NCBI RefSeq assembly: GCF_910592395.1
Contig: NC_088315.1
Location: 3,908,501-3,972,500, forward strand
DNA length: 64,000 bases
Reading direction: 5' to 3'
Origin: Lineus longissimus
Taxonomy: Eukaryota; Nemertea; Pilidiophora; Heteronemertea; Lineidae
Made by a program: the position numbers and the translations under genes. Positions 1 to 64,000 of this stretch are shown piece by piece. The stretch's first letter is position 1; every line of letters starts with the position of its first letter. The notes beneath the pieces are model-generated. The model was not told the DNA's origin. It ran no database searches and worked only from the letters and a program-made list of their open reading frames with translations.

Positions 1-1776
1 GTATTATAATAGTATATCGAACGAAACTGTTGATAAGTGTTATTTTATTAAGCAATATCCTTTATCTCCACGATGTAGACTTGTATGGTGGTCATAATAC
101 CCTTATCATACGCCACGTTGAAGATTTTGTTCCGTTCAGCGTAGAATAAGGGGTTAATGACCGCATATGTGCGCTGCAGACGTTTATTACCAATAATTTA
201 GTTGTAAGGCATAATACAAATGTCTTGACAGAAAATCGTGGTAGCTATTATGATAATGGAGAGGATTCGGCTACGGTAACGATTACTGATGATACTGTAT
301 GCTGACGATACTAAAGCGCTTATTGCCGTTTCTTGGTACCAGCTCACTTGCAAGCGCTATGTTATCTATAGCAGGGATATGTACGTATTAAGGGCTGACC
401 ATGATTGGGCTAGAAGTTGAAATCCTAAAGCAATTAGAACACTTTCAAAACGACGTGGAATGCCAATTTTTAGGTCGGGAATCCGTTCTTTGGTTTAATT
501 GCTTTAGGGTTTCAAGGAGGTGTTTAGCCAAAATGCTGGTGCCTATGGTCAACACAAGATGAATTTTGAAAGCGTTTATGGCAAATTTTAGTTAGATTAA
601 TGGTCAGAGTCAGAGTGGATTTATCAACTTTACCACGTATAGTATACGCATTTGAAAATACAAAACTGCTCTGAGGAATGCGTGATACATGGCTGACATG
701 TCATTATATTGATTACCGACCTGCTAAAAAGTGCACCTACAAATAAGCAACCAATTAACCGAGCTACTGATATCAGTAATCACGGGAAACATGCAGTACT
801 AAGTACTAAGTATTTGACTAATCTATACCAACATGTAACCTTGACTTTTAATTGCTGATTTTTAATTACCATTAGGCGTATTGAATCGAAAGATTTAACT
901 TCACATGTAGAAGATTTACATACATAGAGGAAAATGAAATGTTCACTTCAATGTTGTCAAATTTTGTATCTTTGTACCGTACATGCCACGAATAAATCAG
1001 GAATAATTGTTAAGAAAAATGCCTTATTTTGTCATTTGTCTGTTGGCACTTTTGCTAGCGCAGTGTCTCTTGAATAAAATGTCACTCCGTCAAGTGCTAC
1101 TAAATGGCAAGCCATGAATGGTAGGTCTCGACTTCATGGCTGTGGTCCGAATAGCCACCACGACCTTTGGACCAGATCCCTGCCTATCCGTCTTGTCACC
1201 TTAATTTGCAGTGTTTCGTTCCGATAGTTGGTCCTGACTTCATGGCCATGTCGGCTGCTCATCACCGCCCGACCTTATCCTGAGGGTCTTCTTATTAACC
1301 GTTTACATTTTATCTACCTTGGTCCACGTGGGAATATTCAAATGGGGAAGAAAAAAAACATACCTACGGGCGGTAATGTCTTTTAAGGACATTTAGTAAA
1401 AAAGACAAGTTGCATGATATTTATTGAAGATATTTTCGAAATAAGACAAAACTAGACCGTGTAATACACGATCGTAATGATAAGGTCAGAGTGGTCTACG
1501 ATATATTTCTTGACAACATGAAGAGACTAAGTAAGTGCATTTACATTGTAGCTGCATTATTAAAGTCGGTCTTTTACGAAAGCCGTCGCTCCCACGATAT
1601 TCTAATTGGTTATCTGCTTTATAGTCTTTTGATAGTTTCTATCTTGCAATATTAAGGCAAATTAGACGGCCAAGTCACATAACGGTCCTCATAAAGATAG
1701 TAGGGCACCTAAATAGTACACATTTGCACTGTTTCAGACTACACGTCGATCGAAATGTCGCTCTTCAAAGAAGTAG
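1..1776. other. Intergenic, no gene seen
   Basis: No reading frame here shows a domain, a signal peptide or a convincing splice pair. The only structure noted is an exact 13-bp inverted repeat, CCTAAAGCAATTA at 424-436 and its complement at 496-508. The 3' end of the FReD gene abuts on the right, so its 3' UTR probably runs into this segment. I did not find an AATAAA hexamer close to the stop. Confidence 0.5.
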
Positions 1777-2223
1777 TTAAAAGGTATAAAGGCCAAACAT
1801 TATCAAAGAAATGCCAATTGATCTCTTTGCAGCCGCCTGGGTCATCCAATCAACGTGCAGTGCGCTATCCGGGCCTCCAGCAGCTGTTATCTGGGTCGAG
1901 TTCATTAACTTTTCCGCAGTCAGAGGCGCTGCGGTGCAATTGTTATACCACCATCCTCCTCCGAACTCGTTAGCGCAGTTTCCATTGGCCCAGTTGTCTT
2001 GGTCATTGTCATAAGTGGTGAAGGGCATCCCGTCAATACTGAGACCTGCTTCGGCGGTTAGGAAGGCATCTCCATCTGCATCAGTATTCTCGCCTCGCCT
2101 CAATACCGACATGGTTATTCGAAACTTATCAGCTTCGCTCTGCACTCTCATGGTGGAGTAGTACCTATAATGAAGGAGCATACAATCTGACATATTTTGG
2201 CCGGTTGAATCAGGGAAAGTAGT
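1777..2223 (-). CDS. FReD gene exon 5: fibrinogen domain C-terminal half and stop
   Basis: Contains the hallmark FReD segment DGMPFTTYDNDQDNW and then GNCANEFGGGWWYNNC, with the second disulfide pair and the acidic residues that usually bind calcium. It ends in a weakly conserved tail and stop at 1777. The acceptor at 2223 (AAACAG|ACT) is pyrimidine-poor and in a phase that does not match exon 4. The FReD alignment itself is continuous across the junction. Confidence 0.85.
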   Translation of the reverse strand, partial: TTFPDSTGQNMSDCMLLHYRYYSTMRVQSEADKFRITMSVLRRGENTDADGDAFLTAEAGLSIDGMPFTTYDNDQDNWANGNCANEFGGGWWYNNCTAAPLTAEKLMNSTQITAAGGPDSALHVDWMTQAAAKRSIGISLIMFGLYTF

Positions 2224-5200
2224 CTGTTTCATTGATATCGGATGGAATTCAGCAGATAGATTGTTTTCGAAATTTAAAGGACGACCTTGCTAACTGTGCG
2301 CATTATAACTACGGCCTGTGCCTGAAGCCATCTTTTAGAACGTACAAAAAACTGCCATCTCTAAGTCAGAGACTGAGTCACAGACTTATCCGAGATTATG
2401 GTTTCATCTGAAGTTAAGTTGCATTAGGACTCCAAGATATTTATACACCCCGGACCCGGGGTCTCCTGGGCACTTATACAGCTACAAAATATTTTAGTGT
2501 GAACCCCAAACTTCTGGCGGTATTTCACCTTGCAATGGCGGATTTGTGAAAACCTTTTTTGACTGGAAAATTCTCATGCGCATATTTATATAGAAATGCG
2601 AATTGCAAGAAATAAAGAGCACAAAAACATATATCTATTGTTTACAGAACAGAACTCTGTCATCAGTACCAATACGAACCTCGTGAAGCTTTTATCTTTG
2701 AACCTGTAGAGTTTCAGAGAGATATATTGGCTCCTGGTCCAGTTGGTTAGGTAATGGATTTTCCGGTTTCCCAGATAATAGTCGTAGCCTTTGATACCAC
2801 CGAAACCTGCTGCATAATCTTCATAGCTACGATTGAAAGAGACCGTGGCTTGGGAATTCCAATTTCTGACGAAAAAAAGGAATGACGCTGCCAGTTCGAA
2901 TCTGCAGAGAGGCACCCTCATCACAAACTGTTCAGAAAATTTCACATGATATTGTTACAGCCAAATGACAGACATAACTCAAGGTTGATTGATATTTGCT
3001 TATATAGCAGCATAATGGAGGGCACTCGCGGCAAACATTTACCTATTTGCTTCGTCCGACTGACAAAATTGGCCCTTTGCAAGAGTCAGAATCTCTTGAC
3101 AGGTGTCCTTGTAGTATGAGTATATTGGTACAGTATTTAAGTCAGAATAGCGACAGTGGTAGATTTTCACACTTGCTTACCTTTTCATGAGGAATGTTAT
3201 TTGCGAATAACACATAACCTCAAACGGTTTCGGGGCGTTTGGTGGGAAGACCCACTCACCGTGCCATTCTGTAGCCGTGGTGTCAGAACAATCTGGAAAA
3301 AAGAATATTACATTTTTGACGTTAAAAGTCTGAGTTGGCTCTACTGATGGTGTCACATGGTGCAGGGTGTCAGGGAAACTCGACAGCTCAACAGAGAAGA
3401 GGGAGACATATTCCTGCTAGGAAAACTTACAAGCTATCTGATTGGCTGAACTACTCTTAACTTGCGGATCAATCACTGCCAAACCGTCTTTGAGTTTTGG
3501 AATTTTCTTCCATGAAGTTTTATTTCAAGAATATATAGAGTTATTGCATGTATTTTGATCTCCTTGGTAGCCGAGAGGCATTTTAATCGAGAAAAACTAT
3601 AATTTGCGTGTAAACCCTCCCTCTTCTGCTTGAAGTTGGGCACATCATACTGTCCCCGCGCGTATAATCCCTAACTGTATATATTTCAATTGATTGTCGT
3701 GTTAATATTGCGCACAGGAATTGCAAACGACCTTCATCAGTACTTATCAGTGCTTATCAAGCTCGTCTACTCAGAATCCCATGGGTCATGATATCCACTT
3801 AATTGATTATTGGTCGCTTTTGATAACTGGACACACGCAAATTGATCATCAAATAATTGTCGAACCAATGCAGTTTCAGCATTAGCCAGCCAATAATGAA
3901 GTTCAAAAATCTCACGGACTACGATGGCGAGTTTTCAGTTCCTACGTTATCCGCATTCTATCTTACACTTACTTGTATCTAGTGATATGTAAGCGTATTT
4001 TACAATAAAGACGAACCTAATTCGGTGGATTCTCTATGAATATGCACAATATATTCTGATGTTTAATATTCAAATACAATACACTGATTAGAATTCGGTT
4101 CATATCTTGGATCGAGAAGTCACCGATCTTCAGAATTTCACACGCATTTTCAGAACGTAAATCTCTCTCTATGTTGCATAAAATACTAGTAAGTCTCACT
4201 AAAGTCACCCATACCGTTTATCCTGGTTGCGCAAGCCTTCCCACCGTATCCGCGCGGACATACACACATTCCTGTGGTGTTGTCGATATTGCCGCCCTGA
4301 CATTCAACTTTCTGCAAAAAAGCGACAAAGATGCAACCAGTTTGGTGATTCATGTGATACTGTACGCCTTGTAAGTGAAGTCCATCCGGTTGGTTTCACT
4401 TCAGCGAAACACAATGGAGTTGGAATATGCTTATTACCGCGATGGGGATGATAGGATGACCAGGCACCCGAATAACCCAAGTAAACATTGTGTTCCGCTG
4501 AAGCGGAACTAACCCAATGGCTGAAAACGCTCATTTTGTCAGTTAAATCACAACAATGGAACAGTAAAGCTTTTTTGCTGTCCTTTCACATACAGACGTT
4601 CCTTAATCGACGTACCTACAATAAGCTGTACGTACAATATTGTAGAATATTCTAATACCAAACCTTCACTCCTAGATGGGAAGTACCAAGACCCACTGTC
4701 CATAAACACACCTTGAATATTGTTTGTCCTGATGTCGTCGACGTACCGGAAAATGCAAACCAAAACGAAAAACAAACAAACAGCAGTCTGAGGATGTCAG
4801 CAGCGTTCATGTAACTTTCATGACACCGTTTATAAAGGAAATAGGTACATATAGGTCAAACGACTGCGCGCTGTAACTTACCCTGTAGAAGCTGACGACA
4901 CCTGGTGTGGTTACCAACCCAGTGCATGTCCCATACCCTCGCTTGAGATTGATTGCACTCCCGATAAAACAGTTCACAGAATTTGTTTTGGACGGATTAT
5001 AATGCATGTTCTCACACGCATCTCCATGATTTAAACACAGTACGGCGCAGTCTACTTTGCTCCTTGCCTGATATCTTGCTTTGATATTAGCCGTTGGAAT
5101 TCCAATGCCGTCCCCGCATTTGAACATGATGGTCTCTTTCTCTGTCGCTGCTATGGCGGCCGAAACGAAGAGAGAAAACACTGGAAGCAAAGCCACTATA

Positions 5201-5232
5201 ATGGGAAGGTGCGGCTTCTTTTGAGATGACAT
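1777..5232 (-). CDS. Secreted PAN/apple - EGF-like - fibrinogen-related domain protein (five exons)
   Basis: Probably a secreted recognition or lectin-like protein. Coding exons on the minus strand are 5232-4882, 4311-4215, 3292-3181, 2865-2704 and 2223-1777. Domain order is a signal peptide (about residues 1-29), a six-Cys PAN/apple-like region (about 39-117), a short EGF-like module (118-149) and a fibrinogen C-terminal domain to the end. Introns 1 to 3 have good GT-AG sites and phases that agree: exon 1 ends in phase 0, exon 2 leaves one base completing an Asp codon, and exon 3 leaves two bases completing an Arg codon. Intron 4 does not fit. Exon 4 ends in phase 2 at the natural donor, while the only good acceptor for exon 5 is phase 0. 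A missed micro-exon, a sequence error or an inactivating indel are all possible. FReD proteins commonly bind acetylated or other sugars in invertebrate immunity; that role is inferred, not seen. Confidence 0.85.
2704..2865 (-). CDS. FReD gene exon 4: fibrinogen domain core, first half
   Basis: A T-rich acceptor ending cgtcag joins in frame to exon 3. It encodes FNRSYEDYAAGFGG followed by YYLGNRKIHYLT, the classic FReD block (R-x-W-x-x-Y-x-x-G-F-G ... W-L-G-N-x-x-I-H-x-L-T). The likely donor is TACAG|GTTCAA, where homology to the family ends. Confidence 0.85.
3181..3292 (-). CDS. FReD gene exon 3: start of fibrinogen domain
   Basis: Acceptor ttccag, donor AAAAG|GTAAGC. The split Asp codon is followed by Cys-Ser-Asp, and a second Cys (VMCYS) lies 26 residues later. 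These match the first disulfide pair at the start of a fibrinogen-related domain, though the intervening sequence is more diverged than usual. Confidence 0.75.
4215..4311 (-). CDS. FReD gene exon 2: short EGF-like module
   Basis: A pyrimidine-rich acceptor (cttttttgcag) opens a frame of 32 codons with the pattern C-x-G-G ... G-x-C-x-C-P-x-G-Y-x-G-x-x-C. This is the second half of an EGF-like domain. Only four of the usual six cysteines are present, so the module is short or its first part is on an exon I did not find. The donor ACG|GTATGG leaves one base. Confidence 0.75.
4882..5232 (-). CDS. FReD gene exon 1: signal peptide and PAN/apple-like domain
   Basis: Encodes 117 residues starting at an ATG. 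Residues 10-29 are a hydrophobic signal sequence ending AAIAA, so cleavage is likely near residue 29. Six cysteines at 39, 62, 66, 73, 88 and 103, with the DCAVLC spacing near the first third, fit a PAN/apple fold used for protein or carbohydrate binding. The exon ends with SFYR at a strong donor (AGG|GTAAGT) in phase 0. Confidence 0.8.
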
Positions 5233-8200
5233 CCTACTGGTAAAATTTCATTTAACTAAGAGAAATTCCATGAGGTATAGCAAATGAATATCCCGATTTT
5301 TGAAAAACAAGTGCAATAAAACGTTCTGATTTCGCAGCATTCGATAGAAATATTTGACTATTGGACACAGTTCTGGTATAATTATGCGACATGTCCTTCT
5401 GGAAATTCCTTCTGAATTTGACTCATCGGTGACATAGAGTGGGACATGGCGGACAATGTCCCGAGAACCATCAGCTGAATTGAACGCGACGCCTGCCGAA
5501 CATACACGGATTAGGTGCCGCATTCACTGGACGTCCCGCAAAGGAAACGGGCTACAGCGCATTAATTGAAGTCGAATGTCATTAAAACCTTCATTAAAAG
5601 CATTGTGGGAGAATTTGTTCTAGACACGCATGGCTTATGACATTAAATAAGGTGATGAATGTCAGCTGCAGCTAAGTTTAAAATGGTAATTGCCATTAGA
5701 TGAAGGATTGAGTTCCGTATTCCGTGACCAGGCATACATATACAAATTACTTGTTGTTTTTCTGTCATGGCAATTGTACATAGAGATCCCAGGTAAGCAT
5801 TTAATCAACAATTCATTATTTCGGACATATTCGTCATCTGTGATCTGGAATTAATCTCAAAGCTGTCAAGAATGGAAGTCAAAGGTTATGAAATTATGAC
5901 CCTCTCGGGAGTAAGTAATCGAGAGGCCACATGCACTCTTAGAAATAAAGGTTTTTGACTTTTGTAAAAACTTTGGCTCTTCGACCAACACAAGCATGCC
6001 AAATATTCACCCTATATTATCTATAGTTTTTTTTGGCGAAAACCCCATACAGATCGAGGTGGAAAACCTCTCGAGATTTTCCAGTATCTCAAAATAATTT
6101 CATTAAATATCCCATTTAGAAAATACAAAAAGGCTTATAATATAGAGCAGTTTGAAATTCTTGGCATACTGTCTTTCAAACTTTGTAGTTTGAATAATCT
6201 AAACGTTTCTGTCAATTATCAAACCAGGTCAATAATTGTCCTACCAGATCGAATATCACTGTTTTGCATATTTCACTTATGCTGTCAGAAGTCCTTTTAC
6301 AATGTTTGTATTGCAATTAAGGCAAAGCATCCAAAGGAAGCATATCGATAGGAACTTGATCGCGAGTGCTAAAATCGATTCAGTTTTATTGGACTTCTAT
6401 TAAGTTCTTTGACATGACACCATGATAAAGTACCTACATGAATTGCGTGCACGCTGGGACTTAAAAAGTTACACAGGTCAGCCAAGACCTCTTCACTGAG
6501 CACAAGAAAAAAAATATATCAGCGTGTACATCATCAACGTAAGTTAAAACATCAACAAAGTGACCGTTTCCCAACTCGGAATTGACTTAGAGTACATTGT
6601 ATACATCATATTTAAAGTTACCAGATGGTTTAGTATAAACCACTTATGAATAATCTATATTCGAGAAGCAGAATATGGATTTATGTGACCTAATAATAGT
6701 TTATTAGACAGCATCGACAGATGCCTTACATTTGTAAGTCACCGTGTCACACCGCGATAGATGTTTTCAGTTTTGCAATGCTTTATAATCGTATGATATA
6801 TGAGCAGACCGGGTACCAATCTTAACCTGTCTGAACTAAAAAAAGAAAATCAACTCGTTCTTCGTATTTACTTGCTCACTTATCTTTATTTATTGAACAG
6901 AAATGAGATTAACGAACTAACACAATGAGTTGTTAGACTTCGTAACAAATGCCAAGAGTCTGCATGCCAAAAGTCACCTACTGAGAATAAAACAAAAACT
7001 GAAACTTATTGGAAATAAGACAGTTCAAAATAATGACTGTTTTGTTTCGTTTGGCGAATTTTCAATCATGGTTGGTTGTTGTGCGCTTTCAGCATTACAT
7101 TTATTCGGTTCAAGAATATAGAGAGTAGTGACACAATTTCTGAGAAGATACATTTTATGGTTATTCAATGAGTTCGGTCATGAAATAACGAGCTGAAGAT
7201 TTCAGTCAAAAATGAAGTTTTTTGGCGGGCATATCCGCCAAGGAAAATAGGCACCAATGTTGATAACACATCGCAGTAATTATGAAGGAGTAACAGTTGT
7301 GATAGTTTGACACGCTAATGACCCAGCGACGATTTGACGCACTGCGAAATCTGAGAGAAACATGATTGTGATTTTGTTTGTTTTTAAAATTCCCGGGAAC
7401 ATCACGTCTTCACGACATCAGGCATAAATATTAATAGATGTGGTCCTTATGATAAACTTCTGTTCATAATTTAAACTTTAATCAGGCACTTTTCATCAAC
7501 ACGAAAGAAACCGATATCGCTTTTTAATGCCCCAAAAACATTGTAAAACTACGTTCGGCTACGTTTGCAGAAATCTTATAATTATGTCACGTATACGGTA
7601 TTGCTTGTCACGGGTCTTCGCCAGATAAAAAATTTTCATCAAACATTTAAGAGGTGAATTCCTAAAATGAGTGTCTTTCTAAAACATACGATGTATTTGT
7701 CGTCGGGTTATCAGTATTCACGTGCTCTGAGCTCTTCCTATCTCATGCATTTCACGATGTCCATCTTAATCACTGCATTGCATAGAATAATAACAGACAT
7801 TTATAACCACTGCTAAAGCCAAGAAAATAGAACAAAGAAGTGAAGCTTTCGGTGAAGGAAAGAAAGTTGAAGAAAAAAACAACGTTGGACATTTCTTTTA
7901 CATTCAATCGGATTCACTTTCGTTCCAAATTCTTCCGCCAGAGTTAACGTGAGCATTTTACATCAGTTACGTGCTCCAGTTTGTGGTATGTTGCTGAAAT
8001 ACCATAGAGTGAAAAAGCCGATTGCAGTTTTAGTTTTCAATCAAATTGATGTAATTATATATGCTTATAGTATAATCATCTTACAATCACCTTAACCGAA
8101 TCATTCTCCTCACCAACGTGCAGGTCATGCATTGCGTGGACACTGGGCCGGGCCGGAAAATTGAGATTTGTAAGTGATATTACGGATACACATGCGCAAT

Positions 8201-9838
8201 CGGATCGACATTGTACACATTTTAATTTCATATCGATAGGATTTGTATCCATATATGTCGTGGATGTCGACTTCCTCTTCTTCACCAGTAACTGCTCTAT
8301 CATAGAAGTAGAACACTGGAGTTACTATACATTTGTTCCTCAACAGCACAACGGTGCACAGCACAATCGCCAGCGAAAGATATTCTTGTTGTCCAAACCC
8401 CGAAGAACAGTCTCAAGAGAATTTCTCATTCTCACCCAAAATCTCACGAGAACCCTGGACTTATCAATTCCAACCTTTCATTTTCAATATAAGAAAGACG
8501 TCCAGTCAAAAATATCTTTATTTACATGTGTTTGCAAATCAGTGATTCAATGTACAATAGTCACTCCTAGAATATAAAATAGTTCCTGTCACCGTATACG
8601 TATTGCTGTCGACGTCAGTTAGACATATTACATTACAGTGTTCAGTCAGTGTCCTCCCGTTTTATCCGATTGTTTTGTAGACATCCCAGGGGGCATCACT
8701 AGACGTCCGCCGATAGAGGATTATCCTGAAAGATAAGGAATAAGGTCATTCATACGGTGATTCATTTATAGTGTGTCTCATGTGTTACACTTGATTTGCT
8801 CTTTGGTTTTGCCTTAAAAGAAGATAGGTACCTCATCCTTTGATTTAATGAGAGCATAAAACAAACGTATTATTTGGCTGGTTCACCGTCTTTTGGTGAC
8901 AACAGGGATTATGATTGCCAATAACATGTATTCCGAGATGCTTTAGTTTGTATTAAAGGGTGTTATGCTAACGCTGTGCCTAGAGAGTGCAGTAGTAGGC
9001 CTATTCATTAGTGCATCCATTTAACTGTGTGAAAAGTACGACGGACAAATGTTCTAAACAAATCTGTAAACATATACTTTTTTTCAAATTTCGTTGACTT
9101 TAGTAGCGCAGACATGACAGATAGACAACTCAAACTGATGGCACTGTTCATAGGTTCATATTTTGTTTCTCACTGTACCACGCCATTAAGGCACAAACGG
9201 CCAATACTGCAGTTATTTAGCCTTTTCGTCATGGCAGTTTGTTAATTTGTTTCGATCAACACGAGGGTCTGGCTGATGATCAGTACATACACATGCAGTT
9301 GTATACATTTGTATACATAACTGGACAACAACAACAAGCATGCAAACCTACGAAACAATTTTCATTTTACCGTTCTTCGTATCGTCTGAGGTAAAATCGA
9401 CGGTAAGAGCCAATAAGCTGAGGGAAAAAATAAAAATAAAGTAAAAGGTTGATAAAAAAGCAGAAAAGAAATGAAAGCTAAGCTAACATTTAGATACGGT
9501 GTTACTAAAGGGCGTCATTTCAGAAAATTCTGACTCCATCAGAATATCATAGTTGAACATCCAGTTGAGTTGACTATAGATAAATACTGATATTCAACGT
9601 ATTGTCAATGCATAACTACGTTATTTCAATGGTCGTCAGAATATCTTTTAAGTCTTTTTGACGCTTCTCCTAATCTAGTCTCCAATAAGAAAGGGATCGG
9701 GAATGGACAAGCATACAGGCTATGGGCTTGATTCCTTACAGTACGTAATGGGGCCATCTAACTTTTAGGTCGGGTGTATAAAACCATCAATTGTGATTTT
9801 CCTTCACCCCCATAAGTTGGACAAAGCGATACACGGGA
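5233..9838. other. Intergenic, no supported gene
   Basis: Upstream flank of the FReD gene, which should hold its promoter, though I see no clear TATA box. At 8076-8364 two overlapping minus-strand frames stay open, one ending near a possible donor (AAG|GTGATT). Neither resembles a known family. The remainder is AT-rich and without visible structure. Confidence 0.4.
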
Positions 9839-10152
9839 CGTCCTCGTGAATACCGGTAGCCTATCCTTACTGTACTATAATGGTAGGACCATATATTTCG
9901 GAGGTCCACAAAAGGGTACCAGTAGGACTAAGTATATGCTTTGGTCCCGCCTTTATTGACTAACAGAACATTAGAAATCCCCGCTCGTGTGGTTTGCAGA
10001 TCTTCAGCCAATGACTGTGACGGACTGCCCATACAATACGATTTGAATAACACTGTCCATGGAGTATAAATAGCCAATCATAATTCTTGCAATATATGGC
10101 ACCCCAAGAGGCCTCTTCAATTTGGCACCCGATACCGGTATTCACGAGGACG
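9839..10152. repeat. Possible short inverted-repeat (MITE-like) element
   Basis: Exact 20-bp terminal inverted repeats: CGTCCTCGTGAATACCGGTA at 9839-9858 and its complement at 10133-10152. Outside them the similarity resumes (an acgggacg block on both sides) if a 13-bp insertion is allowed on the right, so the element may extend to about 9826-10176. There is no transposase and no clear target-site duplication. A non-autonomous DNA transposon is the simplest reading. Confidence 0.45.
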
Positions 10153-10279
10153 ACCTGTGTATGCGTCCCGTTGCGATACTTAACCTGTGCGTTTGTCCAC
10201 GGTGAGGTTAAGGGATTTCCGAAAGCAGAAGTTGGTCAACTACTAATAAGAATTGTTGACTCTGTTTGGACTAGTCTAT

Positions 10280-10329
10280 AAAGAAACACCCGTTATACAG
10301 TGTTAACACCGTATAATGGGTGTTTCTTT
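10280..10329. repeat. 50-bp near-perfect palindrome
   Basis: The two 25-base halves are complementary at 23 positions, with centre GTTAAC and outer arms AAAGAAACACCC. Such a palindrome can form a cruciform or an RNA hairpin. It may be a solo foldback repeat related to the inverted-repeat element just upstream. No coding role is seen. Confidence 0.6.
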
Positions 10330-10414
10330 GAATTGCCAATATTTTGAGTCGACTCTGTCGATTCTGCTTTCAGAATTTGGTACATGGTAGCAGGTGGGAT
10401 GAGTAACATTTTAC

Positions 10415-10580
10415 CCGCCTGGTCTGACTGAAGTTGTCTCATCATATGTTCGTACGTCAGCAACGTTAGTATATCACCTACACAGAGAGTGAGTTTACAA
10501 TTATTGTGGCGATATACGCAGTGCTCAATCAGATAATCACTGGCACTGACGCTGACGAGGAAGATTCCGACCAATAACAT
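10415..10580 (-). CDS. Candidate first exon of a secreted protein, possibly with a lectin-like start
   Basis: From the ATG at 10580 the frame runs 55 codons to a plausible donor (GCGG|GTAAAA). It starts with a short hydrophobic leader (MLLVGIFLVSVSAS). A Cys-containing segment, HCVYRHNNCKLTLCVGD, follows. The CxLxLxCxxGD spacing loosely recalls the N-terminal part of rhamnose-binding (SUEL-type) lectin domains. I found no downstream exon completing such a domain, so both the gene and the family are tentative. Confidence 0.3.
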
Positions 10581-12214
10581 CGTGTAAGGAATATTGACGA
10601 AAAAAAGCACTGATCTTACCAACCTAATATTGAATCTTATGTATTTGGTAATGCAATATTGAGTGGAGTATCCTGTACGCTGTTTTCAATACTAATGACC
10701 AATGTTGACGAGCCAGGACACGAGGCGAACAGCATCTCGACCCTAGTGATAGAGCGCCATCTTCACTGACTTTTACTGAATGTCTTTCGGCTGCTTAGTG
10801 CTTTCAGACCGTCTCATCTACATTTAACTGGACCTGGAACTTCATTGAGAGGTTTATGTTACCAGAAAAACCATGATTCATTCCTCGTACCTGATGTGAG
10901 TGCCGGTTTATCGTGTAAAGCTTGCGTCGTCGACTCGGCCACAGCACTTCGATATAAATTATTTTTCTCAAAGTATAACTTCCATAGCTTCCAAAATTCG
11001 ATGCTATTTTTGGCTCGGTTCGTCTGGAAAGATGTAAGAGATGAAGAGGTGACCAACAGTACATGGCAAACTATAGGTTTGGAAACTAAGCGACAGCATC
11101 TGTACATAATTTGCTTGTTGAAAAGGGTGCGACTCAATCACTCATGCATCGCAAGTGACCTCACCAGAACAGCGATGACTGTCGTTGCAAGCTTTGTTTT
11201 ATAGATGGCAATCGCGAATCACTCATCATAAAGCAAGACACCGTTTGCAATTTATGGTACTAATAGAACAACAAGACATAGATCGATATGAGCATTTGAG
11301 ATGCTTTAGGACCAAAGCTAAGGAATTTAATATCTCAAATGCAATAATCTCGAGAACGCAAAAGTTAAGAAATGCTGTGTTCTTTGCAGCATTAGAGGTA
11401 TTAATTGAAAATGGAATCTTGTTTTCAGGCCTTCATCTCCCAAGTTATACCAGCTTTCTGGTTGTGACTATGTCTTCATAAGACCAATTAGAGAGAAATC
11501 ACAAATGAATCCCTCTCTGCTCAATTTTAGCAGTTATATAGGATAAGATCACACACCTACCATTATTTTTTCTTTTCTATTTTCTGATCGCTTTAGAAAC
11601 TGAAATTTAAAAAAAGAAGCATTGGTGACATCGGGTGCATTGCAATGAGAACCAAGCAGTTGGTATATCGACATCTACATCTACGTCTCCTTCAAACAAA
11701 AATTGCGAGATATCTGAATACTACCTGACACAACTAACTGCATGGTTCGTTATTGAATTATTTTAGACAAAATCTCTGCATCTATTGTTGATAATGATGT
11801 AGTATTTCATAAGTCACTATTCAAAATTTGATCAACATGCAGTGCAATACAATAATACTCACTTCATCATAGCAATTCTGAAATGTTGCAGAGAAAAATA
11901 CAGTAAGCCATGATGCAAAAACGTTTGACATTGATAGCTGACAATTTTGATTCTGTTTTTAATTTTTACTGGAATATAATCATTTGATTTGGTTACAATT
12001 TGAGCGTCTTTCCTTTCAATGTTGTTTGTTTGTTCTGTGAAGATTATTGTTATTTTACTGTTGTTGTCTTTACCTGTGTTAGCAGGTGCTATTACTATGT
12101 TATTAACTGATCGAAATGTGATATCATGTACGGCATACGTGTATTATAGTGGTTAGACTTGGGTAAAAACTTACTGACAAAATAAACACTTTTCAAACAG
12201 TATTTGAAACTTAC
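10581..12214. other. Intergenic, nothing recognised
   Basis: Open frames on both strands around 10.8-11.5 kb overlap one another and show no domain, signal peptide or well-placed splice sites. I treat them as chance. Confidence 0.4.
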
Positions 12215-12363
12215 CCTGTAGTCTATCTGTTATCGCATAGTCATGAAAAAGAAATGAGAGGGAATGATCAGGGCGAGCTGTTAGGTTAAAACATTGATGT
12301 CTGCCTATTGTATAATGAACAATAACTACACCAGTGTCAATTTCAGTACCCCAGTTCAACAAT
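12215..12363 (-). CDS. Possible exon of an unrecognised minus-strand gene
   Basis: It ends at a strong donor, CTACAGG|GTAAGT. An open frame of about 49 codons, including GRHQCFNLTARPDHSL, runs back to a candidate acceptor at 12363 with a poor pyrimidine tract. No homology is recognised. Support is only the donor and the open frame. Confidence 0.2.
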
Positions 12364-12418
12364 CTTTTTACTGTTCTTCATTGAAGTGCAGAATAAAATG
12401 TTGGACGGAATTTATTAA

Positions 12419-12451
12419 AACAACAACAACAACGACAACAACAAACAAACA
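12419..12451. repeat. AAC-type microsatellite
   Basis: Imperfect run of CAA/ACA trinucleotides on the plus strand just before the 9-nt candidate microexon. Simple-sequence repeat. Confidence 0.7.
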
Positions 12452-12480
12452 CCCGTATCTATGACAAGGGCGAGACTTAC

Positions 12481-12489
12481 CTGGCACAT
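12481..12489 (-). other. Candidate 9-nt microexon
   Basis: On the minus strand a long pyrimidine tract ending ttttttctcgtag is followed by ATGTGCCAG and then a near-consensus donor, CAG|gtaagtctcg. Nine bases keep phase. Either this is a microexon or a chance juxtaposition; the quality of both sites favours real splicing signals. Confidence 0.35.
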
Positions 12490-12728
12490 CTACGAGAAAA
12501 AACATGAAAAAGAAAAAAAGAACAACACTTGCTGATAAATTATCATCAATGGCTTGGCATTTTTATCATACGCCTGGCTAAACGCTGTATCATTCCAGAT
12601 TAGACAAAAAAATGATGCTTTTGCATCTTTCGACTTCTGCCAAATGTCATGATTATGCAACTCCTTACCAGCAATCAAGTGTCAATACTAATAATTTAAA
12701 TACGTTTAACCCATGTAATGATGTAGAG

Positions 12729-12905
12729 TTTTAATGAGCCATTTAGAGTTCGTTTGAAGCCAAGACCACTTATTCACCGAGCAGAATTACTAGAGCCGTC
12801 GGCGTTTAGATGCTCTCGACTAACCTTTATACATGTGTTCTTGTAGAGTTTAGAAAGCAATTACACATGTATAGAGTTCGTTTGACGCCAAGGCCCTTGT
12901 TCGCG
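12729..12905. repeat. Diverged direct repeat
   Basis: The block TAGAGTTCGTTTGAAGCCAA near 12745 recurs near 12872 with one change (GACGCCAA), and the flanks are also loosely similar. This looks like an old local duplication with a period of about 127 bp. Confidence 0.45.
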
Positions 12906-13055
12906 GAGGAAAATATCAAGGGCCTTAGATTTTCTCCAAATCGTGTGTATAGGTATGGGCTTACAGCTCCGAGCATCCTATTGTTCCGTTCGCAGAGTCT
13001 GTCAACGCATTTGGATGTGATGTGGTGCCGAACCGCTCCTTTCTTGACACATTAG

Positions 13056-14560
13056 CTGGAATTAGGATTCGTTGTGCGTAGGGCAATAAAAAATGACTAT
13101 AGTTTACTTACCATCTATGTTTTTCCCATGGGATGCAGATGAGGGGTGAGAAAAGAAAATACATGTTACATTTAATGGGGGTTTATATAAAACAGGCAAG
13201 CATAATAATAAAAAACAATTATGTCTGTTATTTACAGAGCGCTACATACATGTAACTCAGAACGATATGCTGAAAGCGCTACCAAAAGTGAGGTTCCCAA
13301 CCAACGTTTCAAGCTTTCTTAAAAGTGTCTTGATCGCCAATCGCAGCGAATTCCTTCGGTATACACCTTTTTCCAGCAATGTGAAAAGACCTCTTTCGGT
13401 TTCTGGGGTGAGATTCTGGAAAGTTTCCATGGGCTTTTTATTTCCCTGAAAAAAATATCGGATGCATCCGTGATATGTGGACTGATATCCAGATTTCGTT
13501 AACAGACAGATAACTACTCACTTTATTTCCCTGGATGCGTGAAAAATACGGAAACAAACGATAGTTTAGTAATTGGAGTTCACACCTAATGTAAACCACA
13601 CAAACATTACATAAATCAGTGAAATACTAGTAATACATGCACATTCTATTCAGATATTGTCTGGTGATGGGGAAGGAGATTTTATGAGGGAACAGTGATT
13701 TTGTGTGGGTGGGGGTTATATGGTGTGACAGGATCAATATGAGGTAAAGTGGTTGTCGAAAATGAAAATGCCTTGTATTAAATATCGAGTAAAAAAGCTA
13801 AGAAACATAAGGAGTTTTTGTAACACTGGCAATATTTTTAGAATCAAAACATAATCAGCTACAGCGTTGAGCCTTTGATACTCTGCTAGAACTGATTCGA
13901 TCTTTCCTCAAGGTCATCTTTGGTAGAATACAAAGACTTCAAATCCTCTTTTAATCTATTCAAATACACAGACAGCAATAATCTCTATTACTAGTTGAAT
14001 TTCCCGTTTGAGGTTCACACGTGATACATGTACATGTAAATTTGAAAGGTAATCATAGAAATTCCTTTAAACATCGATGGGGTCATCCAATATTGATTAC
14101 AGATATCTATTTCTCCAGGGTTTTCGATATTGGTACAAAATAATTACTATCCAATTCTTGATCCCACCTACTTAGAAACAAACAGCATAAAAACAAAATG
14201 TCTCTTTTATATCCACTTTCGTAAATTTCATCTGATTGATCAGTATACCAGCTTAATGTTATTATCAATCAGTATACATGCATCATGTGTCTCAGAACTT
14301 AATGCTTTCGAATGACAATTCGGCTGCTGACCTTTCAAGGACTTATTGGTGCTGAATACCGTTGATCTATTTGGTTATGAATTGGGCTACTTTTTGTCCT
14401 TTATGCTTCCTCAATCCTCTGTCACAAGTTAATTTTTTTAAACATTACCGAGGCTCGTCTTTTCTTTTTATATTTTGCTCATTGTTTTGGTTTTAGAGCT
14501 AGGAGGACTATTCGAGCTCAAGCGAGTCTTCCAAAATGGTTTAATGGATAAGATACTTAC
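13056..14560. other. Intergenic or intronic, no gene seen
   Basis: There is a good minus-strand donor-like site at about 13110 (TAGATG|GTAAGT) but no credible exon upstream of it. The remainder is AT-rich with no domain-bearing frame. Confidence 0.35.
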
Positions 14561-14566
14561 CAAATT
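14561..14566 (-). other. Candidate 6-nt microexon
   Basis: On the minus strand the tract ctttctttctttcatgctcacag is a textbook acceptor. Six bases later (AATTTG) comes a near-consensus donor, TTG|gtaagtatc. If real it adds Asn-Leu in phase 0. It lies downstream of the candidate peptide gene at 15660-17085 and could belong to it. Confidence 0.3.
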
Positions 14567-15659
14567 CTGTGAGCATGAAAGAAAGAAAGAACTGTTAATT
14601 CGATTAATATCATATGATTGTCTGGTGATAGAGCATGTTTATGTTGCACGCAGAATGTGTGCATGGGGAGAATTGCGACAGAAAATAGGACGCTGGAAGA
14701 AAATCGTCTTCAGGAATTGGTTCACAAATATTTTCCGTAAATGACATATAAGAAATATTTTTATGGCCGATACCGGTTGCACCACATATTTCAGTAGCCC
14801 TTACAAAATATTGACGAAATAAACATGACAAAGTTTACTTCACAAAGAAAGGTGAGGTCTGCAGCGTTTCCCCATCAATACGGGAAGTAGTGAAATAATC
14901 ATGGTTAGCATCAAAACCATATTACATTTATGAATTGTTTCTGGGTGATCGAATTTCTCAGTGCTGCGCCTACTTTCTTATAGAATTGTTTGGGGAACGG
15001 TAGAGAATGACTATTGTTCTTTACAATTTCTTTGAAGAACGACAATTCGAATCGACAGCCAATCTTATATGTTTTTCAAGTTGTCATAAGACTGTGTAAC
15101 AATGGGAACTACGGAACGTGCGGGCTTTGTTTAAAGACAATAGACTGTATTGGGCTAGGCCGGAATTCTTTTAACAGAGAGGTAAGAAAGGGCAAGAAAA
15201 TCAAATGAGTAAGCACGTTCGACGAGTTGATTACGCTGCTAACACTGTATTACATTAATCTCCTTTTTTGAATCGACACCGCTTGTGAATCAATAAGCCA
15301 TCGTCATTAGCAAATGATGTACAAATGTACTATGAAAGCCAGATGCAACACATCCGATTTGATATAACAATAGGACATCTCTAATACAAGACAGAAATGT
15401 TGCAAAGGAAGAACTGGTGTTATCTTAGTAATTTCATTGTGCAATTGTGCTTGCCAATTTCCTTACGTTTTTGATATTAAAGAGAAGTCAGAAAAGGAAT
15501 TGCGAATTCCGAAAAATGGAGCAATTAATTACGACTTGCGCGAGCTGCGAACTACTTAAGAGACGCAAGCGCAAGACGGAATTTGGAAATATAACACAAT
15601 CAAAAATATCAGATCAGAAGACATCACTAGTTGAGAAAGTCTGATACATGATGACTTAC

Positions 15660-17085
15660 CCCTCGCTTGTCGGTTGATATGTCTGGTAAAGGCAGTCTCC
15701 GGCCCTCCGAAGCCACTTAAAAATACAAAAGAAACTGTATGAGTAAAGCATAGAGACTCGAGATGCTGTTCTTGCTGCCAACTGTTTTTGAAATTTCTTT
15801 TGAGTTATCAGGTTGTCCTGTTCTTCTTCAATGTGGAAGAACCTGTCCTTGGTGGTTCGATAATTTTCTCATCTGAAAAAAAGGAAGAGAAATGGGGTAA
15901 TCGCGAGCGAGCCTCGCAGGCAATTGACGCATAGAAAGACGCAATTCCCGCAGCTCACTTTTCCATAGTACTGTACTTGACCGTGGACTGCCGTTAGTGA
16001 CGGCTGAGAGGCAAAAGTACGGCAGACTTGTGAGCAAAGTTGTCGATAACATGCACATCATTCTTAGCTATCACCAATATCGGGAAAACGACAATACCAC
16101 TCGGTCAACGGTATGTCGATATTATTGTTACCCTGGGGCGGGGGGGGGGGGGCTGACGTGTTTGGCTCTCTTTCTTAAGGAGTGACAGGCAGGATCATAC
16201 GGAGTGCACGGCGTATGCATAAAACAACTTGCAGCAAGAGGCTCTCTTGGTTAGGCGCCCCCCCCCCCCCCCCACTAGGTCGATTGTGAGATGATCTGGT
16301 AAAACAATGTATTCTGGCAATGGGAGTTGTTTAAAGGCATAATATGATTTTCAGAACGAGCATAGCAACGAACTAAGTCAGGTAAGTAACTTTAATGGAT
16401 GTTACGGGTACCACAACAAGATTTCCAAAGCGTAGAACTTCGCGACACGCCCTTGACGTTCGAACTGGTAAAATACCAATACGATGTACCTTGAGTCAGT
16501 AACATTTAAGAATCAGAGAGACACAGACGTACAGCTTGCAACAAAAAGAGAGCCTGGGGCCAGAAAGACCTCATCAAAAGGTACATTAAGCCAGAACTAA
16601 CAATATATAATACACAGCTTCAGTTATAATTGTCTTGACTGTGAAAAGATCTTTGTGATGGTTGAAACCATGATAAACCTATCACGCACTTAAATCTACG
16701 AGACAAATCATGACATGTTGTGAATATCCCTAAAATTACCGACGTAAATGCCATTTTTCAGAAATGACCTTTCCTCTAGACGTTCAGACATAAGTAAGAA
16801 AAAATGCGTTATATTCTGCGCTCATTCACATACATGGGTTGGGCTGTCGGAGTGAGACAGTTGAAACATCAGCGCTTGCCACGCCTGAGGTAAGGTTTAC
16901 GATTTCTGTTCGGTCCCGGTACATCAATTCATCTGATAGAGAGGGCGATTCTTTTCGACAGCGTGCTGAAAGTTTAGAGGGAACCGAAGACGACAGGAAA
17001 ATATCACCCGATTGAAAATGTCTAAAGACTTACCGATAGACAGTATTAATCCAAGCACAATTGAATACAGCAGTAAGGGTTGCAT
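15660..17085 (-). CDS. Candidate secreted peptide precursor, 5' part (three exons)
   Basis: Exon 1 (17085-17034) encodes a pure signal sequence, MQPLLLYSIVLGLILSI, and ends at a perfect donor (ATCG|GTAAGT) in phase 1. Exon 2 (15872-15843) has a strong acceptor (cctttttttcag) and continues in phase as DEKIIEPPRT to a weak donor (ACAG|GTTCTT). Exon 3 (15715-15660) has a good acceptor (ttgtatttttaag) and a consensus donor (GGG|GTAAGT). In the phase set by exons 1 and 2 it reads VASEGRRLPLPDISTDKRG. The RR and KR pairs would release a short peptide, LPLPDISTD, typical of prohormone processing. No downstream stop exon is proven. Exon 3 is open in another frame too, so the joined model is tentative. 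Confidence 0.4.
16140..16152 (+). repeat. Poly-G run (13 G)
   Basis: Uninterrupted G13. Together with the C16 run 105 nt downstream it could form a G:C stem or a G-quadruplex. The motif GGCTCTCTT occurs shortly after this run and again just before the C run. Homopolymer length may be a sequencing estimate. Confidence 0.6.
16258..16273 (+). repeat. Poly-C run (16 C)
   Basis: Uninterrupted C16, complementary to the G13 run upstream. See the G run for the shared flanking motif. Confidence 0.6.
16355..16381 (+). other. Candidate 27-nt plus-strand microexon
   Basis: The acceptor tgattttcag and a perfect donor (GTCAG|gtaagtaac) enclose 27 bases, in frame as NEHSNELSQ. It lies opposite intron 1 of the candidate minus-strand peptide gene. 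No partner exon was found. Confidence 0.25.
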
Positions 17086-19687
17086 TATCCGTTTAGAATC
17101 AGGTGCCAGAATTGGTATTATCACAATGCTACCGTGTGATGCTGCCTTGAAAACAATAGTCTAGTCACGAATGCCGAAAAAGAAGCTCTGAGCGCTAGTC
17201 AAAGATCCAGGTTACAATAGACAATATATCGTGATCGACTGTCAAAACGAAAACCCACCAAAAGGTCAACACTTGCTGAAGGTAATATATAATAGCAACC
17301 TGAGTTTTAAATCTAGAGTTGGAAAACTAAGCGGCTACGATTAGGAAAAAACGATTCAATCGGCTCGCACCCTGATTAGTTTGACTTGAGTAATCCGATA
17401 TGCTCTCTGTCTGTCACGATATTTTAACTTTTCTGACGAATTGAAATCAGGATTATGAGTGTCGTACCCACTTTTGCAGTAACGGAAGCCCCTGCTATCA
17501 CAAAAACATTAGCTGCTTTACAAACCCGCCTCGAGTAAGTTTATTGCTGCTACTTCTAAATGTGCTATGTAACCAACGTGTCCTCCAGCACAAACTGTAC
17601 TACACGGCAATTCTCCTTGTTATCATAAAGTTGGTGTGTCTGCTTCCTTTTTTATATAAGGTATCCGTCTAAACAACTTACTTGACGACACGGTGTAATG
17701 ATCCAAGTTGTTACTGAATGTACATATGTATGATATCTCCGTGTTTGATTAGTTAAACATATATTTTCATTTTCGTGGCGATTTTTTGCTAATCACAGGC
17801 GAACTGACTGAGTAACACTAACTCATATTAAACTAGATCCTGTTGAAGATATCAACCTTGAGTCGGACAAATTCCGCCAGAGTAAGAGTGCCTTTTCGTT
17901 GAGAGTTGTCAATTTCCTGATGTGTCCTTTGATTATCAAAGCGACGTTCTGCCAGAACGTTCCGTATTGGCTCCGAATGCGTAACTAAGTCGATTGAAGA
18001 TAATAAAATGAATACACGTATAGAATTATCCTATGCCCACGTGTATTCGTTATTAGTTCTCAATATGTTCGATACGTCTTTTGATAATTAGGCGAACTTT
18101 GTATTGAACTGGTCTTAGCTAGTGTTGAAGAGCGCAGCACATTGCGTCTATTATCGCCGTGTTTCAACTGTAAACTGACCATAATCACCAATAGTTTTCA
18201 TTAAATCAATAAATCTTAACAAAGTAAACAAGAAACCCCCGATGATTCAACTGCTATAAAAATAACTTTATGATGACTATCCCGGTTTCAAAACGTTGAA
18301 ATGAAAGCCTATGGGTTTACCTTCTTTCTCATATTTTCTTCACCTCAAAGTAAAAGTGTTTGCCGCAAGGAATGAAAACGCAATTGACAAGGCCGGCCAT
18401 TGGGTGTTCTTTAAATGCCTCAGGCAAAATCGATCAAATCTACGCCCTTTATAATGGTTACAAACTTCAAACAGAGATACTTCCTGAACACTTTTGAAAT
18501 ATTACACAGCAATTAAGTATTTATCTCAACGATGTAATGCGCTAAAATTAAACTGCTTTCGTTTTCTTCTTCTGGTATGGTATTACTCTAAATAAGGTCA
18601 GGTTTTGCGAGGTCGAAGTATCTACCGGAACCTGATGAAACTACTGAACCGGATTCATTCATAAAAAAAATATAATAAAATTAAGGAGTGTATTTAATAC
18701 TGTGCTTTTGATTTGATGTCTGACGAGGTAGACAGTGTAGCCAACAACAGATCTGTAGGAACAGGCAGGATACTGGTTCCGATTCACAGCGCGGATCGTA
18801 CCTGGTATCGATACTGCCACTGTTCGGAAGAAGTGGTAAGAATCTACATTTGTAAGGTGCATAATTTTGAGGATTCCTGAATCTCGTTCTCGGTCTCGTG
18901 ATATTCAAATGGTTTTACCGAAGTTTGATACAAACAGATGACTGCGGCCTTCCTTCTCAGAAACACAGCATCGTCAATTTTTGCTGCCATCCTAAAGAAA
19001 TAGAAATCAGTTAATTGCAGCAATCTAATTGTCACCTAATTAGATCTCTTACAGATTGATAACCATAAATCATTTATTAGTTACTTCGGAGCGTAGGATG
19101 TTTTGAAGATGGGCAATTTAGCAAAATTATACTAATCATATAGCTGTTTGTCAATAATTTATGTTATCTTAATTTACCCAAATATGCTGGAAAAGTTTAG
19201 AAATAATATTCAGGAATAGTTCAGGGATATTACTAACCAGTCATCCTTAAAAAAATAAAATCATTAAAAAATACCGGCAGGGCCAAACTGAGCAGACTAT
19301 AAATACTGTCTGTGTCTTCAACCAGATTGGTTTTCAACGGGTGTATTGAATATTTCTAACGGCTCGACTATTGAATATTGTCTAGACTGTTGTTTTGTCA
19401 GAGTTTTATTATTGTCCACATACGAAGATACTGTATAAAGCCTAACAATTTTTTTAAAAAGTTAACAAAGTGATGAACAGCTGGCAGTGGGATACAGGTT
19501 GTATACATGACATTTAAACTAACTGCTTCCTAAACATGTTTTGTTTTATTGGATTTGATGTACTAACAAAGTACCTTTAAGTTCTATTTCAGAGCTGCCA
19601 TAGTTTTTCATTATCGGTATTAATATGTCATGGTTTAACATTCCAGATCTCAGAGTGTGAAATAACAATATTATAACCTCGCGTTAA
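17086..19687. other. Intergenic, no gene seen
   Basis: AT-rich sequence with no supported exon. A small inverted repeat around 18010-18050 (gaatacacg ... cgtgtattc) is the only structure noted. Confidence 0.45.
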
Positions 19688-19765
19688 GGCTTGTTTCCAC
19701 ATAGGCGTTGGCGTTGACGTTTTGCGCTCACCTCCTTTGTCTGGACGCCTATGTGGAAACAAGCC
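19688..19765. repeat. Short foldback (hairpin) element
   Basis: Perfect 21-bp arms at 19688-19708 and 19745-19765, beginning GGCTTGTTTCCACATAGGCG, enclose a 36-nt loop. Perfect complementarity suggests a recent insertion or a selected hairpin. A miniature foldback transposon is most likely. Confidence 0.65.
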
Positions 19766-22700
19766 ATTACTGTAGTTTGCCTCACAATGACGCGAGCAAA
19801 ACTTTCCCCGTCAATTTCTGCGAAAGCGCTTGTCATTTCGTGCATAATAAACAAAATTAATCACTGCCATAGCAAGCGCCAAACGACTGTTCGTCCGATG
19901 TTCCATTTTGACAAGCAGAATCATCACGATGACTGATAACACATTCGCCATTAACCTGAGCATCAACCAACAGCGAACTAATGACGATTTTAATATTGCC
20001 CGATGCCAATTTCTTGAATTAAAACTTGAGCCTTATCAATCAATTTGGTAAGTTCTCATGGGTGAAGCAATCAAATGCATTTTGAGAAGGCTACGTATGA
20101 TGGTGGAAAATTCAATGCACCCCATCCAGTAAGAAAACACTCGCCTGATATGTACTGGCTCAAATAATGCTGTCGTGTATATTATAAAGGAGCGTGTCAA
20201 AAATCTTTTGAAGTCAAAAACGAGCTCTGCTCTTCTTGGGGTAGGGGAGTTGGTGAAAAAGACATAAAAACGGCAATTCTTGTCGTAAAAAGAATTAAAC
20301 TGATTCCTTCGACGAATGACATTTTCTGTCGCACGTGCAAATAGTACCGTCCTTTCCTGAAATATGCAGCCAGTTTTCCCTGGGAATTGATTCAGTCAGA
20401 TTAATACCATTTAGGCTGTCTATTCGGTCTGACAGTGTCTGGGAATTAGCCTACTTCACCCAACATGTAGATACCATCGATTAGGTTGTAATGTTCAAGA
20501 ATACTAGACTCTATACGCACTGTCAGATTATAGATTACACGTCACTCAATTTTCTGAAACCCTAATCATCACCCAAACCCTTCGGACAGCTTGTAATTCA
20601 GTCTTGTCTCCTTGCCAAGGCGAAGGGGTAAGGATTAAATGGTACTATGCATGTAGGTTAATGCCCTAAAGCAGTTGATGCCGGTGTAGAAGCTAACCAA
20701 ATGTCCCCCTAAAGAAAGGCCCTGTTGTATTCTAACGGCTTATATATGGTGTATTGCTCTATAGTTCGTATTCTAAGTCGTGGTGATGGCCTACGACTTC
20801 GTCATATCCGTCTCATATGCACAGTTTGGAATTCAAGATATTGTAAAATGCAGGAGGAATATCAATATAAAAACAACTTTTATCAATTAAATCAATTTGA
20901 ATGTATCACTTTAGATGACTGTAATTCAACCTCGGAGATGAAGCCATGGTTGGAGTCGAAATGGTGCGCAACCCCTGTAAACAATGAAGATACAGCCGCG
21001 GCACTGAGATCAAAATTATATTATAATACGAATACCGATGACGGGAAAATTGTCTGGGAGATACGGATTCAGAAGAACGTCCCTCCTTAGCCTGTAGTTG
21101 GCCAGATTTGAATTGGAGATTCCACTTCACAGGTGGGGTGGAATCTGGTTAATTCCAACTCGATCAGTGGGCATGCTAATTTAGTTCGATAGCTTTCAGG
21201 CAGGGCTAAGTGACATCCTGCTTCTGATGAAAGAAAGATAAGCTGTAAGTGATTCGGTTGGTTTCGTGCTTTGAAGAGACTTGGAGCGCATTTTCATTCC
21301 AAGTCAAAAATGAAGCGACACATTGCCAATGATATGATTTGGCACCGAGCTGAAATACAGCCATTTCAACACTCGAAAATAGGGTTATTCTGGCATGGCT
21401 CTGGAACTTGCGGAATGAAATATTACTGCTCAAGGAGATAAATGAAAAAGTGTGGTATCAGGCTCTCATTTCTAAATACGAAATTTCTTGAAATCCGGCC
21501 CAGAATGGGTAAATACTTTTTAGACACGAATGAACTTTCGCGCAGGTTTTCTGTAGTGGACATCATACATGTTGCAATGTAACAAGCGCACATTTAGTGT
21601 GATCTTCCCTTGAAGCGAATCTAGTGCGATTTCTGGTATAATGCTTCAAGAACGTTGTTCAAAGATGTCTTCGTCTGGCGGGGCCATGTTCTGAAGAGGT
21701 AGAAAAAACCAAACAAGATTGAAGCACTTCTCTCGATAAATGATAGAGATAATTTTCTTGTACTTTCGTGACTAATTACTGGTGTAAGGTGTACCCTTGT
21801 GACATGAACTTTAGTGGTAGGATCAAACTGAGAACAAAAAGCATTGCTTCTCTCTTCGCCTAAGGTGATTCAAGGAATAACTGACATGCATGTGGGTGTA
21901 TACAGGTTGCGTTTTTGAAGTAGGTAGTCAGTTGTTGGGTGGACAAGGATTCTATAATGATTCACTTCAAGGACACTTATCGCTAGCTTTAGTCTGTAAG
22001 GCATCATATAAAAATGGCAAAAAAACAAATCTATGGTGGGACATATACCGCCTCAGTCTGATGTACCCAGAGAATTATGTTTCTTTACTGAGCAATGAAG
22101 AAGCGTCTATGGTACGTACATGCATAGAAGGATATTGATTACATTAGTTATGAAAATGATAATTATTTCATCAGTTGACATTTACCAGCCTAGTGAATTC
22201 TCATAGTGGACCTTTAAAAATTTGATGGGATCGAATTCCAGGCTGTATCTATTACATGCATGTCATTATCTCGGTCATGGCCACAAAATGTATTTAGTTG
22301 AGAAGGTTACTTCCCCGATGTGCTCTCACAGCAAAGTGTTTTTATCCAGCCGTACTTCTAGGTACCATGTTAATAGAAGTGACGGCTCACGAGGGATTGA
22401 TACGGAAAATGAATGATCGAAATAATTTTAATCATCCATCACGAAATCCCAGTTGAACCTTTGAGCTGGGGAGAAGACCAATCTACCTGCGCCGTGCTCT
22501 GGGAAAGAATTGACTTTGGGGAACCTACTGTATATGGTCAATTTAATTGACACTGTTGATCTTGATGTTGATGTTGACATGTTGAAAGCCAAAGATTGTT
22601 AAGATCAGTCGTAGCATTGTGGTGAGAGATGAATTGAACACAACTGTTCAATCTTTGTCTCTTGAGCAGGCATTTTTGTCTTATTTTCTTTTTCTCAGCC

Positions 22701-24123
22701 AAGAGGCAAATGGGTACCTGATTGGTAAAACTGTTTATACGAGGTAGTGATGTTCGCCTAGTTCGAACTGGGACCAGGGGTATTGGTACTATTGCCGTAA
22801 ATAATAGTCAAAGGATGAAGTAGGACCAAATATGGGCCATTTGATACATGTACTAAGTATTGACATATTAATGTTCCCAGCTATTCTGTTTGTTTAGCGT
22901 GCAGTGGGATTTTTCCGTAAAATGGGGTGTAGTTGTTACGTCCCGGGGAAAAACGAACGCTGTCGTCATTGCATGAGTATGCATGCAAGAAGTCGAACGA
23001 ACACGCTATTTGTGTTAAACATAATAGCATGTAATGGATGTATTTCAAGTTACCGTCGGTATTCGGGAATGAACTATTTTTACGTATGACTTTCCAACAA
23101 CAGACGACGACGCCTGACTTTTTATCCTTGATAATAGAACTAATATAGCTAATACTTGGCGCAAAACATCATTGCATGTGGCGGATGCACATTTAAAAAA
23201 AAGTCAATTTTTTTGCGTTTCGATAGAATCTGTGCTCCATTTTTGCGTTGTGATGGTGAATTTGATATCAAAACTTCTAGACGCTGCGTGTGTAAGTTTC
23301 ATTGCGTGTGACGAATTTTTTTTAGGTATATTATTGAGTAAGTAAACAAAGTGATGTTACGTTGGTATTTTTCTTGGTCACTCGTGAAGACCTACCACAT
23401 CGTGATTGAGTTGTTATATGCTGATGAATTTAATAATGAATGGAATTATATCATGTCCATTGACATGTAGCTCCTATCATACCACAAACAAAAGATTTAT
23501 TGTATATCATATGCACTTTATTTTCGCCGATCTAAGATCATTCTGATATTGGGAACATATTTTTTCGAAAAGGTATTTTTTCTCGGATAACCAATAATTA
23601 TCATCATGTTCAGGGCCAGGTTCCTCAAAACAAGTTATGTCATCCACTGAGCATTAACTTACATCTCATTAGTGTTATCTCCTTCACGTAAGCCAATAAA
23701 ATGAAGTTAACGCAACTTAAATGATTACTTCTTTCAACAACCGAGCGCTGGTATAAGTCGTACATGAGGTTAACTATAAACATACTGTTATGAATGATCG
23801 TATGAAGATATTTTCAGGTACGAAAAAAAGCATATCAAAACTGGTCTTTCTTAATATTGAAAGCGTTAAACTGTGAGTGGGTGGTTGTAATTGGGTATTA
23901 ATTGCTCTGGTCAAGTAGATAATCAATCAGGGAGACTTGTTTCATTCGCAATCGCATGACCTAAAGAATCATGAGCGGAAAATTAGCAGCATATCCGGGA
24001 TATTGAAGATCAATAAAAGCAAGTGCTTGATGTGTTGTGAATCATTACTATCATTATCAAAATAGCATCGTGATAAAGTTAAGATAATTTGCATGGGTAA
24101 AGAAAACATATGATTCATACATT
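19766..24123. other. Intergenic, no supported gene
   Basis: A 121-codon plus-strand frame at 20725-21090 and an 82-codon frame at 21890-22138 have no recognisable domain and no matching splice context. No repeat of note was seen. Confidence 0.4.
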
Positions 24124-24357
24124 ATGATATCTTTTCCTGGAGACATCCGTGATTCACGTCTATCTCCATTCACACTCGATCCCCGCTTCGTACAAAACTG
24201 TTTTCAGGTCCCTCTGGCCAATTTAGATTTGCGGTATCTCACATATCACAACGTGCCAAACCACCATTCGTACAGTCATTCTCCTTCCTCGACAAGCCAA
24301 ATACAGGAACCAGTTCCCGGTTCAAGCACTCAGCTCCTTCGTAATGCTATATCTTAA
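24124..24357 (+). CDS. Possible terminal coding segment, Ser/Pro-rich, unrecognised
   Basis: An open frame ends in a Ser/Pro/His-rich tail (HHSYSHSPSSTSQIQEP) and stop. An internal tttctag-like acceptor (actgttttcag at 24207) could start a last exon at 24208 in the same frame. No upstream partner and no polyadenylation signal were found, so the call rests on composition and one acceptor. Confidence 0.2.
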   Translation: MISFPGDIRDSRLSPFTLDPRFVQNCFQVPLANLDLRYLTYHNVPNHHSYSHSPSSTSQIQEPVPGSSTQLLRNAIS

Positions 24358-24549
24358 CCATCAATTGGCGTAGAATGAGTCTGATAATGAGGTCTAATCA
24401 TGTTATTTTTCTTTGAGGTGTGTCATTATGTTGTTCTCCTCAACTCATCTACCCATAAAGGGCAAATCAAGCGGGATGAAGTGTACGCAGTTTTGGCCTT
24501 GGTAGGATAGGAATTTAAATTGGACTTTTTAAAGTCTATTTTAAAGTCT

Positions 24550-24573
24550 CGCGCTAACTTAAAAGTTAGCGCG
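24550..24573. repeat. Small perfect hairpin
   Basis: CGCGCTAACTT, a two-base loop, then AAGTTAGCGCG: 11-bp arms. It is flanked upstream by a repeated TTTAAAGTCT motif. Possible regulatory hairpin or foldback remnant. Confidence 0.5.
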
Positions 24574-24787
24574 ACATGATATCTATTGGACTAGCGAAAA
24601 TGCTCCGCCAAGAACCCTAACCCACGGTATGACATTGTTCTTATCGCCAACTGCCGAGGGCGAATATCCTGATAAAATTCTCATACTTGACAAGAATTTT
24701 GTTCATTTGATTCTTCGTTAAGTTCTTAATGAACAATCTTACAAGAATCTTGGCACGAATATATATGTTTATGTTGACGACACTGCA

Positions 24788-24826
24788 TAAAATCTTAACT
24801 TAAAATCTTAACTTAAAATCTTAAAA
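24788..24826. repeat. 13-bp tandem repeat, about three copies
   Basis: TAAAATCTTAACT is repeated at 24788, 24801 and 24814, the last copy diverging at its end. Similar AATCTTA motifs lie just upstream. Confidence 0.65.
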
Positions 24827-27800
24827 TAATCTTACATTACACCAATTAAGCGCCATTTATAACGACTCTCAACCTACTATGAATCCCATTTGGCAAATTG
24901 TGATAAAGAAAGGGAATCCAGTTAAATTAATCCATCTGGCGCAATCACAGAAATAAAGTCATAATTAGCAAGATGATACATGATGTTGGATTACAAATTG
25001 TCTTGTCGCGTTTGGGCTGTTGCGACAGACGTGCGGGGGTGGCCTCATCAGACTGCCGGGAATGATCATATTGCGATTGTACAAGTGAGTGTCCATGTAT
25101 CTCCCGCTGCGGATGAGAGGTGAGGATATATGAAAGTTAAAGTTCGAGTTCGGATCCGATATAGCGCTTTTCCGAAGAATTTTGAATCAGAGCGCTTGGC
25201 GGCCACCCAAGAAGTTCCCGGGCGCTGCTACCATGTAACAGTCGTGCTTTTTGAAATATGTAAACACTGACAAGTGGCAAATAACGTAATGTAAATATCA
25301 AAAATCCCGATGAAATTCGAATTATATAATAAGTTTATCGGGAATTCCGATCTGGGTTCAATCATAGTAAATTAATAAATCATTATAGTTTGTGGGAGAA
25401 AATAACGGCTGCTACGAGAGCAACGTTATTGGAAGTTTGAATAGTTCATCGAAGAGCGAAGACGTGGACATCAGCCGGCTATATCTTGTCTCCCGATACT
25501 ATATGTATGTGTCGATAGCATACTGGTCTTATCACGAATTTGAAGAATTCAAAGTTAATCTGTGAATCAATATGCTACTTCTTATGATCCGACCTGAATG
25601 CGAACAATGTCGTGCTTCCGAGGAAATTGCCATATTATGGATTGGAATTTCTTATTAAAGTCATCGCGGGGCATGCCCACATCAAATTATTCTGAAGGTC
25701 CTGAGGTATTCCCCCCTTTACTTACTCAGCATACATGTTTGTGTGTGAAAGAAGTGTAAAGCATTTAGGTTCAAGATCACATGTAAAGGGTCGCATATGA
25801 ATAATGGCAATAAGTGTCACCCAGACAGGTCGCCAGGTGCCTCCGCCTAATTTCCTCCAATGCCTGCCTGATGATACTTGAGAATGTGTCGGGATTCCTC
25901 GCCGGATCTGTGACCATTCTTGGACTAATGTGAAGACATTTGGATGCCTGCTACGAACTATCTAATGATACTTGTCTATTGTCTATTGCCTTACCGATAC
26001 CGAGCGCGAGCTGCTTTTAGGCCAACCCAATATGACGATATCGCTAAAATAGATCCGCCGTCTAAGTACATGTATGTGGTGTTTCGGAGCTTACGCTTTT
26101 TCGGGGAGGCCTACTGGTATATTTTGTTCCTGTTTTTTTTATATTTACAGCTATAATTTGCTTCTGTATGGACAAAATCCCAATATATATCGCAGCCTTC
26201 TGTAGCATTTAAGGTTGTTTTCATCGAAGAATGGGCTATGACGTTTAGCTACCGAGGACAATGATTCAATGAATAGGGCACAGTGGATACATTTTCACAG
26301 CCCACAAAAATGGACTTCAGAAGAATATTTGTAAGATGGAGGTAACTCTATAATTTTTGTAATTACATGAGCAGTGTAGATAATGATTATTGAAGAAATC
26401 CGTATATTTTGTCTTGCCTGATGAATTGTAACCTAAAGTGACATATGCGGCGCAATTCGTCACATAGTGGCTCGTCACTCATATGTAACACTCTACAATA
26501 TGACAGTCAATTTGTTAGAATTTATTTTGTAAAATGCTCGCGTATTCGGAATTGAAAGTCATTATTTTAAAGTGTGGTCTCGATCATGACATGTACCCAT
26601 GTGATATGCTGGGAATATGAATTTCTTAAGGTAACTCAGATATTATTTACAACGAGTGTTAACTTGCATTGCAAAAACAAAAGCGAAAAATGTATATCAA
26701 GTTTTAGTTGTGTTACGTAATGATTTTGGATAGTTGACCTTTAGAAGCAGGTTTAGTATGCATCAAAGAAACAAATGCAGCATGAAATTTGTTGGTTTTT
26801 GTTGTTTTTAAGAATATTTCTACCAAAATACTTTTAATTCAATTTTTTGGGAATTTTCTGCATAATATAATAGTGCACGCAACGTTTTATAGATACGGAA
26901 ACTTGTTTGGTAATGCATGACAATACCAGTGGAGATCAGATCGATCTAACTGAATAGTTCGCTGGTGAAAAAGGCCTGAGGGACATGGTTTATAAACAAC
27001 GAATCCACGCATGCGACTGAATAGATAACTTAGAGATTTTTAGAAATATAATGTTATATGTCGGCTGCAATAAAAATTGTTTGCTTTAGTCTGCCCCCGG
27101 TAAGGTTGTCTTCTCTTTTTTTGAATTCGTGTCCCGGGTCCCAAAATGTTAATCGGAGGGCATTGTTGCACTTCATTTCATGATTGATAAAGGCCGTTAT
27201 TTTCGGTTCCTCCTCATTTGATCAGGAAATTGTCACGAATTAGGTGGCAATTCTGTTGTCATCATTTCTCGGCTCACTCTCCAATTTGATCGAGGCGGAC
27301 GCAATCTACAAATTGGGATGTTCTTTTGTAACTTCCTCGGCAATAATTTGATGCCTGTTACACCGGAAGTCTGACCAAATTCTTATTTGCGACATTTCCG
27401 TGTCTTCTTATGTCACAATGTCACATTCTAGTGTCAGACAGGCATCCTTTTACTTTCAGAATACACTGAAAAACAGGCCTTCTTTTGGGTAAAAGTGGTT
27501 TGAGAGATATAAATTGCGACAGGCCCCACGTATTTTAAGGTTAGCCGATATCCACCATGATCACGCCACTCCTGTAGACACTCATTTCTGACATTTAAGA
27601 CGATTTTTTTGGGATGGCCTCCTTGTAATGAGAGTCAATAAAATGATAACAGTCACATTGATGGCGGCAGGAACAACACCTGTACTAGTGTGTACGGGTC
27701 TTTAAAGATGGCGTGAAATCGATCAAGTCCAGAGCGTGACGTAGGATGAATCCTTCACTAACTCATTAAAGAAGGCCAAGGAGAAACTGCTGTGTAAGGT

Positions 27801-29968
27801 CTTTTTTTCAATTTCTCAACAGAGTACTGGTACGTTAATACCAGGTTCATATGGCAGTATTAAAAGACCCTCTTATTAGCCGGAAGCATTTTTCAGTCCT
27901 AACATTGTCGTTAAGGAGTTTATCCTTTGTTTTGGTACTTATCTATAGCTGCGAGGCGTGCAATACCAGGTGCTCTCATGAAAAAATTCAGTTGTCTATA
28001 CTTCTCAACCTCGCCCCTGACACGACACCTGCAGCAAAATATGGGTTCCTCTCAGAAACATAATCCTCTCAAGGAAAAGTTGGCATGTTGAATACAACGA
28101 CTGCCTATCCTAACAGAATTTTTCAATTCTTCCAATACGTAGCAAATCACCGGTATGTAATGGCGATTACTCTTACTTTGGAGGCTGCAGTCGCTTGTTT
28201 TTCGTCACAAAATCCACGCGCCCAATAGAATATATTCCAAATCTAGCACCCAGTAGTGCTTATTTTGCGAAAATAGTATCTTATGAGGTTCTAAAACGCA
28301 CTTAGAACTAAGACATGCAATTGCCGCAGCATGGAATTCTTAACTTGAGATATTTTTTATTCCAAGTCGAGGCCGGAACCTTCATCCTATACATAGACCA
28401 ATCTACGACCAATCTTGGGGGGAGAAATCTCCGTTATCATTATGCGGAATGGAGTGCATAACCTATGCACAGATTGGGCGATATTGATGCTGGACAATGA
28501 GTATGAAATATATATATCGATAAGATAACAATGCGGGCAGGATCCTGAACAGCTTTCAGGAGAAAAAAGGCCATAACATGTCTACATTCAGAGCCATATT
28601 CGTCCATAAACTACAGCTAAATGATGATTGGATTCCCCTCCCAGCCAAGTGAACGTGATCAAAAGTACACTATGGCATTATACGTTACGAAGTCACCAGT
28701 CAGGCAACTCTCCTCGATGGACCGGTCGTGGCCGATCAAGCTATTTCATTTTTCACTAGAATCGCAGGGCGATGTCACTTGATCCTTGTTATAATTAACC
28801 CGATACCAAAGGGATGGGCAAGCCGCTAGAAAAACATGGCCAAAGAAAAGTTGATTATGATTTAGATTCTCACGAGTACGCTTTATTACCAGCAACTATC
28901 CATTTGAATAATTACGTTACTATAACAAGCCCCAAACGATTTCAAACAGGACTGGTCAAAGTCCGTTTAGAATGCCCTCGAAAAAAGTTCTTCATTTCTC
29001 GATTGTTAGCCAATGAAATAAATTAATTCCAGTACTGATCTATTCAGATACCAAGCTTGCAAAGTAGCGCTGAAAACTTTGATATTTGGTTCACAATGTG
29101 GCTAAATTCCCGACGTAGCATCTAAGTTTTTTTTCACCCGAGTTGAGTATATAGCTGACGAAATACAATGTTAGATAGTTGTTCCGCTGACAACTTCAAT
29201 CAACATACATTTTCTTACGAGTCGAGGAGTTAGTCCCATATCATTGTTTATTGGGCTATGGTCTCCTCACGACTATAATATTGATAAAACAGACACTTTG
29301 CCGGACTAATAAAATGTCAAACTCGGACACAAAGTGATGGAGTTCGTGGGCGGACATCCTCCTGAAACTAGAATCGGGGTGCGACTGCTCAAGTTACAAT
29401 TTGATCCTAAAGCTAGTTAATTGCCTGTTACATGTACGTACCTGTTATCTAATACTGCAGCTATTAGCAAATGATTCAGTTTAGTTGTTGCTCGAAGCAG
29501 TTTGTTGATCAATAAAGTTAGTGTTTTTTGGATGGTTGAAACATTCTGTTTGAAATGCGATTTGTAAAGATTTGTAATCTATAAATCATGCTAGATAGAT
29601 ATTAATATTCTGTAAGATATTATTTCGAATGACATTAAACGAGTTGGACATAAAAGCAAGAATGCATGGATCACATAGTGCAATAGAGTATGGTTGGCTT
29701 TTCTTACAAAAAAGGACCATGGGATAGTGCAAGTGTCCTAGTTGATTTATTCCCACTTGCTAAAACTGCGCAACACCACCTCGATTTGCCCTATTTGGCT
29801 AGATATATGAGTACAGGAAAACCACATAATGATACACTTCAAAGAACAAATAACATGATCAGACCTCATTATCAGACTCATTCTACGCCGATTGACTGTT
29901 TCAATAAAGTATGACGAGGTAACTTGGGTCGGTGAATCAAAGAATTATCTCTGCACATGATTAGGTGA
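24827..29968. other. Intergenic, no supported gene
   Basis: No domain-bearing frame. Segments near 25.8-25.95 kb and 27.15-27.45 kb have more even base composition and recurrent AATTTGAT-like motifs, which would suit conserved regulatory DNA, but only cross-species alignment could show it. Confidence 0.35.
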
Positions 29969-30370
29969 AGAGAACAGTTGAGTCCACAAACTGAATTTGG
30001 ATACAAGGTTGAAAAGTGCAGAGAACAGTTGAGTCCACAAACTGAATTTGGATAGAAGGTTGAAAAGTGCAGAGAACAGTTGAGTCCACAAACTGAATTT
30101 GGATACAAGGTTGAAAAGTGCAGAGAACAGTTGAGTCCACAAACTGAATTTGGATACAAAGTTGAAAAGTGCAGAGAACAGTTGAGTCCACAAACTGAAT
30201 TTGGATACAAGGTTGAAAAGTGCAGAGAACAGTTGAGTCCACAAACTGAATTTGGATACAAAGTTGAAAAGTGCAGAGAACAGTTGAGTCCACAAACTGA
30301 ATTTGGATACAAAGTTGAAAAGTGCAGAGAACAGTTGAGTCCACAAACTGAATTTGGATACAAGGTTGAA
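29969..30370. repeat. 51-bp minisatellite, about 8 copies
   Basis: Copies start at 29969, 30020, 30071, 30122, 30173, 30224, 30275 and 30326, differing by only a few substitutions. Because 51 is a multiple of three and few stops occur, several frames on both strands stay open and yield a 17-residue periodic peptide (for example YPNSVCGLNCSLHFSTL on the minus strand). This is a property of the repeat, not evidence of a gene. Confidence 0.95.
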
Positions 30371-30573
30371 GTAGATTTAAATAGCCGGGATCTTGAAGCA
30401 GAATAACATTTTCAATTGGCACATGTGTGGTAGGCGATAGCGTCCCAAGAAACAGTCTTCGGGGAAAGAAATTCTCTCCTGTGATAACATAGGGTCGACT
30501 TTTAAACCCGCCCCCAGGTAGAAGTTTCTCATAGTTAAGATAGTTAACACACATTGGTTGCTCCATTTGGGAG

Positions 30574-31211
30574 GCCTAAACCGTAAAGAAGTCGGAAGCG
30601 GCCTTCTACCAGTGTAAAATAAACCAAGAAACAGCTTATATGCGATTAGACTAAGGATGTTCTGCTTTGTACTTATAGACCAATTGACTAAAACAAGCAT
30701 AATTCGCCTTTTGTTGAAGTATTCTAATTATCAAGAACAGGCCATTCACACTAGGCCAATTAACTGACCGTGTGATTAATGCCTAAACCGTAAGAAAGTC
30801 GGAAGCGGCCTTCTGCCAGTGTAAAATAAACCAAGAAACAGCTTATATGCGATTAGACTAAGGATGTTCTGCTTTGTACTTATAGACCAATTGACTAAAA
30901 CAAGCATAATTCGCCTTTTGTTGAAGTATTCTAATTATCAAGAACAGGCCATTCACACTAGGCCAATTAACTGACCGTGTGATTAATGCCTAAACCGTAA
31001 AGAAGTCGTAAGCGGCCTTCTACCAGTGTAAAATGAACCAAGCAAAACAGCTTATATGCGATTAGACTAAGGATGTTCTGCTTTGTACTTATGAACCTTC
31101 CAAGTAGAGACCAATTGACTGAAACAAGCATAAGTCGCCTTTTGTTGAAGTATTCTAATTATCAAGAACAGACCATTCACACTAGGCCAATTAACTGACC
31201 GTGTGATCAAT
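30574..31211. repeat. 207-bp tandem repeat, three copies
   Basis: Copies start at 30574, 30781 and 30988 with GCCTAAACCGTAA. The first two are nearly identical. The third carries a small insertion near 31091 and ends near 31211. Only about 200 bp separate it from the 51-bp minisatellite, so this is a local hotspot of tandem duplication. Confidence 0.92.
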
Positions 31212-34200
31212 GCACTCGTTTAGATATGTTGAAGAGAGTACGGGGAATAAAGGCTTATTATTATATAAGGTATTGGCTTCTATCGCCATGCACCATCTAT
31301 CACTAAACCTTAGTCTGGGACTAATTCTCTATGGGTACTAAGTGCAGAGTAATAATCGCTTGACAGTTGCGAAGACATCTAATTCATGAAACGTGACTTC
31401 CTAAAGAATGCCGAACTTGCGAACTCTGGATTAAAGTGATGTCACATCCAGATAGCTTCTAGTGCATGATGCCAAAAGCATGGATAAATGCACTGTAATG
31501 TGCTTATTGGCGACCTGTTTAACTTGACCTCGTATACCCCAGGTGGGGATTAAATTGCCTCTTGAGATGCAGATATTTATTTAGCCTAATGAAACTGAAT
31601 GGGAGCTGGAATATTTAACTGAGGTTCATGCGTTCTCGAGTAATGCAACAATTTTAGAAATGGGATTGTTTAGGGTGAGTTTGTGAAATCGTTGCATGCA
31701 TACGTATGCTGACGTTAACCGCCCTTGGTGAATGCTTAGCAAATTCAGATGGATTTTAACTTAATTTCATAATACTCAAACGTAGTATCTAAAATGGGAA
31801 ATTACAAACTAAGTGTTCGCTAACACAAATATGCATACCATGGACGTCTTTCAGAGAAACAACAAACTCCTGAAGATTTTTTAGCTTGTGAAAAGCCTCT
31901 CAAACAATTTGTTTTTTTCTCGGCTATAAAAAAATCTTTGAGAGGTGCATATCAATGTTGGCTAAATACACTAAAAGGTTTTTCAAACGCTCAAAACACC
32001 TTAAGGTGACGTACTTCAGTTTAATCGACATCAATCTATCATCTTTGGCGCTACCAATAATATGGCAACCGATAATTCAACCAGTTGCTGGAGGAAGCGT
32101 CAACAACAGTAGACGTTTGATAATAATGCAGAGAATTAATCACAAGATAAAGTGATGTAGATCCAAAGATGACTGATGGTTTGTAGGTGCTTTGACGACG
32201 GCTTTTCGTGGTATCCTGGCAGAGAGCTGCAGAAACCATATTGTTTTCCTTAGAAAGGACCTTTTGGTTCCCATGCGTAAAACTTTTACTCCAAAAAGTC
32301 TAAGGCCGACCAGACCGTAATCCAACTTTTGTAGAAAAAAAGATAGTTGATTACGACTGGATATCAACAAGTTGGATCAAATAACATGCCAAGGTGTCAG
32401 CGTGATAGCGAGATAATCTAGTCTACCGAGTCTCATTAACTGCATTGACGGATTACTCCTTTACCGAAACCTGAAAAAAAACTTCTCCAAACCTGATACA
32501 TGAAAAGCAGGGCGGAAAACATCAGCATTTAAAAACTCAGTTAGGGAGGATGGAGATCGTTTTGAGCTTGAAATTAGCCTTATCACTCTTCATATCACAG
32601 GCGCCTTAATTCTTAGAAGTACACAATGCCGTCCCATTGGATATTAAACTTGAAGACCTCGGCTCACACTTGTCTCCTTCAGATACGTTTGTCAAGACAT
32701 GATAAGTTTCTAATCTCAAGATGCGAAAATAGGAATGTTGTTGACTTTTCTTTGTTTCGAAATTGGAGATAGATAGATAAGCTGGTAATTAAAAGGGAAG
32801 CCAACGCTAAAATTGGGAGATCAGTGGCATAGTTGTACGAGCGTTTGTAGTAAATGAGAGTATTTCTCTGCGTCCTTACAATAATTCAGACAATTTTTCA
32901 AAAAGATTTGCATTCAATAAGATTGTTTTTGCTTTGTAATATTAAGTTTGAAATTTGATTGTTGATTATTTCAAAATCATTTTTGTTGTGTTTGCTAGCC
33001 CGGTGAATATGGTTGAACGAATTTGAACAAACAACATTTCCAACGATATCGATGAGATGTTTGTCCATTTGCTGTATTTTTATTCACAAAAACCAATTAA
33101 TAACTTTGTGATTAGAACCGTGTAACTAATTTAGAGAACCGCAATACCTCACAACAAATATTAGCTTGCGCGGCTACCACGAAACGGCCGTCACAGCGGG
33201 TACCAGATCCGAGGGAACGCATTGGCGCAGAAATAAAATGTTTGGTACACACAGCACTGGCCATACCGTGTTGACTTTTTCTAGTTACTGTGGTTCCTGT
33301 GTCATCGCATATAGTCCCACATTCTGGTCTCTTCATAGCAGACACTGCGTAAAGAATTTTGAAAATGAATTTGAGCGTATCTCATACGAAGTACATAACT
33401 ACATCCTGGTTACAGCAAATGGTCGATCCTTAGAAATAGCTTTTTTTATTATTGATTTATCGATTTATGTTGCATCGTCCCTTTACCATGCACATGAGGT
33501 GTCATTGCTTCCACAATATGCGGCAATTGCATATTGTCATATTACATGCTAGTATAGTACTCCGTCGTCCACCATCACGACTATTGTAGAAGTCGACAAT
33601 CAACACTAACAACAACACAACCCCTCACGCTTCATCTGATTGGTTTAGCCTGACAAAGGCGTGTTGACGAGGCAATGATGTCAGGAGTGGTGTCAAAGCG
33701 GCGAATCAACTTGATCAAGAGGATTTGTAGTGACGGTCAGGATATAATATTGCTGAAGATGGTCGATGAGGGTATAGTGAACTCATCGTGCGGCCATATT
33801 TAGATTCATATGGTCCGTGTGTATTTCATTTAAGAAGAAATGAGGCCTGTAGCAGATTGACTCCGAGTATACACATTAACCGCATTCAAAGTAGGCCTTT
33901 GATCTTTGATGCCCTATTTTGGGAAGCCCTTGTTTTTTTCACAAGTTATCTAGAAATCCAACCTTTCAGGGAAAAGTCGGACTTCAGTCGGATAAATCAG
34001 GAAAAAGTTAGAGAAACCGTTAAGAAGTCGGGAAAGTCTCCTTCTTATAGTGTACATAACATTGCTCAGTGCAGAACGTATTTCATATACATGTATAGCT
34101 CGGTACGTTTACTCTCCTACGCAAGCCCAGTGACGCAAGCCAATTGTCTCTTACCAACGGTGAAGCGACATGGCTAGTTGTGTCGGCGACGGCAGCTTAA

Positions 34201-34294
34201 CCGAACTGTCAAAAGTCGTTAATGATATCGAGAGGAAGGCAAGAGTCTCTTTGGGATTATCGGATTGCTGTATACTGACTTTTCAAGAACGAGC
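31212..34294. other. Intergenic, no supported gene
   Basis: Several open frames around 32.0-32.4 and 33.1-34.2 kb overlap on opposite strands and lack domains. The segment CAATATGC-ggcaatt-GCATATTG near 33514 is a small palindrome. Confidence 0.4.
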
Positions 34295-34501
34295 AAACAG
34301 TCATTCCCAGACGGTACATGATGCATTTGATCGGCTGAAAAGGGTATACTGGTATACCGTTGTAAGATCATTTCTGTAACAAAGTTGAATCTTCATAGAA
34401 TAAGCGAAGACACTGTGACATTGCATGGTCTCCGTATATAGAGTAGACTGACTTACTTAGATCGACGCTGTGTAAACAGTCATTCCCAGACGGTACATGA
34501 T
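34295..34501. repeat. Direct repeat, 179 bp apart
   Basis: About 27 bp beginning AACAGTCATTCCCAGACGGT occurs at 34295 and again at 34474, with weaker similarity continuing downstream of both. A second short duplication (GTGAATTGTACAAAAA) follows at about 34554 and 34583. Confidence 0.6.
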
Positions 34502-34599
34502 CCATGTAATCGGCAAAAGAGAGTTTGGTTATGTAAACAGTACGGGCAAATAGGTGAATTGTACAAAAAACTGGATAAATGGGTGAATTGTACAAAAAC

Positions 34600-37343
34600 T
34601 AGATAACAGTAACAGGGTTTGTTGTGATTACCGATACCGTTTTCAGCAATTTCATATGTGCAATTTGATATTAAACCTGTAAACTTGACGATGCCTGATC
34701 CGTTTATCCCTATGTTGGTTTAAGTTTAACAACCACATACCTACGCCGGCGGGGGGATCACCGCTATGCCGACTCCCAAACGTAATTTATTAATAATGTT
34801 GACCAAATACCACTGACAGTTCCACTTTCATCTTAGTACACATTGCGCCAGTTCTTGTTTGCAAGGTTTGGTCTCTGACTCCATACCTGTTTGATGGTTA
34901 ACAATTATTTCAAATTGAAAACCCTTTGTTCTCCCTTGTGGTCCACCTTGTGTGGTCACGAGTCGGAAGTATCAGCCTACCTAGCGGAATTGCGTGTGCC
35001 CTTTAATTGCATTCTTAATCACGTTGTACGTGTATCTAAATCCTTCGAGTAACTAGGCATCAGACAGGTTGATTGAAGCAAAAATGGCCTTGTTCTTGTT
35101 GTTGATCTCATTTCAGAGGACGAAGAGCGAACGAATTGACTCTTATGGTCGCCTTAAGCTATGCTAATTGTTTCTTAACCGTCAATATGGCAACCGAAGT
35201 CCATCAATCAAGACAATAATACCTATCAAAACGTCATTGACATTGGTCACAATTAGACCCTGGCTATTCCAGTACGAATCAACTCGGTATTCTAACGTAC
35301 TCCGCGCGCGCCCGGAGGTAACTCCTTCCGCAGTCTTTTATCTTAGTTAAGGCGAGACTGATTTCATTGTCGCCAATGGAGGAAAGTGGGATTCTCCATA
35401 CATCAGAGAAATAGCGCGTACATTTTGTGCCTCTGTTGTGTCTCCAGATACAGCGAGGAAGATTTACTGATAGATCCCAGAGCTTGTAGTCACGTATTTA
35501 GGGCCCCTGACAGTTCCTGCCGTGGGTGATTCATTTGGGTCGAACCCGCACAGGAATATTAAGAGGGTCACTAGGAAACGAACGAATTGTATGAATAGTG
35601 TACATTACCCCATATACACTGAGTGTCATCAGGTGCTGCTGACTTCCGTGTAACATATATTGATACCTAGTCATTGCTATCAAAACGGTAACTACCATTG
35701 GTTGCAGTTATGACAATTTGATTATTATGCTTCAGGAAATATTTACCATTTGCTGACATTGCTCTTAATGTGGGATCACAGCTGTCAGACAGTCCCTGAA
35801 TGATCTCTTCATTCAGTTGCGGTCATGCAGGCGCAGTGGACACCAATTTGCCACGTCAACATCATTTAATGTGGGGTACTGGGATAGTTAAATGGTTAAG
35901 AGAGAAATCAACATCAGTGGTTGTCACCTCTAAGTATAAACGTATTGACATAATAATCCTCACGGATTTGGTATGAAGGATAACCTACTCATAACAGGAT
36001 TGAGGCCAGGTGCTGCAGACAAGTAACTACCAGTTTAATAGCCACAGCCAACTGACTTATCGTTGTCAGTGATGGTCAAATATTGGGTGTACCAGAAAAA
36101 ATATTTACACTTTTTGACTGATCTTATCTCAATTATTTGAGTATCGAACGCCTTTGAGAGTCTTCATGTGCCGGTTCAAAACATCCTACGGAGTGTGGTT
36201 CGTAGTCCGGAGAACCAAGTTTGAATTGGGACCAGCAGGTTACAGGGCTAGCTTTTGGGAGGAATCTGGAAAATACTTTTTTTCTCAAGGTGTTTCTGCC
36301 CGCTATCCATTGACAATAATCTCATCGGATGTGATGTGAAGGATAACCTGTTCGCAACAGGATTCACGCCAGGTGGCACAGACAGTTAGCCACTACATGT
36401 ACTGTTATATCTGGTGGAGCCGACTTAGTGACATCGGCTCACGTCATTTGGATCATTAATAGCGCTCGAGGTAACTAGCTTCGAAACATAATCAGTGAAT
36501 GAAAACTAGGAACTAAAGCTGGCGTAGACATATGACCCGGGACCGGCGGATTGATCGTTTCGACTATCAAAATGCCTCCCATATTCTTGGTGGCTAAACT
36601 GGGGATTCATGGCTGTCCTCTGGGCTCCAACACTCCTAATGCCAGGTCGATGAAGCCAGTCTTGCTCTAGAAACACACATGAACACATTGATGAGACACC
36701 AGTCTTGGTCAGTTGGGCACTCATTTCCTACTTGCTTAAATCACCAGGCACACCTGGACACTGGTTTTGAATGATAATTGTCAGAGAAACTTCTCATTTT
36801 GATCAGTTACTGCATGCATTGTCGTTTTTGAAGTGGAGAGTGTTAACGCATTTTTACCAAACGGGTCAAAAGGTGCGCCGTTGGCAAAGATTGAGTTGAC
36901 AAATATTTGAGGGTTTAAGTGCTGAGTTTAGTATAATGCATTCCAGGTTAATGGCATCGACAGAATAGAGACACATTAAAGCGTTTAGAGGTTTCATACT
37001 GTGCTACTTAAACAAAATCTTTTTTTTTCGAGTGAGCCCCCATTAAAACACCTACAACATAGTAAAATCCGATATTTGCGATAAATCTATAACCTTCCTT
37101 TCTCATTGATAACGATATGGCAGACTGACAAAAACAAATAGCATTTTTTTAGAATATTGATTTTCGGAACAAGTATACTTATAACTGTAAACAAATGTTG
37201 ATATGTGGATTACATCTTTCAGCGATAGGGGTAAGGCCCTCTCCAGAAGCCCTCGTTCCCACCGCGGTCCCCTGACCTCCTGGATTACAGTCAAATCCCC
37301 CAGAGCTATATGTCTTTGCTGGCGCTCAGTTCTCAACTTAAGG
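34600..37343. other. Intergenic, diverged duplications
   Basis: No gene seen. A block beginning GAAGGATAACCT occurs near 35975 and again near 36340 with shared text (ACAGGATT ... GCCAGGTG), an old direct duplication. At about 35156-35176 ATGCTAATTGTTT resembles an octamer beside a Sox-like site, but this is unproven. Confidence 0.4.
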
Positions 37344-37509
37344 AATTGAACCCGAGGCGGAGGACCTTGGTTGAGTTACCAAGACACTCTCGGGTGGAGC
37401 TAAAATACAGTCCAAACCCGAGCCGACAGGCGAGGGTTTGGACGAAATTTTAGCTCCACCCGAGAGTGTCTTGGTAACTCAACCAAGGTCCGAAGCCGAG
37501 GGTTCAATT
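37344..37509. repeat. Long foldback element (166 bp)
   Basis: Arms of about 63 bp (37344-37406 and 37446-37509) are nearly perfect complements. The central spacer contains a second inverted repeat, GTCCAAACCC / GGGTTTGGAC. The whole unit can fold into one long hairpin. A palindromic MITE is the best reading. Transcripts would form a dsRNA stem. Confidence 0.85.
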
Positions 37510-37559
37510 TCTATTCTAAAATACCTCAAACTTAAAAAGATAGGCCACGAAAATAACTT

Positions 37560-37720
37560 GAATATGTGCGAAGTTTGCAAATTCCATCCATCGCCGGCCG
37601 GCCGGAGCGCCGGTAGCGCCATTGTTTACATTATATTACGGCAACGTTACAGAAAATGAGACATGTACATTTTGTACAGCGCGCATAGGAAGTCCGCATC
37701 GGCTCGCTCAAGTGATGCTA
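37560..37720. other. CpG-rich patch beside the foldback element
   Basis: Contains gccggccggccggagcgccg and further CpGs in an otherwise AT-rich area, followed by GCGCCATTGTTTAC. It may be part of a mobile element or a promoter. No associated exon was found. Confidence 0.3.
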
Positions 37721-37829
37721 AAATCCGCGCAAATGGGCTATTTGGAGCGTTTTTCTCGGCAAATATGTGTAGTGCTCATTAAAAAACTTAGGGTGGTTGA
37801 TGCTTCCTTGACAGTTTGTGTTTGAAGCA

Positions 37830-39565
37830 GTGTTTTGAGCGCCTCAAACTTCTGAAGTGAGCCGAAATTCCATTGACGTGACGTGTGCATGGTTTCCACA
37901 TTTTAGTGCAACCCGAGGGAACTTTGGTAGAGCATCTTGGTTGCGTGTCCAAAACACTCCGCTCTCAGAACGAGGCTAATGCATTTTCCATTTAAAAGTT
38001 GACTTTACGGTACCAAGGTATTTTAGAATTAACATTCAAAAGTTAGATATTGAAAGCCTGGATATATCTTTGTTTTAAAAGCATCACAATTAATTACCCT
38101 CATCTTGCAGTTGTGTTAAGATAACAATCTAAGACCGCAAAGCGTCTACTTGTCATGATGTTATCGTTGGAGAAGAACAGATAGGTCAAAGTTTGGCTTC
38201 AACTGGATATTAGAGGCAAAATTCAAGAATTGAGGAAAGGGATGATGGGGTCGAACGACTTCACAACGAAACAAACCGTCTTTTAAAGAAGAAATGTACC
38301 CCGTTTCCTACTCTTACGATGCCTTTTTCTCGGACACAAAATCAACACTTTGTTGGGAATTCATTTACAGATCCGCTTTCAATTAGTTACTTGCTCTTCC
38401 TCTTCATGATATGGGATTATTGGTCATTGTTATAATGAATCCATCTGTTAGCGTGTTATGACATGTCTAGGAGTCTTATTGGTAAACAATATCAACATCC
38501 GATGGGAGATTCATGCATCTGTCCGGAAAGGTACCCAAGAGAGCATCCGAATAAGGCAATTTGTAGACCTGTGAATGCCGTTGGTTGAACCCTGCGGTAA
38601 TTCGATGTCCTCCTGTACGTGCCTTATAGCAACGAGTATTCACATTGAGCAGAGGCTCTCACTCAAATTTGCTAGCCACGGTACCGTATTTCAAATCAAC
38701 AACCCTCACCCGATTGGGTTGCTGTTCCGATATTTAACATTTTCAACGGTGATTTTCATCGAATGGTTTCGGCCCTTAAAGAACAGCATCAAATTCCATG
38801 AGGGGCTTATACCGGTGACTTTTAAAATGGAAATTGTGGTCTCGTGGTTTAAAAAACGAATACGAATGAAAAGACAATGTAGCTGTAGAATCTTTCGGTA
38901 GATCATTCGCGATAGTCTCTACAACGGCGCGCCTTCCTTTTAATATTTGCCGAACACCAACCGTTTATAGGCGGCTAATGGGGAACAATATCGAATTACG
39001 CAGCTGCAAGAGACGAAGCCATAGGACAAACAGCTTAAAACATACAATACTGCCCAGCCATGAAACCAAATGTCTTCATCGTTTCGCTCTGAATTATCTA
39101 TTCGTTGATCAATAGTGTCTGTCCAGCAAGGAGTGCACGCCAAGACCAATAAAACTTGTGGACGACGCACGTACATTATTTACGTTAGGTTCCTCTTGCA
39201 AAGGTCACCCTCAATTCATTTATCACTTATTCCCTTCTTAGATATGATTAGCGTCGTCAACAACTTTTTTTCTTCATTTTCGTCCTCGAAAAAACCTTTT
39301 AGATGGATCTTCCAGCTGACGACAGACATTGGGAAGCGATTAAGTTCGTCTCGTTTCCGTTGGGTCAAAACAGATTTGAAAAATACCAGTAGTACTTTGC
39401 CAAACAGCGAACAAGACCCAGCCGTTTCACATTCTTCATAAGTTCAATACAATGTAGTTTGAACAAGACACGAGGAAACAAGCAGGAGTGAACAACTCAT
39501 CATTATGAAAACAGGTAGAAGAAGACACTGGTCGCCGTGTTGACAAATCGACAGATGGAAAGGTG
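37830..39565. other. Intergenic, no supported gene
   Basis: Open frames at 38575-38906 on both strands and at 38940-39441 lack family resemblance. Nothing else was noted. Confidence 0.4.
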
Positions 39566-39691
39566 TCATTTCCGATGGGATACCAGTCTGTATACTGTTG
39601 GCGTCTTGGCTAATGTCTTGTGAAACATCGGTAAAATCGTAATGGTTATCGCCAACATTAGCATTAATATAGTACATGTGGACTTGCTCAT
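39566..39691 (-). CDS. Possible small secreted peptide or signal-peptide exon
   Basis: A 41-codon frame starts with a strongly hydrophobic leader (TILMLMLAITITILPMF after six residues) and ends KTPTVYRLVSHRK-stop. It could be a tiny secreted peptide or a first exon with a weak donor near CTG|GTATCC. A different frame on the same strand is open for longer, so coding status is doubtful. Confidence 0.2.
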   Translation of the reverse strand: MSKSTCTILMLMLAITITILPMFHKTLAKTPTVYRLVSHRK

Positions 39692-39699
39692 CTCGCAAA

Positions 39700-41790
39700 C
39701 TCTTTACTTGATCTAGCTGTTGACTGTTGATTGGTCAATTTTTCAACCAACACTCAGTCATGTTGTTATCTCATTAATGCTCTGTCCTCACACCCACGAT
39801 TTCCCGTGAGGCGGACAGAATAATACGTTCAGCGACCGCAATCACCTCGCTAAAGAACCTACCAATGGTCAAGGATTGATATGTCGACTGTTCTAGATAA
39901 ATTCTAAAAATGACATGCTGTCACCAATAAGGGTAAGTGGTTGATATGCCCTGGTGATTTGCAACATTTGCTTTACATTAACAGCAAATTATATTCCGAT
40001 ACCCCTGTGTTATGTGTGTTAGCAACTTTCATTGACTTATGATAATCATGATGTGAAGCTGTTTAGCCAGCGATCGTGATAATCAGTACATCTAAAGGTT
40101 TGTGGCCAGAGCCATAAATATATTTATTATCCCAACCCCTTTAAAGCCTATAGAATCCCCCCCCACCCCCCAATTAACAACATCCCAAAAGAGGGGATTC
40201 TCATCATTTTCATCCTTCTTATTATACGAAAAAGGATTGACATTAGATTAGGAATCAGTTAGCCAGCAGTTGGCAGAGTACGTTGCTCACTAACTGATCA
40301 GCAATTATTCCAATCACAAAGATTTCAACAAGGTCCATACGCCGCGTACATTTTGGGAGAATTATCTATTTGTGTGTATAATCAGCTTACCCCTTACTTG
40401 TCTGCAAATCTTTTAACCTATCCACGACATTGTAACACCTCAAAGGCATGCATCCCAAGGAACGCGTAGTAATAGTTACAATCAGGGTGTCAATCTGCCC
40501 ATCAATTATCCCCTCGCTTCAGATACTTGAATAAACGTAACGTCAATCTTTCAAGTAGCGTGTGTGGCCATACCAGCGGGCAGCTTACTTCCTGATTTAT
40601 TCCCAGTGTAATTGGCAAACGTTAGCTTGACCGTGAGTCTGCATGGAGTTGCGCAGGTTTCTCAAAACATCATGTTGACATTTTACCTGTTTTTTTCTCT
40701 TTCCCTTTAAGGTCATTCATTGAAATGTTTTAAATTTGAATTTGAATTAAATGTACGACTGAGTACGACCTCAGTTCACCGTTAACGTTTCTTTCGGTAA
40801 AGAAAACGTACTCGGTATGTGACGTCGAATTAAATGCAGAGCAAATGCTTTGCGATGGTTGGTGCTAAAACGCCTGTTAAACTATCTAGCATTCAAGGAT
40901 AAACAAACTTCGGTCGACAGGAAAATTCGTCGCCTTTAGCCGCAGTTTCCAGCGTACATGTAGTTTACTAAATGGAATAGTCTAAACCTGGGTACCACCT
41001 TCGTCTGTCGCCACATAATATGAGCAAACCCAATAAGGTTATTTCCCGGAGGTCTATTCTCTTACCTTTTGGCTTCACTTGGCCTGGAGGCTATGATTGG
41101 CAAGTCCCAATTCGAACTGGCACTCCCAGTGCTCTCAAAATATAGATTATTCTCAGATAAACCGTATTTACAGGTTTTCGAGACCGTCGGGCGGAAGGGG
41201 GGAAAACGTTAAAAGTAGACCTTCCATGTTCACTGAGATTTAATGATACGGTCCTGTTTAAATGTTGATTAGTCGGACTTACATCTTATTGTAAATTGCG
41301 TTGTTTTTTGTTTTTGCCATTACGCACGCGCATTGATAAAAACCAACGAAACTAAGCGGTAACTAAGGGACACTAATTCTTGCGCATGCGAAACCGGATG
41401 CAAAATCTGCAAATTTTGGGGTCGTCGAAACCACGCCCTTTGGGAATAAGCTTGGTCCACCATCCTAATTATCACATATTGGCACCCGGACACTGAGTAT
41501 ATGGTTTTTATTCTGACGGAGTTAGCTAATGAGTGTATACCAATAATTGTATTAGTGTTCATTGCCTGAATTTCGTGCAGCGACGACTGTTGTTTATTCA
41601 AATACACAAGTACTCAGCTGCATGGCCGGTTATCTGGAAAACAGTGTTGGGTGGCAAGGGGAAGAGGTATGAGGGTTAAATATGATCAATTTCCGAATAC
41701 TAATCGTCGAATGATATGTGTACACTGTGGGCCTTCAAATAATCAACACCTTGTCATGGTATCATAAGGGGATGATCCAAAAGCTTAAGT
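39700..41790. other. Intergenic, no supported gene
   Basis: AT-rich flanks with a C8-A-C6 stretch at 40157-40171. No domain-bearing frame. Confidence 0.4.
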
Positions 41791-41806
41791 GGGGGGGGGG
41801 GGGGGG
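41791..41806 (+). repeat. Poly-G run (16 G)
   Basis: Uninterrupted G16 in AT-rich DNA, potential G-quadruplex. Exact length may be a sequencing artefact. Confidence 0.6.
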
Positions 41807-43252
41807 AATCCCATTTTCCTCCTCAACCGTTGTCCATATTTTTCATTTAATGACCTCAGGTCTTCAATCAGGCCGAACGTTCTTGCTTAAGGGTGAACTT
41901 AAGGTATCATCTATCTACACCTCGACTTTCACAACAGCAACAGGAACCATATTATTTTCAATCCTAATCCTGCCATATGAATGAAACCTTCACCCACTCA
42001 AGGTTTCATCAGAATCTGCGGAGATACTCTTCACTAAACAATCTCTGGTATCATTGAACGCTTTTCCAACAAACCATCCCTAGTCACCAAGGATTAAGCT
42101 TTTGAACATACATCTACACATTTTGCATGACCTTTCAAGAGATGGACTTTTTTTAGTCGATTGGAGGATTTACTTTGTAAACTAGCAGTTAGCTGGTTGG
42201 AAAGCGTTTGAAATACTAAGTCCCGGTGTCGGGTCGCCTCGCAATCGCCTCGCAAGTCAGCCCCAGGCGGTGTGACTCTCATCCCTTGTACACTCATCGT
42301 GGACAAATAAAATCGAATTAGGTCATCATGTTATGTGTACTTGAATTCATTTTTTTTGTTTTAAATGCCATGGAATTTTTCTTCGATATGTGATTACACT
42401 ATTTTTATTTTCAGTACAAACCGCTACGCGTACATAATACACTGATAATGCTGCTCTCGGTTAGCAGAGAAAAAATCTATGAAAATAAAACGCCCACCGC
42501 AATTCAGCGGTTTAAAGAACCCAGTCATGTTGATGATGAGTGTATATCTGTGACTTCCATATTCAAGGCATCTGGGAACAGAGCTTCAAACGATAAAATC
42601 TAATAGAACCAAAAACAAGCTGTCCTCTGAAGATTTGAAATTAATTTGATCCAATACCGCCTCTCTCGTTCTGTCTGTTCTTTAGTAGATTATTTTGTTC
42701 AAACTCTAAGGATGAGGATCAGAATTAATTAAGGCGTCAACTTAACTCTTATTTTCTCCCAACATTCCTTCATCTGTTGGAAGGTAGATTAACTAGTTAG
42801 CTCTTCAGGACAAATCTCGCCGTCTATCATAGCTTAAAGGACAAAGAGTGTATGTGATCGATTATATATTCTTTATATTTTCTAATATCTGTTAACGTTT
42901 TGTCATGTTACAGTACGTTTCACCTCACCTCGTTATTTTTCAAAAGACTAAATACCAAATAATTATCGAACCCAAAACCATCAATTTCATATTCATCAAG
43001 GCGATTAAGAGGACTGTTTATCGAAAAATGAATGGTAAGACATATCAACAGCAATTGTTTCAAATTATATATTACACTATTCTGTATCGTGTTGGGGGCC
43101 TACTTCTGTTACATTTCAATTTCCTGCGATGACATTGACAATTTTCTAGATATTCATACTTTCAAGTGGCTTTGTGAGACCAGAACATTAAAGCTTGAAG
43201 ATCTGCCAAGCAGGAACTGTTATGACGCATTTCCATGTTTTAAACTACAATA
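41807..43252. other. Intergenic, no supported gene
   Basis: A 73-codon plus-strand frame at 43032-43253 begins with a hydrophobic stretch that could be a signal anchor, but it shows no family resemblance and no splice partner. Confidence 0.35.
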
Positions 43253-43325
43253 GATACAAAAAAAATACAAAAAAATACAAAAGAAATACAAAAAATTAAG
43301 ATGAAATACAATAAAAAATACAGTA
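43253..43325 (+). repeat. A-rich AAATACAAAA simple repeat
   Basis: Irregular repetition of AAATACAAAA-like units. It could be a degenerate simple repeat or the tail of a retroelement. No retroelement body is recognisable upstream. Confidence 0.6.
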
Positions 43326-46300
43326 ACTAAATACCTTAGGGTGTTGTTAATAACAAGCAAAGAATTAAGTCAAGGCCGCTCAGCACAATAAAAAAAGTAT
43401 TGATATTTTGTAACAACCTAATCGATAGTGAGAAAAACATCACATATTATATACATATGATTAAACAATAATTTTTACTGACTTCAAATGTGTTGTTTGA
43501 AACTCTGTGAAGCAAACAAATTTAATATTACCCCTCTGTAAAGGATTCCTCGCTCATTACAGCAAGAAGTGATTTTCTGTCCCGCGGTTTATCTTCTTGT
43601 CTGAACCGTCCTCAAAATGGACAGATACAAATAATCGGCAATTCGCACAAGTCGTTTGCTTTGCCAGTGCTCATGTAGTGAAGATAAAGATAATGAAGAA
43701 TTGCAGCGGATTAATTTAGTTAATCGGAGGCTGAGCATCAAACTAGTATCACCATTAGTTAGATAACTGAACAAGCAATATGAAACAGATTGGTTAAGGT
43801 GCTGATCATATTACTGTCATTTTGAAACAAAAGAAACTAAGAATATCATGTTTTTGCTTGTGATGCAAACGGATTACATGGTATTATTATTATTTGCCGT
43901 CTCCTAACGCCGCGCTCTACCTGCTTGTATTATGTTACAGAGCTTGCTGATTTAAACAATATCTTCCGTTAACGTCCGTTAGAAAATTACAACCGCTTCA
44001 GATATCACCACACAGCTAGCAACATGACACCTGTTGGTTCAATCACTGATCGCATTACCATCATTAGGAAAGAAACGAAAATGGCGGAAAAAAGAAAAAC
44101 TATCACCCAGCCACATGGGAGCAGATGTGGTGCTTTCATTGATGATCATGGTGTAAACATTTATACCCGGCCTATACAAAAGAGAACATGTACAAACCAA
44201 ATTCCTGATTTTTTTTCAGAACGTTCAGAACATATGAATGAAGATTCTATCAGACCATAATGACAAAAACTTAGTCTTGCCTCCACCGGCAGTAAGGATT
44301 CATTGTAACCTATATTCCTTCGATTACCCTGTTTTATAAACAGTTGCAATATTCCGGTTACCCATGATTTGTCCAATTACCCGCCACCCCAGAGGCAGCT
44401 TTCGCCAATTTCCCATTCACTGATGAGGCGTGATGTTCTTTAAACCAAAGCAGTGATGCATCAAACGATCCTTGCACAGATTCTCCGTAACCCACTGGGT
44501 CTATTTTTCAAATCAAATCAAATTTCGTTTGCATATAAACTACGGCTGATGATGTTTTTGTGGTGAGATGGGGTGAGAGAAAGAACCCATGCAGTGCAGT
44601 GTCGTCATGTGGATAGACCATGTTACATGCTTCCCGAAATTGGTGGCTTGCATTGGAACTAACTTTTTCCCCCTTGCCCGTCATTAAAGGCATTCAAGTG
44701 TGTTGGTCAACCATGACTATCTCCTTTGTCCCTCCACCATAAGGCCTAGTTTCCCCTTATAACATCACTATTTCGGACACTCAGCGCCCCATTTCTGGAA
44801 AGGTGTATACGTCGTAATTTAAACACTCTTAGAAAACACAGGTTTTCGGGGGACATTTTACAGGCATGCACATGATGTCGTCACTCTTTTTCGTGTTCTT
44901 TTCAAACTTCATAGATCTGGACACAGTTTTTAAGATGCTCATCGGGTAAACGGAGAGAAACAACTTTATTTAAGGGGAGGGGGTGTATTCTAGAAATAAG
45001 ATTATTTAATTATTCCATGCTCTATAAGATGAATATACGCCCGGCGTTACCTCCCCATCCCCATTCGCTGCCCTGAAGACTTTAGGTGATCTCTTTATGG
45101 GAGTTCATGATCTGATGGCATTGCGAGTGAGTCTGATTTCCCTGAAGTGAAACATCCAAAAGGGAATTGTTTTGTAATTTGTGATCCTAGGACCCTAGTG
45201 TTATGATATGTGTATAATAATGCAGTCAACTCTTACAACTAATCAATGAAACTACGTATCCGTTTCGACCATGTCTATCGTACCCACCGTCTGGATTGGG
45301 CAACACCGAACTAATTTTGAAGAAAAAGTCAATGTTATCAAAACGTATTTGAGTCCCCGTGTACCCTTGCAGACTCACATGAGAGTTTTTCAGCCAGTTG
45401 ATCTAGTTACTATGTTTCCTATTTGAAAAATGAGCTTTGAAAAATTAATTATTTCATATAACACTTCATAGTACTTATATCAATCAAACATATTTATTAT
45501 TATTTGCACGTTCTTGTCAAACTTGAGCAATTTAATTTCATCACATTCTATAAATAAACTGACTATGATACCAATTGGTTACACTAGGCATGTGGCGTAC
45601 AAGTTATAATTAAAATTGGCGGATGAATAATATATAAATATTTTCAGATTTTTGTGAGTGATTTGGTGATACCTATGCTAACAGTGCACATGGTTATCCA
45701 TTTATTTTCAAGTGAAATGCGGTGTACACATTCAATTTTGGAATTTCCAGACATTATTAGAATTTTTTTGTATGTATTTCGGTATCAGAAAATTGATGCG
45801 GAAATGAAAAAATCCAATTTGTCACGAGATTTCTCTGTACTGATGGGAACATAATGTATCAAAAACGCAATTACATTTTTATAGTTTAAGGATATACGAC
45901 GCGACATGGACAGCACACTCATCTGTTTCCTATAATGAGATTTAATGTGTTTTTCTGGTAGTTCCCTATCTGTCATCTTGTCAATGTCAGCAGAAATCCT
46001 CTTCATTGTCCTATTGCATGATAAATGGGATGATATACTCCATTTAAACAAGTTTAAGGTCAGTTTGATGTAATAAGACATTCGGCATTTACTCTTCAGT
46101 GCATTAAATTGTTTAACAACAGAGTGCCAGTTTGAACGGACTTCATAGGAATTAAAAGATTTAGCAAACCTCACTACAGGTCACATTTGCCACCCCCTCG
46201 AAATTTTGTTTCCTTTCCGAGCAACTAGTCACGTGTAATACTTCCGTCACATTGGATAAGGTGCACCAGCACCACATTTCATTTGATGCGGGACGTACAT

Positions 46301-48632
46301 GAATTTGTGATTTACAATAAAATGTATGAACATGTTAGCGGTAAAAATACGCTTGCTGCACCCGTCATAAAAGGTATTAACGATCACGGTACAAAGAAAA
46401 GGCGAAAAATTGGTAGATTTTGAAACTGTGTTCAAAAGCCAGGCACCTGTCGGTAATCCGGACTTAGTGTTGCAAGTGCGCTCAAGGGATCAAACATGTC
46501 TAGCACTCTAGCTCTATCAAACCTTTAGAAATGCTACAAATACATGCACTGCAACAGGCAACTTTTTTTTCGAATCGCAAAGATTTATGAAAAACATAAT
46601 ATTCGCGATGAATATTTTGGCGGAATCCGATATCGTTATTCGCGAAGTCCACGAAAACAAAGCACCCGCAAAAAAAATTTGACGCTTTGCGGTAACTAAT
46701 CCCGCGACCAATAAAAAAATTTCTGGCGTAATCCAGAGTATGCCATATCCGAGTGACGTAGCAAAATTTCAAATCGCATTAGTCAGTTTTTGTTAATGAA
46801 TTCCCTGATAATTTTACAATTGTGCTTCTAAACTAGACAAAGAAAATTGCCGTATGAAGCAGCCAGGTGATTCAAATTGCGCCTGTTCAATCTTGAATTC
46901 ACTCTAGCTCCAAGCAAAAGAGGTTTTTGTATAACGTCAGAAATTCTAAGGGAGTTGAGATGTTGATGGTGATATCAAAGTAGGGGATATCGTAACAAAT
47001 TCGCTACGAGCACTTAAAGTTCAGCGTTTCCTTTTTGGGTTGTGATTACAACATAGATGAAGAGTCCACGGTAGGAAATTCCGAAAGGATACTTATAATA
47101 TCCTTTCTAGATAATAATTTATTCAGTTTCCTGAATATGCTCATGACAATACGATATTTAAAAGATACTTTAAAGATTTTTAGTTAACATCCTTACTAAG
47201 GAACCTTACAAGACTCTTATGAAGAAAGTATATGATAAACAGAAGAATATATTATTTAAGAATCTTACAAAATGACCTCGTTGGTTGGCAATCTGAATAA
47301 TTCTTATCATTGATGTGGTCTATATATCTGATTATTACTAACTATTGTTTGAATTATCGATGACTGCCTTGCTTTGCCAGGCGCGGGTTCGAACTAACTG
47401 GGACATCCACTTTTCTTGGTCCAACTTATTTCAAATAAAGTTTTAGGATGATTTTATCATGTCCATTGGATGTCCAGTAACACTGATTTTAAAAGTTAAT
47501 CATCTTCTGATGTCAAAATCCTTGAATCTTATATCTCATGGACATCACTAGGTTTTTATGGATATCGCTAGAATTATCAACGAATTCACCGAAACCAACG
47601 GAAACAACTTCATCGAAAGCTCTTTCCTCTTAAGCGATCGTTGAATTTTTGTTCAACGTGTATTTCTGACCCGTGTAACACCATCTAGCTTTGATATTTA
47701 ACCCGATACTAATAAAACCAAGAGGGAAGCGTTTGTAAGCTAAGTTGGGTGGTTCTTCTACGCCGGTGTGGGAGGGGTGATAGGATCTGGCCTGTATTGG
47801 TTATCATCTTACTCACAAAGACGTTGCAGCAAAAAGTATTGGTGATCATGGCTGAGTGGTAGCTTAATATTGCAAGATGTTATTTTCTAACATTATTTGC
47901 CATTCTGGGCTTTACTGATATGTTAGTGGCAAACATTATGTATTGCCTAAAGTGATACCATCCTGGTGCTCTGGTACAGGGACTTTGTCTTCCAGCGACT
48001 GATATTTCGATAACTGGGATGACTAACACCATATATTAGCTTTTTACACTCAGGTATTGCAGCACAGAAGTGTAAGTCCTCTCCTTACCAATTTGATGTA
48101 ACAGTAGTTTATCATTCACTTATATTGAGATCCATTTACTCAAAAACAGATTGCCTGTCGAGCACGATAAGTTTTTTCCTTTCCAGTTTAGTATTGTTTA
48201 TAATACGGATAGCCTTGATGCCAATCTGCCATGCACTAGTCCCCAATACCGACAAACCTAAAATCTATCAAGGAAATAATTGTTTGATTAATAATTGGCT
48301 ATTTTTCACTGATGGCCTTGGTTTCAAACTAAAACAACGGTGGTAGAGCTAATGCCAGTTACAGAAATAAGACATGAACACATCGATCACATAACCGCTT
48401 TTCTATCTTTTTTATTCTGCACAAAACTGAGCTAATCAGACACTCGCACGATAAATAATTCATAACCTTTATTGAGCTGTTACCAGATGATATCGAGTTG
48501 AACCCTGATATCCGTAAATAACGTGCGACCAGCACGATATACTAATACTGCTAAGTGTGACAATGCACCTGAGTTAAATAGAGCTGAACAAATATAAAAT
48601 GGTGGTCAATGTCTCATTAGAGTTGGTGAAAT
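43326..48632. other. Intergenic, no supported gene
   Basis: Frames at 44024-44260 (+) and 45785-46174 (-) stay open but match nothing I know. The segment 46560-46720 contains several TTCGCGAA-like motifs (cgcgaagtccacgaaaac), suggestive of an old repeat. Near 47085 a small palindrome, GAAAGGATA ... TATCCTTTC, occurs. Confidence 0.35.
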
Positions 48633-48722
48633 GCTAGAGATTTATGTGTCAGCATGATGGATTTACAATGATTAGCGTCGAAGAACGCTAGAGATTTGTA
48701 TATCAGCATGATGGATTTGCAC
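48633..48722. repeat. Two-copy tandem duplication, 54-bp period
   Basis: GCTAGAGATTTRTRTRTCAG and the following bases occur at 48633 and 48687, separated by 54 bp with a few transitions. Confidence 0.65.
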
Positions 48723-51439
48723 TACAGCTGCAAGTTCACACTGTGCAGTTCCACTAACTCTGCAGATTACTTTTCGTTCCAAGTGACATAACTCTACGGG
48801 ACGTAATAGACATTATCTGAAGGACATTCATTTGACATCAATTTGATATCTTTTTTCATCACTCTAACAATGTGAAGATGTCAAGCAAAAATAGACATCA
48901 CGAATTTTTCGTTGTAAATTTCTTGTTATAAAATATTGCAAACAACGATCAGAAAAGTGAACAACAACATAACACTGAATAGATTACATCCGTATATCAT
49001 TCACACGTGTATTTTTTTCCGCGAAACAATACATCATTGGTTCTTTTAAGATACATTCATCTATATCGGTCGACTTCGCACCTATTCTCTGGAAAAGAAA
49101 AAGCGATGGGGCAACTTATGAGACAGTTCGCCGTCCTTTGTCTGTCTATATATTGGCATTAAATGATTCCATCTGATCTCACAGTGGTGGAAAGCTCCGA
49201 AAGAAATGCCCGGAACAAGGAATGGCGTTCTTTGATAACAAGAAGTAGGCCACAGGGGGTATTCATAAATGGCCGCTTTTTCGCCGTATTTTCAGCGCGA
49301 TTACCTCATATTCTGCGGCAGACTATGGTGACCCTGGGGATCAATGCCAGGGACAGTACAGTGAGCTGCAAAAGAACACACCGATTACCAAGACTGAGAA
49401 ATGCAGCATTTGAGGAGCGTCATGGTATCATTATGTATGCATGTGAATGCCGCGATCTGAGGTAATTGACACTTCGTTCCACGATGCAAGATTTATATGC
49501 TCTCTCACTCTCTTAAATCCACTTAGCAGTAACAATATGGTACTATTGTTCTCCACAACGCCATTCCTTGTGAGTAAAGAGGACGAACGCTCCCTCCTCT
49601 CATACATGTATATTGCTGTTTTCGCTGCATCGGTCAGACAGTGTTGACCAAGTGCAATGATGCGCTTACTGCAAATAGTCTGCAACTTTGTCAGAAGATG
49701 CCAGGGAATTCGAGCTCATTTTGCCTTATTCGTTCAGGTTTGCTCACCACGTATTAAGACTTATCATGTTGCTAATAGGTTACCTATACACACTTTGAAA
49801 TCGCCAAACACATGATTCTTATTTCTAGGAGTGAGTCAGGAATTTCTCACGCTGATTCTTCTTTTGCTTCTTGAGTGTTCGATGCCAAGTCGTTGTGCGA
49901 GATATTCCAGCTATTACACAGTGACAATGTACTCTCGCCGCCAGGCGCATAGTCGGAGCATGAAAGTAGCAGCGATAAAGTGATGAAATTCCCACAGAAC
50001 GGAAATTCCCCCAGATGATGCAGTAATTGTTTTATAGCGCAAACAATGAGAACCACCAGCTCTGAGCCGCTTCCGCAAGGTTGTCAACAGCCTCAATGAC
50101 TATTTTATATGAGTGTTGAAAATGTAAATTTTGTTTCCTATAACTATAACTTGGCTTTGGCACCTGTTTCTCAAAAGTCGGAAGCACTAGTGAGATAAGT
50201 GTCAGTACTTATGAGTACACATGGGTTCACGTTGAGCATACACGTCAAACAGATTTAACAAAATGTTCCTCAACAAAGAACAGAAGGAAACCGAAGGAAA
50301 TGAAAATTTTGAAATATCTGTCAATAACTGGGCAGAGAGCAACATGCACATACTTCACCAATTAAAAACCTAAACCAAAGTGACGTGATTTTACCATTTC
50401 ATTCAAAAGCGAGAACGTGGGGTATCAACTTTTGATGCATTTTGCATTTGACTATGAATTCCTGACGTATCGATCCGCATACTTAAACGATTAGTTTCGC
50501 ATTGCTCATATATTACAGCCTTTTTCTACTCTGTTGGGCATCGTGATTTTAATTCCATGTCATACGTCTACTGTCATAAGCATTAAAAAAATAAACAGAT
50601 TAGAACCGATGAACTTTTACTTGTCATGAGATTGTAGAAAACGGATTGACTTTATGAATTCGAAACTGACATTTGAAATGTAAGTCCACCGACAGATTAC
50701 ATCATTGTTTCTTGAATCAGAGTTATGAACCAAGAATGGTTTATCATAGAGAGCATGAAAATCAGTCCACAATGTAGTTTTCTTTTGTTGGCATTTTGGT
50801 TTGACAATAGGTTAGACCTAGTAGATTAATCTCCAAAGTCATGAGAGTGCTGATGATTCACTGCACTGAAATCACCTGAGGTAAAAAAGGCTATTCACGC
50901 ACGGGGATTACCTGAAAAAAAACAGTTTGATCTTCCGAAAGGCGTTTCAGTTAGTTTTACAGTGCTTTTTGTCCCCAGATAGGCCAACCTTTAAAGGGCC
51001 TACTGAAGAAAAATCGTCGTCATTGCAAATCATAGTACCGTACATATTCAGTTACTAATTCCTAAATCCTTTGTATTCGGGTCATTGCTGCATTGTAGAT
51101 GCCTGGGACACTCTGACTAAAGCTTAGTTCAACCTTTTGTAAATACGATTTGCGACAATATACTGTTGGGTATTAAGTGCGCATTTACGTCTTACACGGA
51201 GGTTTTATGACAGTATCTATTTGATCCATATCACCGGGGACATTTCATCAGATTTGTCAACAAAAGAAGAATGCATCCAAACACAACGGAATGATACCGG
51301 ATTGTCCCTCAACATTGTGCAAAGCCCTTTTTGTTAAGCTATCGAAATTCCTGCTTGACCATTATTCTTTCATGTTTGTACAACAAGAGATCCGGTAGGC
51401 CTCTCTAAATAAGACGGATCCTGAATGTAAATCGAACTG
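48723..51439. other. Intergenic, no supported gene
   Basis: Overlapping frames at 49163-49685 and 49847-50096 on both strands lack domains. Nothing else was noted. Confidence 0.4.
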
Positions 51440-51672
51440 TCACACGTGACTACACAATCTTACATGTTCTTTAGCATATCTACCAAAGAGCATCTCAACA
51501 TGTTCAATATATCACTAAGATCAACGAGAAAATGTCAACTGCCACACACAAATCGAATTTCTTGCATACCTGTATGCATAGCTTACCACCTATACATGGT
51601 AGCGACCACATAAACGTATATTCACCTTGCCCACTAGCCACTGACATTGAATACATGCATTACGTTATGTCA
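51440..51672 (+). repeat. Dispersed repeat, copy 1
   Basis: Shares ordered blocks with 59150-59458: ACAATCT-ACATG, ACCAAAGAGCA, TGTTCAATATATCAC-AAGATCAACGAG, AGCGACC-CA and TGCATTACGTTA. Same orientation, moderately diverged. No coding potential, so a SINE- or MITE-like non-autonomous element is likely. Confidence 0.6.
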
Positions 51673-53415
51673 TTTCTTTATTAAAATAAATAGAAACGCA
51701 ATCTTGCGTGTGATTGGCCAGGTGCTATTTTCAAAAGGGAAAAGAGCATGACGCTTAAAACAGCCATCTTACGGGTTTTTTTGGAACTCCATCGGAGTTT
51801 AAAAAAACTCAAATGGAGCCAAACTAGATATAATAAGCTAGCAGCAAGGCCTGATCTGTAATATATCGATACTTAAAGTTTTCTTCACGGAAACGCTTTC
51901 ATTGAACCCAAACGCACATTTGTACCCTCAGGTGTGTTATTGACATAAATAAGTATATGCAAGATCATGCATGCGGCAGAGGTTTTTTAAATTAGTCTTT
52001 TTAGAAGAAAAAGACGCATGTTGTGTTCTCGGGTATTAAGTAATCGAAGAATAAAGCAACACTATACCAATGCCAATAAACTAATTTACGATAGTGTTCG
52101 TTTTTCTCTTGGTTTGTCACCCCTTTGCGACGTAACCTCTCTGTGCGTTCCTCGCTTAACCAGCAGGTATATTTTGTAGTGGTCCGCTTCAGAACATTCT
52201 CTTTTTGGTAACTTTGTACTTCGTCGGAGTAGGTGAAGCTCAGTTACTTTTGTTTTAATGATTCTTATAATTGGGTCATTTGAAATATTATTTTAAAGTT
52301 TACCTTGAAATATTATAATCAGAATTGCTCTGAAAATACATTGTTCAGAGACAAAACTGTACACATTTTGTACTCTAATGATTGTGCCATTATAGAAAGA
52401 CTTGTTTTTCAACAAAAGAAGTTAAGTATATTTTAGGAGAAGCGTTATACTCGGTCCGAAATTGGGGTCTACATGTACGTACTATGTAAAATGAAGTATT
52501 TTCCAACTAATGTTGAAATCCGCCGAGCATTTTGCACTCAGGGACCAATACGCAGTATTGCAATTACTTCTGAAGCCAATGCTTTAAGCTAAATAACCTC
52601 AGAAGCACTTGACTTTGACCATCGCTTAAACTCCCAAGCACAAAATTGATAAATCATGTTCAATCGGCATAAACAAATATTGGAAATAGTTTTGTCTTGA
52701 ATGATGTGAGAATCGATTTCTATTCCGATCATTACACCACAAATACTCCGCTTACTGTTAATCAGGTGTACGCATTATTTACTCAGGTGAAAAAAGGGTT
52801 GTCTAACTCAAGTCCAGAACCAATTCGCTTTCTGCATGTCATCATTACGAATGGTAATAGAATAGGTATTACACCTGCATTTATGGGATAAGGGAATATA
52901 CAATAATAAAAAGGGGAGGAAGGAACTAGCCCCGTTAACTGTTTGCTGGGTCACAGAAGTTGTAAACTTTTCAAATATAATCCATAACAGATTTTGGTCA
53001 GGACTTTGATCTCTCTTACATCTGTTACCATGATAGTTCCGTTTTCTTAAAGCTGAAAGTAAATCAAAATTTCTTTTTGCAGTCTGCTATATTTGGTTTT
53101 GTGAATAAGAAGTTAACATGCACGCATTCGCACAGTACCACGAATGTTGATAAAACACTGCAATGTTAACTACGCGTATTTCGTCACAAGATTTAAAAAC
53201 ACGCTGCGTCGATCCAGAAAACCACTCGTTATAAAGTAAGTCATAATTCCTGAGATCAGTGCTACTTCGCTACTTGGTTGTTTTCGAAACAGTGACGAAG
53301 AGCGACGGACGACGAAGTACGAAGTATGCATATATACTTATACTTTCCAACGGGTCACATTTAAATAATTTTTTACAAACGCAACTGACGACCTTGAAAG
53401 TTGAATGTGACCTAC
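51673..53415. other. Intergenic, no supported gene
   Basis: No gene seen. It should contain the downstream exons of the signal-peptide exon at 53416-53491 if that is real, but I could not identify them. Confidence 0.35.
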
Positions 53416-53491
53416 CTGGGGAGGAGAGGGCCGCGGCTAGCGTCGTCACGATTAGAACACTAGCCAAACAGAAAGACCGCCATCTGATCAT
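53416..53491 (-). CDS. Candidate signal-peptide first exon
   Basis: From the ATG at 53491 the frame reads MIRWRSFCLASVLIVTTLAA and then ALSSP, a typical signal peptide, and reaches a strong donor (CCCAG|GTAGGT) in phase 1. The segment upstream on the minus strand is CpG-richer, as a 5' UTR could be. A phase-compatible segment (IEAVDNLAEAAQSWWF, then stop) follows an acceptor-like site near 50097, but its pyrimidine tract is poor and I do not join it. Confidence 0.4.
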
Positions 53492-54872
53492 TGTGGCAAT
53501 GAGGGACAAAATAGGCAACTTTTCACTGTCTCTCTGGAGAGGTCAGCGCGGGACGGCACCGCGCCAACAAAAAAATTGCCGAGAAATCCCCCAGAGACAA
53601 GATGAATAGTTTCGTAATATCCACTGATCGACTCAATTCCTGTTTCAAAACGACGCATCATTTAGAGGAAAAGGCATGATTCCGTTTGGATTTTATTCCG
53701 TTGAGTTCTGCAACAGTTTTGACTGATTGGTTCCAGTACAAGTGTTATCTCGATACTTCCGTCAGACTTTGATGTATTTAGCGCCTCCTAGTCGTCAATT
53801 GATGCACTTCATTTGTAAGAGATCACGAGTCTTGCGCTTTTACCAGCGCCATCCCTTCTTATTACAAGAGAAGCAGTGACTCGATAGTTCCACGCCGACT
53901 CTGCTGTATCAAGCACCCTCTACAACCTAGTAAATGAACTGAAGATTTTGCCTTTGGATCAAACGATTATTTCCGTCTGCTTCTTGGTCTTTTGAGTTGA
54001 GTGCGTCAAGCTATTCCTTACACTTTTTAGACTTTCTTTACATGCAATGCCAGGACTTTAGGAATAGCGTACATCAGATACTCGGCAGTCAGTAGATCGA
54101 CCTATGTTCTTATCTGGTTCGTGTCTGGTGAAAATGAGGTATAATGAGTGTATCCGATCCCTCTAAAGTTATTTTGAGATGAGCGGACGAGTCATTGTAC
54201 CGGAATTCTGTTTACACTCTAGTACCTCTCTGTCATCGATTTGGCACCGTGGTAACGTCTGGTCCCGGTCAACAAATTGGCTAACCATGTCTAGACCATG
54301 TAGATTATCTTAATTTCGGGCACTTTGCATGTCGTTATGTGGTATTGTCTATATTTGTCTACTATGCCCACTGGCGCCAACGATCGGCGACCTGTGACTG
54401 CTAACTGGAACCCTCAATGTAATGTCGTCTCGTGGTGAGAACACACAGTGGCGAATCTGGATCGGTGCTGCGTCGTCGAACTGAGGAGTTTGGCAAAATA
54501 TAGACGAAAAGAAGACGTGACATTGATTATGTCCATTTCGGCACTGGCTTCATCAATGACTATTGTGCACTGTAATTCGTCAGCGCAATAGTTTGCCAGA
54601 CCGAGACTGAGTTGATAGCCGGTTGAACCGTGAGGCAGTATTCAGGGGCCCTCTTAGCATTAAAGAGCAGAGACCACTATTTGTCCAGTCTCTATCTATC
54701 TACTGATCTGCGATAATTTTCTCTTCGGTCTACCATGTCTACAAATGATTTCGTAGGCGATGGAGGAAGAATAAGGACGAACTATGCTCCAGATGGAGCC
54801 GAAATGTATCAGGGTATACATGTTCAAAGCAGTGTATGATCGATGATCATTATTAGCATTTAGATAAAATTT
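53492..54872. other. Intergenic, 3' flank of the GPCR gene
   Basis: No frame with a recognisable domain. It presumably includes the GPCR 3' UTR at its right end. Confidence 0.45.
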
Positions 54873-55095
54873 TCATTTAGGCATTTTTGTATCACAGTGT
54901 CGACCTTTACGCAATATTATAATATCTATAAGTAATCGGCGAAAGTTTGCACCTGTCACAAAATAGATAAAAAAGTTAACTGATGAATTGACCACGCCCA
55001 GGATCACGAAGTAGTCCAATAAACTGAAGAGAAGATCCGGAGCTATCTTGATCATGCTTTTACCGACGTCTGAATACTCCAAAACAATATACAGA
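54873..55095 (-). CDS. GPCR exon 2: TM7 and C-terminus
   Basis: The acceptor ctttaaacag opens 73 codons containing a TM7 helix with NSSVNFFIY, then a short basic amphipathic segment (NFRRLLIDIIILRK) like helix 8, and a brief tail ending MPK. It completes the receptor missing its seventh helix in exon 1. Confidence 0.88.
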
Positions 55096-56967
55096 CTGTT
55101 TAAAGGGAAGGGCCCGCCAAAAAATGGGGAGTTTTGGACGGCCCGGTCAAAACCTTAGGCGGGAATAAGGTTTCATTGATAAATATAAGGAGTTTCAAGG
55201 CCCCCAAATTACTTGTAAGGTTCAATAGATACTGGCCTTTCATTGGTTTACCGTTTGCGTATCATTTACATACTCTCATCTTGAAAAATATGACAATATT
55301 TACGATCACGTTATTGATTTTTGCAACATTTTCGGTAACGCGCCCCTTGCGGATCTGTAAGGTACCACTCGGATGCTTGAAAAATGTTAGTGGCGTGGCT
55401 CCATCTGCTACAGCTGTCACCGCGCCGGTGTTAGTCTCACGTCTTGGCGTCTGCACCACCCTTCGGGGACACCTCAATGCCGTTGGCGTACTATACTGAC
55501 GAGACCAGCGTCTCTAGAGACTCCGACATTCGCCATGAGCAGTGACAGGTCACTTGGCTGGAATGGCCCCATCTCCTCTTCACTCATGTTCATTGCCGGC
55601 AATACTGGCAAATATCTTGAGTCGTCACGGTTGTCAAACAAGTCTTGGATAATATGCTGCTCCATTTCTTCTGTACTGTTCGGATCAGGGGCCTCGCTCT
55701 CCACCGGCCCAGAATCCACCGGCGACTCGAAATCGATACTACTATTCTCTCCATTTTCCATTTTCTCCTCTCTCCAACTCACTACTATCGCTATTGACTG
55801 CGTAACATACACTAACATTCTTTCGCTATCATTGCTAACTTCATTTACTAGAACACTGGCCTATGTAGCCCATAGTGGAAACACCTGACAGCGCCGCCCG
55901 GCATGATACACGTGCTACTGGCATATTTATAACTCGTAGTAAATAAGGTTGTAAAAATATGCAAATGAGATGCCGTATATGGAAACCATGACGTCACTAA
56001 GCAGTGCTTATTTCTGCTACGGGTGGCGCTGGTGCTTGCTTCTGGAGGCGCTATTCAACCTCTTTAAGACATGGGTGGGTGTTTCTAGAACGAGGAATAC
56101 TAGAATTACGATAACCACCCGGAATGTAACGACATTCATGTCAGTCCGTCGTTTAGCCTTATCCGCTATGATGACGGTCTTTGCTGCTTTTCTCAACGCG
56201 GTCACGAGGTGGAAAGTTGTAAAATACAGAACTATAACTGGAATGGCAAGACTGAATAAAGTGTACAAGGTTAGGTTAAAGATAATATTGTAGTATACAT
56301 CGAAAAGGTACATGTCACTAGGCTTCGAAACCGGCCTAACATAGCCTCTGCATTCGTCCATCTCAAATATCAAATCAAATTGCCAAATGTAAGGTAGGTT
56401 GTATGCAACTGAAAATATCGTCAGCGAAATGACTGCTATTTTTGCATTTCGTAGCGTGCAGATATATTTTGCATGCAGCGGGTTACACACGGCTATGTAT
56501 CTTTCAGTAGCCACAGCAATTATCATATAAACAGCTAAAGTCTTACTGCACCAAAGCAGAGAAAATATGTAAGCTTCAATGACTTGATGGATCTCGAAAT
56601 ACCCCTCGAAAACTCCCAAGAAGATGAAAAAGGACGGCAATGAGTTATGCCAGGCGAAGGTGATAAGAACCATAATGTCAGCTATTGCTAAAGATTTCAG
56701 TAAAAAGGTAGTCGACTTGGCCGATGAGTGTGTAGATTCCAGCGACAAAACCTTGAACGTAAGGGAGTTACCTACTAGCCCAATACAAGTAAGCGACAAC
56801 ATGACATGAACGCGGACGTAGTACAATATGGTATCCTGTAAGCCTCCATTCGTCCGCATTCGGGTGTACAGGCAGTTGTCGGTAGGATCAAGAGTATCAT
56901 TATCATTTCTCGGAAACACACTCGTACTCAGGTCCAAATTACCAGAAATGGGAGCAGGTGTTGACAT
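54873..56967 (-). CDS. Class A GPCR, FMRFamide-receptor-like (two exons)
   Basis: A seven-transmembrane peptide receptor of 376 residues. Exon 1 (56967-56060) carries TM1 to TM6 and exon 2 (55095-54873) carries TM7 and the tail. They join in phase 2 across a 964-bp intron (AAAGAG|GTTGAA ... aaacag|T) to give THVLK-S-LYIVLEY. Visible motifs are GNS in TM1 (66-68), LAIAD in TM2 (93-97), ERY at the end of TM3 (155-157) followed by IAVCNPLHA, ETP in TM6 (295-297) in place of CWxP, and NSSVNFFIY in TM7 (NxxxY ending at 347). The ERYxAVCxPL and NSSVNFxIY signatures are typical of invertebrate FMRFamide-receptor-type GPCRs. I see no Cys at the usual TM3 start. It probably acts through a G protein in neurons; the ligand is unknown. 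Confidence 0.9.
55474..55818 (-). CDS. Unrecognised acidic ORF nested in the GPCR intron
   Basis: A 114-codon frame lies wholly within the GPCR intron on the same strand. A second Met (codon 20, ATG at 55761) has the better context (GAAAATGG) and begins MENGENSSIDFESPVDSGPV. The protein is rich in Glu, Asp, Ser and Pro with a segment YLPVLPAMNMSEEEMGPFQP, as in disordered activation or adaptor regions. No family is recognised. A second open stretch on the same strand (55477-55262, in another frame) may be a later exon or a frameshifted continuation. A nested gene, a retrocopy or a mobile-element fragment are all possible. Confidence 0.4.
   Translation of the reverse strand: MLVYVTQSIAIVVSWREEKMENGENSSIDFESPVDSGPVESEAPDPNSTEEMEQHIIQDLFDNRDDSRYLPVLPAMNMSEEEMGPFQPSDLSLLMANVGVSRDAGLVSIVRQRH
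55909..55996 (-). promoter_or_regulatory. CRE-octamer-TATA-like array upstream of the nested ORF
   Basis: Read on the minus strand, in order: TGACGTCA (55996-55989), ATTTGCAT (55966-55959), TTATAAATAT (55932-55923) and CACGTG (55914-55909). The order and spacing (TATA-like element about 105 bp before the first ATG of the 55474-55818 frame) match a compact RNA polymerase II promoter. The CRE and octamer are exact consensus matches. It lies inside the GPCR intron, so it could instead be an intronic enhancer of the receptor. Confidence 0.45.
56060..56967 (-). CDS. GPCR exon 1: extracellular N-terminus to TM6
   Basis: Starts at an ATG after a stretch without a better start. The N-terminus (about 1-50) has acidic residues but no signal peptide, as is usual for this class. 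TM helices lie roughly at 52-75, 88-110, 132-153, 175-195, 226-250 and 280-300. A basic third intracellular loop (RKAAK ... KAKRR) precedes TM6. The frame would stop 15 codons past the donor. Confidence 0.9.
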
Positions 56968-58074
56968 TTTCCGAGTTTTGTGAATCTCGATTCTTGTGTT
57001 GCTTCAACGCGATTTTCGACAGGCCCTCTGGTTGTGACTTTGTCCTTCTAAAGAATCATGATATTTAAACCACTGTTGTATGCAACACCACGAACGTATA
57101 TCCTTGACATCATTGACCGCTTGCCTTAGCCAGGCTGTATACTGCAGGACTACCCGGCTTTCCAGCCTGCCGACTGCCGATTTTGAGACTATACATGACT
57201 TGTCAATGCACTCTTATCTGATGCAACAGTATTATACGAGTAAACATCATTGAGTCTTTGATCTAAATCGGTCACTACCTCTAATAGCCAGCCATATTAG
57301 GATATCTTTTGTTCATCAGTCATCAGTCATTCATTTGCGACCATTATAATAATTACCGTTTAGGTGAACTGTATATTTATATGAAAACTTAGCTTTCGCC
57401 TATACCGGTGGTCGTCTTTTACTTTTGGTCGGAATGCTCAGAAAAATTAAACTGGTCATCAAAATATATATGGGCAATGACATGACAATGTTGGATTTGG
57501 CGTATATCTTGTTTTACGATGGGTCTCGTCAATGCTCCTGATCTGTTGCACACGAGTTTGTGAAAGAAAAACACAGATATCGACTCAGTTTCTACTTTTT
57601 ATTTTCATCAACTGCATCATTATTGGCTCGGCTTAAAACAGTTGCCTGTAATTTATTCGAATCCTAGATAGACAATGATTTCTTGGATAAATCTATTCGC
57701 CCAACTTTGCTTGAGATTTAACGAAGTTTTCTTCGACTTCTGAAAATGCACATAAGAAGTTGCTCTCAATATTGAAACTTATGCTACTAGACCTTTTTTC
57801 TCATGGCGTTTCGGCAAAGTGTTGGCATATGAAGTTTAACCATGGTCACAAGGCGTCTTTACCAACAACATACTAAATAACTCACAGTTGATGTTAAACT
57901 ACAATATAATCGGTTGTCAGATGCTTTTTAAGATAACAGGGAATTGTGAAAAGAGTATGATGACCAAATATTACTCAATACACTCTTGAGGGAAATACTG
58001 ATTACCAAGTATAAGTGAAGAGCGTAGCAAAGGACACAGGAGAACTGTTAATCTCGTGGTCGTATCCAATGAAA
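56968..58074. promoter_or_regulatory. GPCR upstream region and neuropeptide 3' UTR
   Basis: About 1.1 kb separates the neuropeptide stop (58075) from the GPCR start (56967). A minus-strand AATAAA hexamer lies at 57603-57598, some 470 bp after the neuropeptide stop, and is a plausible polyadenylation signal. The GPCR promoter must lie in the remainder, but no TATA box stands out. Confidence 0.35.
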
Positions 58075-58180
58075 TTACTTCTCCATCTCTCTCTCTAATG
58101 ATCGGACACTGCGCTTTCCAACCCGACTCCAGCCGCCCAGGCCGCCGCCGCATCGCCACCAGTTCTTGGAGTTACAGCGT
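58075..58180 (-). CDS. Neuropeptide exon with the predicted mature peptide
   Basis: The acceptor atccttttcag completes the Arg codon and opens 34 codons with the ringed peptide, the GKR processing site and the C-terminal segment, then TAA. The exon is noticeably GC-rich around the Gly run. Another frame is also open here, but only this one is in phase with the two upstream exons. Confidence 0.75.
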
Positions 58181-60691
58181 CTGAAAAGGATACACAATAA
58201 ATGGAGATGGTGGAAGTCCTCCTACAGATGGAGCTGACAAGATAGTCAATTCGTTACGTATGAGAAGGTTTTGCGAAAGAGTCTTAAATTTACTTAATAA
58301 CAGCACCACTCCTGTCAAATCCGTTACACTATACCTACCGCGACGGAACTCGTTTAGCCATCAGCATTTGTTTCAGTGCATCGTCGGCGTCGTCGACCGC
58401 GAAGTCATCTAAAAGAAGGAAACTATAGTATTGAAAATTATAACTGAAGCAACTTTTTAAATGTAATATGAAGTCATTGGTGTGGAAGGAAACCGAAGAT
58501 TCGGGAGGAAACCCATGCTCCGCTGCCAGAGTGAATCGCACTCTCTACTACCCAAGGAAGTGCCGATATTACTTTGTAAGTTCGAATATCAATGCAGTTA
58601 GAACATCATTCCTGTTAAGATGAGATGCCCTCCTTTCACTTTTATAAGGTCAATTTATGTTCTGGTGTCGGTGATCCCTGCAGAATTTGTACTTCATTCA
58701 CCTGAATTGGTTCGCTCATCATCATTCCATTGGACATGAAGTTTCCCTCAGGTAGTTAGTTGTATGGGTAAAGCCCCTCGATTCTGGTAAAGCTAATAGA
58801 CCTTGCGATTAGAGATGCATCTTGACATGTTCATCACTATTCTCGTCACTTACAGCTTGCCCTATCTGTCGGAACAGGAACGGAAATGGACGCTCAGGCA
58901 GGAAATGATGAAGCAATCAGCATCCCTTATTCTGGTTTATGACAAGCAAGGGTGTCATGATTCGTGAAGGACGAAGAATGGGGTAGTATTCCCATTGAAG
59001 CAAGACTAACGCAGAAGCACACTGAACAGAGGTATGCAGCGAGTAGAACTGTTCAAGTTTCTCAAAGTCGAATCAGAAGCACTGGCACTGGTACCTCTCT
59101 TACTTGTATCATGACTATACTTACCACACTAAGAGCACAGTCGCACTACAAGCTACTATACAATCTGACATGTCCTTTGACATAACAAACCGTACCAAAG
59201 AGCACTCCAAAATACCCCTATACCTATCATTGAGATTCACTTGAACAACCTTACATGACTTGTTCAAATTATCTGTAAGATTCACCATAACAATCCATGA
59301 TGTTCAATATATCACCAAGATCAACGAGGACAAAACCATGCGTGTACAGGAAGATTCGCAGCTTCGTGTATTGTACGTGTTCACAGGAGCGACCGCACAA
59401 AACATGTGTGCACCGCGTTTTCCATCAAGGCACTGACGTGCATTACGTTACGCCATCGTCTCGGGTGTGAGCAGGCATTGTTTGGCGACGTAGACCTATT
59501 GTTCTGTGATCGCCGCGGGAATGTAAGCCATTTTCTTTCAAGATTAGGGAAACCTAATTAACATGACTGAGCCCTCCATTCAGAACTGAAGCATTCAATA
59601 CATAAACACACTACTTGAAGAATTAACGTGATCATGTGATAGCATATAGTCAGACAACAATAACATTGATAATCTATACATCAAACAAGCTTTGATGTCT
59701 GATAATCCTCGCTTGCAGCAGGGGATTTATGCATGGAACCAAGCCTGAAATCATCTAAATACTTATTACGGAAAAATCATTGACTATCATTTCTCTGAAG
59801 TTGCCAGTAAGCAAACCACTTTTGTAGTTGCCTTGATATCACTCTGTGCCTTTCCCTATACGTGTTCATCTGAAGTGTGTCTTTACTGTCGAAGTCGATT
59901 GTTAAAAATTAAGCGAATGTCCGATCACAGCTTGGGTCATGAGTTGGGTTCCTAATCGGATATCTTTCTGATGTAGTTGAGAAAGAGACCATCTCTTTTG
60001 GAATAGCGCTGGTTTCCACCAACATTAAGCGATTCATATCACGAAATGTCTATGTTACTAGTCCTTATTGTGATTGAATATTAAGTAATTTAACAGTATA
60101 AGATGCGCAGAGAAATACTTTATTCTAATATATGATAATATTTTAGGTCTGCGAATGCAATCCTATTTGGACAAGTTGCCCCGAATAATCAATAATCTAT
60201 ACATGGAGCTTGACATCGTCCAGGTTAAGGTAAAATTGAATTTATTTCCACCCCCTGCAATGACCTGAACTAAAGTTAAATTGGTTAATTTCCTTTGGGG
60301 CAGCTGCTACTGCTGCTTCTTAATTAGACTTAACATTGCAGTATAACTGTTTTGTTGCATGCTCATGTCCCTACTCACCGCCCGATATCAGGCATGGTTT
60401 GTTTAAAAGAAGGTTCTTTACTTGGCTTCAACTCATCATGGTCTGACCTTACCTCCTTAAAGCAGTAAAGCTCATTACTAGACTTGAGTTTCAAAAATTA
60501 GCGTTGAGATAATTGAACTAGTTCTAAACAATCGTGTCATGGTGTTTGATGAACCAACGACACTGGAATACATTCGAGTGTCGTTGGCTGGACTTACCCG
60601 CCCATGCAAGTGTTAATTCGGCTAGCATCAGCACGGCAATTGCGATGGCCAAAGCACTTCTGTTTTGTCTCATCCTGACGGTGTCAATGTT
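58075..60691 (-). CDS. Neuropeptide precursor, predicted ringed peptide ending Arg-Val-amide
   Basis: Three coding segments: 60673-60598 (exon 60691-60598), 58408-58339 and 58180-58075. Together they encode an 83-residue precursor, and both introns join in phase with good sites. Residues 1-25 are a signal peptide (ALAIAIAVLMLAELTLAWA). An acidic spacer (DDFAVDDADDALKQMLMAKR) ends in a KR site. VPSRR follows, then CNSKNWWRCGGGLGGWSRVG with KR directly after. Gly-Lys-Arg is the canonical amidation and cleavage site, so the likely product has a Cys-Cys ring (7 residues between), a Gly-rich tail and C-terminal Arg-Val-NH2. A basic C-terminal segment, SVRSLEREMEK, completes it. I do not recognise the peptide family. 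The product would be secreted by neuroendocrine cells. Its neighbour downstream is a peptide-type GPCR. Confidence 0.75.
58339..58408 (-). CDS. Neuropeptide exon with acidic spacer and KR site
   Basis: 70 nt between the acceptor ccttcttttag and the donor CGCG|GTAGGT. Enters in phase 1 (completing Asp) and leaves in phase 2 (completing Arg). It encodes the Asp-rich spacer, the KR cleavage pair and VPSR. Confidence 0.75.
59150..59458 (+). repeat. Dispersed repeat, copy 2 (in neuropeptide intron)
   Basis: Second copy of the family at 51440-51672, with about 100 extra bases between the ACCAAAGAGCA and TGTTCAATATATCAC blocks. It lies within the large intron of the neuropeptide gene, antisense to it by my orientation. 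Confidence 0.6.
60598..60691 (-). CDS. Neuropeptide exon with start codon and signal peptide
   Basis: A very strong acceptor (ttttctctgtcctctctttccag) starts the exon at 60691, so a further 5' UTR exon lies upstream. ATG is at 60673. 25 codons of signal peptide lead to a consensus donor, GCGG|GTAAGT, in phase 1. Cleavage is predicted after TLAWA. Confidence 0.8.
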
Positions 60692-60975
60692 CTGGAAAGA
60701 GAGGACAGAGAAAAGCTGGACTGAGTGAAATGAATCATTAACTCGTAAGTAAGGAAATAGTGTCTTCTTTAACTCAATGATACCAAGCACTGATCAATCG
60801 TAATATGTAGATTAATCTTAATCTATGGTTGATGATACTCAGAGTTCAAAGGACTTCTTCCCTGGCCTTGTTTAACTGTAGAAACTAAAGATCACAGTCA
60901 CAAACGATCAGGTGGTTGTTCAAAGATCAATCCCTTAAAATAAGCAACATGCAGTGCAATGGCATTCCGCGAAGA

Positions 60976-60983
60976 TGACGTCA
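60976..60983. promoter_or_regulatory. Perfect CRE upstream of the neuropeptide gene
   Basis: TGACGTCA in the context gaagATGACGTCACTGCAG, about 285 bp upstream of the first known neuropeptide exon. Palindromic CREs drive several neuropeptide genes. The first exon and start site of this gene were not located, so the link is inferred. Confidence 0.35.
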
Positions 60984-61104
60984 CTGCAGCTGTTGCCCTC
61001 TATTTCCCCATTGCTGAATTACAGGCAATATTATGCTACCAAATGTTCTTGGCCAATAGCGTAACTCGATTCACATCATGTGATTTCAAGTCATCACATC
61101 GTAT

Positions 61105-61160
61105 CGGATCCAAAAAAGCAATAACGGATCCAAAAAAATGTCGTAACGGATCCTAAAAGG
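61105..61160 (+). repeat. Three-copy CGGATCC(A)n repeat
   Basis: CGGATCCAAAAAA-like units start at 61105, 61125 and 61147, with a period of 20-22 bp, the last copy diverged. Confidence 0.6.
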
Positions 61161-61400
61161 TTTTAATCCAATCAAAATGAAGTTTACAAATGATCTTGGA
61201 TGGTCGTCGGTAGTTACGTTTAAGAAACAAATTTGCCATCAATTCAAAAGCAAGATGGCTGCCACTTCACTTCACTTCATAATTTTGTATCATAAATTTC
61301 AATGCTGTTTACATTTTGTATATTTCATTAAAAACAAATTGTTTTCATTATTTTCCTTTGGATTGATTTCTTTGCCAAGACATTTGGTTGCATAATATAG

Positions 61401-61468
61401 CAAATAGTGGATGTTTAAGGTCGTCCAATATGGAATTCCATATCGGACTCCCAAACATCCACTATTTG
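61401..61468. repeat. Double palindrome, 68 bp
   Basis: Outer arms CAAATAGTGGATGTTT (61401-61416) and its exact complement (61453-61468) enclose a perfect 16-bp palindrome, ATATGGAATTCCATAT (61428-61443). It can form a long hairpin with a small internal bulge. Likely a foldback element. Confidence 0.75.
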
Positions 61469-62235
61469 TATAATGTCGGACAAACATGCGGTTTCGTAAT
61501 GGATTCAGGCTTTCTAACTATGGCAGTTAGATTCAATCTGGCACATGTCCGAGTGTTGGAAATACTACATAATTGTTATGAATATTTCTCTCTCTGACTC
61601 AATGGTATCATTCATGCTAAAAACAATGCAGGGTCAAAGATAATTGACTTTGAAATAAGCTCAAATGCGTAGAAATAAGTGTCGATGTCCGACTGTCACG
61701 TTACTAAAACGTCATCAATATCTTATGCAAATGACCTTGTGAACTATAAATAGTAACTTCGCGGAATGCTATTATTTCGTGAAATAGAGTATAGCTGCCT
61801 TTGCATTGGATATTTCTTATCCTTAAAACAGGCCATGAATGGACAGAGTGTAGTCAATTTACTAATATCGGTTGTGGATAATTGCTTAGAAGATGTGAGC
61901 AACCTAAAAAGCAATGGAAAATGTTGTATCGACATTCTTAAGGTTTTGCTAAAAAAAGAAGCAATATCGGCAGTCCCAATGTTTTCAATTTTTCAATGTT
62001 ACACGAGCTGGTTACACTTACAATAAAAATATAAATGCACGTTACACGTAATTCCATGAGACGGATGTAACCTTTGGAAACAGTTTCCTATTAAAAATCG
62101 CATTGATCGTGTTATCCACTGTGACAACAGTTGAAACACTTTTTGCAAAAACTCAGTAACTATGAATTTACTACTTTGTTTTCTTCTCACTTTAGCATTT
62201 TCTCCCATCATTTTCAAGCTCTGTTTGGATTTCAG
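61469..62235. other. Intergenic, no supported gene
   Basis: A plus-strand frame at 61766-62026 is open but not recognisable. It could be part of the gene whose last exon may start at 62236. Confidence 0.35.
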
Positions 62236-62432
62236 CGAATTCGGTGTCAACGTGTCCATAACCGAGACTACCTGCCTGCAGTACATTTGCACAGTAGCGC
62301 TGGCGTTGATTATTCGTCGGCGACCTACACCACAGGACTGAAGTTATAATGTAGTTTCAGCAGGTTGAATGAAGAAGAAGAAGAAGAATTCGTCGACAGT
62401 CTGAATTTCGGTCTAAACTACGCTTCAATAAA
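62236..62432 (+). other. Possible terminal exon with polyadenylation signal
   Basis: A good acceptor (agctctgtttggatttcag) is followed by an open stretch with stops at 62341 or 62349 depending on the frame, a (GAA)n tract at 62372-62388 and AATAAA at 62427-62432. One frame reads EFGVNVSITETTCLQYICTV. No upstream exon or family was found. Confidence 0.25.
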
Positions 62433-64000
62433 TAGAACATAGCTTTGCTATCATGGTACCTTTAAAATACCGCATGAAATATACTAGTAAAAACATTTCG
62501 AACAGGAAATTAAGACATTTCGAAAAGGGTTTCCATCATAATAAAAATTGAATAAACGAAATTGCATAAAATGCTTGGTACTCGTAACTTATCACGCAAT
62601 GAGGTTTCTCACCCTTTCTGAAACCAGTTGCTTTATCTAGTCCATTACGGGTAATCGAATTTTTCCATTTCGTCTAGCACTGTACATTTCCATATTTTAT
62701 GATTGTAGAAACGGAGACAAGGCAAATGCAACTATAGGGCCCTGACGAATAGATTATTGTCGAGATGCAAAAACAGCAGTTTGACAAGTGTAGCAATCAT
62801 GAGTAGAAAATGTTGTACATACACCTATGTTCGTTGTGGCAATTTTGGGAAAGTCGCATTGTCTGTAGGATGGAAGCCCGTTTCTTTTTACTACCTTAAA
62901 TGTGTTAATTAAGTAGATCATCCGATATACACACTATGTAGCCCTTTGGCATCTTCACACTACAAAAAGCTAGCCAAAGTCATCATCGTGAAATATCTCG
63001 GTATTGCGGACAGAAATGATGGCTTTGATGAACGCTTTGGTTTTTAGCCGTCCTAAGGCTGTGACATAAGTAGTTGATTATTGATATCAAAGGAAAAGTG
63101 GTGGCATAGGGGTCGAAAAAGTGGTGAAAACAACTAAATCCAGTTCAAGTCTCGCCTTATACAACTAACCTTTTAGGTTTCTTATCCCGCCATTATCCCG
63201 CCATTAAACAAACATGGTTTTTTGTGGACTGTGAAAATGATACCCCCTACTTCCCTTACTGTATTATACAGCTCAGATTTAACCGAAAACACTGTAAATA
63301 TGTAACAGAGACAGAAAGTATAGATACATGTACATCAAATCTAAAACTGAGTCGAGCGTCATCATTATTGTCTGAGGTTACAAATGCCAAGCCAAAACAA
63401 ATGCCAAAACATCAACACTGGCAATTACTGCGAAGCTTTTTTTTGTCTTGTTGCAATAACACCAAATTCAGGTAAAATGATATATTTGTCTTAACATGTT
63501 TGCACTGCACGGGTTTCTAACAATGTTGCTTGTGGAAAAGCAGATACCAGTGTTTCACTTTAGCCGTGGGGCGGGCAGCTGGTACAGATCAGCAAGGTTT
63601 AACGTATATCTCAGATTTTTGGATGTGGAAACTCGATAACCTTTGGACTGATAAATGTCATCCACGGAGTGTTGTCCGGATTACAGAGGTAAAATTAAAC
63701 AGAAACAACTAGTTTGTGATAAGAAACAGTGACCTTTATAGAGAGGGTGTCATGCTAACCGAGTTGTCATCTATACATTATGCATATACTGTAAAATGTT
63801 CACTAGTGTATAAATCATTTATCCTGCCAACTCGAGAGTCCAGTCATGAAGAAAATAAGGTCGAGTCGCAAGACTAGCAGGATGCTTGCTGCCGATTTTT
63901 TACTCTCGTACTCCGAGTGATATCGCTGATTCACCTTAACACAAAGCCAACGTCAAAGCGTGTTATCATGACATTCTGGCGACCTCGGGCAGTACGACTT
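62433..64000. other. Window edge, no supported gene
   Basis: Plus-strand frames at 63224-63475 (ending at a fair donor, TTCAG|GTAAAA) and 63530-63712 (ending near GAG|GTAAAA) might be exons, but they have no recognisable domain. A short duplication, ATCCCGCCATT, occurs twice at about 63184-63205. Confidence 0.3.

What the first reader, a model, noticed from the sequence alone, without database searches (positions are those of the whole stretch)
58075..60691. Undescribed neuropeptide precursor with a Cys ring, Gly-rich tail and Arg-Val-amide
Three short exons join in phase to give signal peptide, acidic spacer, KR, then CNSKNWWRCGGGLGGWSRVG-KR. The Gly-Lys-Arg amidation site, flanking dibasic sites and 83-residue length fit a neuropeptide prohormone. 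The two-Cys ring with WW and the GGGLGGW tail match no family I know: not oxytocin/vasopressin, somatostatin, CCAP, CCHamide, elevenin, calcitonin or GnRH types.
Basis: partly seen in the sequence, partly recalled or inferred. Interest (0 to 1): 0.88.

Follow-up and report, generated by a model that had tools for sequence, protein, structure and literature searches.

The report
Unnamed ribbon-worm neuropeptide precursor gene
A short gene in the bootlace worm appears to make a small ring-shaped, amidated signalling peptide that matches no peptide family we could check, and it sits beside a peptide-receptor gene, but nobody has yet shown that it is expressed or what it does.

Summary
On the minus strand three exons (60673-60598, 58408-58339, 58180-58075) join in phase into an 83-residue precursor: signal peptide, acidic spacer, KR, VPSRR, CNSKNWWRCGGGLGGWSRV, GKR, short tail. 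Exons are 50-58% G+C, introns about 40%. Three of four splice sites rank in the top 0.7% of their kind. In 284 kb of real DNA, window included, nothing else met the same rough gene grammar. The genome is Lineus longissimus: a protein named for that species matches it 100% over 340 residues. A genome search found no second copy. No Pfam family reached its cut-off and no protein relative was found. Likeness to the excitatory-peptide/CCHamide family rests on two Cys and Gly-Gly-Gly; defining features differ. The published Lineus neuropeptidome could catch single-copy precursors only by similarity or mass spectrometry; its supplements could not be read. A class-A GPCR gene, FMRFamide-receptor-like by database name, begins 1.1 kb downstream; over 100 related loci exist, and no similar precursor lies beside its six closest paralogues. 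Best reading: a real, probably unnamed neuropeptide prohormone, receptor unknown.

The parts
60598..60673 (-). Coding exon 1 (76 nt): MRQNRSALAIAIAVLMLAELTLAWA, signal peptide with A-x-A cleavage site; donor GTAAGT at 60597, phase 1
   Evidence: donor in the top 0.13% of 3743 GTs on the minus strand (simple weight matrix)
60674..60691 (-). Probable 5'-UTR part of exon 1, preceded by an acceptor-like CTCTCTTTCCAG
   Evidence: sequence read; inference, not scored
58339..58408 (-). Coding exon 2 (70 nt): acidic spacer DDFAVDDADDALKQMLMAKR plus VPS and part of R; phase 2 donor GTAGGT at 58338
   Evidence: acceptor in the top 0.63% of 3478 AGs; donor in the top 2.5% of 3743 GTs
58075..58180 (-). 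Coding exon 3 (106 nt): RR-CNSKNWWRCGGGLGGWSRV-G-KR-SVRSLEREMEK-stop
   Evidence: acceptor in the top 0.55% of 3478 AGs; 58% G+C
58111..58176 (-). Predicted mature peptide, 19 residues CNSKNWWRCGGGLGGWSRV-amide, with its GKR signal
   Evidence: first Cys at 58176 and translation; processing inferred
54873..56967 (-). Neighbouring class-A GPCR gene, modelled with two coding exons (56967-56060 and 55095-54873, 376 aa); its ATG lies 1.1 kb downstream of the precursor's stop

Best explanation
This is a real gene of the ribbon worm Lineus longissimus, single-copy as far as searched, that encodes a secreted peptide prohormone. The signal peptide sends it into the secretory pathway. Prohormone convertase cuts at the RR pair before the first Cys (or at KR five residues earlier) and at GKR. 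Carboxypeptidase and PAM then leave CNSKNWWRCGGGLGGWSRV-amide with one disulfide ring of seven residues between the Cys. It most likely acts as a neuropeptide or peptide hormone on a class-A GPCR. The gene structure is read from sequence; processing, amidation, the disulfide, expression and the receptor are inferred from general knowledge of prohormones. The sequence defines a family of its own at present, perhaps limited to nemerteans. Probabilities: real secreted-peptide gene about 0.9; neuropeptide or hormone about 0.75; not yet in print under another name about 0.6.
For: In-phase three-exon model with good splice sites; exons 50-58% G+C against introns 39-40%; signal peptide with A-x-A; RR and GKR flanking the ring. 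In 284 kb of real DNA it is the only one of 28 loosest candidates with a signal-peptide exon within 5 kb upstream. 0 of 40 shuffled windows gave the last exon. In a 391-Mb genome the 83 residues match only the three exons themselves at E<=10 (3 first-look candidates, 3 scored). Signal peptide in the first and mature peptide in the last of three exons is also the layout reported for CCWamide precursors (passage of PMC8557429).
Against: No transcript, no peptide mass data and no orthologue in any other species were available. The mass-spectrometry survey of L. longissimus larvae names five new precursors (WWS, DMF, AGEamide, GGRWamide, GxGH), none recognisably this one, so it may be absent in larvae. 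Donor 2 is only fair (top 2.5%). Scan thresholds were fitted after the gene was seen.
Confidence: 0.75

Rival explanations
1. A strongly diverged paralogue of the excitatory peptide (EP/GGNG/CCHamide) family: ring with aromatic residue, Gly-Gly after the second Cys, amidated end, here with an extended tail.
For: PMC6617912 passages name two Cys, two Gly (or Gly and Ala) after the second Cys, an aromatic inside the ring and amidation as common family features; all are present here. An earthworm GGNG1 string printed in a table of PMC11922444 also reads C...C-GGG.
Against: Alignment to that GGNG1 is no better than chance once Cys and GGG are fixed (0.52 of 2000 shuffles reach it; 0.0585 with a full shuffle). 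One family member only was compared. Spiralian EPs share a C-terminal Asn; here it is Val. EP usually follows the signal peptide directly; here a 20-residue spacer ending in KR stands between, although a tardigrade and a leech are exceptions. Ring is 7 residues against 8 in that GGNG1. Lineus EP ends CAAGNG-amide.
Confidence: 0.1
2. A secreted defensive or venom peptide of skin mucus or proboscis, made by the same convertase and amidation machinery, rather than a neuropeptide.
For: Nemertean proboscis and mucus are toxic to prey and predators (abstract starts of PMC6410017 and PMC10674772 in the search listings); a two-Cys amidated peptide is compatible.
Against: Nemertean peptide toxins that I recall have several disulfides, not one; no second copy in the genome search or in 284 kb around is unlike many toxin families (recalled).
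Confidence: 0.1
3. A chance assembly of open frames, not a gene.
Against: as above; splice sites, signal peptide and composition step agree.
Confidence: 0.06
4. Already described in the unread supplement of the 2021 nemertean neuropeptidome under a group name whose sequence I did not see (not exclusive of the best explanation).
For: [quoted passage not shown] L. longissimus was the mass-spectrometry species.
Against: Its regular expression needed at least three amidation sites or five dibasic sites, which this precursor lacks, leaving similarity or mass spectrometry; no group name in sections 5, 6 and 15 fits RVamide with a Cys pair.
Confidence: 0.25

Closest known systems
Excitatory peptide / GGNG / CCHamide family
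   Same: Two Cys, aromatic inside the ring, Gly-Gly after the second Cys, amidated C-terminus, single copy per precursor (features)
   Different: Seven-residue ring, RV-amide instead of Asn(-Gly)-amide, ten-residue tail, spacer between signal peptide and peptide
Calcitonin-type peptides
   Same: N-terminal Cys ring followed by an amidated tail
   Different: Tail of 10 residues instead of 24-25 in two sea-cucumber members printed in PMC12638048; C-terminal Val instead of the usual Pro; no alignment above chance to those two
Somatostatin / allatostatin-C type peptides
   Same: One disulfide ring with aromatic residues
   Different: Those have the ring near the C-terminus (recalled); here a Gly-rich tail follows it
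CCAP
   Same: Cys-Asn start of a ring and GKR signal (recalled motif)
   Different: Ring of five residues and little or no tail in CCAP (recalled)
Lineage-specific Cys-containing, amidated precursors of Platynereis (such as PCNa and CCAa; passage of PMC3890597)
   Same: Amidated, with Cys that may form a disulfide, known from one lineage only
   Different: Named for other C-termini; their sequences were not visible to me, so no comparison was made
WWS peptide of Lineus longissimus (PMC8557429)
   Same: Nemertean precursor with a Trp pair in its name, found by mass spectrometry
   Different: Named for WWS; here the pair is WWR and WS occurs apart. Its sequence is in a figure I could not see, so this stays open

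Membership tests
Neuropeptide/peptide-hormone prohormone (general) | N-terminal signal peptide | tested here: met
   Residues 1-25, hydrophobic core and A-x-A site (found by a simple hydropathy rule, not by SignalP)
Neuropeptide/peptide-hormone prohormone (general) | Peptide flanked by dibasic sites with Gly for amidation | tested here: met
   RR before the first Cys, GKR after Val
Neuropeptide/peptide-hormone prohormone (general) | Expression in neurons or endocrine cells, processing seen | not testable with these tools
   No RNA-seq or mass spectra at hand
Neuropeptide/peptide-hormone prohormone (general) | Peptide conserved in other species | tested here: inconclusive
   No relative (6 candidates, none at E<=10); no other nemertean genome could be searched
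EP/GGNG/CCHamide | Two Cys, aromatic inside, Gly-Gly (or Gly and Ala) after second Cys, amidation | tested here: met
   Sequence against the feature list; the often present His in the ring is absent
EP/GGNG/CCHamide | C-terminal Asn region shared by the spiralian members investigated | tested here: not met
   Ends SRV-amide; feature
EP/GGNG/CCHamide | Peptide directly after the signal peptide | tested here: not met
   Acidic spacer and KR between; exceptions exist
EP/GGNG/CCHamide | Sequence likeness beyond Cys and Gly | tested here: not met
   0.52 of 2000 constrained shuffles align as well to one earthworm GGNG1; full shuffle 0.0585. One member only
Calcitonin type | C-terminal amidated Pro (with exceptions) and long tail | tested here: not met
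   Ends in Val, 10-residue tail; features
Somatostatin / allatostatin-C | Family motif inside the ring | not tested
   Motif known to me only by recall; passages of PMC8851493 do not print it
CCAP | Five-residue ring | tested here: not met
   Seven residues between the Cys; the CCAP ring size is recalled
WWS, DMF, AGEamide, GGRWamide, GxGH (MS-found nemertean precursors) | Name-giving motif | tested here: inconclusive
   None of the five name-giving strings occurs in the 83 residues (read by eye), but their sequences were not visible

The most novel reading that the evidence does not exclude
The precursor and the FMRFamide-receptor-like GPCR 1.1 kb downstream are a genomically paired new ligand and receptor. 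The peptide would be the ligand of at least this member of the large nemertean expansion of such receptors, whose ligands are unknown.
Probability: 0.07. Interest if true: 0.75.

Novelty: new member of a known kind. Interest (0 to 1): 0.45.

Why it matters
Single-copy precursors without homologues are the blind spot of neuropeptide surveys that rely on similarity or on repeated cleavage sites. A clean example from a chromosome-level genome gives a defined, synthesizable candidate in a species whose EP receptor has already been assayed in mammalian cells and which carries over 100 loci related to the neighbouring receptor.

Tried and rejected
Paralogues: the 83 residues found only their own three exons in the genome at E<=10 (the first look passed 3 candidates, so distant copies could be missed) and nothing convincing in 284 kb around. 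Ligand-receptor co-duplication: tblastn finds no similar precursor in 30 kb around five close GPCR paralogues on C1 or in 10 kb around one on C17; a dissimilar one is not excluded, as the grammar scan was not run there. A 7-residue likeness (PARRCNS) upstream of the C17 receptor lacks a second Cys and runs into a stop, so rejected. EP gene: three DNA patterns built from the printed Lineus tail found no EP gene (0 matches; 3 matches, none preceded by Cys). The first pattern omitted the extra Gly and was wrong by my own error; an intron may split the motif. A protein search for EP did not complete. Bacterial promoter, tRNA, Rfam and repeat scans gave nothing relevant. In some searches I used acceptor coordinates three (exon 2) and two (exon 3) bases off, so one search scored wrong acceptors and one search printed a wrong frame; one search corrects both, and the scans do not use those coordinates. 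The notebook entry carries the wrong coordinates; that the right ones. Literature searches; no structure prediction was run.

Full report
What is there. The gene is on the minus strand. Exon 1 (60673-60598) encodes a signal peptide ending in LAWA. Exon 2 (58408-58339) encodes an acidic spacer ending in KR plus VPS. Exon 3 (58180-58075) encodes RR-CNSKNWWRCGGGLGGWSRV-G-KR and a short tail. The joined frame gives 83 residues and a stop, with intron phases 1 and 2.

Is it more than chance? Two Cys followed by G-basic-basic is ordinary: 2 in the window, 2.7 per shuffled window (60 shuffles). A dibasic pair directly before the first Cys cuts this to 0.033. In 40 shuffled windows no such motif had an acceptor of score 2.3 or more. 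In 284 kb of real DNA (window plus 110 kb on each side) the loosest pattern, any dibasic-to-GBB stretch with an acceptor of score 4 or more, gave 28 candidates; only this one has a signal-peptide exon with a donor within 5 kb upstream. The cut-offs were chosen after seeing the gene. Splice-site ranks by a simple weight matrix are: donor 1 top 0.13%, donor 2 top 2.5% of 3743 GTs; acceptors top 0.63% and 0.55% of 3478 AGs. Exons are 50, 56 and 58% G+C, introns 40 and 39%.

Which animal? The genome holding the window has 391,118,348 bases in 30 contigs. A protein named by NCBI as Lineus longissimus, P0002, matches contig C1 at 100% over 340 of 340 residues. The published Lineus longissimus assembly is 391 Mb in 32 scaffolds (passages of PMC8593623). 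So the window is from the bootlace worm, a heteronemertean, most likely in another assembly version (contig C1 is 29,440,000 bases here, and 29,445,314 in P0002's record).

Family. No Pfam family reaches its cut-off; the only listed one, a helicase domain, has E 0.08. The protein search scored none of six candidates at E<=10. The genome search shows no second copy at E<=10. Four peptide strings occur in no paper of the library. The nearest named family is excitatory peptide/CCHamide. It shares two Cys, an aromatic inside the ring, Gly-Gly after the second Cys and amidation (passages of PMC6617912). It differs in the C-terminal Asn, the direct position behind the signal peptide (section 12) and ring length. 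An alignment to one earthworm member, a string printed in a table of the review PMC11922444 (one passage seen), shows no likeness beyond Cys and Gly (0.52 of constrained shuffles reach it; 0.0585 of full shuffles). Bombesin-type genes, the deuterostome kin, have a phase-1 intron inside the peptide (passages of PMC12002301); here both introns lie before it. I could not find the EP gene in this genome, so a direct comparison of intron positions is missing. Lineage-limited amidated precursors with Cys are not rare: Platynereis has several (passage of PMC3890597).

Why could it have been missed? The 2021 survey of nemertean neuropeptides (PMC8557429; abstract, sections 5, 6, 15, 21 and passages read) used similarity searches, a regular expression requiring at least three amidation or five dibasic sites, and mass spectrometry of L. 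longissimus larvae. A single-copy precursor without relatives escapes the first two. Its supplementary sequence list could not be opened, so 'undescribed' is likely but not shown.

The neighbour. 1.1 kb downstream on the same strand begins a class-A GPCR gene that I model with two exons. Named relatives are 'FMRFamide receptor-like' and 'G-protein coupled receptor daf-37-like' proteins of L. longissimus and an 'FMRFamide receptor' of the springtail Folsomia candida at 30% identity. In solved structures its best matches are opioid, TRH, galanin and similar peptide receptors, with an adenosine receptor among the first sixty. The genome search lists 124 matches including itself, a few with in-frame stops and two genes counted twice (1138 first-look candidates, 122 scored). 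This agrees with the survey's statement that receptors related to type-1 FMRFamide receptors expanded in nemerteans and have no known ligand, but I built no tree, so membership of that group rests on database names. The survey expects an aromatic amidated ligand for the group; this peptide ends in Val. tblastn finds no similar precursor near the closest paralogues on C1 and C17. Adjacency alone is weak evidence, so pairing is kept only as the bold reading.

Verdict. A real gene (about 0.9) for a secreted, probably neuroactive, cyclic amidated peptide (about 0.75) of an unassigned family. It is a new member of a known kind, neuropeptide prohormones, and worth a quick transcript and mass-spectrum check.

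Noticed in passing
window 54873-56967 and genome-wide: The neighbouring FMRFamide-receptor-like GPCR belongs to a very large expansion: 124 matches in the genome including itself, many in tandem clusters on C13, C3, C4, C16 and C9; another lies 27.6 kb beyond the window end.
   Followed up: partly
window 55474-55860, minus strand: A 128-residue open frame (stop to stop) lies inside the GPCR's modelled intron on the same strand; no Pfam match.
   Followed up: no
window 29965-30370 and 30574-31213: Tandem arrays of a 51-bp unit (8 copies, 98% matches) and a 207-bp unit (3 copies, 93%) lie about 200 bp apart; the 51-bp unit is open in several frames.
   Followed up: no
window 1777-2289 and 4807-5247, minus strand: Exons of a fibrinogen-C-domain protein (E 1.8e-14) and, below the Pfam cut-off, of a possible PAN-domain protein.
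   Followed up: no
P0001, P0003, P0005 (JGI metagenome proteins): Metagenome records encode receptors of this family, P0001 being 72% identical to a C1 gene of Lineus, so nemertean-like DNA is probably present in JGI metagenomes and might hold the orthologous precursor.
   Followed up: no
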